A DNA stretch of 64,000 nt, from NCBI GenBank assembly GCA_000306725.1, contig CP003083.1, positions 1,984,001 to 2,048,000 of the forward strand. The letters run 5' to 3'. The number at the start of each line of letters is the position of its first letter. The first letter of the stretch is position 1. Of this stretch, positions 1 to 64,000 are shown one piece after another. The translations under genes and the position numbers were made by a program. This DNA is from Methanolobus psychrophilus R15. GTDB lineage: Archaea; Halobacteriota; Methanosarcinia; Methanosarcinales; Methanosarcinaceae. Below the pieces are notes generated by a model, which was not told the origin of the DNA, did not search any database, and saw only the letters and a program-made list of their open reading frames with translations.

Positions 1-2
1 AT

Positions 3-77
3 AAGTTTGTCGAAGCGGTACGGGACATAGGTGTATACTGGCTGCTTTTGAACCAGATGCCCATGGGCAAGAGATGA
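3..77 (+). CDS. response regulator, C-terminal fragment (starts before window)
   Basis: An open frame runs in from the window edge and stops at 75-77. It encodes about 24 residues ending in a phenylalanine-valine-glutamate start and a YWLLLNQMP stretch, the usual last helix of stand-alone CheY/Rcp1-type receiver proteins. Its TGA overlaps the ATG at 74 of the following kinase, so the two are probably co-transcribed as a regulator/kinase pair. Only the C-terminus is visible, so the phosphoacceptor cannot be checked. Confidence 0.65.
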   Translation, partial: KFVEAVRDIGVYWLLLNQMPMGKR

Positions 78-1993
78 AAGGAAAAACCATGGAAGAAAAT
101 AATCCGCTGCGCATACTGTTCGTTGAGGATATGCCCTCCGATATGGAACTTGCAGAAAGGGAACTTATAAAAAACGGAATTTCTTTCATTTCAATAAGAG
201 TGGAAACGCAGGAAGAATTCATAAAGAACCTGGATAGTTTCAAACCAGATATTGTCATTTCTGACTATTCTTTACCATCCTTTGATGGTATGCAGGCACT
301 TAAGCTGTCACTGGAGCACGATGGTAACATTCCTTTCATAGTGTTTACCGGCTCCATGAATGAAGAGACTGCTGTAGCCTGTATGAAAGCCGGCGCTACG
401 GATTACATTATCAAGGAACATACAAAAAGGCTCCCTTTTGCTGTACGTGAAGCTCTTTTAAAGAAGAAGATGAGTTTGTCCAGAGACCGGGCTGAGAAAG
501 AGCTTGCCCAGAAAAAAGAAGAGCTGAACAATTATTTCGAGAACGCCCTTGATCTTTTCTGCATCGTCAGTACAGATGGTCTCTTCGTGCGTCTCAACAA
601 AGCATGGGAGAGGGTCCTTGGTCTCAGAGTGGAAGAACTGGAAGGGAAAACCATTCAGGATTTTGTCCATCCTGATGACCTCTGCACAACAGCAGATATA
701 TTCTCTATCCTGCAGAATGGTAAGGAAATATCCGGTTTTGTAAACCGTTTCAGGTGCATTGACGGGTCATATTGCTGGATAGAGTGGAAATCCTCTCCAA
801 AGGATAATCTCATATACGCGGCTGCCAGGGATATCACTGACCGTAAACAGGCGGAAGACGCACTCAAAGAAAGTGAGGAACGGCTCCAGCTGGCCATGGA
901 AGTTTCAGAACATGGTTTCTGGGACTGGGATATGGATAGCAACAAAGCCTATTTCAGTCCGAAATGGTACACAATCCTGGGGTACAAGCCTAATGAACTT
1001 GCTATGGACTTTGGAACATGGTCCAGCCTTTTACATCCTGATGAACGTGACATCGTGCTCGAGTCCCTGATGGCTCACCTTTGTGCCCTGCAGTATTTCA
1101 AAATGGACTACAGGATGAGATCTAAGTCCGGTGAGTGGGTGTGGGTGACAGGACGCGGCAGGTCATTCAAAGTGGACGGTAACGGGGTGCCACACAGGGC
1201 AGTGGGCACATACGTCGATATAACCAGGCGCAAGAAGACCGAAGAACAGATGCTGCTGGCCAGGATAGCTGCCGAGGAAGCTAATCGCAGCAAGAGCGAG
1301 TTCCTGGGCAACATGAGCCATGAACTGAGAACTCCTTTAAGCGGTGTGATTGGTTTTTCGGATATACTGCTGGAGGAATTATCTGCAGGGATGAACGAGA
1401 CACAAATAAAGTACATCTCTACCATAAATAGGAGTGGAAACCAGCTTCTGCATATTATCAATAAGATATTGGAAATATCCTGCATTGATTCAGGCAGGAT
1501 GTGCATAAGACTGGACAGGCTGAGTATTCATTCTGCTGTTGAGCATACATATACGTCCCTGAACTCTCTGGCTGTCAGGAAAAAGATCGAACTTCGCACG
1601 GACATAGACAGCCGTCTCACTGAGATAACCGCCGATGTCGAGAAGTTCAAAAGTATATTGTATAATCTTGTGGAGAATTCCATAAAATTCACACCGGAAG
1701 GTGGAATCGTTACGATAAGAGCCATACCTGAAGTGAATCATATAAAGATATCAGTAAGTGATACCGGCATTGGGATACCTGATCAGGAAAAGGGGCGCAT
1801 ATTTGAGCCTTTTTTCCAGGTGGACAGTTCCGCATCCCGCAGTTATGGGGGTACCGGGTTAGGACTTATGCTTGTTAAGGAATATGTGGAAATGCATGAA
1901 GGAACGATCTGGGTCGAGAGTGAGCCTGGCAAGGGGAGCACTTTCACTTTCACAATCCCGATAGGGACACCGCCATCAGAAAGCCCGGAATAA
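74..1993 (+). CDS. hybrid sensor histidine kinase, REC-PAS-PAS-HisKA-HATPase
   Basis: This is a predicted cytoplasmic two-component protein with no membrane segment. From the N-terminus it has a receiver domain (about residues 12-130, phosphoacceptor Asp64 in VISDYSLPSFDG), two PAS domains (about 150-260 and 265-390), a HisKA helix with His416 in NMSHELRTPL, and a HATPase domain with NLVENSIKF, DTGIGIP and GGTGLGL boxes. The receiver lies in front of the sensor, an arrangement common in methanogen kinases. The ATG at 74 overlaps the upstream stop. An ATG at 89 has AAAGGA at 77-82 as a better ribosome site and is an alternative start. The signal sensed is unknown. Confidence 0.9.
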   Translation: MKGKTMEENNPLRILFVEDMPSDMELAERELIKNGISFISIRVETQEEFIKNLDSFKPDIVISDYSLPSFDGMQALKLSLEHDGNIPFIVFTGSMNEETAVACMKAGATDYIIKEHTKRLPFAVREALLKKKMSLSRDRAEKELAQKKEELNNYFENALDLFCIVSTDGLFVRLNKAWERVLGLRVEELEGKTIQDFVHPDDLCTTADIFSILQNGKEISGFVNRFRCIDGSYCWIEWKSSPKDNLIYAAARDITDRKQAEDALKESEERLQLAMEVSEHGFWDWDMDSNKAYFSPKWYTILGYKPNELAMDFGTWSSLLHPDERDIVLESLMAHLCALQYFKMDYRMRSKSGEWVWVTGRGRSFKVDGNGVPHRAVGTYVDITRRKKTEEQMLLARIAAEEANRSKSEFLGNMSHELRTPLSGVIGFSDILLEELSAGMNETQIKYISTINRSGNQLLHIINKILEISCIDSGRMCIRLDRLSIHSAVEHTYTSLNSLAVRKKIELRTDIDSRLTEITADVEKFKSILYNLVENSIKFTPEGGIVTIRAIPEVNHIKISVSDTGIGIPDQEKGRIFEPFFQVDSSASRSYGGTGLGLMLVKEYVEMHEGTIWVESEPGKGSTFTFTIPIGTPPSESPE

Positions 1994-2044
1994 GAATGCC
2001 GGCTGGGCAGTAGCAGCACCAGAAAGGGATATCAGAAAGGCTCT

Positions 2045-2593
2045 TCAGCCGAAGAACTCCTCACTCCAGTCTACAGAGCCCGGTCTGTATCTGTCAGCTA
2101 ATTCCTTCTCCCTGCCTTTGGCAAGTCCCTCCAGGATATTCCGTATGTCATTAAACGTTCTTTCCACGGACTGGGAGGTTGTATCGATCTCAAAGACATT
2201 ATCACACCACTCCACTGATTCGCAAAGGATGATGTCGAGGGCTTCTGCTTCAAGATTCTCCTCTACTTTTTCAGTGGAATAGTTCCTCTTTTGCAGTCTG
2301 TTTCTGAGCACCTCCGGCTTTGTCCTGAGCACAATGACACTGTCAGCCAGATGATGGGAAAGATGGCTGTCAAGGATAGTGATGTCGTCGGTACTTGTCA
2401 TTTCCCTGACACGCCGGTCCACAAGGTCCATGTCGGCAACCACGCAATCTCTTTCATTATCCACTTCTGAGTAGAGTTTCTCCTCTTTGATAAGTTTGTT
2501 GATATGAATGACCCGGTATGATGTCCTGCTCTCCAGTAACTCTGTGACAGATGTTTTCCCGGTTCCTGGTGTTCCTGTGATTCCTACAAGCAT
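2045..2593 (-). CDS. putative adenylate kinase, Fap7/AK6-like
   Basis: A 182-residue P-loop kinase with Walker A GTPGTGKTS at about residues 7-15 and the NMP-kinase pattern of the archaeal AK6/Fap7 group. Eukaryotic Fap7 acts in small-subunit ribosome maturation, and archaeal members bind ribosomal proteins and have adenylate kinase activity. The length fits the family. The gene follows trpG by 24 bases on the same strand and is probably read with the trp genes, although nothing links it to tryptophan. The C-terminal tail (RPGSVDWSEEFFG) is acidic and aromatic. Confidence 0.8.
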   Translation of the reverse strand: MLVGITGTPGTGKTSVTELLESRTSYRVIHINKLIKEEKLYSEVDNERDCVVADMDLVDRRVREMTSTDDITILDSHLSHHLADSVIVLRTKPEVLRNRLQKRNYSTEKVEENLEAEALDIILCESVEWCDNVFEIDTTSQSVERTFNDIRNILEGLAKGREKELADRYRPGSVDWSEEFFG

Positions 2594-2617
2594 GATATCT
2601 AATAAGCCTGTAAAGGC

Positions 2618-3208
2618 TTAATCCTTACCCATACCTGCAATCCTCAGGAAGTTGCCGATGATACGCATGCCTTTTTCGGTAAGGATGGATTCCGGATGGA
2701 ACTGCACACCATAAACCGGATATTCCCTGTGTTCCACAGCCATGACTATACCGTCTGCTGTCCTTGCAGTTACTGTCAGGCCTTCTGCTAAGTCATCTAT
2801 TGCAAGGGAGTGATACCTTCCGACTTTGAAAGTTTCCGGCAGTCCATTAAAGAGCTGTGAGTCATTGTGGCTTATCTCGGAAGTCTTTCCATGGACCGGC
2901 CCGCTCTTTGCATGCCCAATGGTGCCTCCGAAGGCAGCATTTATGGCCTGGTGTCCAAAGCAGACTCCCAACACCGGGATATCGCGCCCGATATCCCTTA
3001 TGATTTCCAGGCATGTACCTGCGTCCTCAGGTTTGTGAGGTGTGCCGGGTCCCGGCGAGATCACGATAGCATCGGGCTTTATTTCTCTGACCTCATTGGA
3101 TGAGATAGTGTTCGGGACTACCACGGTATCCGGCTCGAAAACGGAAACGTAGTCCACGAGGTTCCATACGAAAGAATCCTTATTATTGATGAACAGTACC
3201 CTCATCAC
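2618..3208 (-). CDS. trpG: anthranilate synthase component II (glutamine amidotransferase)
   Basis: This 196-residue class I glutamine amidotransferase supplies ammonia to TrpE for anthranilate synthesis. The nucleophile is Cys83 in GVCFGHQAI, the oxyanion region is SPGPGTP (about 51-57), and the catalytic His-x-Glu lies in QFHPESIL near residue 171. Its first codons overlap the end of trpE by 4 bases, so translation is coupled. A second ATG lies one codon downstream at 3205. Homology with PabA leaves a folate-type alternative, but the trp neighbours settle the assignment. Confidence 0.95.
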   Translation of the reverse strand: MMRVLFINNKDSFVWNLVDYVSVFEPDTVVVPNTISSNEVREIKPDAIVISPGPGTPHKPEDAGTCLEIIRDIGRDIPVLGVCFGHQAINAAFGGTIGHAKSGPVHGKTSEISHNDSQLFNGLPETFKVGRYHSLAIDDLAEGLTVTARTADGIVMAVEHREYPVYGVQFHPESILTEKGMRIIGNFLRIAGMGKD

Positions 3209-4776
3209 TTCCCTCCTATGGCTTTTATCATTGCAGCCATCTTTCTCTCAGTTTCCTGGTATTCGTAAGCCGGATCGGAATCGGCCACTATACCGGCACC
3301 TGCCTGTACATAGGCAGTGTTGTTTTTGATCAGCACTGTCCTTATGACAATGGCAAAGTCAGCATCCCCGTTCCAGGAATAATAGCCGACGCCTCCGCCG
3401 TAGATTCCCCTTGATTCCGGTTCAAGGTCATCGATTATTTCCATTGCCCGGATCTTGGGAGCGCCGGAAAGCGTACCTGCCGGGAAGATGGCACGTGTAG
3501 CGTCGAACTGATCGCAATCGTCCCTCATCTCCCCGCTCACTGTACTTTCGATATGCTGCACATGGGAGTACTTGATGACGCTCATCAGGTCATCGACCCT
3601 GACGGTGCCTCCTTTTGATACCATCCTCACATCATTGCGGCCCAGGTCCACAAGCATTATATGCTCGGCCCGCTCTTTCTCATCCCGGAGCATTCCGGCA
3701 GCGAGCTGTCTGTCCTCTTCCTCGTTCTTCCCTCTCGGACAGGTGCCTGCGATGGGATTGGTTATTACCTTCCGGCCGTAGACTGTCATCAGGGTCTCAG
3801 GACTTGCACCTACGATGCCGATATCCTTGAAATTGAATATATACATGTAAGGGCTTGGATTGATGTTCCTTAGCCTAATGTACAGTTGCAGGGGTGTCTG
3901 CCCCATCCTGACCGTGTACCGTCTGGAGAGCACTATCTGAAAGATATCGCCATCTATGATGTGCTGCTTTGCCTGAAGGACAGCCTTTTCGAAAGTCTCC
4001 TGGTCGGTGTCCGGCACCGGCTCTTCAGCATTCACTTTCCCAAGGATGCTGTCGCTGATCCCAATAACTGAAGCCATACTCAGTGACCTCTCCATAAGTC
4101 GCGAGTCCGCACAGGCATGCTCGTATACTGCTTCAAGGTCACTTTCGCCTGTCACAAAGGGTGAGATGACAATGTATGTTTCACCGGTCATATGGTCAAA
4201 GACAAATGTTTTTGTCATGATGGCAAAATGCATATCCGGGGTGTCAGCGTCCGGTTTCTTACCGATATCAAGCCACGAATCGTACACAAAGTCATAACTG
4301 TTGTATCCGATCGCACCTCCCAGGAAGGTTTGCCTGTCAAAACGTTTCCGGTTCAGGAGGACCGCGTCATTGCTTGTGGGGAATATATCGCGGAAAGCAT
4401 CCAGGGCATCTTTACCATCTTCTATTTTCACCCTGTACCTGCCCCCGATGAGAGGCTCCATCCGGCCCATGCACTTTACTCTCCTGTATATGTACTGTGA
4501 GAGTTCGGAACTTATCTGGCATTCTATCGTCAGGAATCTGTCCTTAATGGACACCACGATCTCAGGCTCAGAACCTGCAAAAGAATATCTGGCATGCCTT
4601 TTTTCCTTCTCGACAGACTCCAGTAGATAGGAGTGTCCTGCATTCTGCAGGGTTGCGTATAACTGCAGCGGGGTGCATACGCTCGGCACCTTTGCCATGA
4701 GCTGCACTATGGCAGGTTTCTGTGACCCCCTGACAAGGGATATGAACTCTTCCTTACTAAGATCAAAATCAACCAT
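3205..4776 (-). CDS. trpE: anthranilate synthase component I
   Basis: A 523-residue chorismate-utilizing enzyme that converts chorismate and ammonia to anthranilate together with TrpG. The N-terminal part carries YLLES at about residues 50-54, the element that forms the tryptophan feedback site in TrpE, so the enzyme is probably feedback inhibited. The C-terminal catalytic part holds DIFQIVLSRR, GASPETL, NPIAGTCPRG and the SGAPKIRAMEIID block. It overlaps trpF by 8 bases and trpG by 4, inside a tight minus-strand operon. Confidence 0.95.
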   Translation of the reverse strand: MVDFDLSKEEFISLVRGSQKPAIVQLMAKVPSVCTPLQLYATLQNAGHSYLLESVEKEKRHARYSFAGSEPEIVVSIKDRFLTIECQISSELSQYIYRRVKCMGRMEPLIGGRYRVKIEDGKDALDAFRDIFPTSNDAVLLNRKRFDRQTFLGGAIGYNSYDFVYDSWLDIGKKPDADTPDMHFAIMTKTFVFDHMTGETYIVISPFVTGESDLEAVYEHACADSRLMERSLSMASVIGISDSILGKVNAEEPVPDTDQETFEKAVLQAKQHIIDGDIFQIVLSRRYTVRMGQTPLQLYIRLRNINPSPYMYIFNFKDIGIVGASPETLMTVYGRKVITNPIAGTCPRGKNEEEDRQLAAGMLRDEKERAEHIMLVDLGRNDVRMVSKGGTVRVDDLMSVIKYSHVQHIESTVSGEMRDDCDQFDATRAIFPAGTLSGAPKIRAMEIIDDLEPESRGIYGGGVGYYSWNGDADFAIVIRTVLIKNNTAYVQAGAGIVADSDPAYEYQETERKMAAMIKAIGGK

Positions 4777-5458
4777 TGATACACCTTGCTTCTCTTATGA
4801 ACCTGCACACTTTTGCAGGGTCTTTGCTCCCTTCCGTCTCCACTCCCGAGGCAGTATCCACAGCGAACGGCCGGACCTGTTCAACAGCGTCCCGAACGTT
4901 TTCCGGCTTCAGCCCGCCGGCAAGTATTATTGGGATATCGGTATTCTCCACTATCTCTCTGCTCACCGACCAGTCGTGGGTGATTCCTGTACCGCCACTC
5001 ATCCCGGCCTTCCCGGAATCCAGCAGTACACCATCTATCAGGCCTGTCTCACTAAGTGCCTCTACCTGTGCTATCAGGCCTGCGGTCATCGCTTCCCTCG
5101 CTCCTGGAGGCACTGTGAATGTCTTGATGATTCTTTGCCGGGTGCCATCAATTCCATCTCGGATGGTTCCTATCTCCTCCGGCCCCATGTCATTATGGAG
5201 CTGAATACTATCCGGATGGGTTTTTCTTATGAGCTCCAGGGCCTGATCAGTATTATATGGCATCATTACAAGGACAGACTCAACGAAGAGTGGGACATGC
5301 CGGATAAGCCCGCATGCAGTATCCGGGTCTATCTTCCTGGATGTCTGCACCGGAACATCGGTGATAAAGCCTACTGCATCTGCTCCGCACCTTACAGCCA
5401 TGTCTATGTCTTCAGCACATCGCATACCGCATATCTTCACTTTTGGCATGTGTTTCAT
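4769..5458 (-). CDS. trpF: phosphoribosylanthranilate isomerase
   Basis: A 229-residue TIM-barrel enzyme that isomerizes N-(5-phosphoribosyl)anthranilate in the third step of tryptophan synthesis. It has the N-terminal KVKICGMR block with the catalytic Cys, a QLHND strand, and ILAGGLKPENV with VDTASGVE near the phosphate site. The catalytic Asp is expected in VLLDSGKAG. The start at 5458 has GAGG about six bases upstream. An ATG three codons later would give a more typical N-terminus. The first 47 bases overlap the end of trpD, which suggests coupled translation. Confidence 0.93.
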   Translation of the reverse strand: MKHMPKVKICGMRCAEDIDMAVRCGADAVGFITDVPVQTSRKIDPDTACGLIRHVPLFVESVLVMMPYNTDQALELIRKTHPDSIQLHNDMGPEEIGTIRDGIDGTRQRIIKTFTVPPGAREAMTAGLIAQVEALSETGLIDGVLLDSGKAGMSGGTGITHDWSVSREIVENTDIPIILAGGLKPENVRDAVEQVRPFAVDTASGVETEGSKDPAKVCRFIREARCING

Positions 5459-6473
5459 TTATTGCCTCACAGGCGCTTTTATCATCGCAGAAATCCATCA
5501 GTTTTTCAAGTGCCTTGCCGCTGTCTATGATTTCTTCAACCAGTGGGATGGCTTTTTTTATCGAATCAGCCCTGCCTGCCAGGTACAGGGCGGCAGCAGA
5601 GTTGATGACAATGATATCTCTCTTGGGGCCTTTTTCTCCTTTGAGGACATATATTATGTCCCTTGCATTCTCTTTTGGCGTCCCGCCAACAATGTCTGTC
5701 GCTTTTGCCCTGTTGATTCCAAGCTCTTCAGGAGTAAGAGTATATGTCTTTATCCTGCCATCCCTGAGTTCGGCCACGCAGGTCTCGGCTATGCTGGATA
5801 TCTCATCCATACCGTCACCATGTACAACCATGGCTCTCTCAACTCCCATCTTCTTCATGACTTGGGCGAAAGTCTTACACAACCTGCTGTCAAAGACCCC
5901 TACAAGCTGTGCTTTTGCATTGGCAGGGTTTGTCAGGGGCCCCAGTATGTTGAACACTGTCCTTGTACCAAGTTCCTGCCTTATACCTGCAACCCTTTTC
6001 ATGGAAGGGTGGAAAACAGGGGCGAACATAAATCCAATACCTGCTTTTTCAATGGTCTGCTTCACTTCCTCAGGATTCTTGTCCACCTTTATTCCTAACT
6101 CCCTGAGCACATCCGCACTTCCAGAGAGTGAAGTAATGGAACGGTTGCCATGCTTTGCCACTGGAATTCCGGCTGCGGCAGTGACAATAGCTGCGGCTGT
6201 TGAAACATTGATGGTGTTATGCCTGTCAGCCCCCGTCCCGACAATATCAATCAGTATTCCTTCCACTTCAGGATATATAAGGTTGGCTGCTTTTTTCATC
6301 CCGGTGGCAAACCCGGCAATCTCATCTGCAGTCTCCCCTTTCATTTTCAGGGCCATTAGCAGGCCTGCGATCTGGGCATCAGTGGACTCTGTGAATATCT
6401 TGGTGATAGCATCCTCAGCTTCCTTTATTGTCAGGTCCTGCCCTTCACTTACTTTCTTGATATACGCCTTCAT
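5412..6473 (-). CDS. trpD: anthranilate phosphoribosyltransferase
   Basis: A 353-residue enzyme that joins anthranilate and PRPP. The N-terminal helical domain precedes the PRPP/Mg site: VGTGADRHNTINVSTA at about 80-95, then KHGNRS and the LGPLTNPA loop. It is the first gene of trpD-F-E-G. Upstream are a TATA box at 6537-6544 (minus) and a palindrome at 6491-6518 over the expected start point. trpC, trpB and trpA do not follow in this window, so the tryptophan genes of this genome are split. Confidence 0.95.
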   Translation of the reverse strand: MKAYIKKVSEGQDLTIKEAEDAITKIFTESTDAQIAGLLMALKMKGETADEIAGFATGMKKAANLIYPEVEGILIDIVGTGADRHNTINVSTAAAIVTAAAGIPVAKHGNRSITSLSGSADVLRELGIKVDKNPEEVKQTIEKAGIGFMFAPVFHPSMKRVAGIRQELGTRTVFNILGPLTNPANAKAQLVGVFDSRLCKTFAQVMKKMGVERAMVVHGDGMDEISSIAETCVAELRDGRIKTYTLTPEELGINRAKATDIVGGTPKENARDIIYVLKGEKGPKRDIIVINSAAALYLAGRADSIKKAIPLVEEIIDSGKALEKLMDFCDDKSACEAINETHAKSEDMRYAMC

Positions 6474-6490
6474 CCAAGCACCTCTAAAAA

Positions 6491-6546
6491 CATTAATGTA
6501 TATGTTTGTACACTAATGGATAAAGAGCATCACTTGTATTTATAGC
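6491..6546 (-). promoter_or_regulatory. trp promoter with candidate TrpY-type operator
   Basis: On the minus strand a TATAAATA box lies at 6544-6537, placing the start point near 6515. Over that point sits an imperfect 28-bp palindrome (6491-6518): CATTA-N2-GTA-N8-TAC-N2-TAATG. It includes TGTACA at 6507-6512 and TGTATA ten bases away at 6497-6502. TGTACA is the core of the TRP box bound by the TrpY repressor in Methanothermobacter. Assignment to a TrpY homologue here is inference. Confidence 0.55.
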
Positions 6547-6658
6547 TTATGGCTTTTGAAAACAGGGCAACTACGGAACAAGATTATTGGCACTAAAAGA
6601 CAGACAGGAAAGAAAAGAATACAAAGGCAGGTTTGATTAAAATCACATGTAGCAGTCT

Positions 6659-6964
6659 TCAGGACAATTTCCCACAGACGCTTCTGCCTTTTTCCGTTAG
6701 CTGGTAATATGTTGTGTTCTTCTGTGCGGAAGAGCTAAAGGTTGCTGCACAGGAGCTCCGGCATCCTGCGCATTTTCCTTCACATGTTCCTGCGTTTTGT
6801 ACAATAGCTTTGAGATCTCCTCTTTTTTCCATGATGTTGAGCAGGTCCTTGAACTCATCCTGTCTGAGGTTCAGGCGGCTTGCAATCGTTCCCATGGTGA
6901 GATTCTCTTTTGAATCCATCATTGCGGCTATTCTTTTTAAAAAAAAGTTGTAACCTATTATCAT
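6659..6964 (-). CDS. FeoC-like winged-helix protein with Cys cluster
   Basis: A 101-residue protein with an N-terminal winged helix (about residues 20-60, including ASRLNLRQDEFKDLLNIM) followed by CEGKCAGCRSSC and a C-terminal wing. Four closely spaced Cys residues resemble the Fe-S ligands of FeoC proteins, which modulate the FeoB transporter or act as iron-responsive regulators. It is last in the feoA-feoB row and overlaps the preceding gene by an ATGA, which supports the start at 6964. An ATG at 6922 is an alternative. Its role in iron uptake is inferred from position and Cys pattern. Confidence 0.65.
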   Translation of the reverse strand: MIIGYNFFLKRIAAMMDSKENLTMGTIASRLNLRQDEFKDLLNIMEKRGDLKAIVQNAGTCEGKCAGCRSSCAATFSSSAQKNTTYYQLTEKGRSVCGKLS

Positions 6965-7422
6965 GCTATCTCCCTGACTACAAGTATCTCATTCAGTGAG
7001 AACCTGTTTTTCCAATACAGTATCCCCATGAATGGAAGTATCCCCAGGTATATTCCCGGCCTGAAGTTCTCCATAACGCTCCATCCTTCATAATCATCCG
7101 GGACAATAATTGAATCCAGGAGATTCCCTCCCATTGTCAGGATATATACTGCCATGAATACAAGCGACAACAGTATTCCCACATAGACAAAGGAAACTCC
7201 TGCATTGACACCTTTTGTCATTTCCCTTGACCCGTACAGAAACACGGTTCCAATGATCACAAGGCATGCTCCTCCAAGAATATCTCCGGAAATGAACAAA
7301 AACCCTGCAACCCCTGTATTTATGCTCAGTCCTTCTGCAATGTGAAGTACTCCAAAAATGGAGTACAGAACTCCGGTAAGTAATGCGAACAGGAGTTCTT
7401 TGTTTTGATTAGTTTGTTCCAT
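6961..7422 (-). CDS. four-helix membrane protein in feo cluster, function unknown
   Basis: I do not recognise this 153-residue protein. It shows about four hydrophobic helices (roughly residues 9-28, 36-64, 76-97 and 122-140) and a soluble loop with acidic and aromatic residues (PDDYEGWSVMENF) before the last helix. It lies 36 bases after feoB and overlaps the FeoC-like gene by ATGA, so it is probably part of the ferrous iron uptake operon. It could be a small accessory subunit of FeoB or an unrelated membrane protein. Confidence 0.7.
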   Translation of the reverse strand: MEQTNQNKELLFALLTGVLYSIFGVLHIAEGLSINTGVAGFLFISGDILGGACLVIIGTVFLYGSREMTKGVNAGVSFVYVGILLSLVFMAVYILTMGGNLLDSIIVPDDYEGWSVMENFRPGIYLGILPFMGILYWKNRFSLNEILVVREIA

Positions 7423-7458
7423 CTGTTTCCCTCTCTATTTTCTATCTTTTCCTGATCC

Positions 7459-9480
7459 TCAAGTAAGGAAACCTATTCGGCTTCCTATCTGATACAGAGT
7501 AAATGCAAAGACCCATGCCAGCCCTGTTCCGTATACAAGCTGGAAAAGTGTCCATTTCCATGACCCTGTCTCTCTTTTTATAACGCCTATACAGGCAAAG
7601 CAAGGCACGTAGAGAAGAGTGAACACCATGAGTCCAAGTCCTGCAAGGGGTGTCATTGCTCCGGCTGCCAGGATAGCGGACAGGTTCTGTTCGTCCTCCC
7701 CGGCTCCGTAGAGCACGCCCATGGATCCTACGACTATCTCCTTGGCAACAATACCAAACACCAGTGCAACAGCTATCCTCCAGTCAAATCCAAGGGGTGC
7801 TACTAAAGGCTCTATCAGGTGTCCTATCACTCCTACAAGTGAATCGGTGCTGCCGTATATTTCTTCAGACCCGAAGACTCCGCCACTACCAGGTGCAGGA
7901 ATGGATGCCAGCAGCCATACACCTACAACACCGATAAGTATTATCCCGCCAGCCTTTTTCAGGTATATTTTAGCTCTTTCCCACATGTGTATGAAACTGC
8001 CTTTAAGAGTAGGCAGGCGGTAATCGGGAAGTTCCATGATGAAAGGTGCATCTTCTCCCCTGAGGACTGTTGTCCTCATGAGCTTTGCACTTAGCACTGC
8101 AACCAGTATTCCAAGTGCATAGAGCCCGAAAATTACGATCCCCGCATCTCTCCCGAAGAATGCCCCGGCCAGGAGCACGTAAACAGGCAATCTTGCACCG
8201 CAGGATATGAATGGAGCGACAAGTATAGTGATCAACCTGTCCCGCGGGTCCTCGATAGTCCTTGTTGCCATTATCGCAGGCACGTTACATCCAAATCCCA
8301 TTATCAGGGGAATAAAGGATTTTCCATGAAGCCCTATCTTTCCCATGACCCTGTCCATAATGAATGCCGCCCTTGCCATGTATCCGCTATCTTCCATAAG
8401 GGAGAGCATGAAGAAGAGCAGCAGTATATTGGGAAGGAATATTAGCACGGACCCGATGCCTGCAATGATGCCGTCGCCTACAAGGGAAGCCAGCCACTCT
8501 GTGCTGATAACTTCGGCAGTTGCACCCGCAAGCCATCCGAAGAAGATATCAATCATGTTCATGAACGGAGTGGCAAATGTGAATGTTAATTCAAACGCCG
8601 CCCACATCAATGCAAGAAATATAGGGATTCCCAGTAGTTTGTTTGTCACAACACGGTCAACCATATCTGAACCACTGAGCTGGCATGTGTTGATATCACA
8701 TACCTGTCTCAACATGGCCTGGATAGTACTATACCGCTGGTCTGCGATCTTTGTTTCAAAATTATCTGCATCCGTCTTCCTGAGTATCTCCCTGATCTGA
8801 GTATATTTCTCACTCTCCTGTGCTTTTTTGATTATATTTTCGTCACCTTCAAGTAACTTTATGCTGAACCATCTTGAAGGGTAATGTGCAAAGTACTGGT
8901 CACTTTTAAGGATCATCTCAAGTTCATGTACCATGCCCTCTGTCGCTTCGTCATAACTTAATGGATCATCATTTGTCCTGGCCTTAGATGCCTCTTCTAT
9001 AATGGCATCCAGCAGGCTCTCAATACCAGTACCTTTGCTTGCGATTGTAGGTATCACCGGCACATCCAGGAATTCCTGTATCTTTTCCTCATCGATCCTG
9101 TTTCCTTTTGCAAGGGCAAGGTCTTTCATATTGAGTGCAATTACCAGTTTCACGCCCAGTTCCATCAACTGGGTCGACAGGTAAAGATTCCTCTCAAGGT
9201 TCGTTGCATCTATGACCTGTACTACAATGTCCGGCTTTTCCTCTATCAGGAAGTCGCGCGCAATTATCTCGTCCAGGGAATATGTTGTAAGGCTATATGT
9301 TCCGGGAAGGTCTACGATCTCCATCTCAATGTCCTTGTAGATCCTTTTTCCCATTTTCCTTTCAACGGTCACACCGGGCCAGTTACCAACGTGTTGCCTT
9401 GAGCCCGTTATTGCATTGAATATGGAGGTTTTCCCAACATTCGGATTCCCCGCAAGGGCTACTGTTATTTTTTTTGTCAT
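7459..9480 (-). CDS. feoB: ferrous iron transport protein B
   Basis: A 673-residue Fe(II) transporter of the cell membrane. The N-terminal GTPase domain has G1 GNPNVGKTS (about 11-19), G3 DLPGTYS and G4 NMKD. A helical GDI-like spacer (to about 250) and the polytopic core follow, with two inverted Gate motifs: MGFGCNVPAIMATR, and the second around YVPCFACIGVIKRE. The length is typical. feoA lies 33 bases upstream on the same strand. The Cys in both gates, thought to contact iron, are present. Confidence 0.95.
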   Translation of the reverse strand: MTKKITVALAGNPNVGKTSIFNAITGSRQHVGNWPGVTVERKMGKRIYKDIEMEIVDLPGTYSLTTYSLDEIIARDFLIEEKPDIVVQVIDATNLERNLYLSTQLMELGVKLVIALNMKDLALAKGNRIDEEKIQEFLDVPVIPTIASKGTGIESLLDAIIEEASKARTNDDPLSYDEATEGMVHELEMILKSDQYFAHYPSRWFSIKLLEGDENIIKKAQESEKYTQIREILRKTDADNFETKIADQRYSTIQAMLRQVCDINTCQLSGSDMVDRVVTNKLLGIPIFLALMWAAFELTFTFATPFMNMIDIFFGWLAGATAEVISTEWLASLVGDGIIAGIGSVLIFLPNILLLFFMLSLMEDSGYMARAAFIMDRVMGKIGLHGKSFIPLIMGFGCNVPAIMATRTIEDPRDRLITILVAPFISCGARLPVYVLLAGAFFGRDAGIVIFGLYALGILVAVLSAKLMRTTVLRGEDAPFIMELPDYRLPTLKGSFIHMWERAKIYLKKAGGIILIGVVGVWLLASIPAPGSGGVFGSEEIYGSTDSLVGVIGHLIEPLVAPLGFDWRIAVALVFGIVAKEIVVGSMGVLYGAGEDEQNLSAILAAGAMTPLAGLGLMVFTLLYVPCFACIGVIKRETGSWKWTLFQLVYGTGLAWVFAFTLYQIGSRIGFLT

Positions 9481-9513
9481 TCTGCCACCATAATTGTCTC
9501 GTTCCGGCCCTAT

Positions 9514-9750
9514 TTATTCGACAGTTTCAACGAGAACCGTCTGTGCTTCTTTTTTCCGAAGAGAGAGGTTGTATCCTTTTATCTTGAATTCCACGGGGTC
9601 CCCCAGGGGCGCCCTTCGCATTACTTCTACTTTTGTTCCCGGTGTCAGTCCCATGTCAAGAATCCTTTTTCGAAGGGATCTCTGTCCCGTAAGCTTCAGT
9701 ATCTTTACAGATGTTTCAGGTTCAATTAGGTCCAGTGTTTTTTCCGGCAT
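9514..9750 (-). CDS. feoA: ferrous iron transport protein A
   Basis: A 78-residue SH3-like FeoA protein that supports FeoB-dependent iron uptake, probably by contacting the FeoB cytoplasmic part. The pattern RKRILDMGLTPGTKVEVMRRAPLGDPVEFKIKG, described here by its ends RKRILDMGL and PVEFKIKG, covers the domain core. An AGGAG sequence lies just upstream of the start. It is the first gene of feoA-feoB-membrane protein-FeoC-like, with a TATA box near 9809-9816. Confidence 0.9.
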   Translation of the reverse strand: MPEKTLDLIEPETSVKILKLTGQRSLRKRILDMGLTPGTKVEVMRRAPLGDPVEFKIKGYNLSLRKKEAQTVLVETVE

Positions 9751-9785
9751 TGTGGTTCTCCTGTATGTATGTCTATTTAATGTAG

Positions 9786-9816
9786 TTAAACCTAAACTCC
9801 GTTGTATTCTATATAA
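9786..9816 (-). promoter_or_regulatory. feoA promoter with possible iron-regulator site
   Basis: On the minus strand an ATTATATAG box (about 9809-9817) lies 60-70 bases before feoA. Near the predicted start point is TTTAGGTTTAAC (9786-9797), which resembles half of a DtxR/IdeR-type iron box (TTAGGTTAG...). A second similar element, ACTAGGTTTGC, lies further upstream near 9846-9856. The regulator is not known and the match is partial. Confidence 0.35.
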
Positions 9817-10021
9817 TTATTTCTATTGCCTAGTTTATTTCACAATGCAAACCTAGTGGTAAGGAGTATTCTCAGAAAGGTGGTCCTTGAGTTGGAACCT
9901 TGCAAAAAAGCCGTTGGTTGACACTCTACAAGCCAAATGCAATAATGAATAAAGACTAAAGAATAGATAAAATAATAAATAAACAGGCAGTTGTAAGCGA
10001 TGCTGCCTGAGGAACGGATTT

Positions 10022-11515
10022 CTAACGCTGGTCTTGTTCTTCTATCATTTCATATATCTTCTTCATGTCAAGACAACTCTCCACAACTCCTGCAAGCTCT
10101 TCATAGGCTTCTTCTTCGGTCGTCACAACCTCGGGGATATATTCAACACCTTTTTTCTCTGCAAGGTATATCATGAGAGCATGCCTGACATTCGCATTCT
10201 CGAAAAGGCCGTGAAGGTAGGTACCCACAACAGTACCGCTGTCATCGATACTGCCATCATTGCCAAAAACCGTTTTGGGGGTCTTTGTAGTGCCCATGTG
10301 TATCTCGTAACCCCATACCTCCTGGCCTTTGATGTGTTTGAATATGGGCCCTTCGGCAACGACCTCCTTGCGAACCTGGGTGGTCATCTTCTTGTATTCT
10401 CCAAAGGAAGTTTCCGTATCCAGCAGGCCAAGGCCCTCGTAATCAGCTTCTATCCCGTTCTCCACTCCGGAGTCGTGTATGGTCCTGCCAAGCATCTGGT
10501 ACCCGCCACATATACCGAATATAGGTATCTTACCGTGCAGGGCGCGTATCCGTACATCCATGCCACTTTCCTTCAGGTCCAGCAAGTCGCTCACAGTGTT
10601 CTTTGTGCCGGGGATGATTATGCAGTCCGGCTTCCCGAGGTCCTCATCAGGATTGACATACCTTACGCGTGCTATCTTCTCAAGGGGTTCGAAATCAGTG
10701 AAGTTTGATATTCTGGGCAGGCGGATGATGGCAATGTCAACATCGTTGATATTTTCCTGTTTTTCCTGGCCTTTCTTCTTCTTGCGTATAGCCATGGAGT
10801 CCTCGGAAGGTATCTTGAGGTTGTAATATGGCAACACGCCAAGCACAGGCACACCTGTCAGCTCTTCAAGCTGCCGGAGTCCCGGCTCGAGTATGGCAGG
10901 GTCGCCCCTGAATTTGTTAATGACAAATCCTCTGATGTTCCTGCTAATGTCCTCGGGAAGCAGAGCCTTGGTGCCATAGAGGCTTGCAAAGACGCCTCCT
11001 GACTCAATATCGCCTACAAGTATGATGGGTGCGCCGGTTATCCTGGCTGTGCCCACGTTAACGATGTCGCGGTCATAGAGGTTTATCTCGGCTGCTCCTC
11101 CCGCACCTTCCATTACTATCAGCTCATATTCGGATTCCAGTCTTTCAAGCGCCCCCCGGAGGACACCGTGCATTTCCTCAATGGAATCATAATAATTGCC
11201 TGCAGACTTGTCGGCGTATGGCTCGCCCAGTACTATCACCTGTGATGTCCTGTCTCCTTTGGGTTTCAGAAGGACCGGGTTCATATCGGCAGTGGGCTCT
11301 ACACCGGCTGCCTTGGCTTGTATTGCCTGGGCGATACCTATTTCTTTGCCGTCTTTTGTTATCCAGGAGTTCAGGCTCATATTCTGTGCCTTGAAAGGTG
11401 CAACCTTGTATTTACGGGAAAGGACCTTGCAAAGCCCTGTGACCATAATGCTCTTTCCGACGTCTGATGCAGTACCAAGGACCAATAGTTTCTTTGCTTT
11501 TTTACCGTCTGCCAT
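10022..11515 (-). CDS. cobQ: cobyric acid synthase (adenosylcobyrinate amidase)
   Basis: An enzyme of about 497 residues, also called CbiP, that amidates side chains b, d, e and g of adenosylcobyrinic acid a,c-diamide. The N-terminal dethiobiotin-synthetase-like domain has the P-loop GTASDVGKS, and the C-terminal glutamine amidotransferase domain has the nucleophilic Cys in FGICGGYQML and His in YLHGLFEN. I chose the ATG at 11515; a TTG lies three codons upstream. It diverges from the cbiT operon, and a copy of the cbi promoter motif lies upstream at 11545-11558. Confidence 0.94.
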   Translation of the reverse strand: MADGKKAKKLLVLGTASDVGKSIMVTGLCKVLSRKYKVAPFKAQNMSLNSWITKDGKEIGIAQAIQAKAAGVEPTADMNPVLLKPKGDRTSQVIVLGEPYADKSAGNYYDSIEEMHGVLRGALERLESEYELIVMEGAGGAAEINLYDRDIVNVGTARITGAPIILVGDIESGGVFASLYGTKALLPEDISRNIRGFVINKFRGDPAILEPGLRQLEELTGVPVLGVLPYYNLKIPSEDSMAIRKKKKGQEKQENINDVDIAIIRLPRISNFTDFEPLEKIARVRYVNPDEDLGKPDCIIIPGTKNTVSDLLDLKESGMDVRIRALHGKIPIFGICGGYQMLGRTIHDSGVENGIEADYEGLGLLDTETSFGEYKKMTTQVRKEVVAEGPIFKHIKGQEVWGYEIHMGTTKTPKTVFGNDGSIDDSGTVVGTYLHGLFENANVRHALMIYLAEKKGVEYIPEVVTTEEEAYEELAGVVESCLDMKKIYEMIEEQDQR

Positions 11516-11544
11516 GTAGAACAACCCTTCGGATTTGGAAGTTT

Positions 11545-11653
11545 TTAAGTTAAGATAATTTGGATGTTGAGATAGTCCAACAGTTTTATGAGGGACAACT
11601 TATATCTACTTAACTCCGGTTAATCTTAGTAATTAACTCCAGTTTATCTTAGT
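11545..11653. promoter_or_regulatory. divergent cobQ/cbiT control region with three related motifs
   Basis: Two 21-bp direct repeats, 19 of 21 identical and 23 bp apart, occupy 11610-11630 and 11633-11653. Each starts TTAACTCC and ends ATCTTAGT. They lie just downstream of a TTATAT box at 11600-11605 and overlap the expected cbiT start point. A third related core, TTATCTTAACTTAA on the minus strand, lies at 11558-11545 facing cobQ. The arrangement suggests one regulator acting on both transcripts; its identity is unknown. Confidence 0.5.
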
Positions 11654-11664
11654 TAAGGTGGAAC

Positions 11665-12237
11665 ATGACTGAACTTTTGCATGTAAGTGGCGGACCTACA
11701 AAACCCGAGATAATTGCAATATCCCTATCTAAACTTGATTTAAAAAATGGGGATAGTTTTTTCGATATTGGCTGCGGTACAGGTGCTGTATCCATCGAAG
11801 CCAGCAAGATGGTGCGTGATCTGAAGATTCATGCCATCGACGCCAGGGAAGAGGCAATCGAGGTCGCAAGGACCAATTTCAGGTCTTTCAACATAGAGAA
11901 TGTAACTCTTTATTCAGGTGAATCCTCCAATATCCTGAGCAAACAGCCGGTTGGCAGTATCGGCTGTGCATTCATCGGCGGTACGAAGAATATCTCCCGG
12001 GTGCTTGAGGTCCTTGCAGAGAAGAAGGCCAGAAGCATCGTGGTGAATGCGGTCAGGATAGAAACAGTCGTAAATGTAATAAACAAGTTAAAAGAACTTG
12101 GCTTATTCGATGAGGTGCTGCACATTATAGTGTCGCGTGGTGCGCCGCTGACAGGTGAGACGATGTTCAAGCCTGAGAATCCTGTATACGTTATTATAGG
12201 CAGGTCGGCCGAAGATCAGCACAACAACAGTTGTTAG
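11665..12237 (+). CDS. cbiT: cobalt-precorrin-6B C15-methyltransferase (decarboxylating)
   Basis: A 190-residue class I SAM methyltransferase that methylates C15 and removes the C12 acetate carboxyl in the anaerobic cobalamin pathway. SAM-binding motif I is DIGCGTGAVSIEAS (about 33-46), followed by the acidic AIDAREEAIEVA. The length equals stand-alone CbiT; CbiE is not fused or adjacent. A GGTGG site lies just upstream of the ATG. It is the first gene of the cbi row. Confidence 0.93.
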   Translation: MTELLHVSGGPTKPEIIAISLSKLDLKNGDSFFDIGCGTGAVSIEASKMVRDLKIHAIDAREEAIEVARTNFRSFNIENVTLYSGESSNILSKQPVGSIGCAFIGGTKNISRVLEVLAEKKARSIVVNAVRIETVVNVINKLKELGLFDEVLHIIVSRGAPLTGETMFKPENPVYVIIGRSAEDQHNNSC

Positions 12238-12316
12238 TAATATTGATTAGTAATAATTATAGTCAACTCATAGTGAAATTATGTAGGTACAATCTTAAGC
12301 GTATGGTGATCAAAAA

Positions 12317-12928
12317 ATGCTTGTTGGAGTAGGACTTGGACCCGGTGACCCGGAACTTCTGACATTGAAAGCTGTCGAAACACTCAAAAAGAGCTACAAG
12401 GTCTACGTTCCCGGCCGCCTTGCAGCAGAACTGGTAGCACCCTATGCGGAAGCCGAGATAATGGACTTCCCCATGCTGACCGATTATAATGTGCTCAATG
12501 CAGTCTGGAAGAAGAACGCTGAGATGATAGCTGAGGAATCAAGAGATAACCTTGTTTCCTTTGGTCTTATCGGGGATCCTAATTTTTTCTCCACCTTCAC
12601 TCACCTCAAGCGCGTGATGAAGAGGCTGTATCCTAATGTAGAGACCTCGACAATTCCGGGTATCAGTTCGATAACCTCCTTTGCCGCACAAACCGGTGCA
12701 GAGGTGGATGCTTCTTTTGAGGTAAGTGACGGGTCTGACAGCAAGTATAAGATCAGGTTGAAGGCCAGCAGACCTCTTGAGATCATAGATTCCTTCAAAA
12801 AGGAAGGCTACAGCAAATTCACTTTTGCAGAACGGCTCTTCAGTCCTGATGAAGTGATTATCACGGAACAGGAAAATATTCCGGAGAAAGGTAATTATTT
12901 CAGCATTATCTTCGCGGAAAAGGAGTGA
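12317..12928 (+). CDS. cbiL: cobalt-precorrin-2 C20-methyltransferase
   Basis: A 203-residue tetrapyrrole methylase that adds the C20 methyl. It starts with the [16 protein letters not shown] loop typical of the family, has GDPNFFSTF in the middle, and then the IPGISS motif. It is slightly shorter than most CbiL enzymes (about 220-240). The gene is separated from cbiT by 79 bases that include an A/T-rich TAATAATTATAG stretch which might be a second promoter, and it has GGTGAT before the ATG. Confidence 0.9.
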
Positions 12929-12945
12929 CTCACAGGAGCATCACA

Positions 12946-13680
12946 ATGACGAACAATAAGGTATATTTTGTAGGTTCCGGTCCGGGCAATGAGAAATATA
13001 TAACAGTTGCAGGCCGTGAACTTCTGGAAGAGGCGGACCTGGTTATATATGCAGGCTCACTTGTGAATCCAAAAGTACTTGATTACTCTAAAGGGGAAAA
13101 GATCGACAGTTATGGCCTGACCCTGGACGAGACCAACAAGCTCATACTTGACAGCCTCAGAGCCGACAAGAAAGTAGTCCGGCTGCACAGCGGTGACCCG
13201 TCTCTATACGGATCTATTGTGGAGCAGATGGAAGAGTTAAAGAATGCCGGTGTGGAAATTGAGATCATACCCGGTGTGTCTTCCGTCTTCGCCACTGCTG
13301 CCGCATTGCAAACACAGCTGACACTTAACAATGTCTCTGAGACACTTATTATCACACGCCCGGCAGGACAGACCCTGGAAAAGGACAAGATAAAGGAACT
13401 CTCCAGACATAATGCGACCATGGCTGTTTTCCTGGGAACCCAGAAGATCGAAGAGATCATGGAAAAGGTCGAGTACCCGCCCGAGACTCCAGTGGCAGTA
13501 GTCTTCCACGCCTCATGGCCTGACCAGAAGATAATAAAGGGAACGGTGGCCGATATTGCAGGCAAGGTCAAAGAAGCAGGTGTCAAACGCTCAGCTATGA
13601 TACTCATTGGCGGAGTTGTAGATCCTGTGAACTATGGGAGGTCTTACTTATACGGAGTGGCACAAGAACCGCTGTCATAA
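12946..13680 (+). CDS. cbiF: cobalt-precorrin-4 C11-methyltransferase
   Basis: A tetrapyrrole methylase of about 244 residues that methylates C11. Motifs are [35 protein letters not shown] and the Leu-rich [10 protein letters not shown] chose the ATG at 12946, which has CAGGAG eight bases upstream; a GTG at 12925 overlaps the end of cbiL and would add seven residues. The stop is at 13678-13680, and the cbiG frame already starts inside its last codons. Confidence 0.93.
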
Positions 13681-14189
13681 CCTTCGAGCGCAATCTCGAA
13701 GTTGCACAGCTTATTGCAGAGCACCTTAAAGCTGATGTCCTGATGTACGGGAAGGATGTCTTCAGTAAAGCATTTGAGGAATATGACTCCATAGTGGCGG
13801 TCTTTGCCACGGGGATAGTCGTGCGCGATATCGCACCACTCATCCAAGACAAGTGGAAGGACCCGGCGGTAGTGGTTGTGGATTCAAACATGAATTTCGC
13901 CATTTCCCTGCTTGGGGGCCACCACGGAGGTAATGAGCTGGTCCGAAAGATCTCCGAGATCGGGCCGATTCCTGTCATCACGACCGCGACCGAAGTGCAT
14001 AATCGCAATTCGGTTGAAGGCATCGCTAAATCCCTGGGCTGTGATATCGTTAACAAGCCCTCCACAGTGCAGGTCAACTGTGCCCTGCTTGAGCAGGATG
14101 TGGAAGTCCTTGAGATAAAAGGGCCCCGAATAGTTATTGTCGGCGATGATGTGTCCGTCCTGAAAAGAGAGAAGGCAGAAAACTCATGA
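13650..14189 (+). CDS. cbiG: CbiG N-terminal and central domains, separate protein; start unclear
   Basis: CbiG opens the delta-lactone of cobalt-precorrin-5A, releasing acetaldehyde. This frame covers the N-terminal and middle domains only ([41 protein letters not shown]). The first ATG, at 13743, would cut off conserved N-terminal sequence ([15 protein letters not shown]). No ATG, GTG or TTG exists in frame upstream; an ATA at 13650 lies eight bases after GGGAGGT. Either ATA initiates, or a base is missing that would join the frame to cbiF or to a GTG at 13657. The C-terminal domain is the next gene. Confidence 0.75.
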
Positions 14190-14539
14190 TAATAGGTATC
14201 GGAGCCCGCAGGGGTGTCAGCAGTCAGGAAGCAATAGATGCTGTGCATAATGCCCTGGCAGAACTTGGAAGGGACATCGCTGATGTGCAGATGCTTGCCT
14301 CCGCAAAGTTGAAAGAGAATGAAGAGGGTCTTCATGAGGCATCAAATATCCTTGGGATCGAATTAAGGTTCATAGATCACGATGAATTGAACAGGTATGA
14401 TGCGCCGTCTGATTCGCAGGCAAAACGCTTCGGGCTTACAGGTGTGGCAGAACCGGCTGCACTGGCGCTATCGGAAAAAAAAGAACTTATACTAAGGAAG
14501 AAAGTTTATGGTAGGATCACAATCGCAATCGCAGAGTGA
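14186..14539 (+). CDS. CbiG C-terminal domain as separate protein (CobE-like)
   Basis: A 117-residue protein matching the C-terminal CbiG/CobE domain: it starts [19 protein letters not shown] and has ALSEKKELILRKK near the end. It overlaps the N-terminal cbiG frame by ATGA, so the two halves are probably made together and act as one enzyme. In many organisms both halves are one chain. The last 32 bases overlap the start of cbiH. Confidence 0.85.
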   Translation: MIIGIGARRGVSSQEAIDAVHNALAELGRDIADVQMLASAKLKENEEGLHEASNILGIELRFIDHDELNRYDAPSDSQAKRFGLTGVAEPAALALSEKKELILRKKVYGRITIAIAE

Positions 14540-15311
14540 GGCATCCGGGAAAGGAAGGCTGTACATTATAGGTATAGGCCCAGGCTCCGTGGAACACCTT
14601 ACAGTAAAGGCAAGAGAGGTCATACTGAATTCCGATTATGTCGTCGGTAACGGTACCTATCTTGATCAGATGGCAAGTCTGCTGGACAAGCAGAACATTG
14701 TCCGCAGCGCAATGGGTAAGGAAGTAGACCGTGCACGTAAAGCAGTGGAGCTTGCACAGGGTAACGTGGTTTCCATGATCAGCGGCGGAGATGCCAATAT
14801 CTATGGCATGGCGGGCCTTGTGCTTGAGGTCGCAGAGCACGCAAACCTCAATGTCGAGATAGAGGTGCTACCAGGTGTAACAGCTATCACCGCCGCAGCC
14901 AGTGTCCTCGGTGCGCCTATTGTCAACGATTTCTGTACCGTGAGCCTCAGTGACCTGCTGACTCCCTGGGAAGTCATTGAGAAAAGGCTTGACGCAGCAG
15001 CTTCAGCAGATTTTGTCATGTCTCTCTACAACCCCAAGAGCCGCCAGCGTAATTCTAATTTCTCACGGGCTATCGAGATCATCAGGCGCCATAAGGACGA
15101 TTCCGTGCCTGTAGGCCTTGTAAAGAACGCCCTGAGGGACACGGACCAGGATTACATTGTCACAACCCTTGGCGAGGTACTTGATCATAACGACTGGGTG
15201 GACATGAGCACCACCATCCTTATCACTACTAACGACTCCCGTATATGGGACACGTCGTATGGTAAGAGGATAATCACTCCAAGGGGGTATCACAGGAAAT
15301 ATGACTACTGA
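14508..15311 (+). CDS. cbiH: cobalt-precorrin-3B C17-methyltransferase
   Basis: A 267-residue tetrapyrrole methylase that drives ring contraction with C17 methylation. It carries YIIGIGPGSVEHLTVKA, SGGDANIYGMAG, VLPGVTAITAAAS, and SLYNPKSRQRN, which marks CbiH/CobJ. A short polar extension (SQSQSQSEASGKG) precedes the domain. AAGGAAG lies eight bases before the ATG. It overlaps both neighbours, fitting a single cbi transcript. Confidence 0.93.
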   Translation: MVGSQSQSQSEASGKGRLYIIGIGPGSVEHLTVKAREVILNSDYVVGNGTYLDQMASLLDKQNIVRSAMGKEVDRARKAVELAQGNVVSMISGGDANIYGMAGLVLEVAEHANLNVEIEVLPGVTAITAAASVLGAPIVNDFCTVSLSDLLTPWEVIEKRLDAAASADFVMSLYNPKSRQRNSNFSRAIEIIRRHKDDSVPVGLVKNALRDTDQDYIVTTLGEVLDHNDWVDMSTTILITTNDSRIWDTSYGKRIITPRGYHRKYDY

Positions 15312-16020
15312 ATCCAAAAAGACCGATGTGGGTATCGAAGATCTTGTGGAAATGACTACTGAGATCGACCCGGAGCTCATTGCTATCTGTAATGACCTTG
15401 GTTCACAGACCGATGAGGCAAAGGCTATCTACATGACAAGCCGCAACATCGCCCGCAAACTTGTGGGAGACGAGACATTAGAGGATAAAGTTAAACAGCG
15501 CTGTGTAACCTCAACAGGTGACCCGGCAGTTGCAGACATCATGCGCTTTGTGAACGACCCTATCAAAGCCGGTATGGAAGCAATCAAAAAAGGAGCTCCG
15601 ATCCTGGTTGATATCAACATGGTCAAGGCAGGCATTACCAAGAGAGGTCACAACTGCGAGATAATCTGTGTACTCGATAAGGATGAGGATGCAGAACTTG
15701 CCAAAAAGTACGGCATAACAAGGACCGCAGCAGGTTTTCTGAAATGCAGGGACATACTTGAAGGTTCAATTGTTGCCATAGGCAATGCACCATCTGCTGC
15801 ATTTGCAGTATGCAGGATGATAGAGCACGGCATCAGACCGGCTGTCATTGTGGGCACACCCGTGGGCTTTGTCAATGCCGCAGAGTCCAAGGAAGCTGTC
15901 AGGAGCATAGACGTTCCTTCCATCACATGTGTCGGAACACGTGGCGGCACGCCAATGGCAGTTGCATGTGTCAATGAGCTCGTTGCCATTGCAAATGATG
16001 ATGAATGTGTTATTGATTAA
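15301..16020 (+). CDS. cbiC: cobalt-precorrin-8 methylmutase
   Basis: A 239-residue enzyme that moves the methyl group from C11 to C12, giving cobyrinic acid. The CbiC core has VDINMVKAGITKRGH with the catalytic His, GNAPSAAFAV and the GTPVGFVNAAESK loop. The N-terminus is about 25 residues longer than in minimal CbiC. It overlaps cbiH by 11 bases and ends the cbi row. cbiD, cbiE, cbiJ, cbiA and cbiX are not in this window. Confidence 0.93.
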   Translation: MTTESKKTDVGIEDLVEMTTEIDPELIAICNDLGSQTDEAKAIYMTSRNIARKLVGDETLEDKVKQRCVTSTGDPAVADIMRFVNDPIKAGMEAIKKGAPILVDINMVKAGITKRGHNCEIICVLDKDEDAELAKKYGITRTAAGFLKCRDILEGSIVAIGNAPSAAFAVCRMIEHGIRPAVIVGTPVGFVNAAESKEAVRSIDVPSITCVGTRGGTPMAVACVNELVAIANDDECVID

Positions 16021-16068
16021 GCACATTCACCATTTCTGGTTTTAATTCTTACTTTGAATATATCCGAG

Positions 16069-17850
16069 TTACAGTTTTCTTCTGCTACTCAAAATTAGCG
16101 AGCAAGCCAGCAAAGCGATTAATCCCGACATTGGTAAAAATCCCGGCGACTGCTCTTTATGTGCTTCATCTGCACCCTGCGCTAAAATAGTATTTTCTGC
16201 TGCAGGCTGGTAATTATTGCCTGCGCCGACGGCATAGGATCCTGAATCAGGAGCCCTGTCATACAGTGTGCGGGCATCTTCATCTGGATCCAATTGTACT
16301 ATTCCCGTTTCGAAATTTCTTATCTTGGCTCCGTAGTTCACAAGGGCTGTCTCAGCGTATAAGTTCATATTCCCATCATCGTTACCAAGAAATACTGAAG
16401 GAATACTCAGGTACATTTTGTTTCCTTTCATGGTGATCAGGTGGGTTACTTCCTTTACTTCGAATTTTCCGGCAAACGTCCCAATCATGCTGGCAGACAG
16501 TTTTCCATTTTGCAGACTATAGATCAATGAATAGTCTACAGTGTTATCCTGATCCGTGTCAAAAAAAATGCTTGTCATCGCACCGTCATCAAGGCTCAAA
16601 CTGCTATAGGAGACGGTTATCAGCATGTTGTTTTCAGCGAATCCTGTTTCTATGGAGACTATCTCATCTCCGTCATGCCCAAAACCAGTAGAGTCAGATG
16701 CAGAGTCTGTGAATATCGTCCTGTCATCTCCATATCTCAGCAAAGTTTTGATAGATCCGTCTGAAGTATCAATGGCTCCATTGCCGTTATCAGGTACGCT
16801 GTCGATATCTCCTCCAAGAGAATCATGTATTGTGAAGGAGTCAACCGTCAGGTACATGCCCCCCTCATCATTTCCAAGTAATGCAAGCGGAATTCCCAGA
16901 AAAACCTTGTTTCCTGATACTTTGAACGTAGCATCATTATAAGGGACTCCCAGGGGCCTCGTTGTAGTATCCAAATATCCTAGTTTTGCCAATTCAGAAT
17001 CTGTATTTATCATTCTGATAGCAGCATTCGTACCTATCAGGCTTCCTGCAGTGTACTCTATCCTGTAATCAACTCCAAATGTAGGTGGTGCCTGCTCTGT
17101 ATTTGTAAAACCTGTGACAAGCTGTTGGTCAACGTCAATATTTACCCATCCTGTTATATCATCTCCATAGGAATAGGCACTCGGTTCCACATTATTGGCA
17201 TAGGTGACCACAAGGTTCAGCATTCCATTTTCAACAGTCACATCGACATTTTTTATATCCGCAGAAGCACCGTCTCCTGTTCTGTCAGCGACATATGCAC
17301 TGCTCACAGTTGTTTTAGGTATTTTTACTTTTCCTGTTCTTGTGTCAATTACACCATGATCAGGAGCACGGTCAAATTCGAGTGCCTTTACCATTTGGTC
17401 ATGGAGTGCAACAAACACATCAGCATTTCCGTCATCATTGCCCAGCATCGAAAGGGGCAACGTAATGAAAATAGTATTTCCCTGTGCCTGGAGTGTGCCA
17501 GAATCTATCATATTGTCGTTCAATGTTGTGGTTATCATGGGGTCAGAATAGATTATACTCATGTAACTGAACTGATAGACATAATCCGCTCCATTGTCAG
17601 AATATCCTGTCAGGACATTCTGGTCTGTGTCTACGAAAACAGCTCCGTAGAAACTATAATCAGCGATATCATCGGTACATGATATCACAATATTGAGGTT
17701 GTTTCCATCAGTAGACACATCCAGTGAGTCAATGTCCTGTGAGGAGAAATCTCCCACTGCATCCGATACTGATGCGCATGTGACAGGAATCGTGAATATA
17801 AGGAACAATATAATTGCGATTCCGGGAACAATCAATTTTTCAAATCTCAT
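16069..17850 (-). CDS. secreted surface protein with three repeats and PGF-like sorting tail
   Basis: A 593-residue exported protein of unknown function. A signal peptide (about 1-26, ending TCASV) is followed by three similar units of roughly 170 residues. Each contains an NLNIVIS-like strand, an FVDTDQN-type acidic turn and a GNDDGN or GNDEGG block (FLGNDDGN, ALLGNDEGG, MLGNDDGN). The C-terminus has a SPGF motif, a hydrophobic helix and SSRRKL, matching a PGF-type archaeosortase signal, so the protein is probably processed and lipid-anchored at the S-layer. The acidic turns suggest calcium binding (inference). The leader has GGTGGTA before the ATG. Confidence 0.8.
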   Translation of the reverse strand: MRFEKLIVPGIAIILFLIFTIPVTCASVSDAVGDFSSQDIDSLDVSTDGNNLNIVISCTDDIADYSFYGAVFVDTDQNVLTGYSDNGADYVYQFSYMSIIYSDPMITTTLNDNMIDSGTLQAQGNTIFITLPLSMLGNDDGNADVFVALHDQMVKALEFDRAPDHGVIDTRTGKVKIPKTTVSSAYVADRTGDGASADIKNVDVTVENGMLNLVVTYANNVEPSAYSYGDDITGWVNIDVDQQLVTGFTNTEQAPPTFGVDYRIEYTAGSLIGTNAAIRMINTDSELAKLGYLDTTTRPLGVPYNDATFKVSGNKVFLGIPLALLGNDEGGMYLTVDSFTIHDSLGGDIDSVPDNGNGAIDTSDGSIKTLLRYGDDRTIFTDSASDSTGFGHDGDEIVSIETGFAENNMLITVSYSSLSLDDGAMTSIFFDTDQDNTVDYSLIYSLQNGKLSASMIGTFAGKFEVKEVTHLITMKGNKMYLSIPSVFLGNDDGNMNLYAETALVNYGAKIRNFETGIVQLDPDEDARTLYDRAPDSGSYAVGAGNNYQPAAENTILAQGADEAHKEQSPGFLPMSGLIALLACSLILSSRRKL

Positions 17851-17951
17851 AATACCACCAACAAGTTAGGTCTGGCAAAAATTCGGATCAATTCGTAAAA
17901 TGGGCATATCATATTTAGTTTTTATGAAATAGTTCCATGATTAAAAAAGTG

Positions 17952-18605
17952 TTACAGGTAAACAATATGATTATTGTACACCATCCACAAACCTGCAAGT
18001 ACAAGCACAAGGCCCGTGAGTTTCTTCAGCTTGACATCATACTTTGATATTTCACTCAGCTTTGAAGAAGAAAGGTTGGCAAAATATGCAATGATCAGCA
18101 TAGGTACGGCAAAACCCATAGAGTAGATGATAAGGTGTGTTGTACCGTAAGTGATGTCTCCCTGAATGGCCACGCTTGTGAGTATTGCCCCAAGTATGGG
18201 CCCAACACAGGGGATCCACACAATTCCCAGTGAAGCACCAACAAGCAAACCGCCAAAGATACCTTTTTTTTCAACATGCAGGTTTCCGCTATATCTGGCA
18301 AAGGTGCCGAAAAGGTCATAATCCATAAGCATTGCAAGGCCAAATACTATAATGAGAAGTTCTGCCAGTATCCTGAAACCCTGGATATATGACTGAAAGA
18401 CTGCACCAAAGGCAGAGGCAACTACTCCCATGAGTGTGAATGAAAGGCTGAGACCTATAACTATGGCAAAAGGCCTGAACTTCCCCTCTCCGGCAGAATA
18501 TGCCAGAATGATCGGGAGCAAGGGGAGTACACACGGTGACAGCACACTCACAATGCCAGCGAAAAATGATGCAAACGGGTCCAGTGTAAGAGTATCGTTG
18601 AACAT
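17952..18605 (-). CDS. ccdA: CcdA-type transmembrane thiol-disulfide carrier
   Basis: A 217-residue membrane protein of the CcdA/DsbD family with six predicted helices. It moves reducing equivalents from the cytoplasm to extracytoplasmic thioredoxin-like proteins. The two redox Cys lie in VLSPCVLPLLP (about residue 24) and WIPCVGPILG. The thioredoxin-like lipoprotein gene ends 8 bases upstream, so the pair probably forms one extracytoplasmic thiol pathway, possibly for cytochrome c maturation. Confidence 0.9.
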   Translation of the reverse strand: MFNDTLTLDPFASFFAGIVSVLSPCVLPLLPIILAYSAGEGKFRPFAIVIGLSLSFTLMGVVASAFGAVFQSYIQGFRILAELLIIVFGLAMLMDYDLFGTFARYSGNLHVEKKGIFGGLLVGASLGIVWIPCVGPILGAILTSVAIQGDITYGTTHLIIYSMGFAVPMLIIAYFANLSSSKLSEISKYDVKLKKLTGLVLVLAGLWMVYNNHIVYL

Positions 18606-18613
18606 GTCCGGGG

Positions 18614-19114
18614 TTATACCTGCAGGCTGGACCTGTTAAGCTCTTCGAGTGCATGGTCAAGTGTTTGTGTAAGCACTGCTTTTCTTGTAAGTCCCACAAA
18701 TCTTGCTTCTTCCCTGTTAGTGGTAGTCTGTCCATCGGGTCTCATGTAAACATAAGTTTTGTTCTCAATACCAACTATAACAAATGAATCTGGTACGTAT
18801 CTCACGCCAAATCCTAACGCGCCGACCTTTGCCGTATCAATGTACATAACACTTGCTCTACCCTCATATTCTGCAGCGATGTCCTCCATGATAGGCATCT
18901 GTGCTTTGCACGTAGGGCATCTCTCAGAGCCAATCTCAACAAGCACAGCTCCTGATTCCAGCGCTGCATTGATGTCGCCCAAGCTGGCTACATGTATTAT
19001 GCCCGCTCTATCCTGAGATGGTATATCTGTATCATTCTCATCGTTTCCTATGCACCCACTGATTGCTAGCACAATGACAATGGTGAAAATCAAGTGCAAG
19101 ATATTTTTATGCAT
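18614..19114 (-). CDS. thioredoxin-like lipoprotein
   Basis: A 166-residue exported protein with a hydrophobic signal segment ending in the lipobox-like AISGC (Cys about 21), then an acidic spacer and a thioredoxin fold with active site CPTC (about 68-71 in GSERCPTCKAQMP). The cis-Pro loop is probably RYVPDSFVIV. It is predicted to be membrane-tethered on the outside and to exchange electrons with the CcdA protein encoded directly downstream. Confidence 0.85.
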   Translation of the reverse strand: MHKNILHLIFTIVIVLAISGCIGNDENDTDIPSQDRAGIIHVASLGDINAALESGAVLVEIGSERCPTCKAQMPIMEDIAAEYEGRASVMYIDTAKVGALGFGVRYVPDSFVIVGIENKTYVYMRPDGQTTTNREEARFVGLTRKAVLTQTLDHALEELNRSSLQV

Positions 19115-19211
19115 GTCATACCCCCAGAATCCTTATGAACTTCCGGTTAAATATCCTTTTGCACGGTGTGAATAATCCACTTTTTCTATCTGAAGGAAGT
19201 TTGGCTGGGAT

Positions 19212-19892
19212 TTAATCATGTGATACTTTCCATTTCAGGAGAACACCATCTTCCATTCTCTCAGCTGTCATCAGTTCCAGTTTAACGATGTCACTTTCAA
19301 CGAACCCTTCACCATCTGCAAAAGTCGGAGCTGTCTTACCGCCTATTATAAGATTACCAACAAAGGTATATATCTCATCCACCAGGCCGCCAGAGAGAAG
19401 TCCCCAGTTGAGGGTGGCTCCGCCTTCGACCATCAGCCTGTTTATCCCCAGAGCTTTCAGTTCTCCCATGGTTGCAGGAAGATCTACTTCACTATCACCT
19501 GCACAGACAATGGTCGCTTTCTGCCGAAGCCTTTCGACACGGTCAGCAGGCGCGGAACTGGATACCACTATTATCCGCATGCCTTCTCCCTTGATGAATA
19601 TATCTGCATCCAGAGGGGTTCTCGCCTTGCTGTCTACAACGATCCTGACCGGGTTCTCTTCCAGCCCTGCCTCTTTGCGCTCAAGCCTCCTTTTAGGAGA
19701 TTTGACGGTAAGGCTTGGATTATCTGCCAGCAGTGTCCCAATGCCCACCATGATGGCATCAGAGGAGGCCCTTAAAGCATCCATCCTGTCAAAATCCTCT
19801 TTTCCTGATATCCTTACCTGCTTCCTTTGCTTTGTGGATATCTTTCCGTCGGCCGACATTGCGGAATTGATGAATATGAAAGGTCTTTCCAT
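19212..19892 (-). CDS. 2,5-diamino-6-(ribosylamino)pyrimidinone 5'-phosphate reductase
   Basis: A protein of about 226 residues of the RibD C-terminal/dihydrofolate-reductase fold, the archaeal riboflavin and F420 branch reductase (arfC/RIB7 type) that reduces the ribose to ribityl with NAD(P)H. Motifs are INSAMSADGKI, IMVGIGTLLADNPSLTV, NPVRIVVDS and MVEGGATLNWGLL. I prefer the ATG at 19892 (MERPF) to one five codons upstream because it gives the standard N-terminus. It stands alone between a thiol pair and CBS/USP genes. Confidence 0.88.
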   Translation of the reverse strand: MERPFIFINSAMSADGKISTKQRKQVRISGKEDFDRMDALRASSDAIMVGIGTLLADNPSLTVKSPKRRLERKEAGLEENPVRIVVDSKARTPLDADIFIKGEGMRIIVVSSSAPADRVERLRQKATIVCAGDSEVDLPATMGELKALGINRLMVEGGATLNWGLLSGGLVDEIYTFVGNLIIGGKTAPTFADGEGFVESDIVKLELMTAERMEDGVLLKWKVSHD

Positions 19893-19957
19893 TATGACCA
19901 CGCTCAAGAGCCCTAAAAAAAGAACAAGTATGAACCTTCTGTCAGAAGGTCCACTGT

Positions 19958-20812
19958 TCAGTCACCGTTCACAATAGCTCTCAGGAGGTTGCGGTCCCTT
20001 AAAAGGCCCAGGAATCTCTGGTTCGCGTTAACGATAGGGATCTGATCGATCCTGTTGCGCTTCATCTTAAGTGCACACTCGCTGACCCCGGATATATAAG
20101 CAGCCTTTACGAGGTCCTTGACCATGATATCCATAGCAGGCACCGAAGGAACCTTTACTCTTGATACGCTGTAATAGATGCTCATGGTATCCCTCATGGA
20201 TTCCCATGTCCACTCGTCATCGTCCGAACCATTGGACCTGTCAGACATTTCTACGGTGTCCTCGATGACACTTGCGTTAATTATGTCCCTGTCAGTAATT
20301 ATGCCAACTACTTCAAGGTGGCTGTCAATGACCGGGACAGCTTTTGTTTTTGCAAGTTCCATGATCCTCGCAACAACGTTCAGTGGGGTGTCTGTCCACA
20401 CAGGCACTGAAACCGGATTCAGGTATTGCCCGACATGCTCGGTAATATTCATATCAGCAAGCACTGCTATAATGTCAGCAACTGATAATATTCCAACAAG
20501 TTTACCATCTTCAACAACAGGAAGCCTTCTGATGTTGTTCTCAAGAAGGGTCTTAGATGCAACAGTTATGTCTACATGCGGCTCAATAGTTAGGGGGTTG
20601 CGTGTCATCAGCAAAGCCAGTTGTTCCTCCTCCGGGTTCTTCAACAGGTTTGCCCGGCTGACTATACCTACGACCTTGCCATCCTTCAGGACAGGAACTC
20701 CTGATACCCTCTTATCTTTAAGTAAACTATGGACTTCATCTCTTGAACCCGGAAGGGTTGCATAGGCGACATCTGTCCTCATAATGTCCATAACTTTTAC
20801 ATTCTTTGGCAT
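19958..20812 (-). CDS. four-CBS-domain protein
   Basis: A 284-residue protein made of four CBS motifs (two Bateman modules), at about residues 8-60, 66-122, 128-190 and 228-283. Repeated phrases are VSGVPVLKDGKVVGIVSR, RRLPVVEDGKLVGILS and IDQIPIVNANQRFLGLL. Such proteins bind adenosyl ligands (AMP, ATP, SAM), but the ligand and partner here are unknown. It lies 14 bases after a universal stress protein gene on the same strand, suggesting a joint energy or stress sensing role. Confidence 0.88.
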   Translation of the reverse strand: MPKNVKVMDIMRTDVAYATLPGSRDEVHSLLKDKRVSGVPVLKDGKVVGIVSRANLLKNPEEEQLALLMTRNPLTIEPHVDITVASKTLLENNIRRLPVVEDGKLVGILSVADIIAVLADMNITEHVGQYLNPVSVPVWTDTPLNVVARIMELAKTKAVPVIDSHLEVVGIITDRDIINASVIEDTVEMSDRSNGSDDDEWTWESMRDTMSIYYSVSRVKVPSVPAMDIMVKDLVKAAYISGVSECALKMKRNRIDQIPIVNANQRFLGLLRDRNLLRAIVNGD

Positions 20813-20826
20813 ATTCTGCTCCCTCT

Positions 20827-21282
20827 TTACTCCTTGCCGGACCTGCCACGAACGACAAGTACCGGTACCCTGGAGTTGCGAATAACGTTCTCAGCCACAC
20901 TTCCAAGTAAGAAATGATCAAGTCCTCTCTTCCCGAGAGTTCCCATAATAATAAGGTCCATACCCTGTTTATCCGCAAAATCGACTATCTCCGTTCCGGG
21001 ATGTCCTTCGAGGATTATGGATTCGAATGGAACGCCTTCTTTCTCTGCAATCTCTCCCACAGCTGTTGTTACGTCATTTGCTTCCTTTCCCAGAAGTTCA
21101 TACATCATTTCCCAGCCTGCATCCATTGGTATGGAGGCAAAAGAAGCTGTATCGACAACATATCCTGCGTACAGTTTCGCCCCGCACATCTTAGCAAACT
21201 CCAATGCATGCTGGATTGCTTTCTTGTTCTGGTCGGATCCATCAGTTGCAATAAAGATCTTCTTATATAGGTCGCTTTTCAT
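20827..21282 (-). CDS. universal stress protein, UspA family
   Basis: A 151-residue Usp domain with the N-terminal KIFIATDGSDQNKKA and the ATP-binding signature GTLGKRGLDHFLLGSVAENV near 112-131, so it probably binds ATP. It is cytoplasmic, with no extra domains. It precedes the CBS protein by 14 bases and is likely co-transcribed with it. Confidence 0.92.
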   Translation of the reverse strand: MKSDLYKKIFIATDGSDQNKKAIQHALEFAKMCGAKLYAGYVVDTASFASIPMDAGWEMMYELLGKEANDVTTAVGEIAEKEGVPFESIILEGHPGTEIVDFADKQGMDLIIMGTLGKRGLDHFLLGSVAENVIRNSRVPVLVVRGRSGKE

Positions 21283-21311
21283 AGTCCCTCTCCGTTGTGA
21301 ACAGATTTAAA

Positions 21312-22424
21312 TCAGATGATTATAGATAGAATATCGTCAGGTCTACCTCTTCTCACGATACTGCTGATAGGATTTCTTACCCCTGCAAGATTATGTGAAT
21401 TTCCATTGAGGATCATTACTTTTGCTTGATTCTTTTCCAGGATAGAACCTGAGGTATTAAGCCCCAATACTGCTGCACCCATAAGCGTACACATAATAAA
21501 TACTTGTCTGTCCTCAAGCCCGAACACCTTGGATAGTATCTCCATTTCCGAGAACATACTGACCGAGTTTAGCATGACATTGTCTGTCCCCACAGCCACC
21601 CTGATACCCGCTTTAAGCATTTCCCTTACAGGTGCCATACCTGCACCCGTTATGAAATTAGAGCGCGGGCAAACTACAACAGGGATGTCCTGATCTGCTA
21701 TCTCTTTCAGGTCTTCTTCCTGTGCTTTTGTAAGATGTATCAGCATATCCGGCTCAAGGGAAAGCGCTCCTTGTATATCGCTTTTGTCATTCTCACCTGC
21801 ATGGATAGCAAATTTTTTCTTTTCTTCCATAGTATATGTTCTAATCTGCTTAAGGATTTGCAGATCTACATCATTGGCACCACTCATCCCAATGCCTTCA
21901 GCTCTCCCGAGGACCTGCTCTATCTCCCTGTGCAGCACGTCGTTATTGACAGAAGGAGTTCTTGGCCTCCCCAGTTTGATGCACTCAATGCCAAGTCCGT
22001 CAACCGCCTCCTCCAGTGCAAGTACTCCCTGCAGGCCCCCTTCCCTGAAATCAGCAAAAGTCCCTGTACCGGTCATGATCATGTCCTGGATGGAATGCTC
22101 CATAGCCTCCACAAGTTCGTGGTAAGGTGCCTTGTTGAGCACCTGATGCTTCAATCCGTCCGGAGGCTTCACAAGGGCGTTCAGGTCTCTCTTTACATGG
22201 TAGTCTACACATTCGCCCAGTTTAGGATCTTTGAGGACCGAGTCCCCGATGTGAGTGTGCGCATTTATAAAACAAGGTGCAATGATATTCTTTGAGTTGT
22301 TCTTCTCTTCCGAGACTTCTTTGATGATGCCATCCCTGATAACGATGCAGCCTTCGATTATATCCATTTCGGGGCCGTAGATGATCGTTCCGTAGACTGT
22401 TTGCTCAATGGTCATTTGCATCAT
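21312..22424 (-). CDS. amidohydrolase, cytosine-deaminase/chlorohydrolase-like
   Basis: A 370-residue metal-dependent hydrolase of the amidohydrolase superfamily. The metal ligands are visible as FINAHTHIGD (about 52-61), FAIHAGEND with the third His, LIHLTKAQ and GTDNVMLNS with the catalytic Asp. Related archaeal enzymes deaminate nucleosides or adenosyl compounds, but the substrate cannot be told from sequence alone. Two further ATGs lie within the first four codons. The upstream region diverges from the structured RNA at 22562. Confidence 0.82.
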   Translation of the reverse strand: MMQMTIEQTVYGTIIYGPEMDIIEGCIVIRDGIIKEVSEEKNNSKNIIAPCFINAHTHIGDSVLKDPKLGECVDYHVKRDLNALVKPPDGLKHQVLNKAPYHELVEAMEHSIQDMIMTGTGTFADFREGGLQGVLALEEAVDGLGIECIKLGRPRTPSVNNDVLHREIEQVLGRAEGIGMSGANDVDLQILKQIRTYTMEEKKKFAIHAGENDKSDIQGALSLEPDMLIHLTKAQEEDLKEIADQDIPVVVCPRSNFITGAGMAPVREMLKAGIRVAVGTDNVMLNSVSMFSEMEILSKVFGLEDRQVFIMCTLMGAAVLGLNTSGSILEKNQAKVMILNGNSHNLAGVRNPISSIVRRGRPDDILSIII

Positions 22425-22531
22425 CCGCTGTATAATATCTACACGGTACTTCTATTTCCAGTTGACTGATTTAAGAATGTCAGCTTGGTAATATGAACTT
22501 ATTATTTGCTCGCTGTTGAGATATCGTTAGA

Positions 22532-22543
22532 TTTATATATTGG
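22532..22543 (+). promoter_or_regulatory. TATA box of the structured RNA / DUF167 transcript
   Basis: TTTATATATTGG at 22532-22543 is a strong archaeal TATA box. Counting about 26 bases from its centre gives a start near 22563, which coincides with the first base of the closing stem of the RNA (22562). Confidence 0.6.
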
Positions 22544-22561
22544 TTTCTATAAGGTACAACT

Positions 22562-22743
22562 GCGTATTGCTAGGTCCTTGCATGAGAGTATGGCAGAGCC
22601 TTTCTGTGATTGTACAGACAACCTCAATGCGCTACACACATGATAATGCGATAAAAGCCTGTCACGAGGGAAACCGGGAAGGACAGCGGGAATCCCATAG
22701 GATGATCTTTCGGAGTTAGTGCGCCGGGCAACAGCATTATCAT
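22562..22743 (+). ncRNA. two-domain structured RNA, family not recognised
   Basis: Two self-closed domains follow the TATA box. Domain A (22562-22632): GCGTATTG pairs with CAATGCGC (22625-22632, one G-U), continued by AGGT (22572-22575) with ACCT (22621-22624). Inside are a TGC/AT hairpin (22579-22595) and TCTGT/ACAGA (22603-22618). Domain B (22640-22743): ATGATAATGC pairs perfectly with GCATTATCAT (22734-22743) and encloses CTGTC/GACAG (22659-22686) and GGG/CCC (22688-22696) hairpins. No terminator follows; the DUF167 ATG is 37 bases further on, so this may be a long structured leader or a processed RNA. It does not match SRP, RNase P or tRNA patterns known to me. Confidence 0.6.
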
Positions 22744-22780
22744 TTTGATCTTACAGTTGATTATCTCTTCTGGTGATCCC

Positions 22781-23107
22781 ATGTCCTTTGAGGATGCAAT
22801 CAAAACTGTTCAAGGCGGTACCATTATAGATGTAGAGGTAACGCCAGGTGCAAAAAGGGCATGCATTCCAGGCGGTTACAATCCCTGGAGGAAAAGGATC
22901 GAGGTCAAACTTTCAGAGAATGCCCAGAAAGGCAAGGCTAACGAGCAGTTAGTGGAAAGCTTCTCTGCATTGTACGGATTACGGGCATCAGAAGTCTCCA
23001 TTGTTACGGGAATGAAAAATACTAAGAAATCTATCCTACTTCTTGGAATCGGGCGTGAGCAGGCAGTGGCTGTGATGAAAGAAGGCCTTGAGAATATTTT
23101 GGATTGA
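22781..23107 (+). CDS. DUF167 (YggU-like) protein
   Basis: A protein of about 108 residues of the YggU/DUF167 family, a small alpha/beta fold of unknown function. Typical features are DVEVTPGAKRACIPGG, then KRIEVKLSENAQKGKAN and a Val/Ile-rich strand before a C-terminal helix. I chose the ATG at 22781 (GGTGAT just upstream); a TTG at 22745 has no ribosome site and would overlap the RNA stem edge. The 219-base distance from the predicted promoter is filled by the structured RNA. Confidence 0.82.
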   Translation: MSFEDAIKTVQGGTIIDVEVTPGAKRACIPGGYNPWRKRIEVKLSENAQKGKANEQLVESFSALYGLRASEVSIVTGMKNTKKSILLLGIGREQAVAVMKEGLENILD

Positions 23108-23132
23108 ATACTTTCACTTAGCTTGGATCCTC

Positions 23133-23170
23133 TTAATATAATCTGAATGTCTATGTAATCATTGAGGTGA
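23133..23170 (+). promoter_or_regulatory. TATA box and ribosome site of the 26-codon gene
   Basis: TTAATATAATC at 23133-23143 predicts a start near 23160-23165. GAGGTGA at 23164-23170 is a good ribosome site five bases before the ATG at 23176. Confidence 0.5.
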
Positions 23171-23175
23171 AATAG

Positions 23176-23256
23176 ATGGATGATTTCTTTCAGAGTCTGG
23201 TAGCAAGAGCTGCTTACTTCGAACAATTCGAAGAATTCGTTCGCTATTACAAGTGA
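23176..23256 (+). CDS. small protein, 26 residues
   Basis: ATG at 23176, stop TGA at 23254-23256, with a TATA box and GAGGTGA directly upstream. The peptide starts MDDFFQSLVARAAYFEQ and ends in FVRYYK. It is rich in aromatic residues and would form an amphipathic helix with acidic and basic faces. It has no signal peptide. Small proteins of this size are known in Methanosarcina, for example one that binds glutamine synthetase; I cannot say whether this is related. A structured stretch follows the stop. Confidence 0.6.
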   Translation: MDDFFQSLVARAAYFEQFEEFVRYYK

Positions 23257-23270
23257 TCGTAATATGTTAC

Positions 23271-23380
23271 CCTGCCGTGTCGCCCTCCTAATCCCAAAGT
23301 AAACCGCTTTCATGAACGGCAGGTCACAACTTTCACTTGTTTTCAATTTATGCAGCCCTTCTAAGGTGGGGTGCTTTTCC
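23271..23380 (+). other. structured 3' region after the small gene
   Basis: CCTGCCGT (23271-23278) and ACGGCAGG (23316-23323) form a perfect 8-bp inverted repeat around a 37-base loop that includes the C-rich GCCCTCCTAATCCC. A second hairpin candidate around CCTT/AAGG lies at about 23356-23365 and is followed by TTTTCC. It may be a 3' UTR and terminator, or a regulatory part of the same RNA. Confidence 0.35.
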
Positions 23381-23490
23381 TGTTGCCGGCACTAAGTGAC
23401 AGGCAGCTTTTAATCATATTATCTATTAATTGTCTGTGACAATGACTGTAGTCACCTTAAATATATCGTCCCACTAGGTCTAAATGACCC

Positions 23491-23961
23491 ATGACAGATA
23501 ATAACAAGCAGAATCGGCAATTTAAAGCGCCTTTGCATGTCTACGAGAAAAGGCTTGAGAATATTGAAGAGATAATCAGCGAGCTGACCCAGCTTGCATT
23601 AGAGAATGCAATATTCATAGTTGAAGGCAAAAGGGACGTTCAGGCACTTAAGAAGCTGGGAGTTGAGGGCCATTTTGAAATCGCTACCCAGCGTTCACTA
23701 TCCAACTTCTGCGAAAGTATTGCACAGCTTAATGAAAAAGTGATCATCCTTACAGACTGGGACCGGCGCGGGAATATGTTAATGCTGAAGATGACAACAC
23801 ATTTCCACTCACTAGGTGTGAACCCGGATATAAGGTCAAGGGAACGCCTGATATCTATCGTCCAGAAAGAAATAAAAGATGTGGAAAGCTTGCATACCTA
23901 TGTAATAAAACTAAGACAACTGGTAGGACATTCCACAATTCAAGGTCATTTTAATGAATAA
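23491..23961 (+). CDS. small Toprim-domain protein
   Basis: A 156-residue protein with a single Toprim domain: FIVEGKRDVQALKKLG supplies the catalytic Glu (about 44) and ILTDWDRRGN the Asp-x-Asp (about 88-90). Stand-alone archaeal Toprim proteins resemble RNase M5 and DnaG cores and are predicted to act on RNA or DNA; the target is unknown. A TTAAATATAT box at 23457-23466 predicts a start almost at the ATG, so the mRNA is probably leaderless. It converges on the DUF356 gene with two bases between the stops. Confidence 0.82.
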   Translation: MTDNNKQNRQFKAPLHVYEKRLENIEEIISELTQLALENAIFIVEGKRDVQALKKLGVEGHFEIATQRSLSNFCESIAQLNEKVIILTDWDRRGNMLMLKMTTHFHSLGVNPDIRSRERLISIVQKEIKDVESLHTYVIKLRQLVGHSTIQGHFNE

Positions 23962-23963
23962 GG

Positions 23964-24341
23964 TTAAACTACATCATGGTGATGTGGTTCCCACGTTCTT
24001 TCAAATTCCGGATAAAGTTCGGACTTATCCATTAACTCTGCATATACATCATGTCTTGGGCTGACTATTACCACGTGAGCAGGCGGATGTATCTTCCTTA
24101 GTTTACTAATAGCTGCACCGGCATTGTTGTCCAGTTCTACCAGCGCGGCTGAGTTACATTTTGCCCTCAGGGGCACACCTGCAACACTAACAAGCAGATT
24201 GTCTGCAAAATTAGGCTCGATCCTTTTAGGCTTGGATGCAAACCTCATGTGTCCGTAGTGTTCAAGGTCGTGCAGTGCAACATTCACTTTATCCGGATTA
24301 TCGCCCCGGATAACGGCAAAAGATTTTACTTCGATCCCCAT
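23964..24341 (-). CDS. DUF356 protein, methanogen-conserved
   Basis: A 125-residue protein resembling DUF356, a family found mainly in methanogens and without assigned function. Visible features are FAVIRGDNPDKVNVAL, VAGVPLRAKCNSAALVELD and a His-rich C-terminus (WEPHHHDVV). A GGGGGAT site lies about eight bases before the ATG. It is cytoplasmic, with no membrane segment. The His-rich tail might bind metal, but nothing else supports that. Confidence 0.75.
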   Translation of the reverse strand: MGIEVKSFAVIRGDNPDKVNVALHDLEHYGHMRFASKPKRIEPNFADNLLVSVAGVPLRAKCNSAALVELDNNAGAAISKLRKIHPPAHVVIVSPRHDVYAELMDKSELYPEFERTWEPHHHDVV

Positions 24342-24504
24342 TTTATTTTATCCCCCTGTGTTTTTCATGCTAGTACAAATATCAATCCTTTTCTACCTCT
24401 CCACAAGTAGCATAAGAATACCAGCTTAAATCTTATTAAAACTTTGCATATAATAAACTTTTCTATAAATATATTGGGGAAAAATAATATTCTATCAAAA
24501 ATAC

Positions 24505-25320
24505 TTATTTGCCAAGCTCCTTTGACCTGGTGGAGGATGCAATGACTGCCTTCATGAATGCAGCCCTTATGCCGCTCTCTTCCAGCTCGTATATGCCTCT
24601 TATCGTAGTTCCTCCGGGAGATGTGACCATGTCCTTGAGTTCTCCTGGATGGATATTGGTCTCAAGCATCATCTTTGCAGCACCAAGTACTGTCTGTGCG
24701 GCCAGTATCAGCGCACTATTGCGATCAAGCCCTTCATAGACCCCGCCGTCAGCCATGGCTTCTATTACCGGGAATATGAATGCAGGCCCGCTTCCGGAAA
24801 GCCCGGTGACAGCATCCATAAGGTTTTCCTGAACGGCTATCGCGCTGCCTACGGACTGGAATATCCTGAGGACATCGTCCGCATCTTCTGCAGAGGCATT
24901 CTTCCCCTGTGCTACCGCAGAGGCTGCTTCTGCCACAGTTGCAGCTATATTTGGCATGACACGTACAACACGTGTCCCTTCATTCAGCTCGCTTTCTATT
25001 GTTTCCAGTTTCACGCCCGCAGCAATGGATATAACCATCTTGTCCGGGGTGATGGCATCCTTTATCGAGGAGAGGACGGTCTTCAATATCTGTGGCTTCA
25101 CAGCCAGAACGATTATGTCTGAATTCCTTACAACCTCAATGTTATCCTGTGTAACATTGATGTGCAGGCTTTCACGAAGCTCCTTCAATGAAGCCTCAAA
25201 GACGTCGCTGGCATAGATGCCTGAGCAGGGAATGATTCCTGCACTGCATATTCCTCTGATCAGCGCGCTTCCCATCTTTCCGGTTCCGATAAAACCGATT
25301 TTTTTACCAACCAAACTCAT
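24505..25320 (-). CDS. proC: pyrroline-5-carboxylate reductase
   Basis: An enzyme of about 271 residues that reduces pyrroline-5-carboxylate to proline with NAD(P)H. The Rossmann motif is IGFIGTGKMGSALIRG near the N-terminus, the central part has VRVMPNIAATV, and the C-terminal dimer domain has GLSGSGPAF and VTSPGGTTI with the substrate-binding residues. I prefer the ATG at 25320 (MSLVGKK) to one three codons upstream. It follows the MBF1 gene on the same strand by 33 bases. Confidence 0.93.
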   Translation of the reverse strand: MSLVGKKIGFIGTGKMGSALIRGICSAGIIPCSGIYASDVFEASLKELRESLHINVTQDNIEVVRNSDIIVLAVKPQILKTVLSSIKDAITPDKMVISIAAGVKLETIESELNEGTRVVRVMPNIAATVAEAASAVAQGKNASAEDADDVLRIFQSVGSAIAVQENLMDAVTGLSGSGPAFIFPVIEAMADGGVYEGLDRNSALILAAQTVLGAAKMMLETNIHPGELKDMVTSPGGTTIRGIYELEESGIRAAFMKAVIASSTRSKELGK

Positions 25321-25353
25321 GATAACCACTTTAATACATTAAAATGAAATGAT

Positions 25354-25848
25354 CTACTTCTTTTTTATCGTGACGATGTCTCCAAGCGTGGTGCCTTTGT
25401 TGAGGCGTTCTCCGCTCCAGTCATCCTCACCGCTCCTTTCCGTAAGCCTGATGTCAAGTTCTCTCTCAAGCTTCTTGCGCACACCTTCTTCCGGGACTAT
25501 CTCCCCACGCTCAAGTTTCTTTATCAATGCCGCTTTTTCTTTTATTCTGGTGGCGAGCTCTTCATGGCTTAACTGCTTTTTTTCCCTGGCTTCCCTGATG
25601 ATGCGGTCATAGTCATCAATAAGTTCATCACTCATGGCATCCAGGCGCTTTCCTGCAGGCCTGGTGCTCCTCCTTTGTGTGACAGGTGCAACAGGTGAAA
25701 CCTTTCTGGAAACGGGTGCACGTTTTTCCACGTTCTTCCCATACTGGGAACATCTTGGGCACACAGTGAGTTCACTACCATCTATAGTGATCTTGGAAGA
25801 AGGCCCGTTAATATCAGCGCCGCATATTTCACATTGCATAGATCTCAA
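25354..25848 (-). CDS. MBF1-like transcription factor (Zn ribbon and HTH)
   Basis: A 164-residue archaeal multiprotein bridging factor homologue. The N-terminal zinc ribbon uses CEICGAD (about 5-8) and CPRC (about 31-34), followed by a basic linker and a Cro-type helix-turn-helix (about 75-135, including [15 protein letters not shown]). Archaeal MBF1 associates with ribosomes and may affect translation or transcription. It diverges from the PAN gene. Confidence 0.9.
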
Positions 25849-25880
25849 CTCGAAAAGTCAAATCTCATCTTTACGAAAGG

Positions 25881-25919
25881 GCTATATACCCTTTGCACTT
25901 AAATAATGTTCGGAGGCTT
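25881..25919 (+). promoter_or_regulatory. PAN promoter and ribosome site
   Basis: GCTATATACCC at about 25881-25890 is a TATA box, giving a short leader of roughly 12 bases with GGAGG at 25912-25916 right before the ATG at 25920. This supports that start over a non-ATG codon at 25893. Confidence 0.5.
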
Positions 25920-27209
25920 ATGAGCGAGACCAGCGACAGTGATGTAAATCACGAAAGATATGACTTTACCAATGTAAACAAAGCAGAATACGGCTACTTT
26001 GGCGCAGAAAGTGAAGAGGACTTCTCGAAATACCTGCTAGACCGTATGAGGCAACTGGAGTCGCGAAACAATCTCCTGAAGGAGCAATGTGACCAGATAG
26101 AGTCAGAAAAGCGTTTTGTGGAAAGCCAGAAACTTAAATACGAACGGGAAGTCAGAAGACTTCAGGCTGAGATAGACCGCTTGAAAACCGTTCCTCTTGT
26201 AGTTGCAACCATAATGGATATAATCAGCAACGATAAGGTCCTTGTGAGAAGCTCGACAGGCCCTCAGTTCATGGTGAACGTATCCCAGTATATCGATGAC
26301 AAAGACCTTGTTCCGGGAGTAAAGGTGGCTCTGAACCAGCAGACGCTTGCAATAGTAGAAGTCATCCCTTCAACCGAGGATCCCGCAGTTTCCGCAATGG
26401 AAGTCGTGGATTCGCAGGATGTTAACTATGATAACATCGGAGGTCTTGAAGAGCAGATACAGGAACTTATCGAGTCTGTGGAACTGCCGCTTACAAAACC
26501 CGAGTCTTTCAAGCGTATTGGCATCTCTCCGCCCAAAGGAGTGCTGCTGTATGGTGATCCGGGTACGGGTAAAACCCTGCTTGCAAAAGCAGTTGCGCAC
26601 AGGACTGAAGCTACATTCATAAGGGTCGTGGGTTCCGAACTTATCCAGAAATATATCGGTGACGGTGCAAAACTTGTCCGCGATATGTTCGAGATGGCGA
26701 GGAAGAAATCCCCAAGTATCATCTTCATAGATGAGCTGGATGCTATCGCATCAAGGCGTCTCAATGATACAAACGGGGCTGACCGCGAAGTACAACGGAC
26801 CCTTATGCAACTGCTCGCAGAAATGGACGGTTTTGACAATCGGGGTGATGTACGTATCATTGCAGCCACTAACAGGCTGGATGTGCTGGACCCTGCTATC
26901 CTGAGGCCCGGAAGATTTGACAGGATAGTGCACGTGCCGATGCCGGATGAGGAAGCCAGAACGAATATCCTCAAAATACATTCCCGCTTCATGAATCTAG
27001 GTGATGATATCGATTTCAGCAAATTGTCACGCATGACCGAAGGTATGAGTGGTGCAGACCTTAATGCAATAACCATGGAGGCAGGAATGCTTGCAGTGAG
27101 GTTTGACAAGGGATATGTCGGCATGGACGAGTTCCTCGAATCTGTCAAAAAAGTAGTATCAAAAATAGAAGCCAAGCCGGAAGACCTGCCAGTAGGGATG
27201 TTCGGGTAA
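25920..27209 (+). CDS. pan: proteasome-activating nucleotidase
   Basis: A 429-residue AAA ATPase that unfolds substrates and opens the 20S proteasome. It has an N-terminal coiled coil (about 35-85), an OB-fold ring domain (to about 150), and an AAA domain with Walker A GDPGTGKT, Walker [21 protein letters not shown] and the arginine-finger region ILRPGRFDR. The last residues are GMFG: the gate-opening HbYX motif would be Met-Phe-Gly, with Phe in place of Tyr. No proteasome subunit genes are nearby. Confidence 0.95.
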
Positions 27210-27340
27210 ATCCGTTCCCTTACTTTCTTTTGTTCAATAACTTTCATCGCAGTTCCTTCAATAGATGTTTCTTTACTCTTTTGCCAATCCAAATCCATTT
27301 TAAGTAAACTACTTCTGCTATCCTCCGCATAACTTCAGGT

Positions 27341-27931
27341 GTGAGCAGGCGTTTTCACATCAAGGATGAGATCCGCATTCTTGGGATCGATGATTCGGCC
27401 CTTATAGGAGAAAAGATACTGATAGTCGGGGCTTTCTTCAGGGGAGGGATATGGCTGGACGGCGTGATGAGTTCTCACATTACACGGGACGGCATGGATG
27501 GCACCGATTCAATCATCTCACTGGTAAAGTCCAGCAAGCATTTTCCTCAGGTGAGGGTTATAATGCTGGATGGTATTACCTACGGAGGTTTCAATCCGAT
27601 AGATATCATTACCCTGCATGAGAAAACGGGAATTCCTGTGATCGTACTGATGCGAAAATATCCGGACTTTGAGATGATAGCAAAAGCTCTCATCCATCTG
27701 CCGCATGGGGACGAAAGAATGGCTATTTTCAAAAGGGCGGGCAGCATAACTAAAGTGTGCACAGTTGACTCTCTAAACCCGGTTTACATCCAGTGCTGCG
27801 GGATCGATCTCATGGATGCAGCTCAAATAGTGCGGTCAAGCTCCACAAGGAGTAATATCCCCGAGCCTTTGCGAGTGGCGCATCTTATTGCAACGGGTGT
27901 GATTCTCGGCGAATCCCGGGGGAAGGCATGA
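27341..27931 (+). CDS. DUF99 protein (endonuclease V-like fold)
   Basis: A 196-residue protein of the DUF99 family, conserved in archaea and predicted to share the endonuclease V fold. Features are LGIDDSALIGEKILIVGA at the N-terminus, VIMLDGITYGGFNPIDI and the C-terminal PEPLRVAHLIATGV. It starts with GTG at 27341. No function has been assigned, and an active nuclease is uncertain. Its neighbours are PAN and glmM on opposite strands. Confidence 0.82.
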   Translation: MSRRFHIKDEIRILGIDDSALIGEKILIVGAFFRGGIWLDGVMSSHITRDGMDGTDSIISLVKSSKHFPQVRVIMLDGITYGGFNPIDIITLHEKTGIPVIVLMRKYPDFEMIAKALIHLPHGDERMAIFKRAGSITKVCTVDSLNPVYIQCCGIDLMDAAQIVRSSSTRSNIPEPLRVAHLIATGVILGESRGKA

Positions 27932-27961
27932 GCCCTCCATCCCGTTTTAAGTCTGAAATAC

Positions 27962-29302
27962 TTATTTACACTTTTCTACCAGCAGGACTCCTTCTCCCAT
28001 AAGTTCGTCTGCTCTCAGTTTAGACCTCGCTTCGGCGAAGATACGTATGATGGGCTCAGTGCCCGAAGGCCTGATAAGTATCCACCCATCTTCATGCCAT
28101 ACCTTGGCCCCGTCGATAGTGTCGGCTTCTTTATTCCATATGATTATATTCTGCTTGACCTTCTGCATCGTCAGGTCAAGATTCTCACACCTTATCTTTG
28201 TTTTTGAGTTGTAGTATACAGGAACACTTGCAGAAAGCTCGGACAACTTTTGCCCGTTAGCAATGATCTCAAGGAATTTGGCGCAGGCCATGCCCCCATC
28301 GCGGCAATACTGGTGTTCTGGGAAGATAAGGCCTCCATTACCCTCTCCGCCGAAAACAGCATTGATCTCCATCATCTTCCTTGCCACATGTATCGACCCT
28401 ACCTCTGTCCACACAAGTTCAACACCTGCTTCCCGGGCGATATCCTGCATTCTGGAGGAAGAGCTTACAGGCGTGACAATGGGGCCTTTTTTCCTCTCAA
28501 GCACATACTTTGCCATCATGGCAAGCAGTACATCTTCAGGGATGAAATTGCCTTCTTCATCGATGAATACTGCCCGGTCCGCATCCCCGTCCTGTGCCAC
28601 TCCCATAACGGAGCCTGTCCTTTTAACAAGGTCTATTATCTCCGTAAGTGCATCAGGGGTAGGTTCCGGGTTTCTCCAGGGGAACGTACCGTCCACCTGT
28701 GCGTTCAGGGCCAGGACCTCGCACCCGAGCTCCCGCAGAAGGAATGGGAGAGTGACCGAGCCCGCTCCACAGCCGGTATCCACAACCACTTTGAATCTCT
28801 TCTTCCTTATCTTCTCACAGTCAACGGATTTTACGATTCCTTTTATATAATTCTCATTTGCATGCAGGCATGTTCTAAGGCTTCCGGTATTTTCCCAGCT
28901 GGCTGTGGCAAATTCCTTAGAGAAGTATATTTTCTCTATTTCAGCTTCTCCTTCCCGTGAGAGCTCAGTGCCATCTTTTGCTATCAATTTTATGCCATTG
29001 TACTCACGGGGGTTATGTGATGCCGTTATTACTATGCCTGCATCAGCATGATCCCGCACATAATACTGGATGGAAGGTGTTGGGACCACTCCTATATCTA
29101 CCACTGTAAGTCCTGTTGAAAGGGCACCGGCAATTGCTGCTGACTTGAGCATCTCTCCCGAAGCTCTTGTATCCCTGCCGATTGCCACTGTTCCCTTTGA
29201 CCCCATATATGTGCCAAGACTTCTGGCAACATCCATCACAAGCTGAGGATCTATGTACTCGTTTGCGATTCCCCTTACTCCGTTAGTTCCAAAAAAAGCC
29301 AT
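27962..29302 (-). CDS. glmM: phosphoglucosamine mutase, archaeal
   Basis: A 446-residue alpha-D-phosphohexomutase. The phosphoserine is Ser95 in TASHNPREYNG, metal binding is in AQDGDADRAVF, sugar specificity in GGEGNGGLIFPE, and the phosphate loop in LIRPSGTEPIIR. The EGNGG loop favours glucosamine phosphate over mannose phosphate, so it probably feeds UDP-GlcNAc synthesis for surface glycans and glycoproteins. It diverges from the larE-like gene. Confidence 0.88.
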   Translation of the reverse strand: MAFFGTNGVRGIANEYIDPQLVMDVARSLGTYMGSKGTVAIGRDTRASGEMLKSAAIAGALSTGLTVVDIGVVPTPSIQYYVRDHADAGIVITASHNPREYNGIKLIAKDGTELSREGEAEIEKIYFSKEFATASWENTGSLRTCLHANENYIKGIVKSVDCEKIRKKRFKVVVDTGCGAGSVTLPFLLRELGCEVLALNAQVDGTFPWRNPEPTPDALTEIIDLVKRTGSVMGVAQDGDADRAVFIDEEGNFIPEDVLLAMMAKYVLERKKGPIVTPVSSSSRMQDIAREAGVELVWTEVGSIHVARKMMEINAVFGGEGNGGLIFPEHQYCRDGGMACAKFLEIIANGQKLSELSASVPVYYNSKTKIRCENLDLTMQKVKQNIIIWNKEADTIDGAKVWHEDGWILIRPSGTEPIIRIFAEARSKLRADELMGEGVLLVEKCK

Positions 29303-29407
29303 TTTATCTCTCCTATCTTCGGATTCCTTAATATGATATGTTAAATCTGTACTTTATATTTTGTTAACGCGATGCTATTAATAAGATATTTCTCCATATT
29401 GAAGGTT

Positions 29408-30208
29408 ATGTATGATGCAAGGATTGACCAGCTGCAGAAAGCGATAATGGAAAAGGATAGTGCCGTTGTAGCTTTTTCAGGTGGTGTCGACAGTGCAACA
29501 CTGGCATATCTTGCTCACAATGCACTGGGAGGCAGGGTTGTAGCGGTCACAGTGAAGCTACTTTCTTATCCGGAAAGAGAGCTCGATAATGCAAAAAAGA
29601 TCGCAGCAGAAATAGGTATAGAGCACAAGATAGTGGACTTTGATGAGCTGAAGGTCCCTTCGATAGCAGCGAACACTTCCAGGAGATGCTATTATTGCAA
29701 GAAAGAAATATTGAGTTTGCTTGCTGCTGCAAAGGACGAATTTGGATTTAATGTGATACTCGAAGGCAGCAATGCCTCAGATACAATTGTGTATCGTCCT
29801 GGAAGGGAAGCTCTTTCAGAAGCAGGCAAACTTGTGTACTCTCCTTTCGTAGAACATGGTGTAACAAAAGAGGAGATAAGGCGACTAGCCAGGCATGCCG
29901 GACTCTCTGCAGCTGATAAACCTCCTTCGCCCTGTCTTGCATCAAGATTTCCCTACGGGGATGTACTGACCAGGGGATCGATCGGTAGGGTCGAAATAGC
30001 TGAGAATTTCCTTTCAGATATGGGCTTCACAGAGCTGAGGGTGAGAGACCATAAAGGGATGGCGCGCATTGAACTATGTCCTTCCGATTTCAGGGAGCTT
30101 CTGATCAACAGGGAAAAGATCCTGTCCTATTTCAAAATGATCGGTTTTGATTATGTGACGCTCGATATCGAAGGTTTCCGTAGCGGCAGCATGGATGAGA
30201 TACTTTGA
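29408..30208 (+). CDS. larE: LarE-like ATP-dependent sulfur transferase
   Basis: A PP-loop ATPase of about 266 residues: SGGVDSATLAYLA binds and adenylates the substrate. LarE makes the thiocarboxylates of the nickel-pincer nucleotide. Three Cys are conserved here, RCYYCKKE (about 84-87) and PSPCLASRF, an arrangement seen in LarE proteins with a [4Fe-4S] cluster that renew their sulfur instead of sacrificing one Cys. A TATA box at about 29350-29357 supports this start rather than an ATG 36 bases upstream. larB and larC are not in the window, so other sulfur-transfer roles remain possible. Confidence 0.8.
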   Translation: MYDARIDQLQKAIMEKDSAVVAFSGGVDSATLAYLAHNALGGRVVAVTVKLLSYPERELDNAKKIAAEIGIEHKIVDFDELKVPSIAANTSRRCYYCKKEILSLLAAAKDEFGFNVILEGSNASDTIVYRPGREALSEAGKLVYSPFVEHGVTKEEIRRLARHAGLSAADKPPSPCLASRFPYGDVLTRGSIGRVEIAENFLSDMGFTELRVRDHKGMARIELCPSDFRELLINREKILSYFKMIGFDYVTLDIEGFRSGSMDEIL

Positions 30209-30660
30209 ACTCCGACTTGAACGCTGATATCCGGATACGTGACGCTTTACCGGAAGATATCAGCTCTATTCAGGTTTTGATGTCTACTTATTTCCTTGAT
30301 ATTGAGGGAGTGCTCGTGGAAGATTTCGTTGTTGCGCAGAGCGGTGAAAAAATAGTGGGTGCAGGAGCTATTGTGAACGGCCGTTTTCCTGAGGTCCACT
30401 CCATAGCTGTGCATCCGAACTACCGCGGAAAGGGAATTGGTTCGTCCGTGATACGTTATCTCCTGTTGAGACTGAAAAGCAGGAACGATACTGGTATTTG
30501 TGTCTACACAAGGACAACCTCACCTCTGTTCTTTGAAAAAGTGGGATTCATCGAACTTGATCCTGTCACAAAAGCAGAATTATGGGAAGACTGTTCCTCA
30601 TGCGACAGGTTAAGTACGTGCAGGCAGTCTGTCATGTGCCTTAAACAAGGACAAAGGTGA
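30205..30660 (+). CDS. GNAT N-acetyltransferase with Cys-rich tail
   Basis: A 151-residue acetyltransferase with the acetyl-CoA loop VHPNYRGKGIGSSVIRYLL (about 70-88). The C-terminus carries five Cys in about 20 residues (WEDCSSCDRLSTCRQ and a final Cys pair region), a pattern seen in methanogen ArgA-like N-acetylglutamate synthases. It starts with TTG at 30205, overlapping the larE stop by four bases. Substrate assignment is tentative. Confidence 0.78.
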   Translation: MNSDLNADIRIRDALPEDISSIQVLMSTYFLDIEGVLVEDFVVAQSGEKIVGAGAIVNGRFPEVHSIAVHPNYRGKGIGSSVIRYLLLRLKSRNDTGICVYTRTTSPLFFEKVGFIELDPVTKAELWEDCSSCDRLSTCRQSVMCLKQGQR

Positions 30661-30664
30661 AAAA

Positions 30665-31201
30665 ATGCTGACTCTTGGAATTGTTAACACTTATGATAAG
30701 ATCAAAGTGCTCGATGCACACTACAGGGCCATTGCCAGGGCTGCGCCGATATGCCATGCATTTGGATTTTCACTCGCACTCTTTGATTTCCCTTTTAAGA
30801 TGACTCCCGATGAGCTTGTGGACTTTGTTGCCGACAAGACCACAATAGGCGAATCAGGGAAATACCTGCGCCTGCTTCATGAAAAGCGCAAGCTCTTTGT
30901 CTTTGAGCTTCCTAAAAAAGGCTTCCAGTCCCAATTCGGTGATGTTGTGGTGACATCCTCCAAACCCGAGGACAAGCGTGCGATCACACCCGAAGAACTT
31001 GCTGACGAGATCGTGCGTAACAAATCTTTCCTGCTGCTTGTGGGGCTCGGTCACAAAGGCCTTCCAAAGAGCCTCTTTGAGGTAGCACCCCTCCATCTTG
31101 ATATTACAGGCAATGGCATCTCTCTGGAAACCTGCACTGCCATTGGATGTATACCTGCCTATCTGATGGGGCTTGTGAGAATGAAAGCAGGAAAGAAATA
31201 A
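30665..31201 (+). CDS. DUF531 protein
   Basis: A 178-residue protein of DUF531, a family limited largely to methanogens and relatives. Features are TLGIVNTYDKIKVLDAHYRA at the N-terminus and LLLVGLGHKGLPKSLF with DITGNGISLETCTAIG near the C-terminus. The latter resembles the knot region of SPOUT RNA methyltransferases, which would suggest RNA modification, but this is inference. It follows the GNAT gene by four bases. Confidence 0.78.
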   Translation: MLTLGIVNTYDKIKVLDAHYRAIARAAPICHAFGFSLALFDFPFKMTPDELVDFVADKTTIGESGKYLRLLHEKRKLFVFELPKKGFQSQFGDVVVTSSKPEDKRAITPEELADEIVRNKSFLLLVGLGHKGLPKSLFEVAPLHLDITGNGISLETCTAIGCIPAYLMGLVRMKAGKK

Positions 31202-31220
31202 AAAACTATATTTCGAAGAG

Positions 31221-31252
31221 TTCCAGGGAAATCCCTGATTATTCCAGGGAAA
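31221..31252 (+). repeat. palindrome and direct repeat upstream of DUF166 gene
   Basis: CAGGGAAATCCCTG (31224-31237) is a hairpin with 6-bp arms, and TTCCAGGGAAA occurs twice, at 31221-31231 and 31242-31252. The stretch could terminate the DUF531 transcript or bind a regulator of the next gene. Confidence 0.45.
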
Positions 31253-31285
31253 CCTAATTAATACTTAATCTGGAAAAGTCAAAGC

Positions 31286-32044
31286 ATGCGAGTGAACATC
31301 TTCTATTCGGGCGAGTTTGGGAAAAAGGTGATCGGTAATCTTGTCAACTCCGACAGGTTCTGCGTGGCCTGCGGTGACCTGTGCGATCATTGCAGAGAGC
31401 TCAGACCAGGTTTTGGACACATCATCACAGGAATCTTTGAATTAAGGAATGATCTTCCGGATTTCATTGAAGAGCCGATGGAGTACATGCCTGATGACAT
31501 TCCTGATTGTGATCTTATTCTCACTATTGATATAAATCCGGATTTGCTTACAGTGATACCTGAAATTGCAGCAAGCTCAGGTGCACAAGGTGTTGTAATT
31601 CCTATCGATGATTCAAAGATAGTTCCCGCAGGCCTGGCCGAGCAGGTGAAGCAGAAATTGGAAGAAAAAGGCATTGATTGTGAATGTCCCAAGCCTTTCT
31701 GCACTCTGGATCTGACCGGTAAGAAATCAATAGATGAGTTCGTTAAACTGGGTTTTGGAAAACCTTCCCTAAGGGTTGAAATAAGCCCTGGTGGTAAGAT
31801 CTTTACTCATGCAGAGGTCCTTAGGGATGCACCCTGCGGTTCTACCTGGTTCGTTGCGAAGAAGCTTAAGTGGTCGGATGTGAAAGAATATAAGGAAACC
31901 ATATCCGGAGCTCATCATTCTTATCCCTGTACCGCAAGTATGGAGAAAGATCTTCAGATCGGCGATACCATCCTTCACAAAGCAGGGTATATTATAAGGA
32001 CAAGCATTGAAGATGCTATGAAAAAAGGCGCTCAGAAAAAATAG
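31286..32044 (+). CDS. DUF166 protein
   Basis: A 252-residue protein of the DUF166 family, found in methanogens and a few other archaea. It has a Cys cluster near the N-terminus (FCVACGDLCDHCRE, about 25-38), further Cys in CECPKPFC, and a C-terminal region with HHSYPCTASM. The Cys spacing suggests an Fe-S cluster or zinc. No function is established, and old annotations as thymidylate synthase are not supported by any motif I see. Confidence 0.78.
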   Translation: MRVNIFYSGEFGKKVIGNLVNSDRFCVACGDLCDHCRELRPGFGHIITGIFELRNDLPDFIEEPMEYMPDDIPDCDLILTIDINPDLLTVIPEIAASSGAQGVVIPIDDSKIVPAGLAEQVKQKLEEKGIDCECPKPFCTLDLTGKKSIDEFVKLGFGKPSLRVEISPGGKIFTHAEVLRDAPCGSTWFVAKKLKWSDVKEYKETISGAHHSYPCTASMEKDLQIGDTILHKAGYIIRTSIEDAMKKGAQKK

Positions 32045-32048
32045 ACCG

Positions 32049-32073
32049 GAAAGGAGTAAAATTTACTCCTTTC
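32049..32073. terminator. 25-bp palindrome between convergent genes
   Basis: Arms of 12 bp beginning GAAAGGAGTAAA and ending TTTACTCCTTTC flank a single A. It lies between the stops of the DUF166 gene and the fasciclin protein and could end both transcripts. A near-identical palindrome is at 36790-36809. Confidence 0.55.
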
Positions 32074-32121
32074 TTCACTGGATCCGGAATATCTCATTCA
32101 GGACTTTAGCCCACTGTTGGC

Positions 32122-34332
32122 TTAAGTTGTAATTACTTCTGTTATAGTGTTTTCTTCTGTTTCATTATCCTCTGTTTCGTCCATATCCTCTGTTTCCTCA
32201 ACAGCTTCCATGTCTTCTGTTTCGGTCTCATTTGTTCCTTCAAACATTGAAGGTGGCAGCATCACGGAGTCAATTACATGTATTATGCCGTTACTGGTTT
32301 CAATATCTGTTGTTGTTACATTGGCATCATTTACCATGACATTCTCGTCTTCTACTGTAACATTGATATCTTCACCCTGTACCGTTGGCAAGGATTCCAT
32401 GTCCGCTATGTCACTGGCCGTGTACTCTCCTGAAACTACATGGTATGTCAAGACAGCAGTCAGAGCTTCTTCATCCTGTAGTAGTTCATCCAGTGTACCC
32501 TCGGGAAGTGCTTCAAAGGCCTCATCTGTTGGAGCAAATACGGTGAAAGGTCCCTCTCCACTCAGCGTCTCAGTAAGGTTTGCTTCCTCCAGGGCCATGA
32601 CCAGAGTTGTAAATGAACCTGCCTCGGTTGCCGTTTCGACAATATTCATTTCCTCTGTGGCTTCAGATGCTTCACAGAATCCAAGGGTTATCCATGCATT
32701 GTCGTCACTCATTTCCCCGATGTTCTGGATATCCACTGCAATGACATAACCTTCATTGTTTGGCGGAAGCACTCCATCCCATGTGTCTTCGAAGTGGATG
32801 ACAATAGAGGTAATTCCAGTTTCACCAGTCTGGTTCATGTCCTCAGTCTGGTTCATGTCCTCTTCTTTTACGAACATGGTCTGGCCTGTCTCGTTGTCTG
32901 TTATTTCAGTCCAGTTGCCATTCTCATCGCTTACATGGCTTATCTGGTCTGCAGGCACGTTGATCATGACGCTACTGATTGAAGCATTCGGGAAAGCTTC
33001 CGTAGTATTATCTGTCAGTTCTATGTTTGCGAAGTAGGGTGAAGTCCGGTTGTTCACGAGCATTGTAGCATTCAGCTGGCCTTCATACTGGCTCTTCTCT
33101 GGCTGGACGACATTCAGATAACATGTTGTAATGCCTTCTGCCTCACAGGTTATCCATGCATTGTCATCCCCGGCATCACCAATGTTCTCGATCAGTGCTG
33201 CGATAGCATAGCCCTGCTCATTGACTGGGATAGTTCCGTCCCACTCATCTGTATATGTGATAGTTATCGGACCAGTTGCATTTCCAGCTTCTGATACTGT
33301 GATCTCAGTCTGGAAGTCTCCGAAATCATGTTCCACTTCATCACTCATCATTGCAGTGATTACTATGAGGAACTCTCCGAATGGCATCTCATTCGTTTCG
33401 TTTATCTCTATCTCTGTGAACTCCAGTTCGTTTCCTTCAGCATCTGTCACGTTCTGTATGAGGTCTACAGGTGCATTCACCTGAATCTTGCTGATCTGAG
33501 CGTCCTGGAATGTCTCAAGAGTATCATTTGTAAGCTCTATTTCGGCAGTGTTTGATTCATTATCGATCATCACACTTGCATTGAGCTGTCCTTCATATTC
33601 ACTCTTGTCTTCCTGAACAATGTTCATATAGCAGTCAGCTTCTTCTGGCGCCTCTTCATCTACTGGTGCTTCTTCGTCTACCGGAGCTTCATCATCCACT
33701 GGTGCTTCTTCATCTACCGGTGCTTCATCATCCACTGGTGCTTCTTCGTCTACCGGTGCTTCATCATCCACTGGAGCTTCTTCAGGCACACCTTCGATAG
33801 GTGCTGGTGCTTCACAGAAACCAAGGGTTACCCATGCACTGTCATCGGCAGTTTCTCCGATGTTGTTGATCTCAGTTGCTATGAGATATCCTGCATCATT
33901 ACTTGGGAATGACTGATCCCAGGTATCGACCAGATTTATAGTGATTGTAGTTGTAGGATCAATTTCTGCATCGTCGCCTGGTTCAATGCTGGTATTGAAA
34001 GTTCCAAGGTTTTCTGCTTCTTCGCTAACCTCATTTACTTCCCATTCGTTCCCCTCTGCATCAGTTGCACTTTCTATCTGATCGGCAGGAATATTGAGCA
34101 GTATGGTTTCAACTACTGCATCAGGTTGAAGGGCCTGGGTTTCATCTGTCAGCATCATCTCAGCTGTATATGGGGCTGATGTTGATACATCCAAACTTAG
34201 ATTTAATTGTCCCTCGTACTCGTCTTCCTGGACATCATTTAGATAGCATGCCGCACTGGTAATCCCGATTGACAGGAATACCATAACAGCAGTTATTAAC
34301 GCTATTCTTAACCTCGAATCATTCATTTTCAT
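32122..34332 (-). CDS. secreted modular protein, three CYxN modules plus fasciclin domain
   Basis: An exported protein of about 736 residues. I chose the ATG at 34332, which has GGTGGTA upstream and is followed by a signal peptide ending ITSAAC. Three related modules of 130-160 residues each begin with CYLNDV, CYMNIV or CYLNVV. Modules 1 and 3 end with the AWxTLGFC form, module 2 with AWITCE. An acidic Pro-Val-Asp-Glu linker separates modules 1 and 2. A fasciclin (FAS1) domain follows (GPFTVFAPTDEAFEALP, YHVVSGEYT, GIIHVIDSVMLPP), and the end is a long Glu/Thr/Asp tail with no membrane anchor. FAS1 domains mediate adhesion; the module family is not known to me. The paralogue lies next door. 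Confidence 0.82.
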   Translation of the reverse strand: MKMNDSRLRIALITAVMVFLSIGITSAACYLNDVQEDEYEGQLNLSLDVSTSAPYTAEMMLTDETQALQPDAVVETILLNIPADQIESATDAEGNEWEVNEVSEEAENLGTFNTSIEPGDDAEIDPTTTITINLVDTWDQSFPSNDAGYLIATEINNIGETADDSAWVTLGFCEAPAPIEGVPEEAPVDDEAPVDEEAPVDDEAPVDEEAPVDDEAPVDEEAPVDEEAPEEADCYMNIVQEDKSEYEGQLNASVMIDNESNTAEIELTNDTLETFQDAQISKIQVNAPVDLIQNVTDAEGNELEFTEIEINETNEMPFGEFLIVITAMMSDEVEHDFGDFQTEITVSEAGNATGPITITYTDEWDGTIPVNEQGYAIAALIENIGDAGDDNAWITCEAEGITTCYLNVVQPEKSQYEGQLNATMLVNNRTSPYFANIELTDNTTEAFPNASISSVMINVPADQISHVSDENGNWTEITDNETGQTMFVKEEDMNQTEDMNQTGETGITSIVIHFEDTWDGVLPPNNEGYVIAVDIQNIGEMSDDNAWITLGFCEASEATEEMNIVETATEAGSFTTLVMALEEANLTETLSGEGPFTVFAPTDEAFEALPEGTLDELLQDEEALTAVLTYHVVSGEYTASDIADMESLPTVQGEDINVTVEDENVMVNDANVTTTDIETSNGIIHVIDSVMLPPSMFEGTNETETEDMEAVEETEDMDETEDNETEENTITEVITT
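33645..33786 (-). repeat. in-frame repeats coding a PVDEEA linker
   Basis: About seven 18-base units, arranged as 36-base pairs, encode alternating APVDDE and APVDEE. Copy number may vary by slippage, changing linker length between modules 1 and 2. Confidence 0.7.
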
Positions 34333-34789
34333 ATTGTACCACCTACATTTAAGTGTAGTCGATAGTTCTTTTGTTCCTAGTGTGTTATTCTCTTTGCGAA
34401 ACATTGATACATAATTCATATAGTAATTACACATATTAGCAAAGTTTTTAATGCAGGTATTATCTTCAAAAATATGAATGTTTCACAGGACCCTGTTTGT
34501 GAACTGCATCTCCTCTATTTTGCTATAGTTGGAGTTGTCCCGCACTAATGAGGAAAACGAGTATATACTCTCTATTATAAAATACAATGATATAAAATTT
34601 GTACAAATCAAGTATTCAATATACAATTAAAAAAAAAGATAAAAAGGAACCAATATTAGTGCATGAAGCGGGTTGACCAAATCGTTCTGTTCTCTCTGAT
34701 CATTACCAATCATTCATGCGATACTGGTTCGCTTTATTCTGCTTTGAACTTCTATCTGCAATCTGCTTCTCTTTATGTTCTTGTAACAC
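34333..34789. other. A/T-rich spacer between the two modular protein genes
   Basis: This 457-base stretch holds the T-rich terminator of the upstream paralogue (34627-34650), possible TATA elements on the minus strand (AGTATATACTC near 34561-34571 and ACTATATGAATTA near 34411-34424) and the GGTGGTA ribosome site at 34337-34343. I see no gene in it. Confidence 0.5.
34627..34650 (-). terminator. poly-T terminator after the second modular protein gene
   Basis: On the minus strand the sequence reads TCCTTTTTATC followed by nine T. Archaeal RNA polymerase stops at such T runs. It lies about 140 bases after the stop of the gene at 34790. Confidence 0.5.
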
Positions 34790-36535
34790 TCATGCATTAT
34801 TTTCTTCAACTATGACACCTTGTGTCAGTTCTGCGTCTGCATCCGTGTCATTCCCATCTGTGACATTGTCATCTGTAACATTGTCATCTGTGGCATTGTC
34901 ATCTGTAAGATTTGATGCTTCGCAGAATCCAAGGGTTACCCACGCACTGTCATCTCCCATCTCTCCAATATTCTGGAAATCAACAGAGATTACATATCCT
35001 TCCTCATTTGCAGGAAGTGTGCCGTTCCATGTCTCATTGAGGTAGATTGTTATGGGGCCTGAGTCTGTCGTGTTGTTGCTCTCGTCCGCTTCGAATCTCT
35101 CTATCACCGTTCTATTATCATCCAAGTCTACCAGTGACCAGTTCCCGTATGAGGCTGTCACATTATCTATCTGGTCTACAGGAATGTTGAACAGGATAGT
35201 CTCGATGGTAGTGTCCGGGAACATTTCCAGAGTTTCATTTGTGAGCTCAATCTCAATGAAATATGGTGCTGTTTCATTGCTGATCATCATAGTTGCATTG
35301 AGGTTACCCTCATACTCGCTCTTGTTGTCCTCTACATCATTGATATAGCACAGGGTCACCATGTCTTCAACCGGTGGCTCTTCCACTGGAGGCTCCTCAA
35401 CAGGTGGTTCTTCAACCGGTGGCTCTTCAACAAGCTCTTCTGTCTCGCAGAAACCAAGTGTTACCCATGCACTGTCATCTCCCATCTCTCCAATATCCTC
35501 GATGTTTGCAGCTATTACATACTCGTCCTCATTCGCTGGGAATGTACCGTTCCAACTGTCGTCGAAGTATATTGTGACAGGACCTGTTGCATTGCTGTCG
35601 GTTTCATTGATGGTTATCTTTGTAATGAACTGGCCGAACGGGTTCATCATATCCTCACCCATGGTGAGCATTGTAGTGAAATTACCGAACGGATTTGGCT
35701 CTTCTTCCACTATCTCCGTTATTTCCCACTCGTTCCCAAGTGTATCGTTTGCATTGACTATTTGATCCGCTGGCACATTCAGCACTATGGTCGTTAATGT
35801 TGCATTCGGGAACGCTTCCTGAGTGTCATTCGTCAGTTCGATCTCAGCCGTGTAGGGCGTGGTTTCATTATTGACGATCATTGTAGCGTTCAGATCACCA
35901 TCATACTGTGTCTTGTTCTCTTCAACAATGTTCAGGTAGCATGTCGTTACATTGGTAACGTTCTCGGCGGGTTCTTCCCCGTTGACTGGTTCCTCGTCAT
36001 CTACAGGCACATCATCTATGGGTGTGTCCTCATCACAGAATCCCAGGGTTACCCACGCATTGTCATCCTCCATCTCTCCAATGTTCTCTATATCGACTGC
36101 TATGACGTATCCTTCATCATTCTCCGGGAATGTTCCGTTCCAACTGTCATTGAAGTTTATGGTCACAGGACCTGATGCATTCTCGGTGTTTTCGTCTATC
36201 TCAGCCGTTATGATAGTATTGGTCTGACCTTGTTCATCTATCTCTGCTATTGACCAGTTCCCGGCCTCACTGCTCGCACTTTCTATTTGGTCCGCAGGGA
36301 CGTTCAATAGAATAGTGGTCATAGTAGCGTTCGGGAACACCTCCAGAGTTTCATTGCTCAGCTCGATCTCAGCTGAGTATGGTGTAGTCTGGTTGTTTAT
36401 GGTCATTGTTGCGTTGAGGTCGCCATCATACTGGCTCTTATTCTCCTCAACTACATTTATGTAGCATGCCGCATTCGCAAAGCCTATAGAAAGGACCGCA
36501 ATTGCAACAGCTAAGAGTAATATTCTTTGTTTCAT
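34790..36535 (-). CDS. secreted modular protein, three CYxN modules
   Basis: A 581-residue exported protein with a signal peptide (about 1-22, ending GFANAAC). Three modules start with CYINVVEENKSQYDG, CYLNIVEENKTQYDG and CYINDVEDNKSEYEG and end with AWVTLGFC. In between are conserved NVPADQI, a WNGTFP-type strand and YVIAVDIENIGEM. Modules 2 and 3 are joined by four VEEPP repeats; the C-terminus is an Asn/Thr/Asp tail. The protein has many N-glycosylation sequons and no membrane anchor. The paired Cys at module ends may form disulfides (inference). It is a close paralogue of the next gene and shares about 27 bases of leader with it. Confidence 0.82.
   Translation of the reverse strand: MKQRILLLAVAIAVLSIGFANAACYINVVEENKSQYDGDLNATMTINNQTTPYSAEIELSNETLEVFPNATMTTILLNVPADQIESASSEAGNWSIAEIDEQGQTNTIITAEIDENTENASGPVTINFNDSWNGTFPENDEGYVIAVDIENIGEMEDDNAWVTLGFCDEDTPIDDVPVDDEEPVNGEEPAENVTNVTTCYLNIVEENKTQYDGDLNATMIVNNETTPYTAEIELTNDTQEAFPNATLTTIVLNVPADQIVNANDTLGNEWEITEIVEEEPNPFGNFTTMLTMGEDMMNPFGQFITKITINETDSNATGPVTIYFDDSWNGTFPANEDEYVIAANIEDIGEMGDDSAWVTLGFCETEELVEEPPVEEPPVEEPPVEEPPVEDMVTLCYINDVEDNKSEYEGNLNATMMISNETAPYFIEIELTNETLEMFPDTTIETILFNIPVDQIDNVTASYGNWSLVDLDDNRTVIERFEADESNNTTDSGPITIYLNETWNGTLPANEEGYVISVDFQNIGEMGDDSAWVTLGFCEASNLTDDNATDDNVTDDNVTDGNDTDADAELTQGVIVEENNA
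35364..35432 (-). repeat. 15-base repeats coding a VEEPP linker
   Basis: Four tandem units of 15 bases encode Val-Glu-Glu-Pro-Pro between modules 2 and 3. This is a flexible or extended spacer of a kind prone to copy-number change. Confidence 0.7.
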
Positions 36536-36789
36536 TGTTGTACCACCCCACTTAAAGTGTTACATATAAGGTTCTTTTATTGACTTAAGGGGGTTGCGAA
36601 ACTTAACTTCGGAGGGTTGTAGAGGCAGATACATTCTATCTTATTATTTAAGCTGCAAAAATCAACAGGGACGGTTTACGTGTAATTGACCAATAGGTAC
36701 TGGTGAAGACCACCTTAGCAGTCCAAGATACGCGGAAAAATGCACGAAAACAAAAATAGAACGAACAAAGCTTAAAAATAAAAGTCAGG

Positions 36790-36809
36790 AAGGAGTAAAT
36801 TTACTCCTT
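36790..36809. terminator. 20-bp perfect palindrome, second copy
   Basis: AAGGAGTAAATTTACTCCTT overlaps the stop codon of the PEF-sorted protein gene. It shares its core with the palindrome at 32049-32073, on the other side of the surface-protein block. It probably terminates the minus-strand transcript. Confidence 0.5.
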
Positions 36810-37340
36810 TCTGCGCTGGAAGAAGAATGCAAGACCAAGTATTGCTGCTATTGGAAGTGCAACTGTTGGGAACTCTGGGATTTCCTGTATGGGGCCTCCG
36901 TTTTCATCCCAGCCGAATATGACATGACTGACTCCCTTTTCATCAGGTCCATATAGGTTCGTATCTTCGGTTATGCCCTCATATTCATAAATTAAGTAAC
37001 AGGTAGCGGATTTTACCATCACCACGCCAAGAGGAGAAGTGGACTCCCAATCGAAGATTTTAATCTCTTCTTCTTCTTCATCCATATAGGCAGTGATTGT
37101 AATCGTATTTCCATTTGCTGTATACGAGCGGATGTACACATCGTTAACATTATCATATGTCCATTCGTCAACATCATCCCAATCATCGAACTTATAGGCA
37201 AAATCGTAGTTAGCTTTTGCCCAGTTTTCTGCATCAACTGGTGTCGCAAAACTACAGTCCGGGGTTGGCGTTACACTTGCTGCCATCGCCAATGGCATAG
37301 CTACCATCAGCACAAGCAAAGCTACTAATACTCTTTTCAT
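36801..37340 (-). CDS. small secreted protein with PEF-CTERM sorting signal
   Basis: A 179-residue exported protein with a signal peptide (about 1-20, ending LAMAAS), a mature part rich in Asp, Tyr and Trp (DDWDDVDEWTYDNVND) with a strongly acidic DEEEEEIKIFDWE stretch, and a C-terminal IPEFPTVALP motif followed by a hydrophobic helix and QRRKE. That tail is the PEF-CTERM signal processed by an archaeosortase/exosortase-type enzyme. The function of the mature part is unknown. GGTGGTA lies before the ATG. Confidence 0.85.
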   Translation of the reverse strand: MKRVLVALLVLMVAMPLAMAASVTPTPDCSFATPVDAENWAKANYDFAYKFDDWDDVDEWTYDNVNDVYIRSYTANGNTITITAYMDEEEEEIKIFDWESTSPLGVVMVKSATCYLIYEYEGITEDTNLYGPDEKGVSHVIFGWDENGGPIQEIPEFPTVALPIAAILGLAFFFQRRKE

Positions 37341-37574
37341 TTCATACCACCATTCTTTTCATACAATTTTCAGTATTATTATTCCAGTCTTTTGGTAAGA
37401 CACTTAGATATCTATATATCCTTCTATTTAATCTTTCTTAACGGCTTGTAAGTATAATTGTTATCATGATGATGAGGTATCGTTTTTTGATAATTTTATT
37501 TTACATTAGCATCATTTTACCTCAATAGTGAAGCTTCAATACTTATTTTAATCTGCTATTCTTAAGTAGTCTTT

Positions 37575-38696
37575 ATGGGCCACAAAGTCTCCATTGTACG
37601 CTGCGAAGATTATTCCAAATCCAGAGAATGCATCTCCGATGCTATCTCTCTTATTGGTGGCCTCTCACCTATTATCAGAAAAGGTGATCGTGTATTACTC
37701 AAGCCCAACGTTCTTGCCGCGCGCAGGCCGGAGGAAGCTGTTACCACCCATCCAGCCATAATCTCTGCAATGTGTGAGCTTGTGCTGGAGGCAGGCGGAA
37801 TCCCGGTAGTAGGTGATGGCGCAGGTATCGCCCGTCCGGGAGCGACTGCTGAGGCTTTTGAGACATCTGGCATCGAGGCAGTTGCAAGGGAATATGACGT
37901 TGAGCTCATCAATTTCCAGACCGCAGGTTTTGAGAAAGTGGATGTGCTGAATGCCATGCACTTTCCACACCTATTCGTATCAAAGGCTGTGCTGGATGCA
38001 GACGTCATAATATCCCTTCCAAAGCTCAAGACCCATGAGCTGACCTACTACACAGGTGCTGTCAAGAATATGTTCGGCGCGCTGCCGCTGAAGACCAGAA
38101 AAGAGATGCATCTCCTTGCGGAGAGGCGGTTGTTCGGAGAGGCGGTCATCGACCTTTATTCTGTAGTGAAGCCTCATCTTGCTGTAATGGATGGTATAGT
38201 CGGCATGGAAGGCAACGGTCCTTCGCATGGTAAGCCGGTAAGTACGGGTGTTGTAATGGCAAGCTATGATCCTGTTTCCCTAGATATAGTTGCATCCCGG
38301 CTGATAGGGCTTGACACGATGGTGGTCCCAACAACCCGTGCGGCTCTTGACAGGGGATTTGGGATTATGGAGCCTGAAGTAGCAGGAATTCCGCTCGATA
38401 AGGTCGCAGTAAAGTACAAACCCTCTAGCGGTGGAATCCTGTTCAATGTCCCGCCTGTTATCACTCGTATATTCGGGAAACATTACACTATCAGGCCGTG
38501 CATAGATGCCTCAAGGTGCATCCTTTGCGGGGCGTGCGCAGGTGCATGTCCGGTCCATGCCATTGAGAATAAGAATGGAAAACTCAGGATTGACAATGAA
38601 AGATGCATCCTGTGTTACTGCTGTCGCGAGATGTGCCCGGAGAACGCAGTAGCATCCGATAGGTCCCTGCTGGCAAGGATACTTGCAAATGGCTAA
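37575..38696 (+). CDS. DUF362 protein with two [4Fe-4S] ferredoxin motifs
   Basis: A 373-residue protein: a DUF362 domain (about 1-300, with LLKPNVLAARRPEEAVTTHP, KLKTHELTYYTGAVKNMFG and MDGIVGMEGNGPSHG) followed by an 8-Fe ferredoxin segment with CILCGACAGACP and CILCYCCREMCP. It is probably a cytoplasmic electron carrier or oxidoreductase; the reaction is unknown. It is a single gene with its own intergenic region on both sides. Confidence 0.87.
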   Translation: MGHKVSIVRCEDYSKSRECISDAISLIGGLSPIIRKGDRVLLKPNVLAARRPEEAVTTHPAIISAMCELVLEAGGIPVVGDGAGIARPGATAEAFETSGIEAVAREYDVELINFQTAGFEKVDVLNAMHFPHLFVSKAVLDADVIISLPKLKTHELTYYTGAVKNMFGALPLKTRKEMHLLAERRLFGEAVIDLYSVVKPHLAVMDGIVGMEGNGPSHGKPVSTGVVMASYDPVSLDIVASRLIGLDTMVVPTTRAALDRGFGIMEPEVAGIPLDKVAVKYKPSSGGILFNVPPVITRIFGKHYTIRPCIDASRCILCGACAGACPVHAIENKNGKLRIDNERCILCYCCREMCPENAVASDRSLLARILANG

Positions 38697-38699
38697 AGT

Positions 38700-38734
38700 A
38701 AAAAGTAAAAAAGAATCGCCAGCTCAGAGCTGGC
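38700..38734 (-). terminator. intrinsic-type terminator of pheS
   Basis: GCCAGCTC-A-GAGCTGGC (38718-38734) is a perfect 8-bp stem that overlaps the pheS stop, followed on the minus strand by a run of T (38716-38700). Confidence 0.6.
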
Positions 38735-40202
38735 ATATCTCACTGTTGCGCAGCCATTCTATATCGGACTGGTACAGAAGGCGCAGATCCTTAAGCCCCA
38801 GCTTCAGCATGGCCAGGCGGCTTACGCCAAGTCCCCATGCAAGTACCGGGTACTTGATTCCCAAGGGCTGTGTAACTTCTTTCCTGAACACGCCTGCTCC
38901 CCCAAGTTCTACCCAGCCAAGCCCTTCGACATATACTTCCGGCTCGACACTGGGTTCTGTGTATGGGAAGTAACCGGGCCTGAAGCGCACATCCTCAAAT
39001 CCCATCCTGTGATAGAACTCCTTCAGGCATCCCAGCAGATTGGCAAAAGACATGTCTTTATCCATAACGACCCCTTCCAGCTGCTCGAACTCGGGTGTAT
39101 GGGTTGGATCTATGGTCTCGCGGCGGTATGCCCTGTCAATGGAGAATGCTTTCACGGGAGGGTTTGGGTTGTCTGCGAGATACTTGATGGTTAGCGCCGT
39201 AGTGTGTGTCCTGAGCACGTTCTTGCAGGCTACTTCTTCGCTCCAGGTGCCTCCCCAGCCGGTTGAATCGGTATCTCCGCCATATTCGTGCATGGCACAG
39301 ACATTATCCGTATATTCCGCTGGTAGTTCCGAAGTACTGGAAAGGTGGAAAGTGTCCTGCATTTCCCTTGCAGGGTGGTCCTGAGGCTGGAACAATGAAT
39401 CGAAATTCCAGAACGAACTCTGCACGACCTCTCCCTTGATCTCAGTGAATCCCATATCCAAGAAGATCCGTCTCATCTGGTCTATCAGGCGCTGGTATGG
39501 ATGGGATTTCGCACCGTATATGGCCCTTGGCTGAGTGTGGATATTGTAAGGCCTGAACTTCATATCCTTCCATTGTCCGCTCTTGAGCATCTCTGAAGTG
39601 ATCTGAGCGATCTCTTCTTCGATTACGATTCCGGAGGCAGCCACTTCAAGACCCTCGGCGGTGATACTAACAGAACGGTGTTTATCTTCTTTTTTGGTCA
39701 CAAGCTTACGTTTGAGCAGCTCGGCAACAATTCCTGTGTTTGTTCCCAGTTCCTCAATAGTTCTTGCCTGACCCTCAAATCTCTCCAGCACATGTTCATC
39801 CTCTCCCTTCCCGGCATTACCGGTAGGCACGACCACTCCATTCTCTATGTTGGCCCATCCTTTGCGGCGCAGCCAGCCAGTAGCTATGCCGGCTACATCC
39901 GGAGAGAATCTCTGTTTGAGTTCCTGCATTGGTATCGGCTCAGAGATAGCATCAATTACCTTCCTTTCGGGAAGCCCTTCGGAAGCATACTTCTGTCCCT
40001 CATCGGTGAGCTCATAGGTCTCTATGATACTTTCATCCACTCGTGCAAGGCCGTTCTCTTCCAGCAGGAAAGCTGCCTGCATCGCAGTCTCTGTTTTCAT
40101 TCCTGCATTTTGCGCAAGCTCTCCCGGAGTTGCCTTCTTCAATTTTTCAAGTGAGATTAGCAAGGTCTTCTCATTAGATGTAAGGTTATAACGGGATTTC
40201 AT
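38724..40202 (-). CDS. pheS: phenylalanyl-tRNA synthetase alpha subunit
   Basis: A 492-residue class II synthetase subunit that charges tRNA-Phe together with PheT. An N-terminal winged-helix part (about 1-190) matches archaeal/eukaryotic PheS. The catalytic core has [19 protein letters not shown], the motif 2 region [17 protein letters not shown] and motif 3 [10 protein letters not shown] near residues 463-472. It follows trpS by 10 bases, so two synthetase genes share a transcript. pheT is not in the window. Confidence 0.95.
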
Positions 40203-40212
40203 AATTGCACCT

Positions 40213-41520
40213 TCATTTTCTCTTTAAACCATATTCTTCAAGCCTGTCCTTTGCATGCTCGCGTAGCTCCTGATGTTCCCTGAGGAACTTTTCCATCCTC
40301 TCCGCAGCAAGGGCCTTGCAGTTGCCACACACCTTTTGTCCGCCCACGCATTCGCTGTATATCAACGCAAGTTCCTCTTCATCCTCAACAAGATGGAACA
40401 TCAGCAGTTCGTAGACAGAACACTTCCCAGGCTCGCCGCCGAGCTTCTTTTGCTCCTCAAGTGTCATCCTGCCGCCAGTCTTTGCCCTCTTTACCTTCTT
40501 TGCGGCTTCCTTTGGATCTTCTGTTAGTGAGATATAACTTTCAGGAACACTGCTTGACATTTTCCCGCCCTGCAGTCCTGACATGAACCTGTGGTAAGTA
40601 GAGCATGGGGGAACGAACGCATACCCTCCTGACTTAAGCTCCACTTCCCGTACGATCCTGAGCAACTCATCAAAGTTATCGCAGTCCTGAACGTCCAGGT
40701 GCCCTTCGAACAGTTTAGTCCTGCCTGGGATACGCTCCTGAAGCTCTTTCATAGATTCCTGGGATGCAGTTTTGCTCCGTATGCTGAAGTAGCCGTTGCC
40801 CTCTTTGTCCTTGCGCCTCTCTATCTTGAGCATGTTCATTTTATTGCCCAGCCCTCTTGTGAGGCGAATATGCGGGTCCTGGTCCGCACCCACTGGTATG
40901 ACTGTGGGCTTTGGCCCGCCGTATTCTTCAAGCTGCGGGTGCAGTATATCGGCACTCTGGGTCACGGCACTGAGCATATGGGACACGCTGGTCTCCCCCG
41001 TGAACCCATAGATAGCGCTCAGTTCAGAGAAATTCGCCTTTGACCCAAGCTCAAAAGCCAGGTCCTTCACCTGCTGCGAGTCTGACTGGAAGTAGATATG
41101 CCCCCTCGGTTCAAAACCAAGGGCAATGAGGCTTATTATATATTCTTCGATACCGATGTCCCTGCACCTTTCCCATGAGATACCCCTGACAGCATGTGCT
41201 TCCCTGTCTGCGATACCGACAAAAGCATCGGCGCCCTGCTGCTGGTGCCAGATGATCTCTTCCATCACCATCTTGTGTCCAAGGTGTATCTTGCCGGAGG
41301 GCATGAATCCGCTCATAACGGAGAATGGTTTATTGTTATTCATTGCATCGGCTATCATGTCGTAGTCACGATGGCCGAAAATGACCTTCCTGCGCATGTA
41401 CCTGTGCGGATTCGGTATCTCCGGAAGCACATTATCAAAAGGTAATATCCCAAACTCTTCAAATAGCTTGGAATAATCTTCTATGATCAATGCACTCCAG
41501 GGGTCGATCTTCATATTCAT
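40213..41520 (-). CDS. trpS: tryptophanyl-tRNA synthetase
   Basis: A 435-residue class I synthetase of the archaeal/eukaryotic type. The HIGH-like motif is [15 protein letters not shown] (about 75-89) and the KMSKS-like loop is [11 protein letters not shown]. Trp recognition lies in the middle domain ([13 protein letters not shown]). It starts a trpS-pheS pair on the minus strand. A second ATG lies two codons after the first. Confidence 0.94.
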
Positions 41521-41662
41521 TTGAGGCCTCTTTGTATCGAATGGTCAGATAGGAGCACTCGTTTTCCTATAAGCGTGTCGCATAAAACTGTTAGTAAAAT
41601 CACTTAGTGATATGTAAATGTTATTATTGGAAAATTGTTATGCGCCGGTGGGTATGTCCGAC

Positions 41663-42865
41663 TCATATTTCCAGAAGGTCCCTTTCATACGGCCGCGTTG
41701 CACCTTCAGGTATCTTTTCCACAAGCTCCAGATATTCTCTTTCTTGCATAAGACAGGTGCTGCGCTGACCTCTGAAAGCCTTATCCTTGCGTATGCTGTC
41801 CCATATGTCCTTCATGCTGTCCACGCTGATGTTCCCATAACTGAAGGGAATGTAGGGGCAGGGCTTGACAGCACCATCCACGCACACATGAAGCCATCTC
41901 TGGCCTGCCATGCAACCAAGCATCTTTCCCTCGAAATACGAGTTTGCAAAAAGACGGGGTCCTTTACCGGTAGAATTGACGCGGTGGTACATGTCAAGGA
42001 CAATTCTCCTGTCATCTTCATTTATTATGGCATCGCCTTTCTTTTTAGGGACTGATTCCCAAAGTGAGAACTCATGCACACCAATCTGCCTTGCCAGTTC
42101 GTACATGGCAGGCAGTTCTCCTATGTTCTTCGGGGAAACGTGCGTTGCCATCGTGACAAGCAAACCTGCTTCAAGTCCCATTTTCATAGCACGCGTGGCT
42201 GTTTCAAACGCTCCTTCGAGGCGACGTACAGCATCATGCTTTACAGGGTCAGTGGAGTACAGGCTCACAAGCAGGGTATGCAGTCCTGCTTCCTTGAGCC
42301 GTCGTGCGTTCTCAGGCGTCATCTCGGTTCCCGGAGTATACATATTGACTATAGCTCGTTCCTTATCGACGTATTCTATGAGTTCGTATATCTCTTCCCG
42401 CATCATGGGATCGCCCTCGGTGAATACTATGACCACTGCTCCCATGTCAAGCACTAAGTCGATGGCACGCTTGATCGTATTGATATCAAGATCTCCTTCT
42501 CCTCCGCTTACAACACAGTGTTCGCAGTTGCATTTGCATTGGCGGGTAATTTCAAAAGAAACCGTTTCCGGAATGTACCTCCCAAGAGCTATCTGGGTTT
42601 CAGCCATAAGAAGTCTCTTGAAGGCTTTACTCGGTATGGGCGGAAGCCATGTGGAAGCCACAACATAGTCTTTTGTAACAAAAGCCGGTCTTTCTTCCTT
42701 GAGTCTTTCGTTGATCCTGCTTAGAAAAGGAGTGCAAGCCTTGTGCAAGCCTCCGGTTGCCTTCAACTGGATGAAATCGTCTTTTTTATCCATCCTGATG
42801 GAAAGTCCCGGTATTGAGAGTAACGTGATCTTCTCGTCCTGTGAGTCTGCATGATCCGGTTTCAT
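41663..42865 (-). CDS. radical SAM protein
   Basis: A protein of about 400 residues with the radical SAM CX3CX2C motif in QCKCNCEHCV (about 109-117), GGE-type SAM contact residues (SGGEGDLD), and C-terminal Cys in GCMAGQRWLHVCVDG and KPCPYIPF that suggest an extra Fe-S cluster of a short SPASM type. Related proteins act in heme d1/alternative heme synthesis or peptide modification; the substrate here is unknown. I chose the ATG at 42865, which has AAGGAG eight bases upstream; the frame extends to 42907. It overlaps the KaiC-like gene by about 80 bases. Confidence 0.82.
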   Translation of the reverse strand: MKPDHADSQDEKITLLSIPGLSIRMDKKDDFIQLKATGGLHKACTPFLSRINERLKEERPAFVTKDYVVASTWLPPIPSKAFKRLLMAETQIALGRYIPETVSFEITRQCKCNCEHCVVSGGEGDLDINTIKRAIDLVLDMGAVVIVFTEGDPMMREEIYELIEYVDKERAIVNMYTPGTEMTPENARRLKEAGLHTLLVSLYSTDPVKHDAVRRLEGAFETATRAMKMGLEAGLLVTMATHVSPKNIGELPAMYELARQIGVHEFSLWESVPKKKGDAIINEDDRRIVLDMYHRVNSTGKGPRLFANSYFEGKMLGCMAGQRWLHVCVDGAVKPCPYIPFSYGNISVDSMKDIWDSIRKDKAFRGQRSTCLMQEREYLELVEKIPEGATRPYERDLLEI

Positions 42866-43649
42866 CTGGTTTTCTCCTTCCATTGAGTGTTTCCGTGGAG
42901 AAAACATCCGCTTCCTTACCTATGACGGACTGTGTTGGGTAGACAACAATCCCGTGATCGGTCATAACATAAGGGCGCAACACCTCATCGTGTTTGGTGC
43001 CTCGCATCTTCAATATCTCTATAGACCTGATCCTTTCTCCGCCAATCCTCAATACCTTAAGGCAAATAACTCCTTCGGCAAGATATTCCTCTACGCTGAA
43101 ATGGTCCGGGTCATTATTGAGTTCGCTTGTTATCAGGGTGGTACAATCAAAGCTTTCGATATTCTTAATGAATTCAAGGATGATGTACCTTACATTGACT
43201 GGGTCAGGGGTTATCTTGAGGGATGTCATGGAATCAATGAACAGGCGTTTGGCGCCAATTTCCTGTACGCTGGCGTATATCTGCCGCAGAACAGCCTCAA
43301 TAGTGGTCGTATCTGTTTCACTGCCGGATCCTGTATCCTGGTTCTTCTTGATGTACCTTTCATAAGCGATGGGGTCTACCCTGATTATGCGCAGCTTGTC
43401 TTCTTTTACAAGCCTCTCAAGGTCCCAGCCATGTCTCCACATATTGCGCATGATGCGCGCGGGTGTCTCCTCGAAGGTGATGTAGACTCCTGTCTCTCCG
43501 TATCTTGTAATACCTTCATACAGATATTGTGCTCCGAAGGTTGATTTTCCGGCGCCAGGCCCGCCTATGAGGAGGATCACATCGTTCTCTATGAAGCCGC
43601 CTTCTATAAGCTGGTCAAATCCGGGTATTCCAGTAGGTACGCGAGCCAT
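42786..43649 (-). CDS. KaiC-like RecA-superfamily ATPase
   Basis: A 287-residue single-domain KaiC/RadA-like ATPase: Walker A GGPGAGKSTF (about 29-38), EETPARIMRNM, and Walker B RLFIDSMTSL. The last 35 residues are polar and reach into the radical SAM gene. Archaeal KaiC homologues often work as signalling or assembly ATPases, and a role with the radical SAM protein is suggested only by overlap. The RDP-type Arg residues for oligomer contact are in GGERIRSIEILKMRGTKH. Confidence 0.82.
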   Translation of the reverse strand: MARVPTGIPGFDQLIEGGFIENDVILLIGGPGAGKSTFGAQYLYEGITRYGETGVYITFEETPARIMRNMWRHGWDLERLVKEDKLRIIRVDPIAYERYIKKNQDTGSGSETDTTTIEAVLRQIYASVQEIGAKRLFIDSMTSLKITPDPVNVRYIILEFIKNIESFDCTTLITSELNNDPDHFSVEEYLAEGVICLKVLRIGGERIRSIEILKMRGTKHDEVLRPYVMTDHGIVVYPTQSVIGKEADVFSTETLNGRRKPDETGSCRLTGREDHVTLNTGTFHQDG

Positions 43650-43744
43650 TCAAAACCTCGATGTAAAATTAAAGAGATAGTATATTTATGGCTCTTATAT
43701 AATATAACTTATTGCTTATGCACAAGACTTAAAATGATGAATTA

Positions 43745-43779
43745 AAAACAGATAAGGATCAGACATGCATCTGACCCTT
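43745..43779 (-). terminator. terminator of the L10e-aIF2beta transcript
   Basis: A hairpin at 43754-43779, with arms AAGG-TCAGA and TCTGA-CCTT and one mismatch, is followed on the minus strand by TCTGTTTTT. It lies just after the aIF2-beta stop. Confidence 0.55.
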
Positions 43780-43785
43780 TGAAGA

Positions 43786-44394
43786 TCATACCTTTTCTGC
43801 GAAGGCCAGGGTACCACTGAGGCGTTTTACTTTTATCTTCACTGCTTGGCCCTTTGCAGCGCCGGGAACGAAGATAGTGTATTTATCCACTTTGGCAATG
43901 CCGTCTCCTTTGGAGCCGACTGCATCTATGTGAACCTCGTATTCCTTTCCTTCCTCAATAGCATCCTGCTTCACAGGCGCTGTGCTGCGTCTCTTCTTCA
44001 CAGGTCTGTGGGCTCCACATGCAGAGCATTTCAACACGAGCACTCTTTCCATCTTGGTGAGTTGTGTATCAGGCCTTGAACATTCAGAGCACATGACAAA
44101 CTCTTCCACATAAGCTTCTATGTTGGACCGTATCTGGTCCTTTGAGAAGCGTCCCTGGAATATAGCCCGCATGCCTTCTATCTTGCCTGCGGTTCCCATC
44201 TCACGTGTAAGGTATTTCATCACGTGATCCGGATCCCTGTTCAGGACATCCGCTATGTTGAGGAAGTTATCCAGAATGGTGGTCTTGCCTTCCATCATTA
44301 TTTTAGGCTCAGGGATCACGAATCGGATGTCCGTGGTCTCCTTGTCAGGCAGGTTCTCTATCGCACGGTTCAAAAGCGCTTCGTAATCTTTCAT
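43786..44394 (-). CDS. translation initiation factor aIF2 beta with TRAM domain
   Basis: A 202-residue beta subunit of the initiator tRNA carrier aIF2. The core alpha/beta domain (about 25-100) precedes a zinc ribbon with CSEC (about 102-105) and CSAC. A C-terminal TRAM domain (about 140-200, [19 protein letters not shown]) is fused, as is usual in methanogens, and probably adds RNA binding. It follows L10e by 24 bases, fitting a translation operon. Confidence 0.93.
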
Positions 44395-44418
44395 ATCATC
44401 ACTCCCGAGTCCTACTCT

Positions 44419-44937
44419 TTACTGTACAAGCTCAAGTCCCTGATCGATGGTGATCCTGACAGGAGTCGGCAGTTTGTGGCCAGCCTTTCGAAGTGCATCC
44501 TTTGCTGTCGCAAAGTTCTCTTTATTGACTGATATCGTGAATATCTTCTGTCCGGCAGAAACCCTTGCTGCGGTACTTACATTCTTACCATAGGCGCCAC
44601 GCATACCACTGGATACACGGTCTGCACCTGCTCCGGTTGCCTGCTTGTTCTCCCTGAGCACTTCGTGAGGATAGACTCTCAGTTTGAGGTGGAAGCCTGT
44701 ACGTCCAGCTGCAGCTGTTATGGCCCTGTTGGCAGTGATACGTGCGGCCTCGAGTGCGGTATGGCGTATCTGGCACCTTTCGTCAACTACCAGTGAAAGC
44801 TTTATTGGGAACTCGGAATTCTTGTTACCCATATCGTAGTGAATGACCTGGCTTCCAGGCACACCACCCATGTATTTTCTTCTTGTGAATGAACGTTGTC
44901 TTACGTTCCTGTACATACTTGCTGGTTTTCTTACCAT
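44419..44937 (-). CDS. rpl10e: 50S ribosomal protein L10e (uL16)
   Basis: A 172-residue ribosomal protein of the uL16 family (archaeal L10e), located at the tRNA acceptor sites of the large subunit. Features are [19 protein letters not shown] at the N-terminus, [17 protein letters not shown] and [10 protein letters not shown]. Upstream, two TATA-like sequences (near 45098 and 45150, minus strand) would give leaders of about 130 or 190 bases, long for this genome. It is followed by aIF2-beta. Confidence 0.95.
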
Positions 44938-45148
44938 GAGTTTAAGTCTCCTTGGATCGATTATAGGGATAAAGTCACTATCAATTTTACTTTTTAGTCC
45001 GTTCTTAATTGATATGTCCGTATATGAATTTGTTGATATCGTTAAATATCAGTTGGATACGATTTCATCTGGATGGTTCATCCCCTACTACTTAGGACTT
45101 TATAAGCCTTATTGTCTTATAACTGTACCCTCGTATCCGTCTTCTAAT

Positions 45149-46228
45149 TTATATATGTGACCTTGTCTGTGTTTCCCGCAGGTGGGAAGCAAGCAGGCCA
45201 TAACAACCTGAGAGCATCATGTTCCCAAAAGGTGCCGCAAAATGCAGCTTTTCCCATAATCTCATATTCTTTTTCTCAGATTGCATGTTCTTCAGTACAT
45301 TAAGCCTGGGGCCGGTTACTATGACTGACCTGATGGCATCAAAGCCTTCAGTCTCTTTTACATGGCACCCATGTCCGCCTTCATTGAACACATCATCGAA
45401 TGAGAGTTTGCCATCCGCAAAAAGAATTATCTGCTCCTGTAACTTCTCCCCGGTAAGGCTGGATGTATGATGCTCGTAGAGCGCCCTGACCCTATCATCT
45501 TTAACGATGGCTGCAAGGGTATGTCCGTTGCCTATGTTCACGACAATGGCCGGCTGTATCGCCGCGGGGTCGAACAAGGCTCCGAAGATTGCCGCAGGCC
45601 CTGTATCCATGAAGATCTTTCCTTTTTCTCCCAGCGTGTGCGCTGCAGACTTCATGCGCGTGAGGTCCGCAGGGATGTCATCTCCGGTATATGCAAACCT
45701 TTCAAATTCTCCTCCCTCGCCTATGATCCTCTCAAATATCCTGAACCTGTAAATGCGGTTGCTCAAATAAGGTGAGTTCCCATGGTCTTGGATGGCAACA
45801 GCGAACATATCAGGCATCTCCACTCCAAAACCGGCCAAAGCCTCCCCAATGGCCTGCATATCAATATCCTGCAGGATTATTTCTTCGAGTGTTCCCGGTT
45901 TTGTATCATCATCACTGATTACCCTTATTCCCATTTCCTTAACTTTCTCCAGGTCATCGTTGATAGTAAGTGCGGCACCCGGGGTGGCATAGACTTCCAG
46001 TCCCTGCCTCAGATGCTGCCTTACAGCCCTGGCTGAAGGCCCGCCTCCCATCAGGCTGCCTTTAAGGAAGATACCTTTATTCCTTGATCCGGCAGCATGT
46101 ATCCTCCCGGCAATTACCACGGTAGGTGACGGCATTATCATTAAAAGGCTATTCTCCACTTCCCTTTCCGTGTCATACAGGACTATATCCTGGGTACCTG
46201 CACCTATATCGATTGCCAGTATTCTCAT
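45149..46228 (-). CDS. DUF1786 protein, actin/Hsp70-like ATPase fold
   Basis: A protein of about 359 residues of DUF1786, sometimes annotated as associated with pyruvate formate-lyase activation. MRILAIDIGAGTQDIVLYD at the N-terminus and VVNIGNGHTLA look like the phosphate loops of the ASKHA ATPase fold; function is unknown. A CTTTTATACGC element at about 46262-46271 (minus) predicts a start near 46240, so the ATG at 46228 is preferred over one seven codons upstream. It diverges from moaB. Confidence 0.78.
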   Translation of the reverse strand: MRILAIDIGAGTQDIVLYDTEREVENSLLMIMPSPTVVIAGRIHAAGSRNKGIFLKGSLMGGGPSARAVRQHLRQGLEVYATPGAALTINDDLEKVKEMGIRVISDDDTKPGTLEEIILQDIDMQAIGEALAGFGVEMPDMFAVAIQDHGNSPYLSNRIYRFRIFERIIGEGGEFERFAYTGDDIPADLTRMKSAAHTLGEKGKIFMDTGPAAIFGALFDPAAIQPAIVVNIGNGHTLAAIVKDDRVRALYEHHTSSLTGEKLQEQIILFADGKLSFDDVFNEGGHGCHVKETEGFDAIRSVIVTGPRLNVLKNMQSEKKNMRLWEKLHFAAPFGNMMLSGCYGLLASHLRETQTRSHI

Positions 46229-46275
46229 GATCGTATCCGAGTTGTTCATATACCTGGGTGCGTATAAAAGTTGGC

Positions 46276-46815
46276 ATGAAAGACTCCGCTGTAAAGGAAC
46301 ACCATAAAGGGAGCAAAGGCTCTTACAGTTTTGCCATTATCACAATATCAAGTTCCAGATTTGAGAAATATGGTCATGTATCCTCTCCGCAGGAAGCGGA
46401 GGACAGGTCAGGGCAGACAATGGAGAGCCTGATTCTCCGGGAAGGCCACAGTATATCCAGTTACCGGCTTGTGGATGACAATCCTGACTCTATCGCCGGC
46501 GCGGTCCTTGAAGCTGTAAAGTCGGATGCCGACATGGTTATAACTAGTGGTGGCACAGGTCTCACCTCAAGGGATGTGACCATCGAGTCCGTTGTGCCCA
46601 TGTTCAGCAAGCAGATGCAGGGCTTCGGAGAGCTTTTCAGGTATAAGAGCATTGAGCAAATAGGCAATTCCGTTATACTCACCCGCGCCTTGGCCGGAGT
46701 TATATCGGGAAAGGCAGTCTTTTGCCTGCCTGGCTCTCCGGCTGCAGTGGAGTTAGCTCTGGGCGATATAATAATTCCTGAGGCAGGGCATATAATGAAA
46801 CATGTACGCGAGTAA
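46276..46815 (+). CDS. moaB: molybdopterin adenylyltransferase-type protein
   Basis: A MoaB/MogA-family protein of about 179 residues that adenylates molybdopterin before metal insertion by MoeA. The binding motif is TSGGTGLTSRDVTIE (about 92-106), with FCLPGSPAAVEL near the C-terminus. TTCATATACC at 46246-46255 predicts a start at the ATG itself, so I prefer 46276 to a GTG at 46258. moaD and moeA are 5 kb away on the other strand. In methanogens the product serves tungsten or molybdenum formylmethanofuran dehydrogenase. Confidence 0.87.
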   Translation: MKDSAVKEHHKGSKGSYSFAIITISSSRFEKYGHVSSPQEAEDRSGQTMESLILREGHSISSYRLVDDNPDSIAGAVLEAVKSDADMVITSGGTGLTSRDVTIESVVPMFSKQMQGFGELFRYKSIEQIGNSVILTRALAGVISGKAVFCLPGSPAAVELALGDIIIPEAGHIMKHVRE

Positions 46816-46928
46816 AGAAAAAAGTTTTATATTGTTTGTTATATGTACATACCTTAGTAAATATTGTAAATATAGGCCGATAATTATATATTGCACATCT
46901 TAACAAAATATATGCACTGCACTTCATT

Positions 46929-47702
46929 GTGAGTCCGAAAAGAGTACAGATATGGCAGAGACATTCGCTAGATTGTTCCCGTGATGGAGAAAGTATGCCC
47001 GGTTATTCATTAGGTATCAAGGAACTGGATGATTATTTAGGTAGCATCCGGGAAGGCACCAACCTTATGATGATAGGTCCGCCTATGAGCCGGAAGGACG
47101 AGTTGCTGGACGCTATCCTGTCTCACAATCTCGGTGCCGATGACGGGGTGATCATAGTTTCCACCAGAGAACCCGGCGAGAGGGTGCTGGAATGGTTCAC
47201 AGACCAGGGTATAGACCTGTCAGAAGCCAACATCGGTGTAGTGGACTGTGTTACAAAGACCCTTGGAATGGGTGCATCTGACACTGCCAGGATAAAGCGG
47301 GCCTCAAGCCCCGTGGACCTGACTGGCATTGGTGTGAAGATAAGCCAGTTCTTCGAGGATTTCCTTGTGAAAAAGAACCTCGGAAAGATCAGGCTTTCCA
47401 TAAATTCCCTTTCAACAATACTGATGTACTCTAACCTGCAGACCGTTTTCAGGTTCCTGCACGTTTTCACCGGCCGTGTGAAAGCTGCAAATGGTTTCGG
47501 GCTGTATGTAGTGGAAGATGAGATGCATGATGCACAGACCATAGCAACCTTAAAGCAACTTTTCGATGGGCTGATAGAGATAAAGGACATTGGGGATTCT
47601 TATGCTATGAGGGTAGTGGGTATGACCTCAAAGCCGACCCCCTGGTTCGAGTATGATATCATCGGGACCGAAATAATTCTCAATAAGCCGAAAAAACCTT
47701 AG
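46929..47702 (+). CDS. KaiC/RAD55-like protein with degenerate P-loop
   Basis: A RecA-superfamily protein of about 257 residues. The P-loop reads MIGPPMSRKDEL where GxxxxGK[ST] is expected, so the second Gly and the Ser/Thr are lost and ATP hydrolysis is doubtful. The Walker B region is IRLSINSLST, without the usual Asp. Such inactive KaiC relatives are common in methanogens and may serve in signalling (inference). A TATA box at 46884-46893 fits the GTG at 46929. An ATG at 46995 with GGAGA four bases upstream would give the usual MPGYSLGIKELD start. Confidence 0.75.
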   Translation: MSPKRVQIWQRHSLDCSRDGESMPGYSLGIKELDDYLGSIREGTNLMMIGPPMSRKDELLDAILSHNLGADDGVIIVSTREPGERVLEWFTDQGIDLSEANIGVVDCVTKTLGMGASDTARIKRASSPVDLTGIGVKISQFFEDFLVKKNLGKIRLSINSLSTILMYSNLQTVFRFLHVFTGRVKAANGFGLYVVEDEMHDAQTIATLKQLFDGLIEIKDIGDSYAMRVVGMTSKPTPWFEYDIIGTEIILNKPKKP

Positions 47703-47843
47703 GTCCCGGCAGATTACTTAAAATATGCGAAAGGGCATTTTCAGCCATATATCCCTGGCAAACAATAAGTGCGGTTTTACCGGACATATGTTTTTCACTA
47801 AAACCAATTATAAAGTACAATCATAATTATGTAGGTGTATCAC

Positions 47844-48104
47844 ATGGAAAAAGACAAATTATACAAGCTTAAGGCGGAAGCCTCAGGCATAAAACCGATT
47901 CTCAATATCGGCAAGAATGGGATTACTGATGCTGTAGTTGAAGAGGTTAAAAAACAGGTTAAGGCGTACCGCCTGGTGAAGATCAAGATGTTAAAGACCA
48001 CTCCTGAGGGAGAGGATGTTAAAGAGGCTGCGCAAAAGCTGGCTGAAGTTACAGGCACAACCCTTATAGAAGTGCGCGGCAGCACTGTGGTCCTCTATAG
48101 GTGA
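47844..48104 (+). CDS. YhbY/CRM-type RNA-binding protein
   Basis: An 86-residue CRS1-YhbY (CRM) domain protein. The GxxG loop is in LNIGKNGITDAV (about 21-32), with the following KKQVKAYRLVKIKML and a C-terminal GTTLIEVRGSTVVLY. Bacterial YhbY binds the 50S precursor, so a ribosome assembly role is plausible. An ATG at 47835 lies three codons upstream; the one used here is preceded by GTAGGTG. Confidence 0.88.
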   Translation: MEKDKLYKLKAEASGIKPILNIGKNGITDAVVEEVKKQVKAYRLVKIKMLKTTPEGEDVKEAAQKLAEVTGTTLIEVRGSTVVLYR

Positions 48105-48124
48105 TCCTGTTAGGCTGACGGATA

Positions 48125-48457
48125 TCATGATATTTCCGTGAATCTTTCACCGGAAACTATCTCGATTTCCTCAATAATGATCAATTTTCCAGGCAGGATC
48201 CTTTTGAGTTCCGGGATAATGTCTCGTATTTTCTCTTCCCTGTCGACTGCCTGGATGATCACGGGCAGGTTTGTCCCAAGCCGAAGCACACTTGCAGTGT
48301 GTATCTTCTCATGGACTCCGTATCCTTCAATACAATGATGCGCTGTAGCCCCTGCGATGCCCTCTTCCTTCAAGAACCCAAGTACTGCATGGTGTGCGCT
48401 CTTACCTTTGTACATATCATTTTCACTGAGGTATATCCTGAGAAGCAAAGCCCGCAT
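48125..48457 (-). CDS. DUF190 protein
   Basis: A 110-residue DUF190 protein, PII/CutA-like in fold. It shows LLRIYLSENDMYKGKSAHH, the central TAHHCIEGYGVHEKIHTAS and LPVIIQAVDREEKI. DUF190 genes often stand beside crcB/fluC, where they are thought to modulate fluoride export. Here a double FluC gene is 1.6 kb away beyond two plus-strand genes, so the link is loose. Confidence 0.8.
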   Translation of the reverse strand: MRALLLRIYLSENDMYKGKSAHHAVLGFLKEEGIAGATAHHCIEGYGVHEKIHTASVLRLGTNLPVIIQAVDREEKIRDIIPELKRILPGKLIIIEEIEIVSGERFTEIS

Positions 48458-48513
48458 GTTCTTTCTCCTGCGTGTTAGTAAGATATATAATCTTAAGATA
48501 TCTATTTTCTCCT

Positions 48514-48981
48514 ATGGAAAAAAGCAGATTCCCGGCAGTTCTCCTGGGAGTTCTTGTGATCCTCCTTCTTCTCGGGGGCATCTATCTGGGAATGGTCCAT
48601 CTGAAGGCTCAAAATCCTGGCGGAATGAATGTAAGTTCATCCAGGGCAGTGAATATGATAAAGAATGATTCCGCGGCAGCTGCCTTTATCTCTGACAATT
48701 TCAAGGTTTCAAGCTGGAGGGCGACAAAGACCACGCTTATTCAGGGGGCTGAGTTCTTAAATAGCACTCAGGACGATCCCGACAGTAATGCAGCATACGG
48801 TGACCGGGTCTGGAAGGTCGAGATCATGGAACGTACCTGTGCATGTCCGGCGCCAAGTGAACTTTATGTAGTTGAGGGCTATGTAGATGCAGATACGGGA
48901 CATGTCCTTTATGTTAAAACGATGACGGCTCCGGAGAAGAACTATGAAAAAGAGACCTGTGCTTCAACAGCCTGTCATTAA
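48514..48981 (+). CDS. membrane-anchored protein upstream of Trx-CcdA fusion, unknown
   Basis: I do not recognise this protein of about 155 residues. It has one N-terminal transmembrane helix (about 5-27), then an extracytoplasmic domain with WKVEIMERTCACPAPSEL followed by VVEGYVDADTGHVLYV, which resembles the end of a PepSY-type fold. The tail has CASTACH, giving four Cys outside the membrane. The last 38 bases overlap the thioredoxin-CcdA gene, so it is a likely thiol substrate or partner of that protein. The ATG at 48514 is preferred to one 14 codons upstream. Confidence 0.7.
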   Translation: MEKSRFPAVLLGVLVILLLLGGIYLGMVHLKAQNPGGMNVSSSRAVNMIKNDSAAAAFISDNFKVSSWRATKTTLIQGAEFLNSTQDDPDSNAAYGDRVWKVEIMERTCACPAPSELYVVEGYVDADTGHVLYVKTMTAPEKNYEKETCASTACH

Positions 48982-50062
48982 ATTCCTTTCAATACTGGCT
49001 CTCTGCGCGCTTTTCATTGTGCCGGTTCCGGCAGCTGCAGCCATTTCAAATGAAGTGCAGGTAGAATACTTCTCTGACCCTGCATGCATCAAGTGCACAA
49101 GGGCAGCCCCAGTGGTCGAAGATGTCGCAGGCCGGTATGAGAACGTCAATTTCACCCGTTATGATATACGTTCCTCTTTCACATATGCACAGCAATATGG
49201 GGTAACCCTTGTACCGGCTGTTGTCATAAATAAAAGCCTGCTAATAACTTACGAAGACTACAACGGTGACATCGTATTACTTGAGAACCTGCTGGTTGAG
49301 GGCATAGAGAATCCTCCTGCAGCTGAGGGTCCGGAAGTGTCCTGGAAAAGTGATGCATTTCCAAATGAAGGCCTGAGTCTGGGGAAGTCTCATCTGCTTG
49401 TTTTCATCGCAGGTCTGCTTGCGGGCTTTAACCCCTGCCTTCTGGCAGTCATGGCCTTCCTGTCATCAGCGATCATATCCTCCAACGGGACCCGCAGGGA
49501 CATGCTTACTTTGGTTTGCGGTTTTTGCGCAGGTATTTTTGTGACATATATGGTAGTGGGGATAGGGATACTCAATACCGTCAACTCCTTCCCGGATGTA
49601 CAGGAAACCATTACAATGGTGATGGTCGCGCTCATTTTTGTTCTGGGGATATGGCACCTTTATGATGCTTTTTACATGAAGATCCATCATAAAGGCACAT
49701 TCAGGACGCCTCAATTTTTTATCAGGTTCATGGGGGAGATCAAAGGCCGGAACATCCTTTTACTTTCTTTCCTCGCAGGAGGCTTATTCTCACTTATAAA
49801 AGCTCCTTGTGTAGGGGCTGTGTACCTTGCAATCCTGGATATGCTTATTTCCGGGAATAATCTTTTAGGAGGTGCTGTGTATCTGGGCATCTACAACTTT
49901 GGCGTAGTCCTGCCTATCCTTATACTAGGGGGCATGCTTGCTTTCGGGCTGGATCCTGAAAAGGTCTCGGACTTCAAGGAGAGAAGGCGTGTTGAGATAC
50001 GGCTGGTAACCGGAATGACACTTATCCTGCTGGCCGTATTGCTGCAGTTGAAAGTGATCTGA
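48944..50062 (+). CDS. thioredoxin-CcdA fusion protein (DsbD-like)
   Basis: A 372-residue protein. After a signal/anchor helix (about 12-34) comes a thioredoxin-like domain with CIKC (about 49-52, ACIKCTRAAP) and a cis-Pro loop TLVPAVVI, then a CcdA-type membrane domain with six helices and the Cys in FNPCLLAVM and KAPCVGAVYL. The fusion would carry electrons through the membrane directly onto its own thioredoxin domain. A second, two-gene version of the same system is at 17952-19114. The start overlaps the preceding membrane protein. Confidence 0.87.
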   Translation: MKKRPVLQQPVIKFLSILALCALFIVPVPAAAAISNEVQVEYFSDPACIKCTRAAPVVEDVAGRYENVNFTRYDIRSSFTYAQQYGVTLVPAVVINKSLLITYEDYNGDIVLLENLLVEGIENPPAAEGPEVSWKSDAFPNEGLSLGKSHLLVFIAGLLAGFNPCLLAVMAFLSSAIISSNGTRRDMLTLVCGFCAGIFVTYMVVGIGILNTVNSFPDVQETITMVMVALIFVLGIWHLYDAFYMKIHHKGTFRTPQFFIRFMGEIKGRNILLLSFLAGGLFSLIKAPCVGAVYLAILDMLISGNNLLGGAVYLGIYNFGVVLPILILGGMLAFGLDPEKVSDFKERRRVEIRLVTGMTLILLAVLLQLKVI

Positions 50063-50096
50063 TGTAGCCTCATTGTGTTCCTGTATCCTGCACTTA

Positions 50097-50966
50097 TTAC
50101 CCGAATATCAGGTATGCGGCCATAACGCCTACCATGCACATACCCAGGTTCAATATGATATTCAGCAATGAATAGTTCCTCTCTCCTTCCTCGAGGAGTC
50201 TGAAGGACTCGTAGGCAAACGTAGAAAAGGTTGTGAAAGAGCCGAGCACTCCAATGCTCACAAGATATGTCATTGAACCGGATACTGATGAGAATGTCAG
50301 TGCGGCAAGTACGAAGCTGCCTATGACATTTACTGTAAGGGTGCCGGTGGGGATCTCTCCGACCCTCGGAATGGCGCCGGCTACAAGGAACCTGAGAGTT
50401 GCACCTGCAAATCCTCCTGTCCCCACAAGCAACAACTCTGTGCACATTGTATGTCCTCCTTCAATGGCCGGGAAAAGTATCAGGATTGATAATCCTGCTA
50501 TGCCATATGCCATGTGGCCCGCATGCCTGCCTTTAAGAAGAGTCGCCATCGTGCCTGGCAAGGGGGAAAATAGTCTCCTTTCCTTCAGGTCGGTAATGTA
50601 TATTACGATCCCTCTACCCGCGAAAACTCCTGCAACCGCGAGGACTATGTTCTCAAGGATGTTCAGGGATGCAGTCAGAGGTGGCATTTGGAATGTTTGT
50701 AATGCAAATGCAGAGAATGTTGTAAAAGAGCCCAGGAAACCTATCCCGAAGAACATTCTTGCCCTTGGAGTGGCATAGCCGAGATACTCGGAGTTGTATA
50801 GCAAAAAGCCCAGCAGGATGCTGCCGAGCACATTGACCACAAGTGTGCCCGTGGCCGGGCTGAAATAACCTGAAAGCGCAAACCTGGATGTTGCGCCCAG
50901 CACGCCCCCTGTTCCAATTATAAGCAGGGGCTGGCACTTCTCCTGAAACGTGGCTTCTTTACTCAA
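50097..50966 (-). CDS. double FluC/CrcB fluoride channel in one chain
   Basis: A 289-residue membrane protein containing two complete FluC units. Unit 1 (about 13-125) has GTGGVLGATSRF, TLVVNVLGS and GFLGSFTTFSAF. Unit 2 (about 176-289) has GTGGFAGATLRF, TLTVNVIGS and GVLGSFTTFSTF. Both keep the pore Asn (VN) and the Phe box. Between them are a basic loop (LKERRLF...KGRH) and one more hydrophobic helix (about 152-168), giving 4+1+4 helices and antiparallel halves, as in eukaryotic FEX. Bacterial FluC is normally a separate dual-topology dimer. An ideal internal start lies at Met174. The gene overlaps moeA by 8 bases. Confidence 0.85.
   Translation of the reverse strand: MSKEATFQEKCQPLLIIGTGGVLGATSRFALSGYFSPATGTLVVNVLGSILLGFLLYNSEYLGYATPRARMFFGIGFLGSFTTFSAFALQTFQMPPLTASLNILENIVLAVAGVFAGRGIVIYITDLKERRLFSPLPGTMATLLKGRHAGHMAYGIAGLSILILFPAIEGGHTMCTELLLVGTGGFAGATLRFLVAGAIPRVGEIPTGTLTVNVIGSFVLAALTFSSVSGSMTYLVSIGVLGSFTTFSTFAYESFRLLEEGERNYSLLNIILNLGMCMVGVMAAYLIFG
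50445..50460 (-). promoter_or_regulatory. internal ribosome site and ATG before second FluC unit
   Basis: AGGAGG (50455-50460, minus) followed by seven bases and ATG (50447-50445) lies in frame inside the fusion at Met174. It would yield a separate second unit of about 116 residues starting MCTELLLVG. Confidence 0.5.
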
Positions 50967-52155
50967 TCAATACAACATCCACTTCATTTCCTTCTTCGTA
51001 CCCTTCCACATTCTCAGGTATGATCACAAAACCGTTGGATTTGGCGATGGAACTCAGGATCCCTGCTCCTGCGGTCATCAGAGGCCGGGCTGTATTACCT
51101 TCAAGTATCACCCTTGCGTAGCTCACGTAGCCTTCCCTGGAATTTATCTTGCCTGTAAGTCTTGCCTTTACGGTGATGTCAGGTATCTGCGGGATGTTTC
51201 CTTTTTTGCGTATTGCCGGCTTACCGAAAGCAAATAGCGCCACCAGTCCTGCGGCAGGGTATCCGGGCATGCACAGTACAGGTACATCACCGATGATCCC
51301 AAGTGCTGTCGGTTTCCCGGGGCTTAAGCCCACGCCGTGCACAAGCTTCCTGCCCATAGAAGCCACCACATCGGGCACATAGTCTTTCTCACCAACAGAT
51401 GTCCCGCCGGAGATTACTATGAAGTCAGCATCCATATTCTCTGAGATAGCTTTCCTTATAAGTTCCCTGTCCTCGGGAACGATTGCGCAGTATTGCGGCA
51501 GTGCACCCCACTGACTGGCATACAGGCCTATCATGAGGCTGTTGATATCCAGTGTCTTCCCCGGAGGTGGCACTTCGCTGCTGCTCTCAAGCGGGATAAG
51601 GTCGTTACCTGTGGGAATGATGGCAACCAGCGGCCTGGAGTAAACCTTTATTTCCCTTATTCCAAGTGAAGCGAGCACTGCTATGTCGCAGGGTCGCAGC
51701 AGATGACCTTTGTAGAATATGATCTCGTTCTGCCTCACATCCTCGCCTATGTCGCCTATGTTCTTTCCCGGATGGACCTGTGCGCGCACCTCTATCATAT
51801 CTCCGATACATATTGTGTCCTCTTCCATGAGCACGGCATCGGCAGCATCAGGTACATAGGCTCCCGTATTCATTCGGCAGCCAACGCCTTCATTCACTTC
51901 GTCCTGGATCAGCAGCATTACAGGGTTGGTGGGCGAGGCTCCGAGGATGTCAGCTGAGCGGACGGCATAGCCATCCATGGCAGAGCGACGGTAGTGAGGC
52001 ACATTTCTCGGTGCAAGTATGCCGGTTGCAAGCACCCTTCCCACACCTTCATTGATCGCTACTATGTCAGTGCGTTCCAGGGGGCTTATCGCTCCAAGGA
52101 ACTCCTCTCTTGCTTCATTCACACTGCTGCGCTCTTTAAATATCCTGCTGTCCAT
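50959..52155 (-). CDS. moeA: molybdopterin molybdenumtransferase
   Basis: A 398-residue MoeA that inserts molybdate (or tungstate) into adenylated molybdopterin. Features are SAMDGYAVRSADI, the INEGVGCRMNTGA-like loop, AIIPTGNDLIP, VISGGTSVGEKDYVPD and PVLCMPGYPAAGLVALF. The domain order matches MoeA domains I-IV. moaD lies 15 bases upstream and the double FluC gene overlaps its end. Confidence 0.93.
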   Translation of the reverse strand: MDSRIFKERSSVNEAREEFLGAISPLERTDIVAINEGVGRVLATGILAPRNVPHYRRSAMDGYAVRSADILGASPTNPVMLLIQDEVNEGVGCRMNTGAYVPDAADAVLMEEDTICIGDMIEVRAQVHPGKNIGDIGEDVRQNEIIFYKGHLLRPCDIAVLASLGIREIKVYSRPLVAIIPTGNDLIPLESSSEVPPPGKTLDINSLMIGLYASQWGALPQYCAIVPEDRELIRKAISENMDADFIVISGGTSVGEKDYVPDVVASMGRKLVHGVGLSPGKPTALGIIGDVPVLCMPGYPAAGLVALFAFGKPAIRKKGNIPQIPDITVKARLTGKINSREGYVSYARVILEGNTARPLMTAGAGILSSIAKSNGFVIIPENVEGYEEGNEVDVVLIE

Positions 52156-52170
52156 GCTTTCTCCTCAAGC

Positions 52171-52455
52171 TTATCCGCCGGATACGGGCGGGAAGACACC
52201 TATCTCATCCCTGTCCTTGACTTCCGTTGCGAGGCTCTCCATATGTTTTACATTGTTCCCGTTGAGGAACACATTGATGTACCCGCGAAGCTTAGGCTCA
52301 TCGCCTGTTCTTTCAAAAACCATTTCCTTTAAGGCGGGGTACCGGTCTGTAAGAGAGAACAAAACTTCCTGCACGGTATCTCCGCTGAGCATAATCACAG
52401 ATTCGCCTGCGATCTCTCTCAGGTTTGCGAATAGTTTGACCTTGACCATTGCCAT
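52171..52455 (-). CDS. moaD: MoaD/ThiS-family sulfur carrier protein
   Basis: A 94-residue ubiquitin-fold protein with KVKLFANLREIAG at the N-terminus and the C-terminal FPPVSGG, whose Gly-Gly end is adenylated and thiocarboxylated. In front of moeA it is probably the small subunit of molybdopterin synthase; a SAMP-like protein modifier role is an alternative. moaE is not in the window. Confidence 0.87.
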   Translation of the reverse strand: MAMVKVKLFANLREIAGESVIMLSGDTVQEVLFSLTDRYPALKEMVFERTGDEPKLRGYINVFLNGNNVKHMESLATEVKDRDEIGVFPPVSGG

Positions 52456-52546
52456 GGACCTCTATTCTAAACATATAATTAATAAATCTATTCCAGTTCG
52501 GGAATTTTAGACAAAAATGTGTGACATATTTGAAAATTTGGATAAA

Positions 52547-52624
52547 TGGTGGGATAGCGCGGATTTGAACCGCGGTCCAAGCGTCCCAAACGCTCGAGGA
52601 TGGACCAAGCTACCCTACTATCCC
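52547..52624 (-). tRNA. tRNA-Pro (anticodon UGG), CCA encoded
   Basis: The minus strand folds as a full cloverleaf. The acceptor stem is GGGATAG/CTATCCC (52624-52618 with 52557-52551) and the anticodon stem GAGCG/CGCTT has loop TTTGGGA, giving anticodon TGG. The T arm is CGCGG TTCAAAT CCGCG, the discriminator is A, and CCA is encoded at 52549-52547. No intron is seen. Confidence 0.95.
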
Positions 52625-52734
52625 ATTTTGATTCAGAAGGGTAGCTCCTCAATATACTTTCTCGGTTAAATAGATTGCGTGAGAAAAGGCCTTGATGCAG
52701 GGTAGTCCGGTTCAATATCTCCGGATACAGGGCT

Positions 52735-53508
52735 CTAACGATCCCCCGCCTTATCAAAAGACCAGCTGCCAAGCAGTATCATGGTAAGTGCGAATACAAT
52801 TATGACTGTCATGGAGCGCATGATGGGTATTTCGGATACGTCAAGAAGCGCCCACCTGAGAGCTTCCACGCCATAGGTGAGGGGGTTGAGCTGAACAGGT
52901 ATGCTTAGCCACGAAGGAAGGTTGGCCATGGGATAGAATGCCGTGCTTGCCATTAGTGTAGGGAACGTGATGAATGTCATCATCATCTGGAAGCCTTCAT
53001 GAGATTCTATCCTTGACGCAAGGGTGATCCCAAGTCCGATGAAGCCCATGCCTGTAATGAACATTATCAGGATGCTTAATATCTGCCCGATGACGGATGT
53101 GTATTCCACAATGAACAGTCCGCTGATGATCATAAGCAGTGTTCCCTGCACCATAGCAGCTGTCACGCCGCCTGCAGCTTTCCCCAGAGCTGTGTAGAAG
53201 CGGCTTACAGGTGCCACAAGTATCTCTTTGAGAAAACCGAACTCACGGTCCCATATGATGGAAACACCACCCATGAGCGAGGCGAACAGCACAGACATGC
53301 CGATGATGCCCGGGGCCATGTAGTCAATGTAACTGCCATTGCGCATGGTCATTGTGCTTCCCAGGGCAGATCCCATTATGACAAGAAAAAACAATGGTGT
53401 TGCAAGTGACCCGATTATCCTTGAGCGTGAGCGGCGGTATCGAAGCATCTCCCGAAGCCAGAGAGTGAAGACAGTGTTCATACTATGCTTCATTCCGGTG
53501 AGGCCCAT
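52735..53508 (-). CDS. ABC-2 type transporter permease
   Basis: A 257-residue ABC-2 membrane subunit with about six helices and the family core LKEILVAPVSRF (about 94-105) plus LPSWLSIPVQLNPLTYGVEA near the C-terminus. It would export a drug, polysaccharide or lipid together with an ATPase, but no ATPase gene is adjacent. It starts one base after the UbiX stop, with TGGAG before its ATG, so it is read with the UbiX genes. Confidence 0.88.
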   Translation of the reverse strand: MGLTGMKHSMNTVFTLWLREMLRYRRSRSRIIGSLATPLFFLVIMGSALGSTMTMRNGSYIDYMAPGIIGMSVLFASLMGGVSIIWDREFGFLKEILVAPVSRFYTALGKAAGGVTAAMVQGTLLMIISGLFIVEYTSVIGQILSILIMFITGMGFIGLGITLASRIESHEGFQMMMTFITFPTLMASTAFYPMANLPSWLSIPVQLNPLTYGVEALRWALLDVSEIPIMRSMTVIIVFALTMILLGSWSFDKAGDR

Positions 53509-53509
53509 A

Positions 53510-54061
53510 TTATCTCCAGCGTTTGTACACTTCGTTATCGATGCCCATGAGGTCCAGTGCCCTGCCTGCCATGGAATTGACCAGATCGTCTATTGTCTGC
53601 GGCCTGGAGTAGAAACCGGGGCATGCAGGCAGTATTATTGCGCCTGCCCGTTCGAGTTTGAGCATGTTTTCCAGGTGTATCTGGTTGAATGGCGTCTCTC
53701 TGGGCATCAGGACAAGCCTTCTCCTCTCTTTCAGGCACACATCCGCCGCGCGCCCCAGCAGGTTATTGGACATGCCACAGGCGATCTCACCCAGCGTTTT
53801 CATGCTGCAGGGGGCGACCAGCATCCCGGCGAACCGGTGAGATCCACTTGCAATAGGCGCTGTAAGCTCTCCTTCCCCATATACGTGGCTTGCCAGGTCT
53901 TCTATCTCAATGACAGAATAATCAGTTTCAATCTCTATTATCTGCTTTGCGGTCTTAGTTATGACAAGGTGGGTTACAATATCCATTTTAGAAAGGATCT
54001 CCAATAACCTTATTCCGTATATGGAACCTGATGCACCGCTGATACCAATGACTATTTCCAT
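53510..54061 (-). CDS. ubiX: flavin prenyltransferase UbiX
   Basis: A 183-residue UbiX/Pad1 enzyme that makes prenylated FMN, the cofactor of UbiD decarboxylases. The motifs are GISGASGSIYGIRLLEIL, APCSMKTLGEIACGMSNNL and RRRLVLMPRETPFN. UbiD is not in the window; in methanogens such enzymes may serve in menaquinone-independent aromatic or mevalonate-type decarboxylation. It overlaps the LpdD-like gene by 10 bases. Confidence 0.93.
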   Translation of the reverse strand: MEIVIGISGASGSIYGIRLLEILSKMDIVTHLVITKTAKQIIEIETDYSVIEIEDLASHVYGEGELTAPIASGSHRFAGMLVAPCSMKTLGEIACGMSNNLLGRAADVCLKERRRLVLMPRETPFNQIHLENMLKLERAGAIILPACPGFYSRPQTIDDLVNSMAGRALDLMGIDNEVYKRWR

Positions 54062-54441
54062 TTTTTATCCTCCCGCAGGATGTCCGATAGTTCATCTATC
54101 ATCCTTTCTGAAACGTGGACTATCTCGTCTATCTCCTTTTTAGTTATACTGTCCACATGGATACCAACTATAAATACAGTTGTCGAGCGACTGGCTTCAC
54201 TCAACTGCCTCGCTCCCTTAAGTGCGAGTTCATCTTCCCTGTGCCCGGGTGCGGTTATCACAGAGGATGAAGCACGCCCTGATATGCTGTCAAAGCTACC
54301 TAATGCCACCGCCCCCACATGTGCCCTGCCGCCAGTAAGCCGCGCGCTATAGTCGCTGCCTAGCTTTTCCCATTCAAGTAAAAGGGCTGTTCTACCTAAA
54401 ACACGCTCTATGCGCTGGCAGGGTAATTGGCGGCTTTCCAA
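54052..54441 (-). CDS. LpdD-like protein, possible prenyl-flavin chaperone
   Basis: A 129-residue protein that resembles the small LpdD-type subunit linked to UbiX/UbiD enzymes (GRTALLLEWEKLGSDYSARL, GGRAHVGAVALG, GHREDELALKGARQL). In this family it is proposed to help load prenyl-FMN into decarboxylases. The direct overlap with ubiX supports the link. My family recognition is moderate, and a stand-alone unknown protein is the alternative. Confidence 0.6.
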   Translation of the reverse strand: MESRQLPCQRIERVLGRTALLLEWEKLGSDYSARLTGGRAHVGAVALGSFDSISGRASSSVITAPGHREDELALKGARQLSEASRSTTVFIVGIHVDSITKKEIDEIVHVSERMIDELSDILREDKKWK

Positions 54442-54442
54442 G

Positions 54443-55645
54443 CTATACCTCCAGATCCGTCAAACGGAACTGTCTTGTTTCTCTCTTCACATCAAAGAAA
54501 TCCCTTGCAGCTTTCCCAACTTTTTCACGGTTTTCCTGCGTTGTGTAAACTCCCATCTTCCAGTTATCCCTATGAGCCTGCTCCAGCGTTGCCACAACAT
54601 GCGAAGCCTCATCCAGGCGCAGCATCCTTCCGTTCATTTTGACAAGTGCTTTCATCTCGACTATCTCAGGGTCCCTGGGTATATCGATGAGGACTTCCTT
54701 GCTGTCAATGCCCACCATGTCGGCAATCTCGGCTTCGATGCGCCGGACGTTTTTGCGCTGCTTGAGCACACCTTCCCCCACATCTTCAAAACCAACATAA
54801 AGGGCTCTCTTATACAGTTTCCTGTCATCAAGTCTTGCTGCAAGTTCTCCGGCATAGCCGCTATTGTTACGCATTGTCTCGAATATCCTGGCGTCGTCCA
54901 TCCTCCTCAGCTCAAAGGGGTCAAGCATTTCCTGCTGGATGAGGTCTTCAACAGCCCTGACAAACATTGTCTCAGCTATCCTGGACACATGATGGTAGTA
55001 TACCGAAGGATGCATCAGGAACCTGGAAACAAGCAGCGATTCCGCAGCCTTTACGCCGCCTGCGGCGACAACCAGTTTGTTCTCATAGAAATGCATCTCG
55101 TTGATAAGTCTTGCATGGTCCACAAGCCCGAATGCAACGCCCGTATAGTGTGAATCCCTCACAAGATAGTCCATTTTATCTACATCTATCTCGCTGTTGA
55201 GTATCTTGCCAAAATCCGTCTGCCCCTGGATATGCCTCTCGACCTTTACGGGATTGATGCCATGTTCGCCCAGTATCTCGGCAATTTCTCCCTTTTTCAA
55301 TATGTCCCGTATATCTTCGTGTCCCTGCCTGGTATAGTGCTTCACCAGCCCTTCGGTCACATGAGAGAAAGGCCCGTGTCCGAGGTCATGCAACAGGGCA
55401 GCAACCCGCAGTTCCTCTTTTTCTTCCCTTGTGACAGTGTCTATCCTGGATGTGAGCATACCTGCAAGATGCATCACTCCGAGGGAATGCTCAAAACGGG
55501 TGTGGTTAGCTCCCGGATAGACCAGGTTTGAAAGCCCAAGCTGGCTTATTCTCCTGAGGCGCTGCATTGGAGAGGAATCTATCAGGGCCATGGTGAGGGC
55601 GTCAAGTTCTATATATCCATGGATAGGGTCACGGATGACTTTCAT
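54443..55645 (-). CDS. HD-domain phosphohydrolase, SAMHD1/dGTPase-like
   Basis: A 400-residue HD-superfamily protein. The metal motif is H...HD...D: RFEHSLGVMHLA (about 51-62), ALLHDLGHGPFSH (about 83-95) and the later Asp in VDKMDYLVRDSHYTG. The N-terminal RDPIHGYIEL is typical of SAMHD1-like enzymes, which hydrolyse dNTPs or other phosphate esters; the substrate is unknown. It is the first gene of the HD-LpdD-UbiX-ABC row, one base before the LpdD-like gene. Confidence 0.87.
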   Translation of the reverse strand: MKVIRDPIHGYIELDALTMALIDSSPMQRLRRISQLGLSNLVYPGANHTRFEHSLGVMHLAGMLTSRIDTVTREEKEELRVAALLHDLGHGPFSHVTEGLVKHYTRQGHEDIRDILKKGEIAEILGEHGINPVKVERHIQGQTDFGKILNSEIDVDKMDYLVRDSHYTGVAFGLVDHARLINEMHFYENKLVVAAGGVKAAESLLVSRFLMHPSVYYHHVSRIAETMFVRAVEDLIQQEMLDPFELRRMDDARIFETMRNNSGYAGELAARLDDRKLYKRALYVGFEDVGEGVLKQRKNVRRIEAEIADMVGIDSKEVLIDIPRDPEIVEMKALVKMNGRMLRLDEASHVVATLEQAHRDNWKMGVYTTQENREKVGKAARDFFDVKRETRQFRLTDLEV

Positions 55646-55727
55646 ATATTTTAAATATATTTCATGGTATAAATGCTATCTTGGTTGTAATCCCTTATTA
55701 TTCCGCTAAGCGAAGAGAGAAATTAAC

Positions 55728-56645
55728 ATGCTTGTATTATCCGGTGGGACAGGAACCCCAAAATTGCTGAACGGCCTTCGTAAAGTGATACCTGAAGAGG
55801 ACATCACTGTGATTGTGAATACTGCAGAGGATCTGTGGGTTTCCGGTAACCTGGTGGCTCCGGACATAGACACGGTGCTCTATCTGTTCTCGGACAGGAT
55901 AGACCTTGATAAATGGTGGGGTGTGTCAGGCGATACTTTTTGCACATATGAACTCATGAAGTCGCTAGGACACAGGGAAAGGATGATGCTGGGAGACCTC
56001 GACCGCGCTACTCACATCATCCGCACAGAGTACCTGCGAAATGGTTATTCCCTGACCGATTCCATCAGGAGTTTGTCAGCCTCCATGGGAATAAAAGCCA
56101 AAGTACTGCCCATGTCGGATGATCAGGTCGCGACAATGATAGTAACTCCGGCAGGAAAGATGCATTTCCAGGACTTCTGGATAGCTAATCACGGGAAGCC
56201 TGAAGTTTTGGATGTGTTTCAGGAAGGGATAGAAACGGCAACGATATCATCTGCTGTCCTGGAAGCCCTGGAAGCTGAGGAACATATCCTGATAGGTCCA
56301 AGCAACCCGATAACAAGTATCGGTCCGATAATAGGATTACCGGGGATGGTGGACATCCTCAGGAAAAAGAAGGTCATTGCAGTCAGTCCTATTATAGGAA
56401 ATGAGCCCGTGAGTGGCCCTGCAGGAAAGCTGATGCGTTCAAAAGGATTATCCGTATCATCGGCAGGTGTGGCAGCTTTCTACAGAGAGTTCCTGGATAT
56501 AATGGTTATCGATAATCGCGACATTGCAGATGAATCCATGTTTAAGGAAATAGGCTGTAAAGTGGTGCGCGCCGATACTCTCATGAAGACCCGGGAAATA
56601 AGTATGGATCTATCCTACCTGGTAATGGAACAGTTCAATGCCTGA
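55728..56645 (+). CDS. cofD: 2-phospho-L-lactate transferase (F420 synthesis)
   Basis: A 305-residue CofD that joins Fo and lactyl-2-diphospho-guanosine to make F420-0. Features are SGGTGTPKLLNGL at the N-terminus, VNTAEDLWVSGNLVAPDIDT, and GPSNPITSIGPI. F420 is the hydride carrier of methanogenesis. It is transcribed alone; GAAGAGAGAA lies just upstream as a weak ribosome site. Confidence 0.94.
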   Translation: MLVLSGGTGTPKLLNGLRKVIPEEDITVIVNTAEDLWVSGNLVAPDIDTVLYLFSDRIDLDKWWGVSGDTFCTYELMKSLGHRERMMLGDLDRATHIIRTEYLRNGYSLTDSIRSLSASMGIKAKVLPMSDDQVATMIVTPAGKMHFQDFWIANHGKPEVLDVFQEGIETATISSAVLEALEAEEHILIGPSNPITSIGPIIGLPGMVDILRKKKVIAVSPIIGNEPVSGPAGKLMRSKGLSVSSAGVAAFYREFLDIMVIDNRDIADESMFKEIGCKVVRADTLMKTREISMDLSYLVMEQFNA

Positions 56646-56652
56646 AGCGATT

Positions 56653-56718
56653 TCAGGTAGATGCCCTCTTTTTTGCTTTTGATGGTGCTGCCGGAGTTTC
56701 AGGTTCTGCCCCGAACAT
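56653..56718 (-). other. possible 21-codon frame or gene remnant
   Basis: On the minus strand ATG 56718 to TGA 56653 encodes MFGAEPETPAAPSKAKKR and a short end. Its Ala/Pro/Lys-rich composition looks like a protein C-terminal tail. There is no clear promoter or upstream domain, so it could be a small gene or the residue of a lost one. Confidence 0.2.
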
Positions 56719-56834
56719 CCTGAAAAGGCTTTTTTTACATTTGGTGTTTTAGTAAATACATTTTTATTATCATAATATCATATTACTGCTGATATATTAC
56801 AAAATGTTATTTAAAATCTCTTCAAGGTGAAATC

Positions 56835-57242
56835 GTGGGTGATGAATGGAAAATTGACCTTAAGATCCCTGACATAGGGACAATGATCACACTTCTGGCA
56901 ACTGCGATATGTTCAGTTATCCTGAGTGCGGCGGAGATCGCTTACACGATGATGTGGATAACTTCAGCTTACGAGAGGAACGGCAAGGACTTCTTTATCG
57001 ATCTTCTCAATGCTAAAGCCCTTACATGGACAGCGGAATACATAGTCGTTGCAGGTTCCCTCCTGCTCATATCGTCTCTTTTCTTCCTGCTTTGCATGGC
57101 CATTTCATTGTATGGGCTGAACACGCTTGCAAAAAAAGAAGACAAAAAGATACACACAACTGTTACCTTTACACTGTTTGCCATTGGAATGATCCTACTT
57201 TTCCTGGCGCTGATATCAGCAATAATACTGAGGTACCTGTAA
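56835..57242 (+). CDS. three-helix membrane protein next to chelatase genes, unknown
   Basis: I do not recognise this 135-residue protein. It has three hydrophobic helices (about 14-40, 63-92 and 106-134), a short acidic N-terminus and a basic loop (KKEDKKIHT) between helices 2 and 3. It starts with GTG at 56835 after AAGGTGA. It lies 38 bases before the chelatase-like ATPase and is probably in the same transcript. Confidence 0.65.
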   Translation: MGDEWKIDLKIPDIGTMITLLATAICSVILSAAEIAYTMMWITSAYERNGKDFFIDLLNAKALTWTAEYIVVAGSLLLISSLFFLLCMAISLYGLNTLAKKEDKKIHTTVTFTLFAIGMILLFLALISAIILRYL

Positions 57243-57279
57243 ACATGATCCGGTCATCCTTGCCAAGGAAGGCGATAAT

Positions 57280-58401
57280 ATGAGTTTGAACATAAGTGGA
57301 ACAATAAAAGAAGTCCCTAAAGAGATAGAAAAACCAGTCGGCTCTCTGGAGGATATCATCCGTCCGGTTACAAAGGTTGAAAGAGTGCTGTACCCCATAT
57401 CTGCTGTGGTAGGCCAGGAAAAGATGCTCAGGGCCCTTATACTGAACACCATCAATCCTTCCATAGGAGGCGTGCTTATAAGGGGGCAGAAAGGAACCGC
57501 CAAGTCCACGGCAGTCAGGGGACTGGCCGAGATACTGCCTGAAATAGAAGTGGTGGAAGGGTGCAAGTTCAACTGTGACCCTTCAGATACGGAGAAGATG
57601 TGCTGGGAATGCATGGACAAAAGGTCTAAGGGGACCCTGCGTATACAGAAGCGGCAGATGAAGGTTGTAGATCTGCCCGTGGGTGCTACCGAGGACAGGG
57701 TCGTGGGCAGCCTTGACATCGAGAAAGCTGTCCGGCAGGGTGTGCAGGCATTTGACCCCGGTATCCTTGCTATGGCCAACCGCGGCATATTATATGTGGA
57801 TGAGATCAACCTGCTTGATGATTTTGTTGTAGATGCGTTGCTGGATGCAGCAGCCATGGGCGTGAACACAGTTGAGCGTGAGGGTGTGAGTGTAAGCCAT
57901 CCTGCAAATTTCATTATCGTAGGCAGCATGAACCCGGAAGAAGGGGAGCTGAGGCCACAATTACTTGACAGGATCGCGCTGCAGGTGGAGGTCACGGGCA
58001 TCTATGATGTGGAACTGCGTATCGAGATCGTGGAGAGGAGGAACCGCTTTAACGATGATCCTAAGCGCTTCATGCGCGAGTTTGAGAACGAGCAGGATAA
58101 ACTGCGCTCAAGGATACTCAAGGCTATGCAGTTGCTGCCAAGGGTAACGACCACAAGGGACAATCTGCGTACTATTGCGGAGATATGCATTGTTTTCAAT
58201 GTGGACGGCCACCGTGCTGATATAATGATCGAGCGTACGGCACGTACTAATGCTGCCTATGAAGGCAGGGAGCGCATCACAAATGATGACATCATCGAGG
58301 CTGCCGAGATGGTCCTGCCACACAGGATGCGCAAGAAGCCTTTCGAAGAAGAAGAATTCAGCACAGATCAGTTGCGTGCGGTAGTAGAAGGCAACTTCTG
58401 A
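57280..58401 (+). CDS. magnesium/cobalt chelatase-type AAA ATPase (ChlI-like)
   Basis: A 373-residue AAA protein of the BchI/ChlI family. Walker A is GQKGTAKST (about 68-76), followed by a Cys-rich insert (GCKFNCDPSD...CWECMD) and Walker B ILYVDEINLLDD. The sensor region is GSMNPEEGELRPQLLDRI. In methanogens such subunits pair with a VWA protein and CobN for cobalt insertion. The paired VWA gene follows by 12 bases; no CobN is in the window. The exact metal is not known. Confidence 0.87.
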   Translation: MSLNISGTIKEVPKEIEKPVGSLEDIIRPVTKVERVLYPISAVVGQEKMLRALILNTINPSIGGVLIRGQKGTAKSTAVRGLAEILPEIEVVEGCKFNCDPSDTEKMCWECMDKRSKGTLRIQKRQMKVVDLPVGATEDRVVGSLDIEKAVRQGVQAFDPGILAMANRGILYVDEINLLDDFVVDALLDAAAMGVNTVEREGVSVSHPANFIIVGSMNPEEGELRPQLLDRIALQVEVTGIYDVELRIEIVERRNRFNDDPKRFMREFENEQDKLRSRILKAMQLLPRVTTTRDNLRTIAEICIVFNVDGHRADIMIERTARTNAAYEGRERITNDDIIEAAEMVLPHRMRKKPFEEEEFSTDQLRAVVEGNF

Positions 58402-58413
58402 CGGGGTATTCAC

Positions 58414-59772
58414 ATGAACTCCGGCGACCATGCCCAGCGACTTCGCAGGAACCTTCTCCGGAATTACGGAGTAAAGGTGATGTATCTAGGTGCAGCAGTG
58501 CTTGGATTGCGCATACCCCGGGAGTCGGTGGCGGATATATCTAAAAAGGACACTGACACCCTCTACGGAATCCTGCAGTATAATTTCGAGCAGGTAAGAC
58601 CTGATGAGATCAGTGTGATCTATATCATAGCTGATTCAGACCATCTGGAAATGGAGCCTTTAAAGTTCTTTGAGCCTCTGTTGGGAAATATTGGGAATGC
58701 ACTGCTGGAGCTACCTTTGATACAGGCAGGAGAAACTCCTGCTGTATTCCTGGATGAAAATGATGCGTTCCCTGGAGATACGCCCGGTTTGTTTTCCTCC
58801 GGGGACCAGGTTCTGGTAGAGCTGACACCAAAAGAATATCTCCCTGGAAATATTGAGGGTGAAAAGGACACCGGGCAGGCATCTGTTCCTGCTTCTGATA
58901 GTGAAGTACACAGGGAATTGCAGGAGGACAAGAAAGTCGGGAAGATCATGAATGATTTCGCCCGAAATTCTCAAAAGAAAAGGCTCGCCTCCGGCAGGCT
59001 GAAGTCCGGCAGGCGGGCAGAGGTGCTGACCAAAAGCAAGCGTGGGCGTTATGTCAGATACCGGATGCCCGGAGAAAAGATAAACGATATAGCCATAGCA
59101 CCCACTGTGCGCGCAGCGGCCCTGCACGCAAAGGATGGCAAACTTGAGATCATGGGTGGCGATATCAGGGAGAAGATCCGCAGAAGGCGTATTTCCAGCC
59201 TGATAACAGTCGTTTTTGATACGTCCGGTTCTATGGATGAGCAGGATAAGATAATGATCACCAAGGGTGTTGTCATAGCCCTGCTTAAGGATGCTTACCA
59301 GAGGCGTGACAGGGTTTCACTTGTAACGTACAGTGGCAGGTCTTCCCAGCTTGTGCTGCCTTTCACTTCTTCTGTAGAGGCTGCTAAAAGGTATCTGGAG
59401 AAGGTTCCCTTCGGAGGCACAACACCGATGGCCGCAGGTGTGCTTACCGGGATGGACACCATGCTGCGTGAGGTGAAAAAGGAGCCATCGGCTGTCCCGA
59501 TATTGGTCCTGGTCACGGATGGGACAGCCAACTGTGCCCTGCATCTGGGAGGCAATATAAGGAGAGAAATATTGCAGGTCTGCAGGCATATAGCAGAACA
59601 TCACATCAACCTGCTTCTGATAGATATCAGCCCTACAGGTTCAAAACTGGTACAGGAGATGGCTGCGCAGAGCAACGGCAGTTATTACCATCCCGGTTCG
59701 CTCAGCAAAGAAGCTCTTTATTCTGTCATCAGGCAGGAGAGGGACTCAAGGACGGATTTTGCACTGGTATGA
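58414..59772 (+). CDS. VWA-domain chelatase subunit (ChlD-like)
   Basis: A 452-residue protein with an acidic Pro/Asp/Glu-rich middle (about 100-190), a basic segment (KKRLASGRLKSGRR) and a C-terminal von Willebrand A domain. The MIDAS residues are in FDTSGSMDEQ (about 267-276), with Thr in GGTTPMAAG and Asp in LVTDGTANC. It lacks the N-terminal AAA part of full ChlD, so it would work with the ATPase encoded just upstream. Confidence 0.85.
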   Translation: MNSGDHAQRLRRNLLRNYGVKVMYLGAAVLGLRIPRESVADISKKDTDTLYGILQYNFEQVRPDEISVIYIIADSDHLEMEPLKFFEPLLGNIGNALLELPLIQAGETPAVFLDENDAFPGDTPGLFSSGDQVLVELTPKEYLPGNIEGEKDTGQASVPASDSEVHRELQEDKKVGKIMNDFARNSQKKRLASGRLKSGRRAEVLTKSKRGRYVRYRMPGEKINDIAIAPTVRAAALHAKDGKLEIMGGDIREKIRRRRISSLITVVFDTSGSMDEQDKIMITKGVVIALLKDAYQRRDRVSLVTYSGRSSQLVLPFTSSVEAAKRYLEKVPFGGTTPMAAGVLTGMDTMLREVKKEPSAVPILVLVTDGTANCALHLGGNIRREILQVCRHIAEHHINLLLIDISPTGSKLVQEMAAQSNGSYYHPGSLSKEALYSVIRQERDSRTDFALV

Positions 59773-59823
59773 TGCAGGTGAAACAGCCTGGTTTTATATT
59801 ATATCATGCATTAAGCCATAATT

Positions 59824-60378
59824 ATGCTTGAAAAACTCCATGAGTCTTTAATGAATGCTCCTATAGTACGCAGAGGGGAGTACAATTACTTCATACATCC
59901 TATCTCTGATGGCGTGCCCTTTCTGGAACCGGAACTTCTTGAGGAGATCACGGCTCATATAACCCAGATAGCCGATATGGATGTTGACAGAATACTTACC
60001 ATCGAGGCCATGGGCATTCCTCTTGCAACTTCCCTGTCCATGAGAACAGGTATCCCTTTCTCCATTATCAGGAAGCGCCAGTATGCACTTGACGGGGAGA
60101 TCGTTATCTCCCAGAAGACGGGATATTCCAAAGGGGAACTGTATGTGAACTCTGTTAAAAAAGGAGATCGGGTACTCATAGTCGATGATGTGATAAGCAC
60201 GGGAGGCACGCTCCTCGCGCTGATGACCGCACTGCGGGACGCAGGTGTGGAGATATCAGATGCAATTGTTGTTATCGAGCGTGGTGAAGGGGCTTCCAGG
60301 TTACGGGATATGGGCTTTAACGTAAAGACCCTTGTCCGCATAAGCGTTAATGAAAAAGGGGTTTCAATAGAGGCATAG
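59824..60378 (+). CDS. hpt: hypoxanthine/guanine phosphoribosyltransferase
   Basis: A 184-residue archaeal HPRT that salvages hypoxanthine and guanine with PRPP. The PRPP loop is [17 protein letters not shown] (about 117-133), and [17 protein letters not shown] lies earlier. The family overlaps in sequence with GfcR-type regulators, but the overall match is to methanogen Hpt. It precedes dph2 by one base. Confidence 0.88.
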
Positions 60379-60379
60379 T

Positions 60380-61378
60380 ATGGGAGAGGAAGGTTTCGAT
60401 TTCCAGGTAGAGCATATCATTTCCGTGATAAAGGACAGTGGTGCGGAGGTAGTTGGCCTGCAGTTCCCGGAAGGCTTCAAGCGCAGGTCACCTGCAATTG
60501 CAGCGCAGATAGAATCCGGGACCGGTGTAACTGTTATCATATCCGGTAATCCATGTTTCGGAGCATGCGACATCGATGTGGCCCTGCTGGACAGGGTAGA
60601 CATGCTTTTCCACTTCGGGCATGCGCCGCTGGATGATAATGGATTGGCTGGGAAGACTTTCTTTATCGAGGTCAGGTCCCGGGCGGATGTGACAGAGGTT
60701 GTGAGGAAGGCATTGCCTGAACTCTCAGGACACAGGATATGCCTGATAACCACAGTCCAGCATGTTCATAAACTGGAGGATGCCTGCAGGATACTTGAAA
60801 CCGGCGGTAAGGAATGTGTCATCGGGAGGGGAGATAGTAAGATAGCTTATCCGGGCCAGGTGCTCGGGTGCAATTTCTCTGCCGGCCGTGGGGAGGAATG
60901 TGATGAGTATCTTTACATCGGCAGCGGTGAGTTCCACCCACTTGGTGTTTCACTTGCCACGGGAAAAAATGTGCTTATCGCCGATCCGTTCGTTAATGAG
61001 ATACGACGTGCAGACCCTTCAAGGGTACTTAGGCAGAGGAGTGCTGTGATAGCTAAATCCCTTGATGCAAAAGTATTCGGGATCGTTGTATCCTCAAAAC
61101 CGGGGCAAGAGCGGATGCAACTGGCGCAGGAGTTAAAGGACCTGGCTGTCAGGCATGGTATGAGTGCTCATATATTTTCCATGGATCTGGTTACCCCGGA
61201 CCAGCTGCTTCAGTTCAGGGTGGATGCCTTTGTTAACACCGCGTGCCCTCGGCTTGCAGTGGATGAAGTGGGCAGGTTCAGTGCTCCAATGCTGACACCA
61301 CAGGAATTTGAGATCGTCCTGGGGGAGAGGTCATGGGAAGCTCTTGTATTTGATGAGATCACAGGTGATTGCCCTTGA
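60380..61378 (+). CDS. dph2: diphthamide biosynthesis enzyme Dph2
   Basis: A 332-residue non-canonical radical SAM enzyme that transfers the aminocarboxypropyl group of SAM to His of elongation factor 2. Three Cys ligands are expected: [11 protein letters not shown] (about 55-65), the Cys in [11 protein letters not shown], and [11 protein letters not shown] near residue 290. It overlaps the following methyltransferase by a few bases. It is a normal translation-factor modification gene in archaea. Confidence 0.92.
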
Positions 61379-61962
61379 AACAACGCAAACTCGAGATGTT
61401 GCTTGAGAAGATAGAGGGATTCGATTCCCCAAGTGCCGCTCTTGAGCAGTATGCAACTCCTGCGGTCCTTGCTGCTGAACTGCTGCATTTTGCATATATG
61501 CAGGGTGATCTTGGGGACACGGTATCTGACCTTGGTTGCGGAACCGGCATACTTGCCATAGGCGCAAAAATGCTGGGGGCTAAGAAAGTTGTCGGGTTTG
61601 ACCTGGACAAAAAGGCCCTTGAGGTTGCCAGGAGGAATGCAGAGACAATGGGAGTGGATGTCGAGTTTGTCCATTGTGACATCTCAGAGATCCAGGGACA
61701 TGCCCATACGGTGGTGATGAACCCTCCTTTCGGGGCCCAGGCCAAAGGTAACGACCGACCGTTCCTTTTAAGTGCCTTGAGAACCAGTGATGTGGTATAT
61801 TCCATTCATAATAGTGGGAGCCATGATTTTATCACCAGGTTCATAGGTGATGCCAGGATTACCGACTGGTATTCAACGGCGTTTCCGCTAAAGCGAACAT
61901 TCAAATTCCATAAAAAAGATGTAGAGATGATCAATGTAGAAATGTACCGTATTATGCGATAA
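61375..61962 (+). CDS. METTL5-like rRNA adenine methyltransferase
   Basis: A SAM methyltransferase of about 195 residues with motif [14 protein letters not shown] (about 55-67) and the catalytic [15 protein letters not shown] (about 110-124), the signature of METTL5-type N6-adenine enzymes of small-subunit rRNA. TTG at 61375 is preferred, with AGGTGA at 61363-61368; a TTG at 61369 would add two residues. It overlaps the end of dph2 by four bases. Confidence 0.87.
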
Positions 61963-62337
61963 ATCCTTAAGTCATAATGCAGTCTTATTCCAGGATTGGT
62001 ATTTTCAAACTTTTAATTCGATTTCAGTGTCATAAGAGGGATTCTAATTAGGATAAGAAACAGGAGAAAAACTTCACGCAGGAAGATCAAGTCTTCCAGC
62101 TCCGGGGATGCGCAGGTCAGTGAAGTTGAGGTATCTATCGATACCCCCCCTACTCAGGGCAAACCTGCAGGATCTAAGGGAGCCTTCGCTCCAAAAGCAG
62201 AGGCAAAGAAAGCAGGAAATGCAAGACCCGAGGCCAAAAAACCCTTCTCCGGGAAGTCCGGGGCAAGGAAAAGCTCTGCTGCAAAAGCAGAAGTAAAGGC
62301 CAAAGAACGTGAGGCAGAAATAATAACAAATCCGCCA

Positions 62338-62934
62338 GTGAGCGGTTCTGTGGAAGAATATAAAATGGATGCAAAAGAAAGTGTTTTTGTCATGCCCGGT
62401 GACCTTGTCGGTACTACCGAAGAGTTCACTGCCGGTGAAGGCACCTACATTGATGTGGGTGATATACATTCAATAGGTACAGGATATGTGCATATTGACA
62501 GGAACTCAAGAGTGATATCCGTGCTTCCTAAAACCAAAACGCCTCCACAGTTGACCGAAGGGGATATTGTTGTTGGCAGCGTTGTGAATATACGTGAATC
62601 TGTTGTCTTGGTTGCGATTGGTGCGATCAGGGGCAAGGGGGAGCGTGAGTTCCAGATGGATGGTCCGGCCGCTATTCATGTTTCCAATGTGAGGGATTCT
62701 TTTGTCAAGAGCCTTTCTCAGGAGTTTGCGATGTCTGACATCGTCAAGGCAAAGGTCATCAATACCCAGAATATGCGCCTGAGCACTGCTGAAGCGTCAT
62801 TGGGTGTCATGAGGGCCAGCTGCTCCAGATGCAGGACGATCCTTGAGAAGGACGAAAGTAAACTCAAATGCCCTTCATGTGGCTATATCGAAAAGAGAAA
62901 GTTGTCTTCCGATTACGGGACCGGAATACTCTGA
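62338..62934 (+). CDS. csl4: exosome subunit Csl4
   Basis: The exosome RNA-binding cap subunit: an N-terminal domain (VMPGDLVGTTEEF), an S1 domain (about 70-150 of this frame, VVGSVVNIRESVVLVAIGAI) and a zinc ribbon with CSRC and CPSC. The GTG at 62338 or the ATG at 62365 (GGAAG eight bases upstream) gives the usual length. The same frame stays open back to 62017 and encodes a Lys/Ala/Ser-rich stretch with coding-like codon use, but it has no ATG, GTG or TTG. rpoL follows by 24 bases. Confidence 0.87.
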   Translation: MSGSVEEYKMDAKESVFVMPGDLVGTTEEFTAGEGTYIDVGDIHSIGTGYVHIDRNSRVISVLPKTKTPPQLTEGDIVVGSVVNIRESVVLVAIGAIRGKGEREFQMDGPAAIHVSNVRDSFVKSLSQEFAMSDIVKAKVINTQNMRLSTAEASLGVMRASCSRCRTILEKDESKLKCPSCGYIEKRKLSSDYGTGIL

Positions 62935-62958
62935 ATATCTATAACAGGTGAGATAAAG

Positions 62959-63237
62959 ATGGAATTGAAGATAATTGATAAGATTGATGACGAAATGCAC
63001 CTTGAGATCAAAGGCGAGACACATACGCTTCTCAACATGCTCAAGTCAGTTCTCCTTGACGACAGCAGAGTGCAGATAGCAACCTATGATATGAAACATG
63101 TTTCTATCAGCGACCCTATACTTTTTGTCAAAACAGATGGCACCGATCCTATAGATGTCATCAAGGATGCACTGAGAGTTCTCATTTCCCAATGCGATGA
63201 GTTCATAGGTGTTTTCTCAAAAGCAGTAGAAGCCTGA
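62959..63237 (+). CDS. rpoL: DNA-directed RNA polymerase subunit L
   Basis: A 92-residue Rpo11/RpoL that dimerizes with RpoD to nucleate polymerase assembly. It has GETHTLLNMLKSVLLDD and HVSISDPILFVKTDG, with the C-terminal helix ALRVLISQCDEFIG. AGGTGA lies before the ATG. It follows csl4 closely, a conserved archaeal pairing, and ends in a clear hairpin terminator. Confidence 0.94.
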   Translation: MELKIIDKIDDEMHLEIKGETHTLLNMLKSVLLDDSRVQIATYDMKHVSISDPILFVKTDGTDPIDVIKDALRVLISQCDEFIGVFSKAVEA

Positions 63238-63248
63238 GATTACCTGCA

Positions 63249-63275
63249 GCACCTTTTAGGTGCATTTCTCTTTTT
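63249..63275 (+). terminator. intrinsic-type terminator of rpoL
   Basis: GCACCTTTTAGGTGC (63249-63263) forms a 6-bp stem and is followed by TTTCTCTTTTT. It lies 11 bases after the rpoL stop. Confidence 0.65.
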
Positions 63276-63416
63276 ACGGCTCTCTGTGGCTATTGACTCT
63301 GATTCAGCTTTGCATTTCTGACATTCATTCCTGTGTGGCAGAGAATCTTTGATGAATATTCTTAATTAGTATTGGCTCACTATCCAAAAAGGTAATTTTA
63401 ACAAGTGAAGATTTAA

Positions 63417-64000
<584 letters not shown>

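Follow-up and report, generated by a model that had tools for sequence, protein, structure and literature searches.

A single-chain FluC/CrcB channel in Methanolobus with an inversion-linker helix apparently taken from a nearby ABC-2 permease

Introduction

Fusion of dual-topology genes is the supposed origin of inverted repeats in transporters and channels; when the helix number is even, this step needs an extra transmembrane (TM) helix. For Fluc proteins this extra-TM requirement has been called 'evolutionary gymnastics' (PMC3755343), and it has been put forward as something that may explain the lack of known fused SMR proteins (PMC9574504); a 2022 SMR review gives the linker helix requirement as one reason for a possible rarity of such fusions. 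Fusion was treated as the eukaryotic state, with capture of a TM helix needed, in an eLife paper of 2013, and in a paper of 2021 the Flucs of bacteria are described as dimeric, those of eukaryotes as fused. Neither a natural fused prokaryotic Fluc nor the source of a linker helix is described in the literature searched, which lay mostly outside subscription journals. A 64-kb window of the genome of the archaeon Methanolobus psychrophilus R15, i.e. the whole stretch of DNA analysed here, contains one open reading frame with two such units. How did this frame come about, and from where did it obtain its additional helix?

Results

The fused gene of R15

The frame follows moeA on the minus strand. 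The features of the locus are:

50959..52155 (-), moeA, directly upstream of the fused gene
50097..50966 (-), fused two-domain FluC/CrcB gene, 289 codons, TTG start, stop included
50601..50927 (-), FluC unit 1, residues 14-122, TM1-TM4, predicted N-in/C-in; key residues T41, N45, F84, S85, F87, Q90, N102
50508..50600 (-), loop 4, basic, residues 123-153, five K/R, predicted cytoplasmic
50463..50507 (-), TM5, inversion-linker helix, core residues 154-168, predicted in-to-out, pLDDT under 50
50433..50462 (-), loop 5, short and acidic, residues 169-178, predicted outside
50106..50432 (-), FluC unit 2, residues 179-287, TM6-TM9, predicted N-out; key residues T209, N213, F247, S248, F250, E253, N269

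Pfam CRCB (PF02537) matched two stretches of the frame (E 7.4e-41; 139.1 bits against a cut-off of 32.9), and TIGR00494 scored 127 (cut-off 80.45). Judged by these curated cut-offs, the encoded protein is a member of the FluC/CrcB fluoride channel family. A genome search returned the fused gene as the sole CrcB locus of R15. The earlier note, which was made from the letters alone, had read the frame as two full units each carrying VNVxGS and TTFSxF, and both motifs are indeed present in both units. Alignment to Fluc-Ec2, together with conservation, located the pore Asn, the TTFSxF Phe box, GxxGAxxR, the vestibule Ser and the T-E-Y/N triad. The claim that both halves keep the key residues holds for the pore Asn and the Phe box but not for the triad Glu of half 1, where Q90 stands in place of Glu88 of Bpe-Fluc; the remaining key residues are retained in both halves. 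Gln also occupies this site in unfused gene 1 of relatives.

The two units are joined by a linker (residues 123-178) consisting of a basic loop, a hydrophobic stretch and an acidic loop. The basic loop and the single extra helix described in the note were thus both recovered, the latter with a Kyte-Doolittle mean of up to 1.49 over 19 residues. Upstream, the TTG start abuts the preceding stop codon and overlaps the moeA stop by 8 nt (50959-50966); the retention of this overlap in nearly all of the genus suggests translational coupling of a molybdopterin gene with a fluoride exporter. The product of the convergent neighbour (48944-50062, +) combines a thioredoxin domain with a DsbD-like membrane domain in one chain. 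No Rfam family, fluoride riboswitches included, reached its gathering score within the 64-kb window.

Distribution and origin of the fusion

A family-level scan of 112 genomes yielded a full-length fused frame in seven Methanolobus genomes, R15 included, at 59-93% identity. An eighth fused locus, in genome G041, has unit 1 and the linker, followed, where unit 2 begins, by a deletion that breaks the frame (L010, about 1480-1490), reflecting either a sequencing error or a decaying copy. The other species of the genus from which both units were recovered on one contig have two adjacent crcB genes, and so do the other genera examined. Two genomes of the same genus (G048 and G051; 93-94% complete) gave no crcB match, yet they do contain the ABC-2 permease treated below.

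Among the matches listed from a phylum-wide scan covering 393 genomes there was no further full-length fused frame, and the long-open-frame candidates inspected from that scan were gene pairs. What looked like fusions in Methanosarcina and haloarchaea (open frames of 239-266) proved to be two genes, many of them split by one in-frame stop. The matches listed in a plasmid search were two-piece and mostly annotated as separate crcB genes, with no fused relative recognised. At the Methanosarcina-type loci L032, L058, L059 and L070-L075, crcB1 and crcB2 share one frame with a single TGA or TAA stop between them; such pairs are one substitution short of a 4+4 fusion which, without linker helix, would be parallel. 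At L069 (G137) the single in-frame stop at the crcB junction is TAG, which may or may not be a pyrrolysine codon in this organism.

The occurrence of two genes in close relatives, which the note had named as a ground for doubt, is thus real, and it is the one point in favour of an assembly or sequencing artefact concealing two true genes. Such an error, or chance, is exceedingly improbable because the whole frame is common to seven genomes at the identities given above. The linker has a dN/dS of 0.36-0.51, compared with 0.10-0.38 for the FluC halves; although it evolves faster than the halves, it stays below neutrality and is therefore under selection and retained.

The eight fused loci group together in a tree of concatenated crcB halves (UFBoot 86) and in a tree of crcB halves plus moeA (SH-aLRT/UFBoot 91/92), while moeA alone gives a matching clade with a support of 62. 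The trees thereby place, with moderate support, a single origin of the fusion in the ancestor of a Methanolobus subclade. Since the sister lineages and all other relatives checked have two adjacent genes, the fusion would be a recent, single event. The moeA-crcB order, with the TTG start overlapping the moeA stop, is kept in nearly all of the genus and favours vertical descent.

Topology and structural model

With the N terminus placed inside, the sum of K and R in the counted loops was 6-14 inside and 0 outside in every fused protein. The same opposite biases were seen in the two units of the unfused gene pairs in this alignment. An AlphaFold model was calculated from an 18-row alignment, ten rows of which came from unfused genes lying side by side, translated across a single in-frame stop and added for depth only (mean pLDDT 70.4, pTM 0.68). 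Residues 131-170 have a pLDDT under 50, so that the path of the linker in the model is of low confidence. The top structural match, over the whole chain, was Candida albicans FEX (PDB 9op1, 9op1_C; Foldseek E 1.2e-5); the VIA match to the same chain covered residues 1-286 (Z 25.6, 262 aligned). Single Fluc chains matched each half of the model (Z about 11).

The K/R counts, the model and the gene-pair ancestry support antiparallel halves in a 4+1+4 plan, and it is from these that we infer the membrane topology of the fused protein. They bear out what had been predicted with the positive-inside rule, namely a FEX-like layout in an archaeon. Eukaryotic FEX (yeast Fex1p; Candida albicans FEX) likewise has two FluC domains in one chain with a TM linker. 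The shared plan and the whole-chain match might speak for acquisition of the gene from a eukaryote, or for an archaeal ancestor of FEX. Against such a relationship, each half is nearest to paired genes of the same genus in trees confined to archaeal crcB, the locus sits in place after moeA, and moeA gives the matching clade. Descent in either direction is accordingly given almost no credence; by these sequence relationships FEX is an analogue, with convergence of the plan and a fusion not of common descent.

Source of the linker helix

Beyond what the note had noticed, the linker resembles part of an ABC-2 permease encoded nearby:

52735..53508 (-), ABC-2 type permease gene, putative source of the linker helix, PF01061 E 5e-32
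53257..53373 (-), donor-like permease segment, outer loop and TM2 (G000:C1:2037257-2037373)
50451..50555 (-), segment of the fused gene homologous to TM2 of the ABC-2 permease, residues 138-172

In R15 (G000) the permease gene lies ~2.7 kb upstream of the fused gene on the same strand. When the R15 linker was used as query across the genus, one ABC-2 permease appeared repeatedly after the linkers themselves (best E 0.006). The same permease segment was the top non-crcB match for the linkers of G041 (about 5e-5) and of G064, the deepest fused branch (about 3e-5). A profile of all eight linkers detected the permease in unfused genomes at E 2.3e-7 and, at about 5e-4, genes of similar size in a second genus (g14) that are probably its orthologues. 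Alignment of linker and permease by hhalign gave a probability of 95% and E 4.1e-8, compared with 0.15-0.61 for three control alignments. In the reverse direction, a permease HMM from which the fused-clade genomes had been left out found the G041 linker at 5.5e-6.

The G041 linker RHYSSYMAPGIMGATILFFPVMGGIT aligns ungapped to the permease GRYIDYMAPGIIGMSILFASLMGGIS, with 46/63 identical positions in the DNA, the best case among the linkers, and no codon shuffle was as good. The homologous stretch amounts to ~35-40 codons, is in frame, and covers nearly all of the net insertion. The donor permease is still present in the fused genomes, save G041, where it was not found nearby.

Could the linker instead have arisen de novo, from non-coding or out-of-frame DNA of the crcB1-crcB2 junction, its permease likeness being the generic look of a membrane helix? 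The linkers are short and hydrophobic, and two of the eight (G055 and G040) retain little permease similarity, so that taken singly their likeness is no longer clear; that of G000 is only modest. Set against this, linker-permease scores exceeded all 3000 shuffles for G041, G064, G046 and G000, and for at least five linkers they exceeded those of every TM-like segment from other genes in the window. Of the 460 TM-like segments taken from window genes, only those of the G000 linker itself came near these scores; the highest score elsewhere was 52. The likeness extends to the DNA, in the reading frame of the permease; three separate queries and the profile pick the same permease, whose gene shares the strand and lies no more than a few kb upstream; and flanking crcB sequence has no consistent likeness. 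A duplication of crcB or of flanking DNA as linker source likewise left no consistent signal in sequence comparison. We consider a de novo linker improbable, and the linker apparently derives from the TM2 region of the nearby ABC-2 permease.

TM2 of ABC-2 permeases runs from outside to inside, and the donor permease has a basic N terminus ahead of TM1. In the fusion it must run in-to-out. The stretch DREFGFLK, which follows TM2 in the permease, is absent from the copied segment. By standard topology rules, the copied helix would now be reversed with respect to its direction in the donor.

Junction of the two frames

In most paired Methanolobus genomes, the end of crcB1 encodes RRRE or RREG across the crcB2 Shine-Dalgarno sequence AGGAGGGAAGG, and crcB2 is one base out of frame relative to crcB1. 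The distance from Phe box to Phe box is 361-364 nt in most pairs of the genus (offset 1 mod 3), compared with 477, 486 or 489 nt in the fused genomes (offset 0); the extra 113-128 nt are the linker. Where the join took place may have been determined by microhomology at GGNGG. A reading of the GG in loop 5 as purely the translated old Shine-Dalgarno sequence of crcB2 was rejected: the permease has MGG there too, so that the two origins are indistinguishable.

A further element lies at this junction in R15:

50445..50459 (-), Shine-Dalgarno-like GGAGG and ATG (M174), start of unit 2, possible internal start

Unit 2 might also be made alone from this site (GGAGG, seven bases, ATG174), giving fused chains together with free second subunits. 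A good Shine-Dalgarno sequence and ATG occur in this form, at the old crcB2 start site, only in G000 and G056; an SD-like sequence also precedes an ATG in G055. The codon is not conserved, being ATC in G040 and GTC in G049, with no start there in G064, which makes such additional synthesis rather unlikely.

Discussion

The observations can be combined into the following course of events. An overlapping crcB1-crcB2 pair, already making an antiparallel heterodimer, would have been the starting point. From the ABC-2 permease gene, which lies a few kb upstream, a segment of about 115 nt encoding an outer loop and TM2 would have been copied; the copy would have gone in between the Shine-Dalgarno sequence of crcB2 and its start codon, with its orientation unchanged. 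The insert would be read in the permease's own frame, and its net length of 2 mod 3 would bring crcB1 and crcB2 into one frame. The helix so acquired would cross from inside to outside, so that unit 2 stays upside-down. The permease family (PF01061) would thus have contributed its outer loop and TM2, only one helix being copied. The product would be a single-chain antiparallel FluC 'dimer' of 4 TM + 1 inversion-linker TM + 4 TM. We consider it very probable that the protein is such a single-chain antiparallel FluC, and that it arose once by capture of TM2 of an ABC-2 permease into a crcB pair.

The unfused sister state corresponds to the prokaryotic heterodimeric Fluc pairs of the La1/La2 type, which are encoded by adjacent homologous genes with opposite K/R bias; these differ from the fused protein in having separate chains without linker helix. 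Another counterpart is the engineered Laf-TM (La1, a glycophorin helix, La2; PMC3755343), likewise an antiparallel Fluc in one chain, which has in common with the fused protein a foreign TM helix, a long loop 4 and a short loop 5. Laf-TM is man-made, whereas the foreign helix of the archaeal protein would have been captured naturally. Among engineered constructs, La1-TM-La2 conducts in monomeric form, and those with parallel halves are barely active (PMC3755343). Family membership, the conserved residues and these engineered fusions make conduction of fluoride by the Methanolobus protein likely by analogy. It would act as a passive channel through which cytoplasmic fluoride leaves down its electrochemical gradient.

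In FEX one pore is vestigial (PMC5417652). The R15 protein is a separate archaeal fusion, in which pore Asn and Phe box are kept in both halves and whose linker can be traced to an ABC-2 permease. It would therefore offer a fused Fluc with, unlike FEX, both pores apparently intact.

The origin of an inversion linker appears traceable here: a TM helix encoded by an unrelated transporter gene close by was probably copied in between the genes of two antiparallel subunits, where it would span the membrane against its donor direction. A heterodimer would thereby have become an inverted-repeat channel of one chain, all inside a single archaeal genus. Because this genus still has the gene pairs, the fused gene and the helix donor, the fusion step can be replayed. 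The locus may thus provide a sequence-level view of the birth of an inverted-repeat membrane protein.
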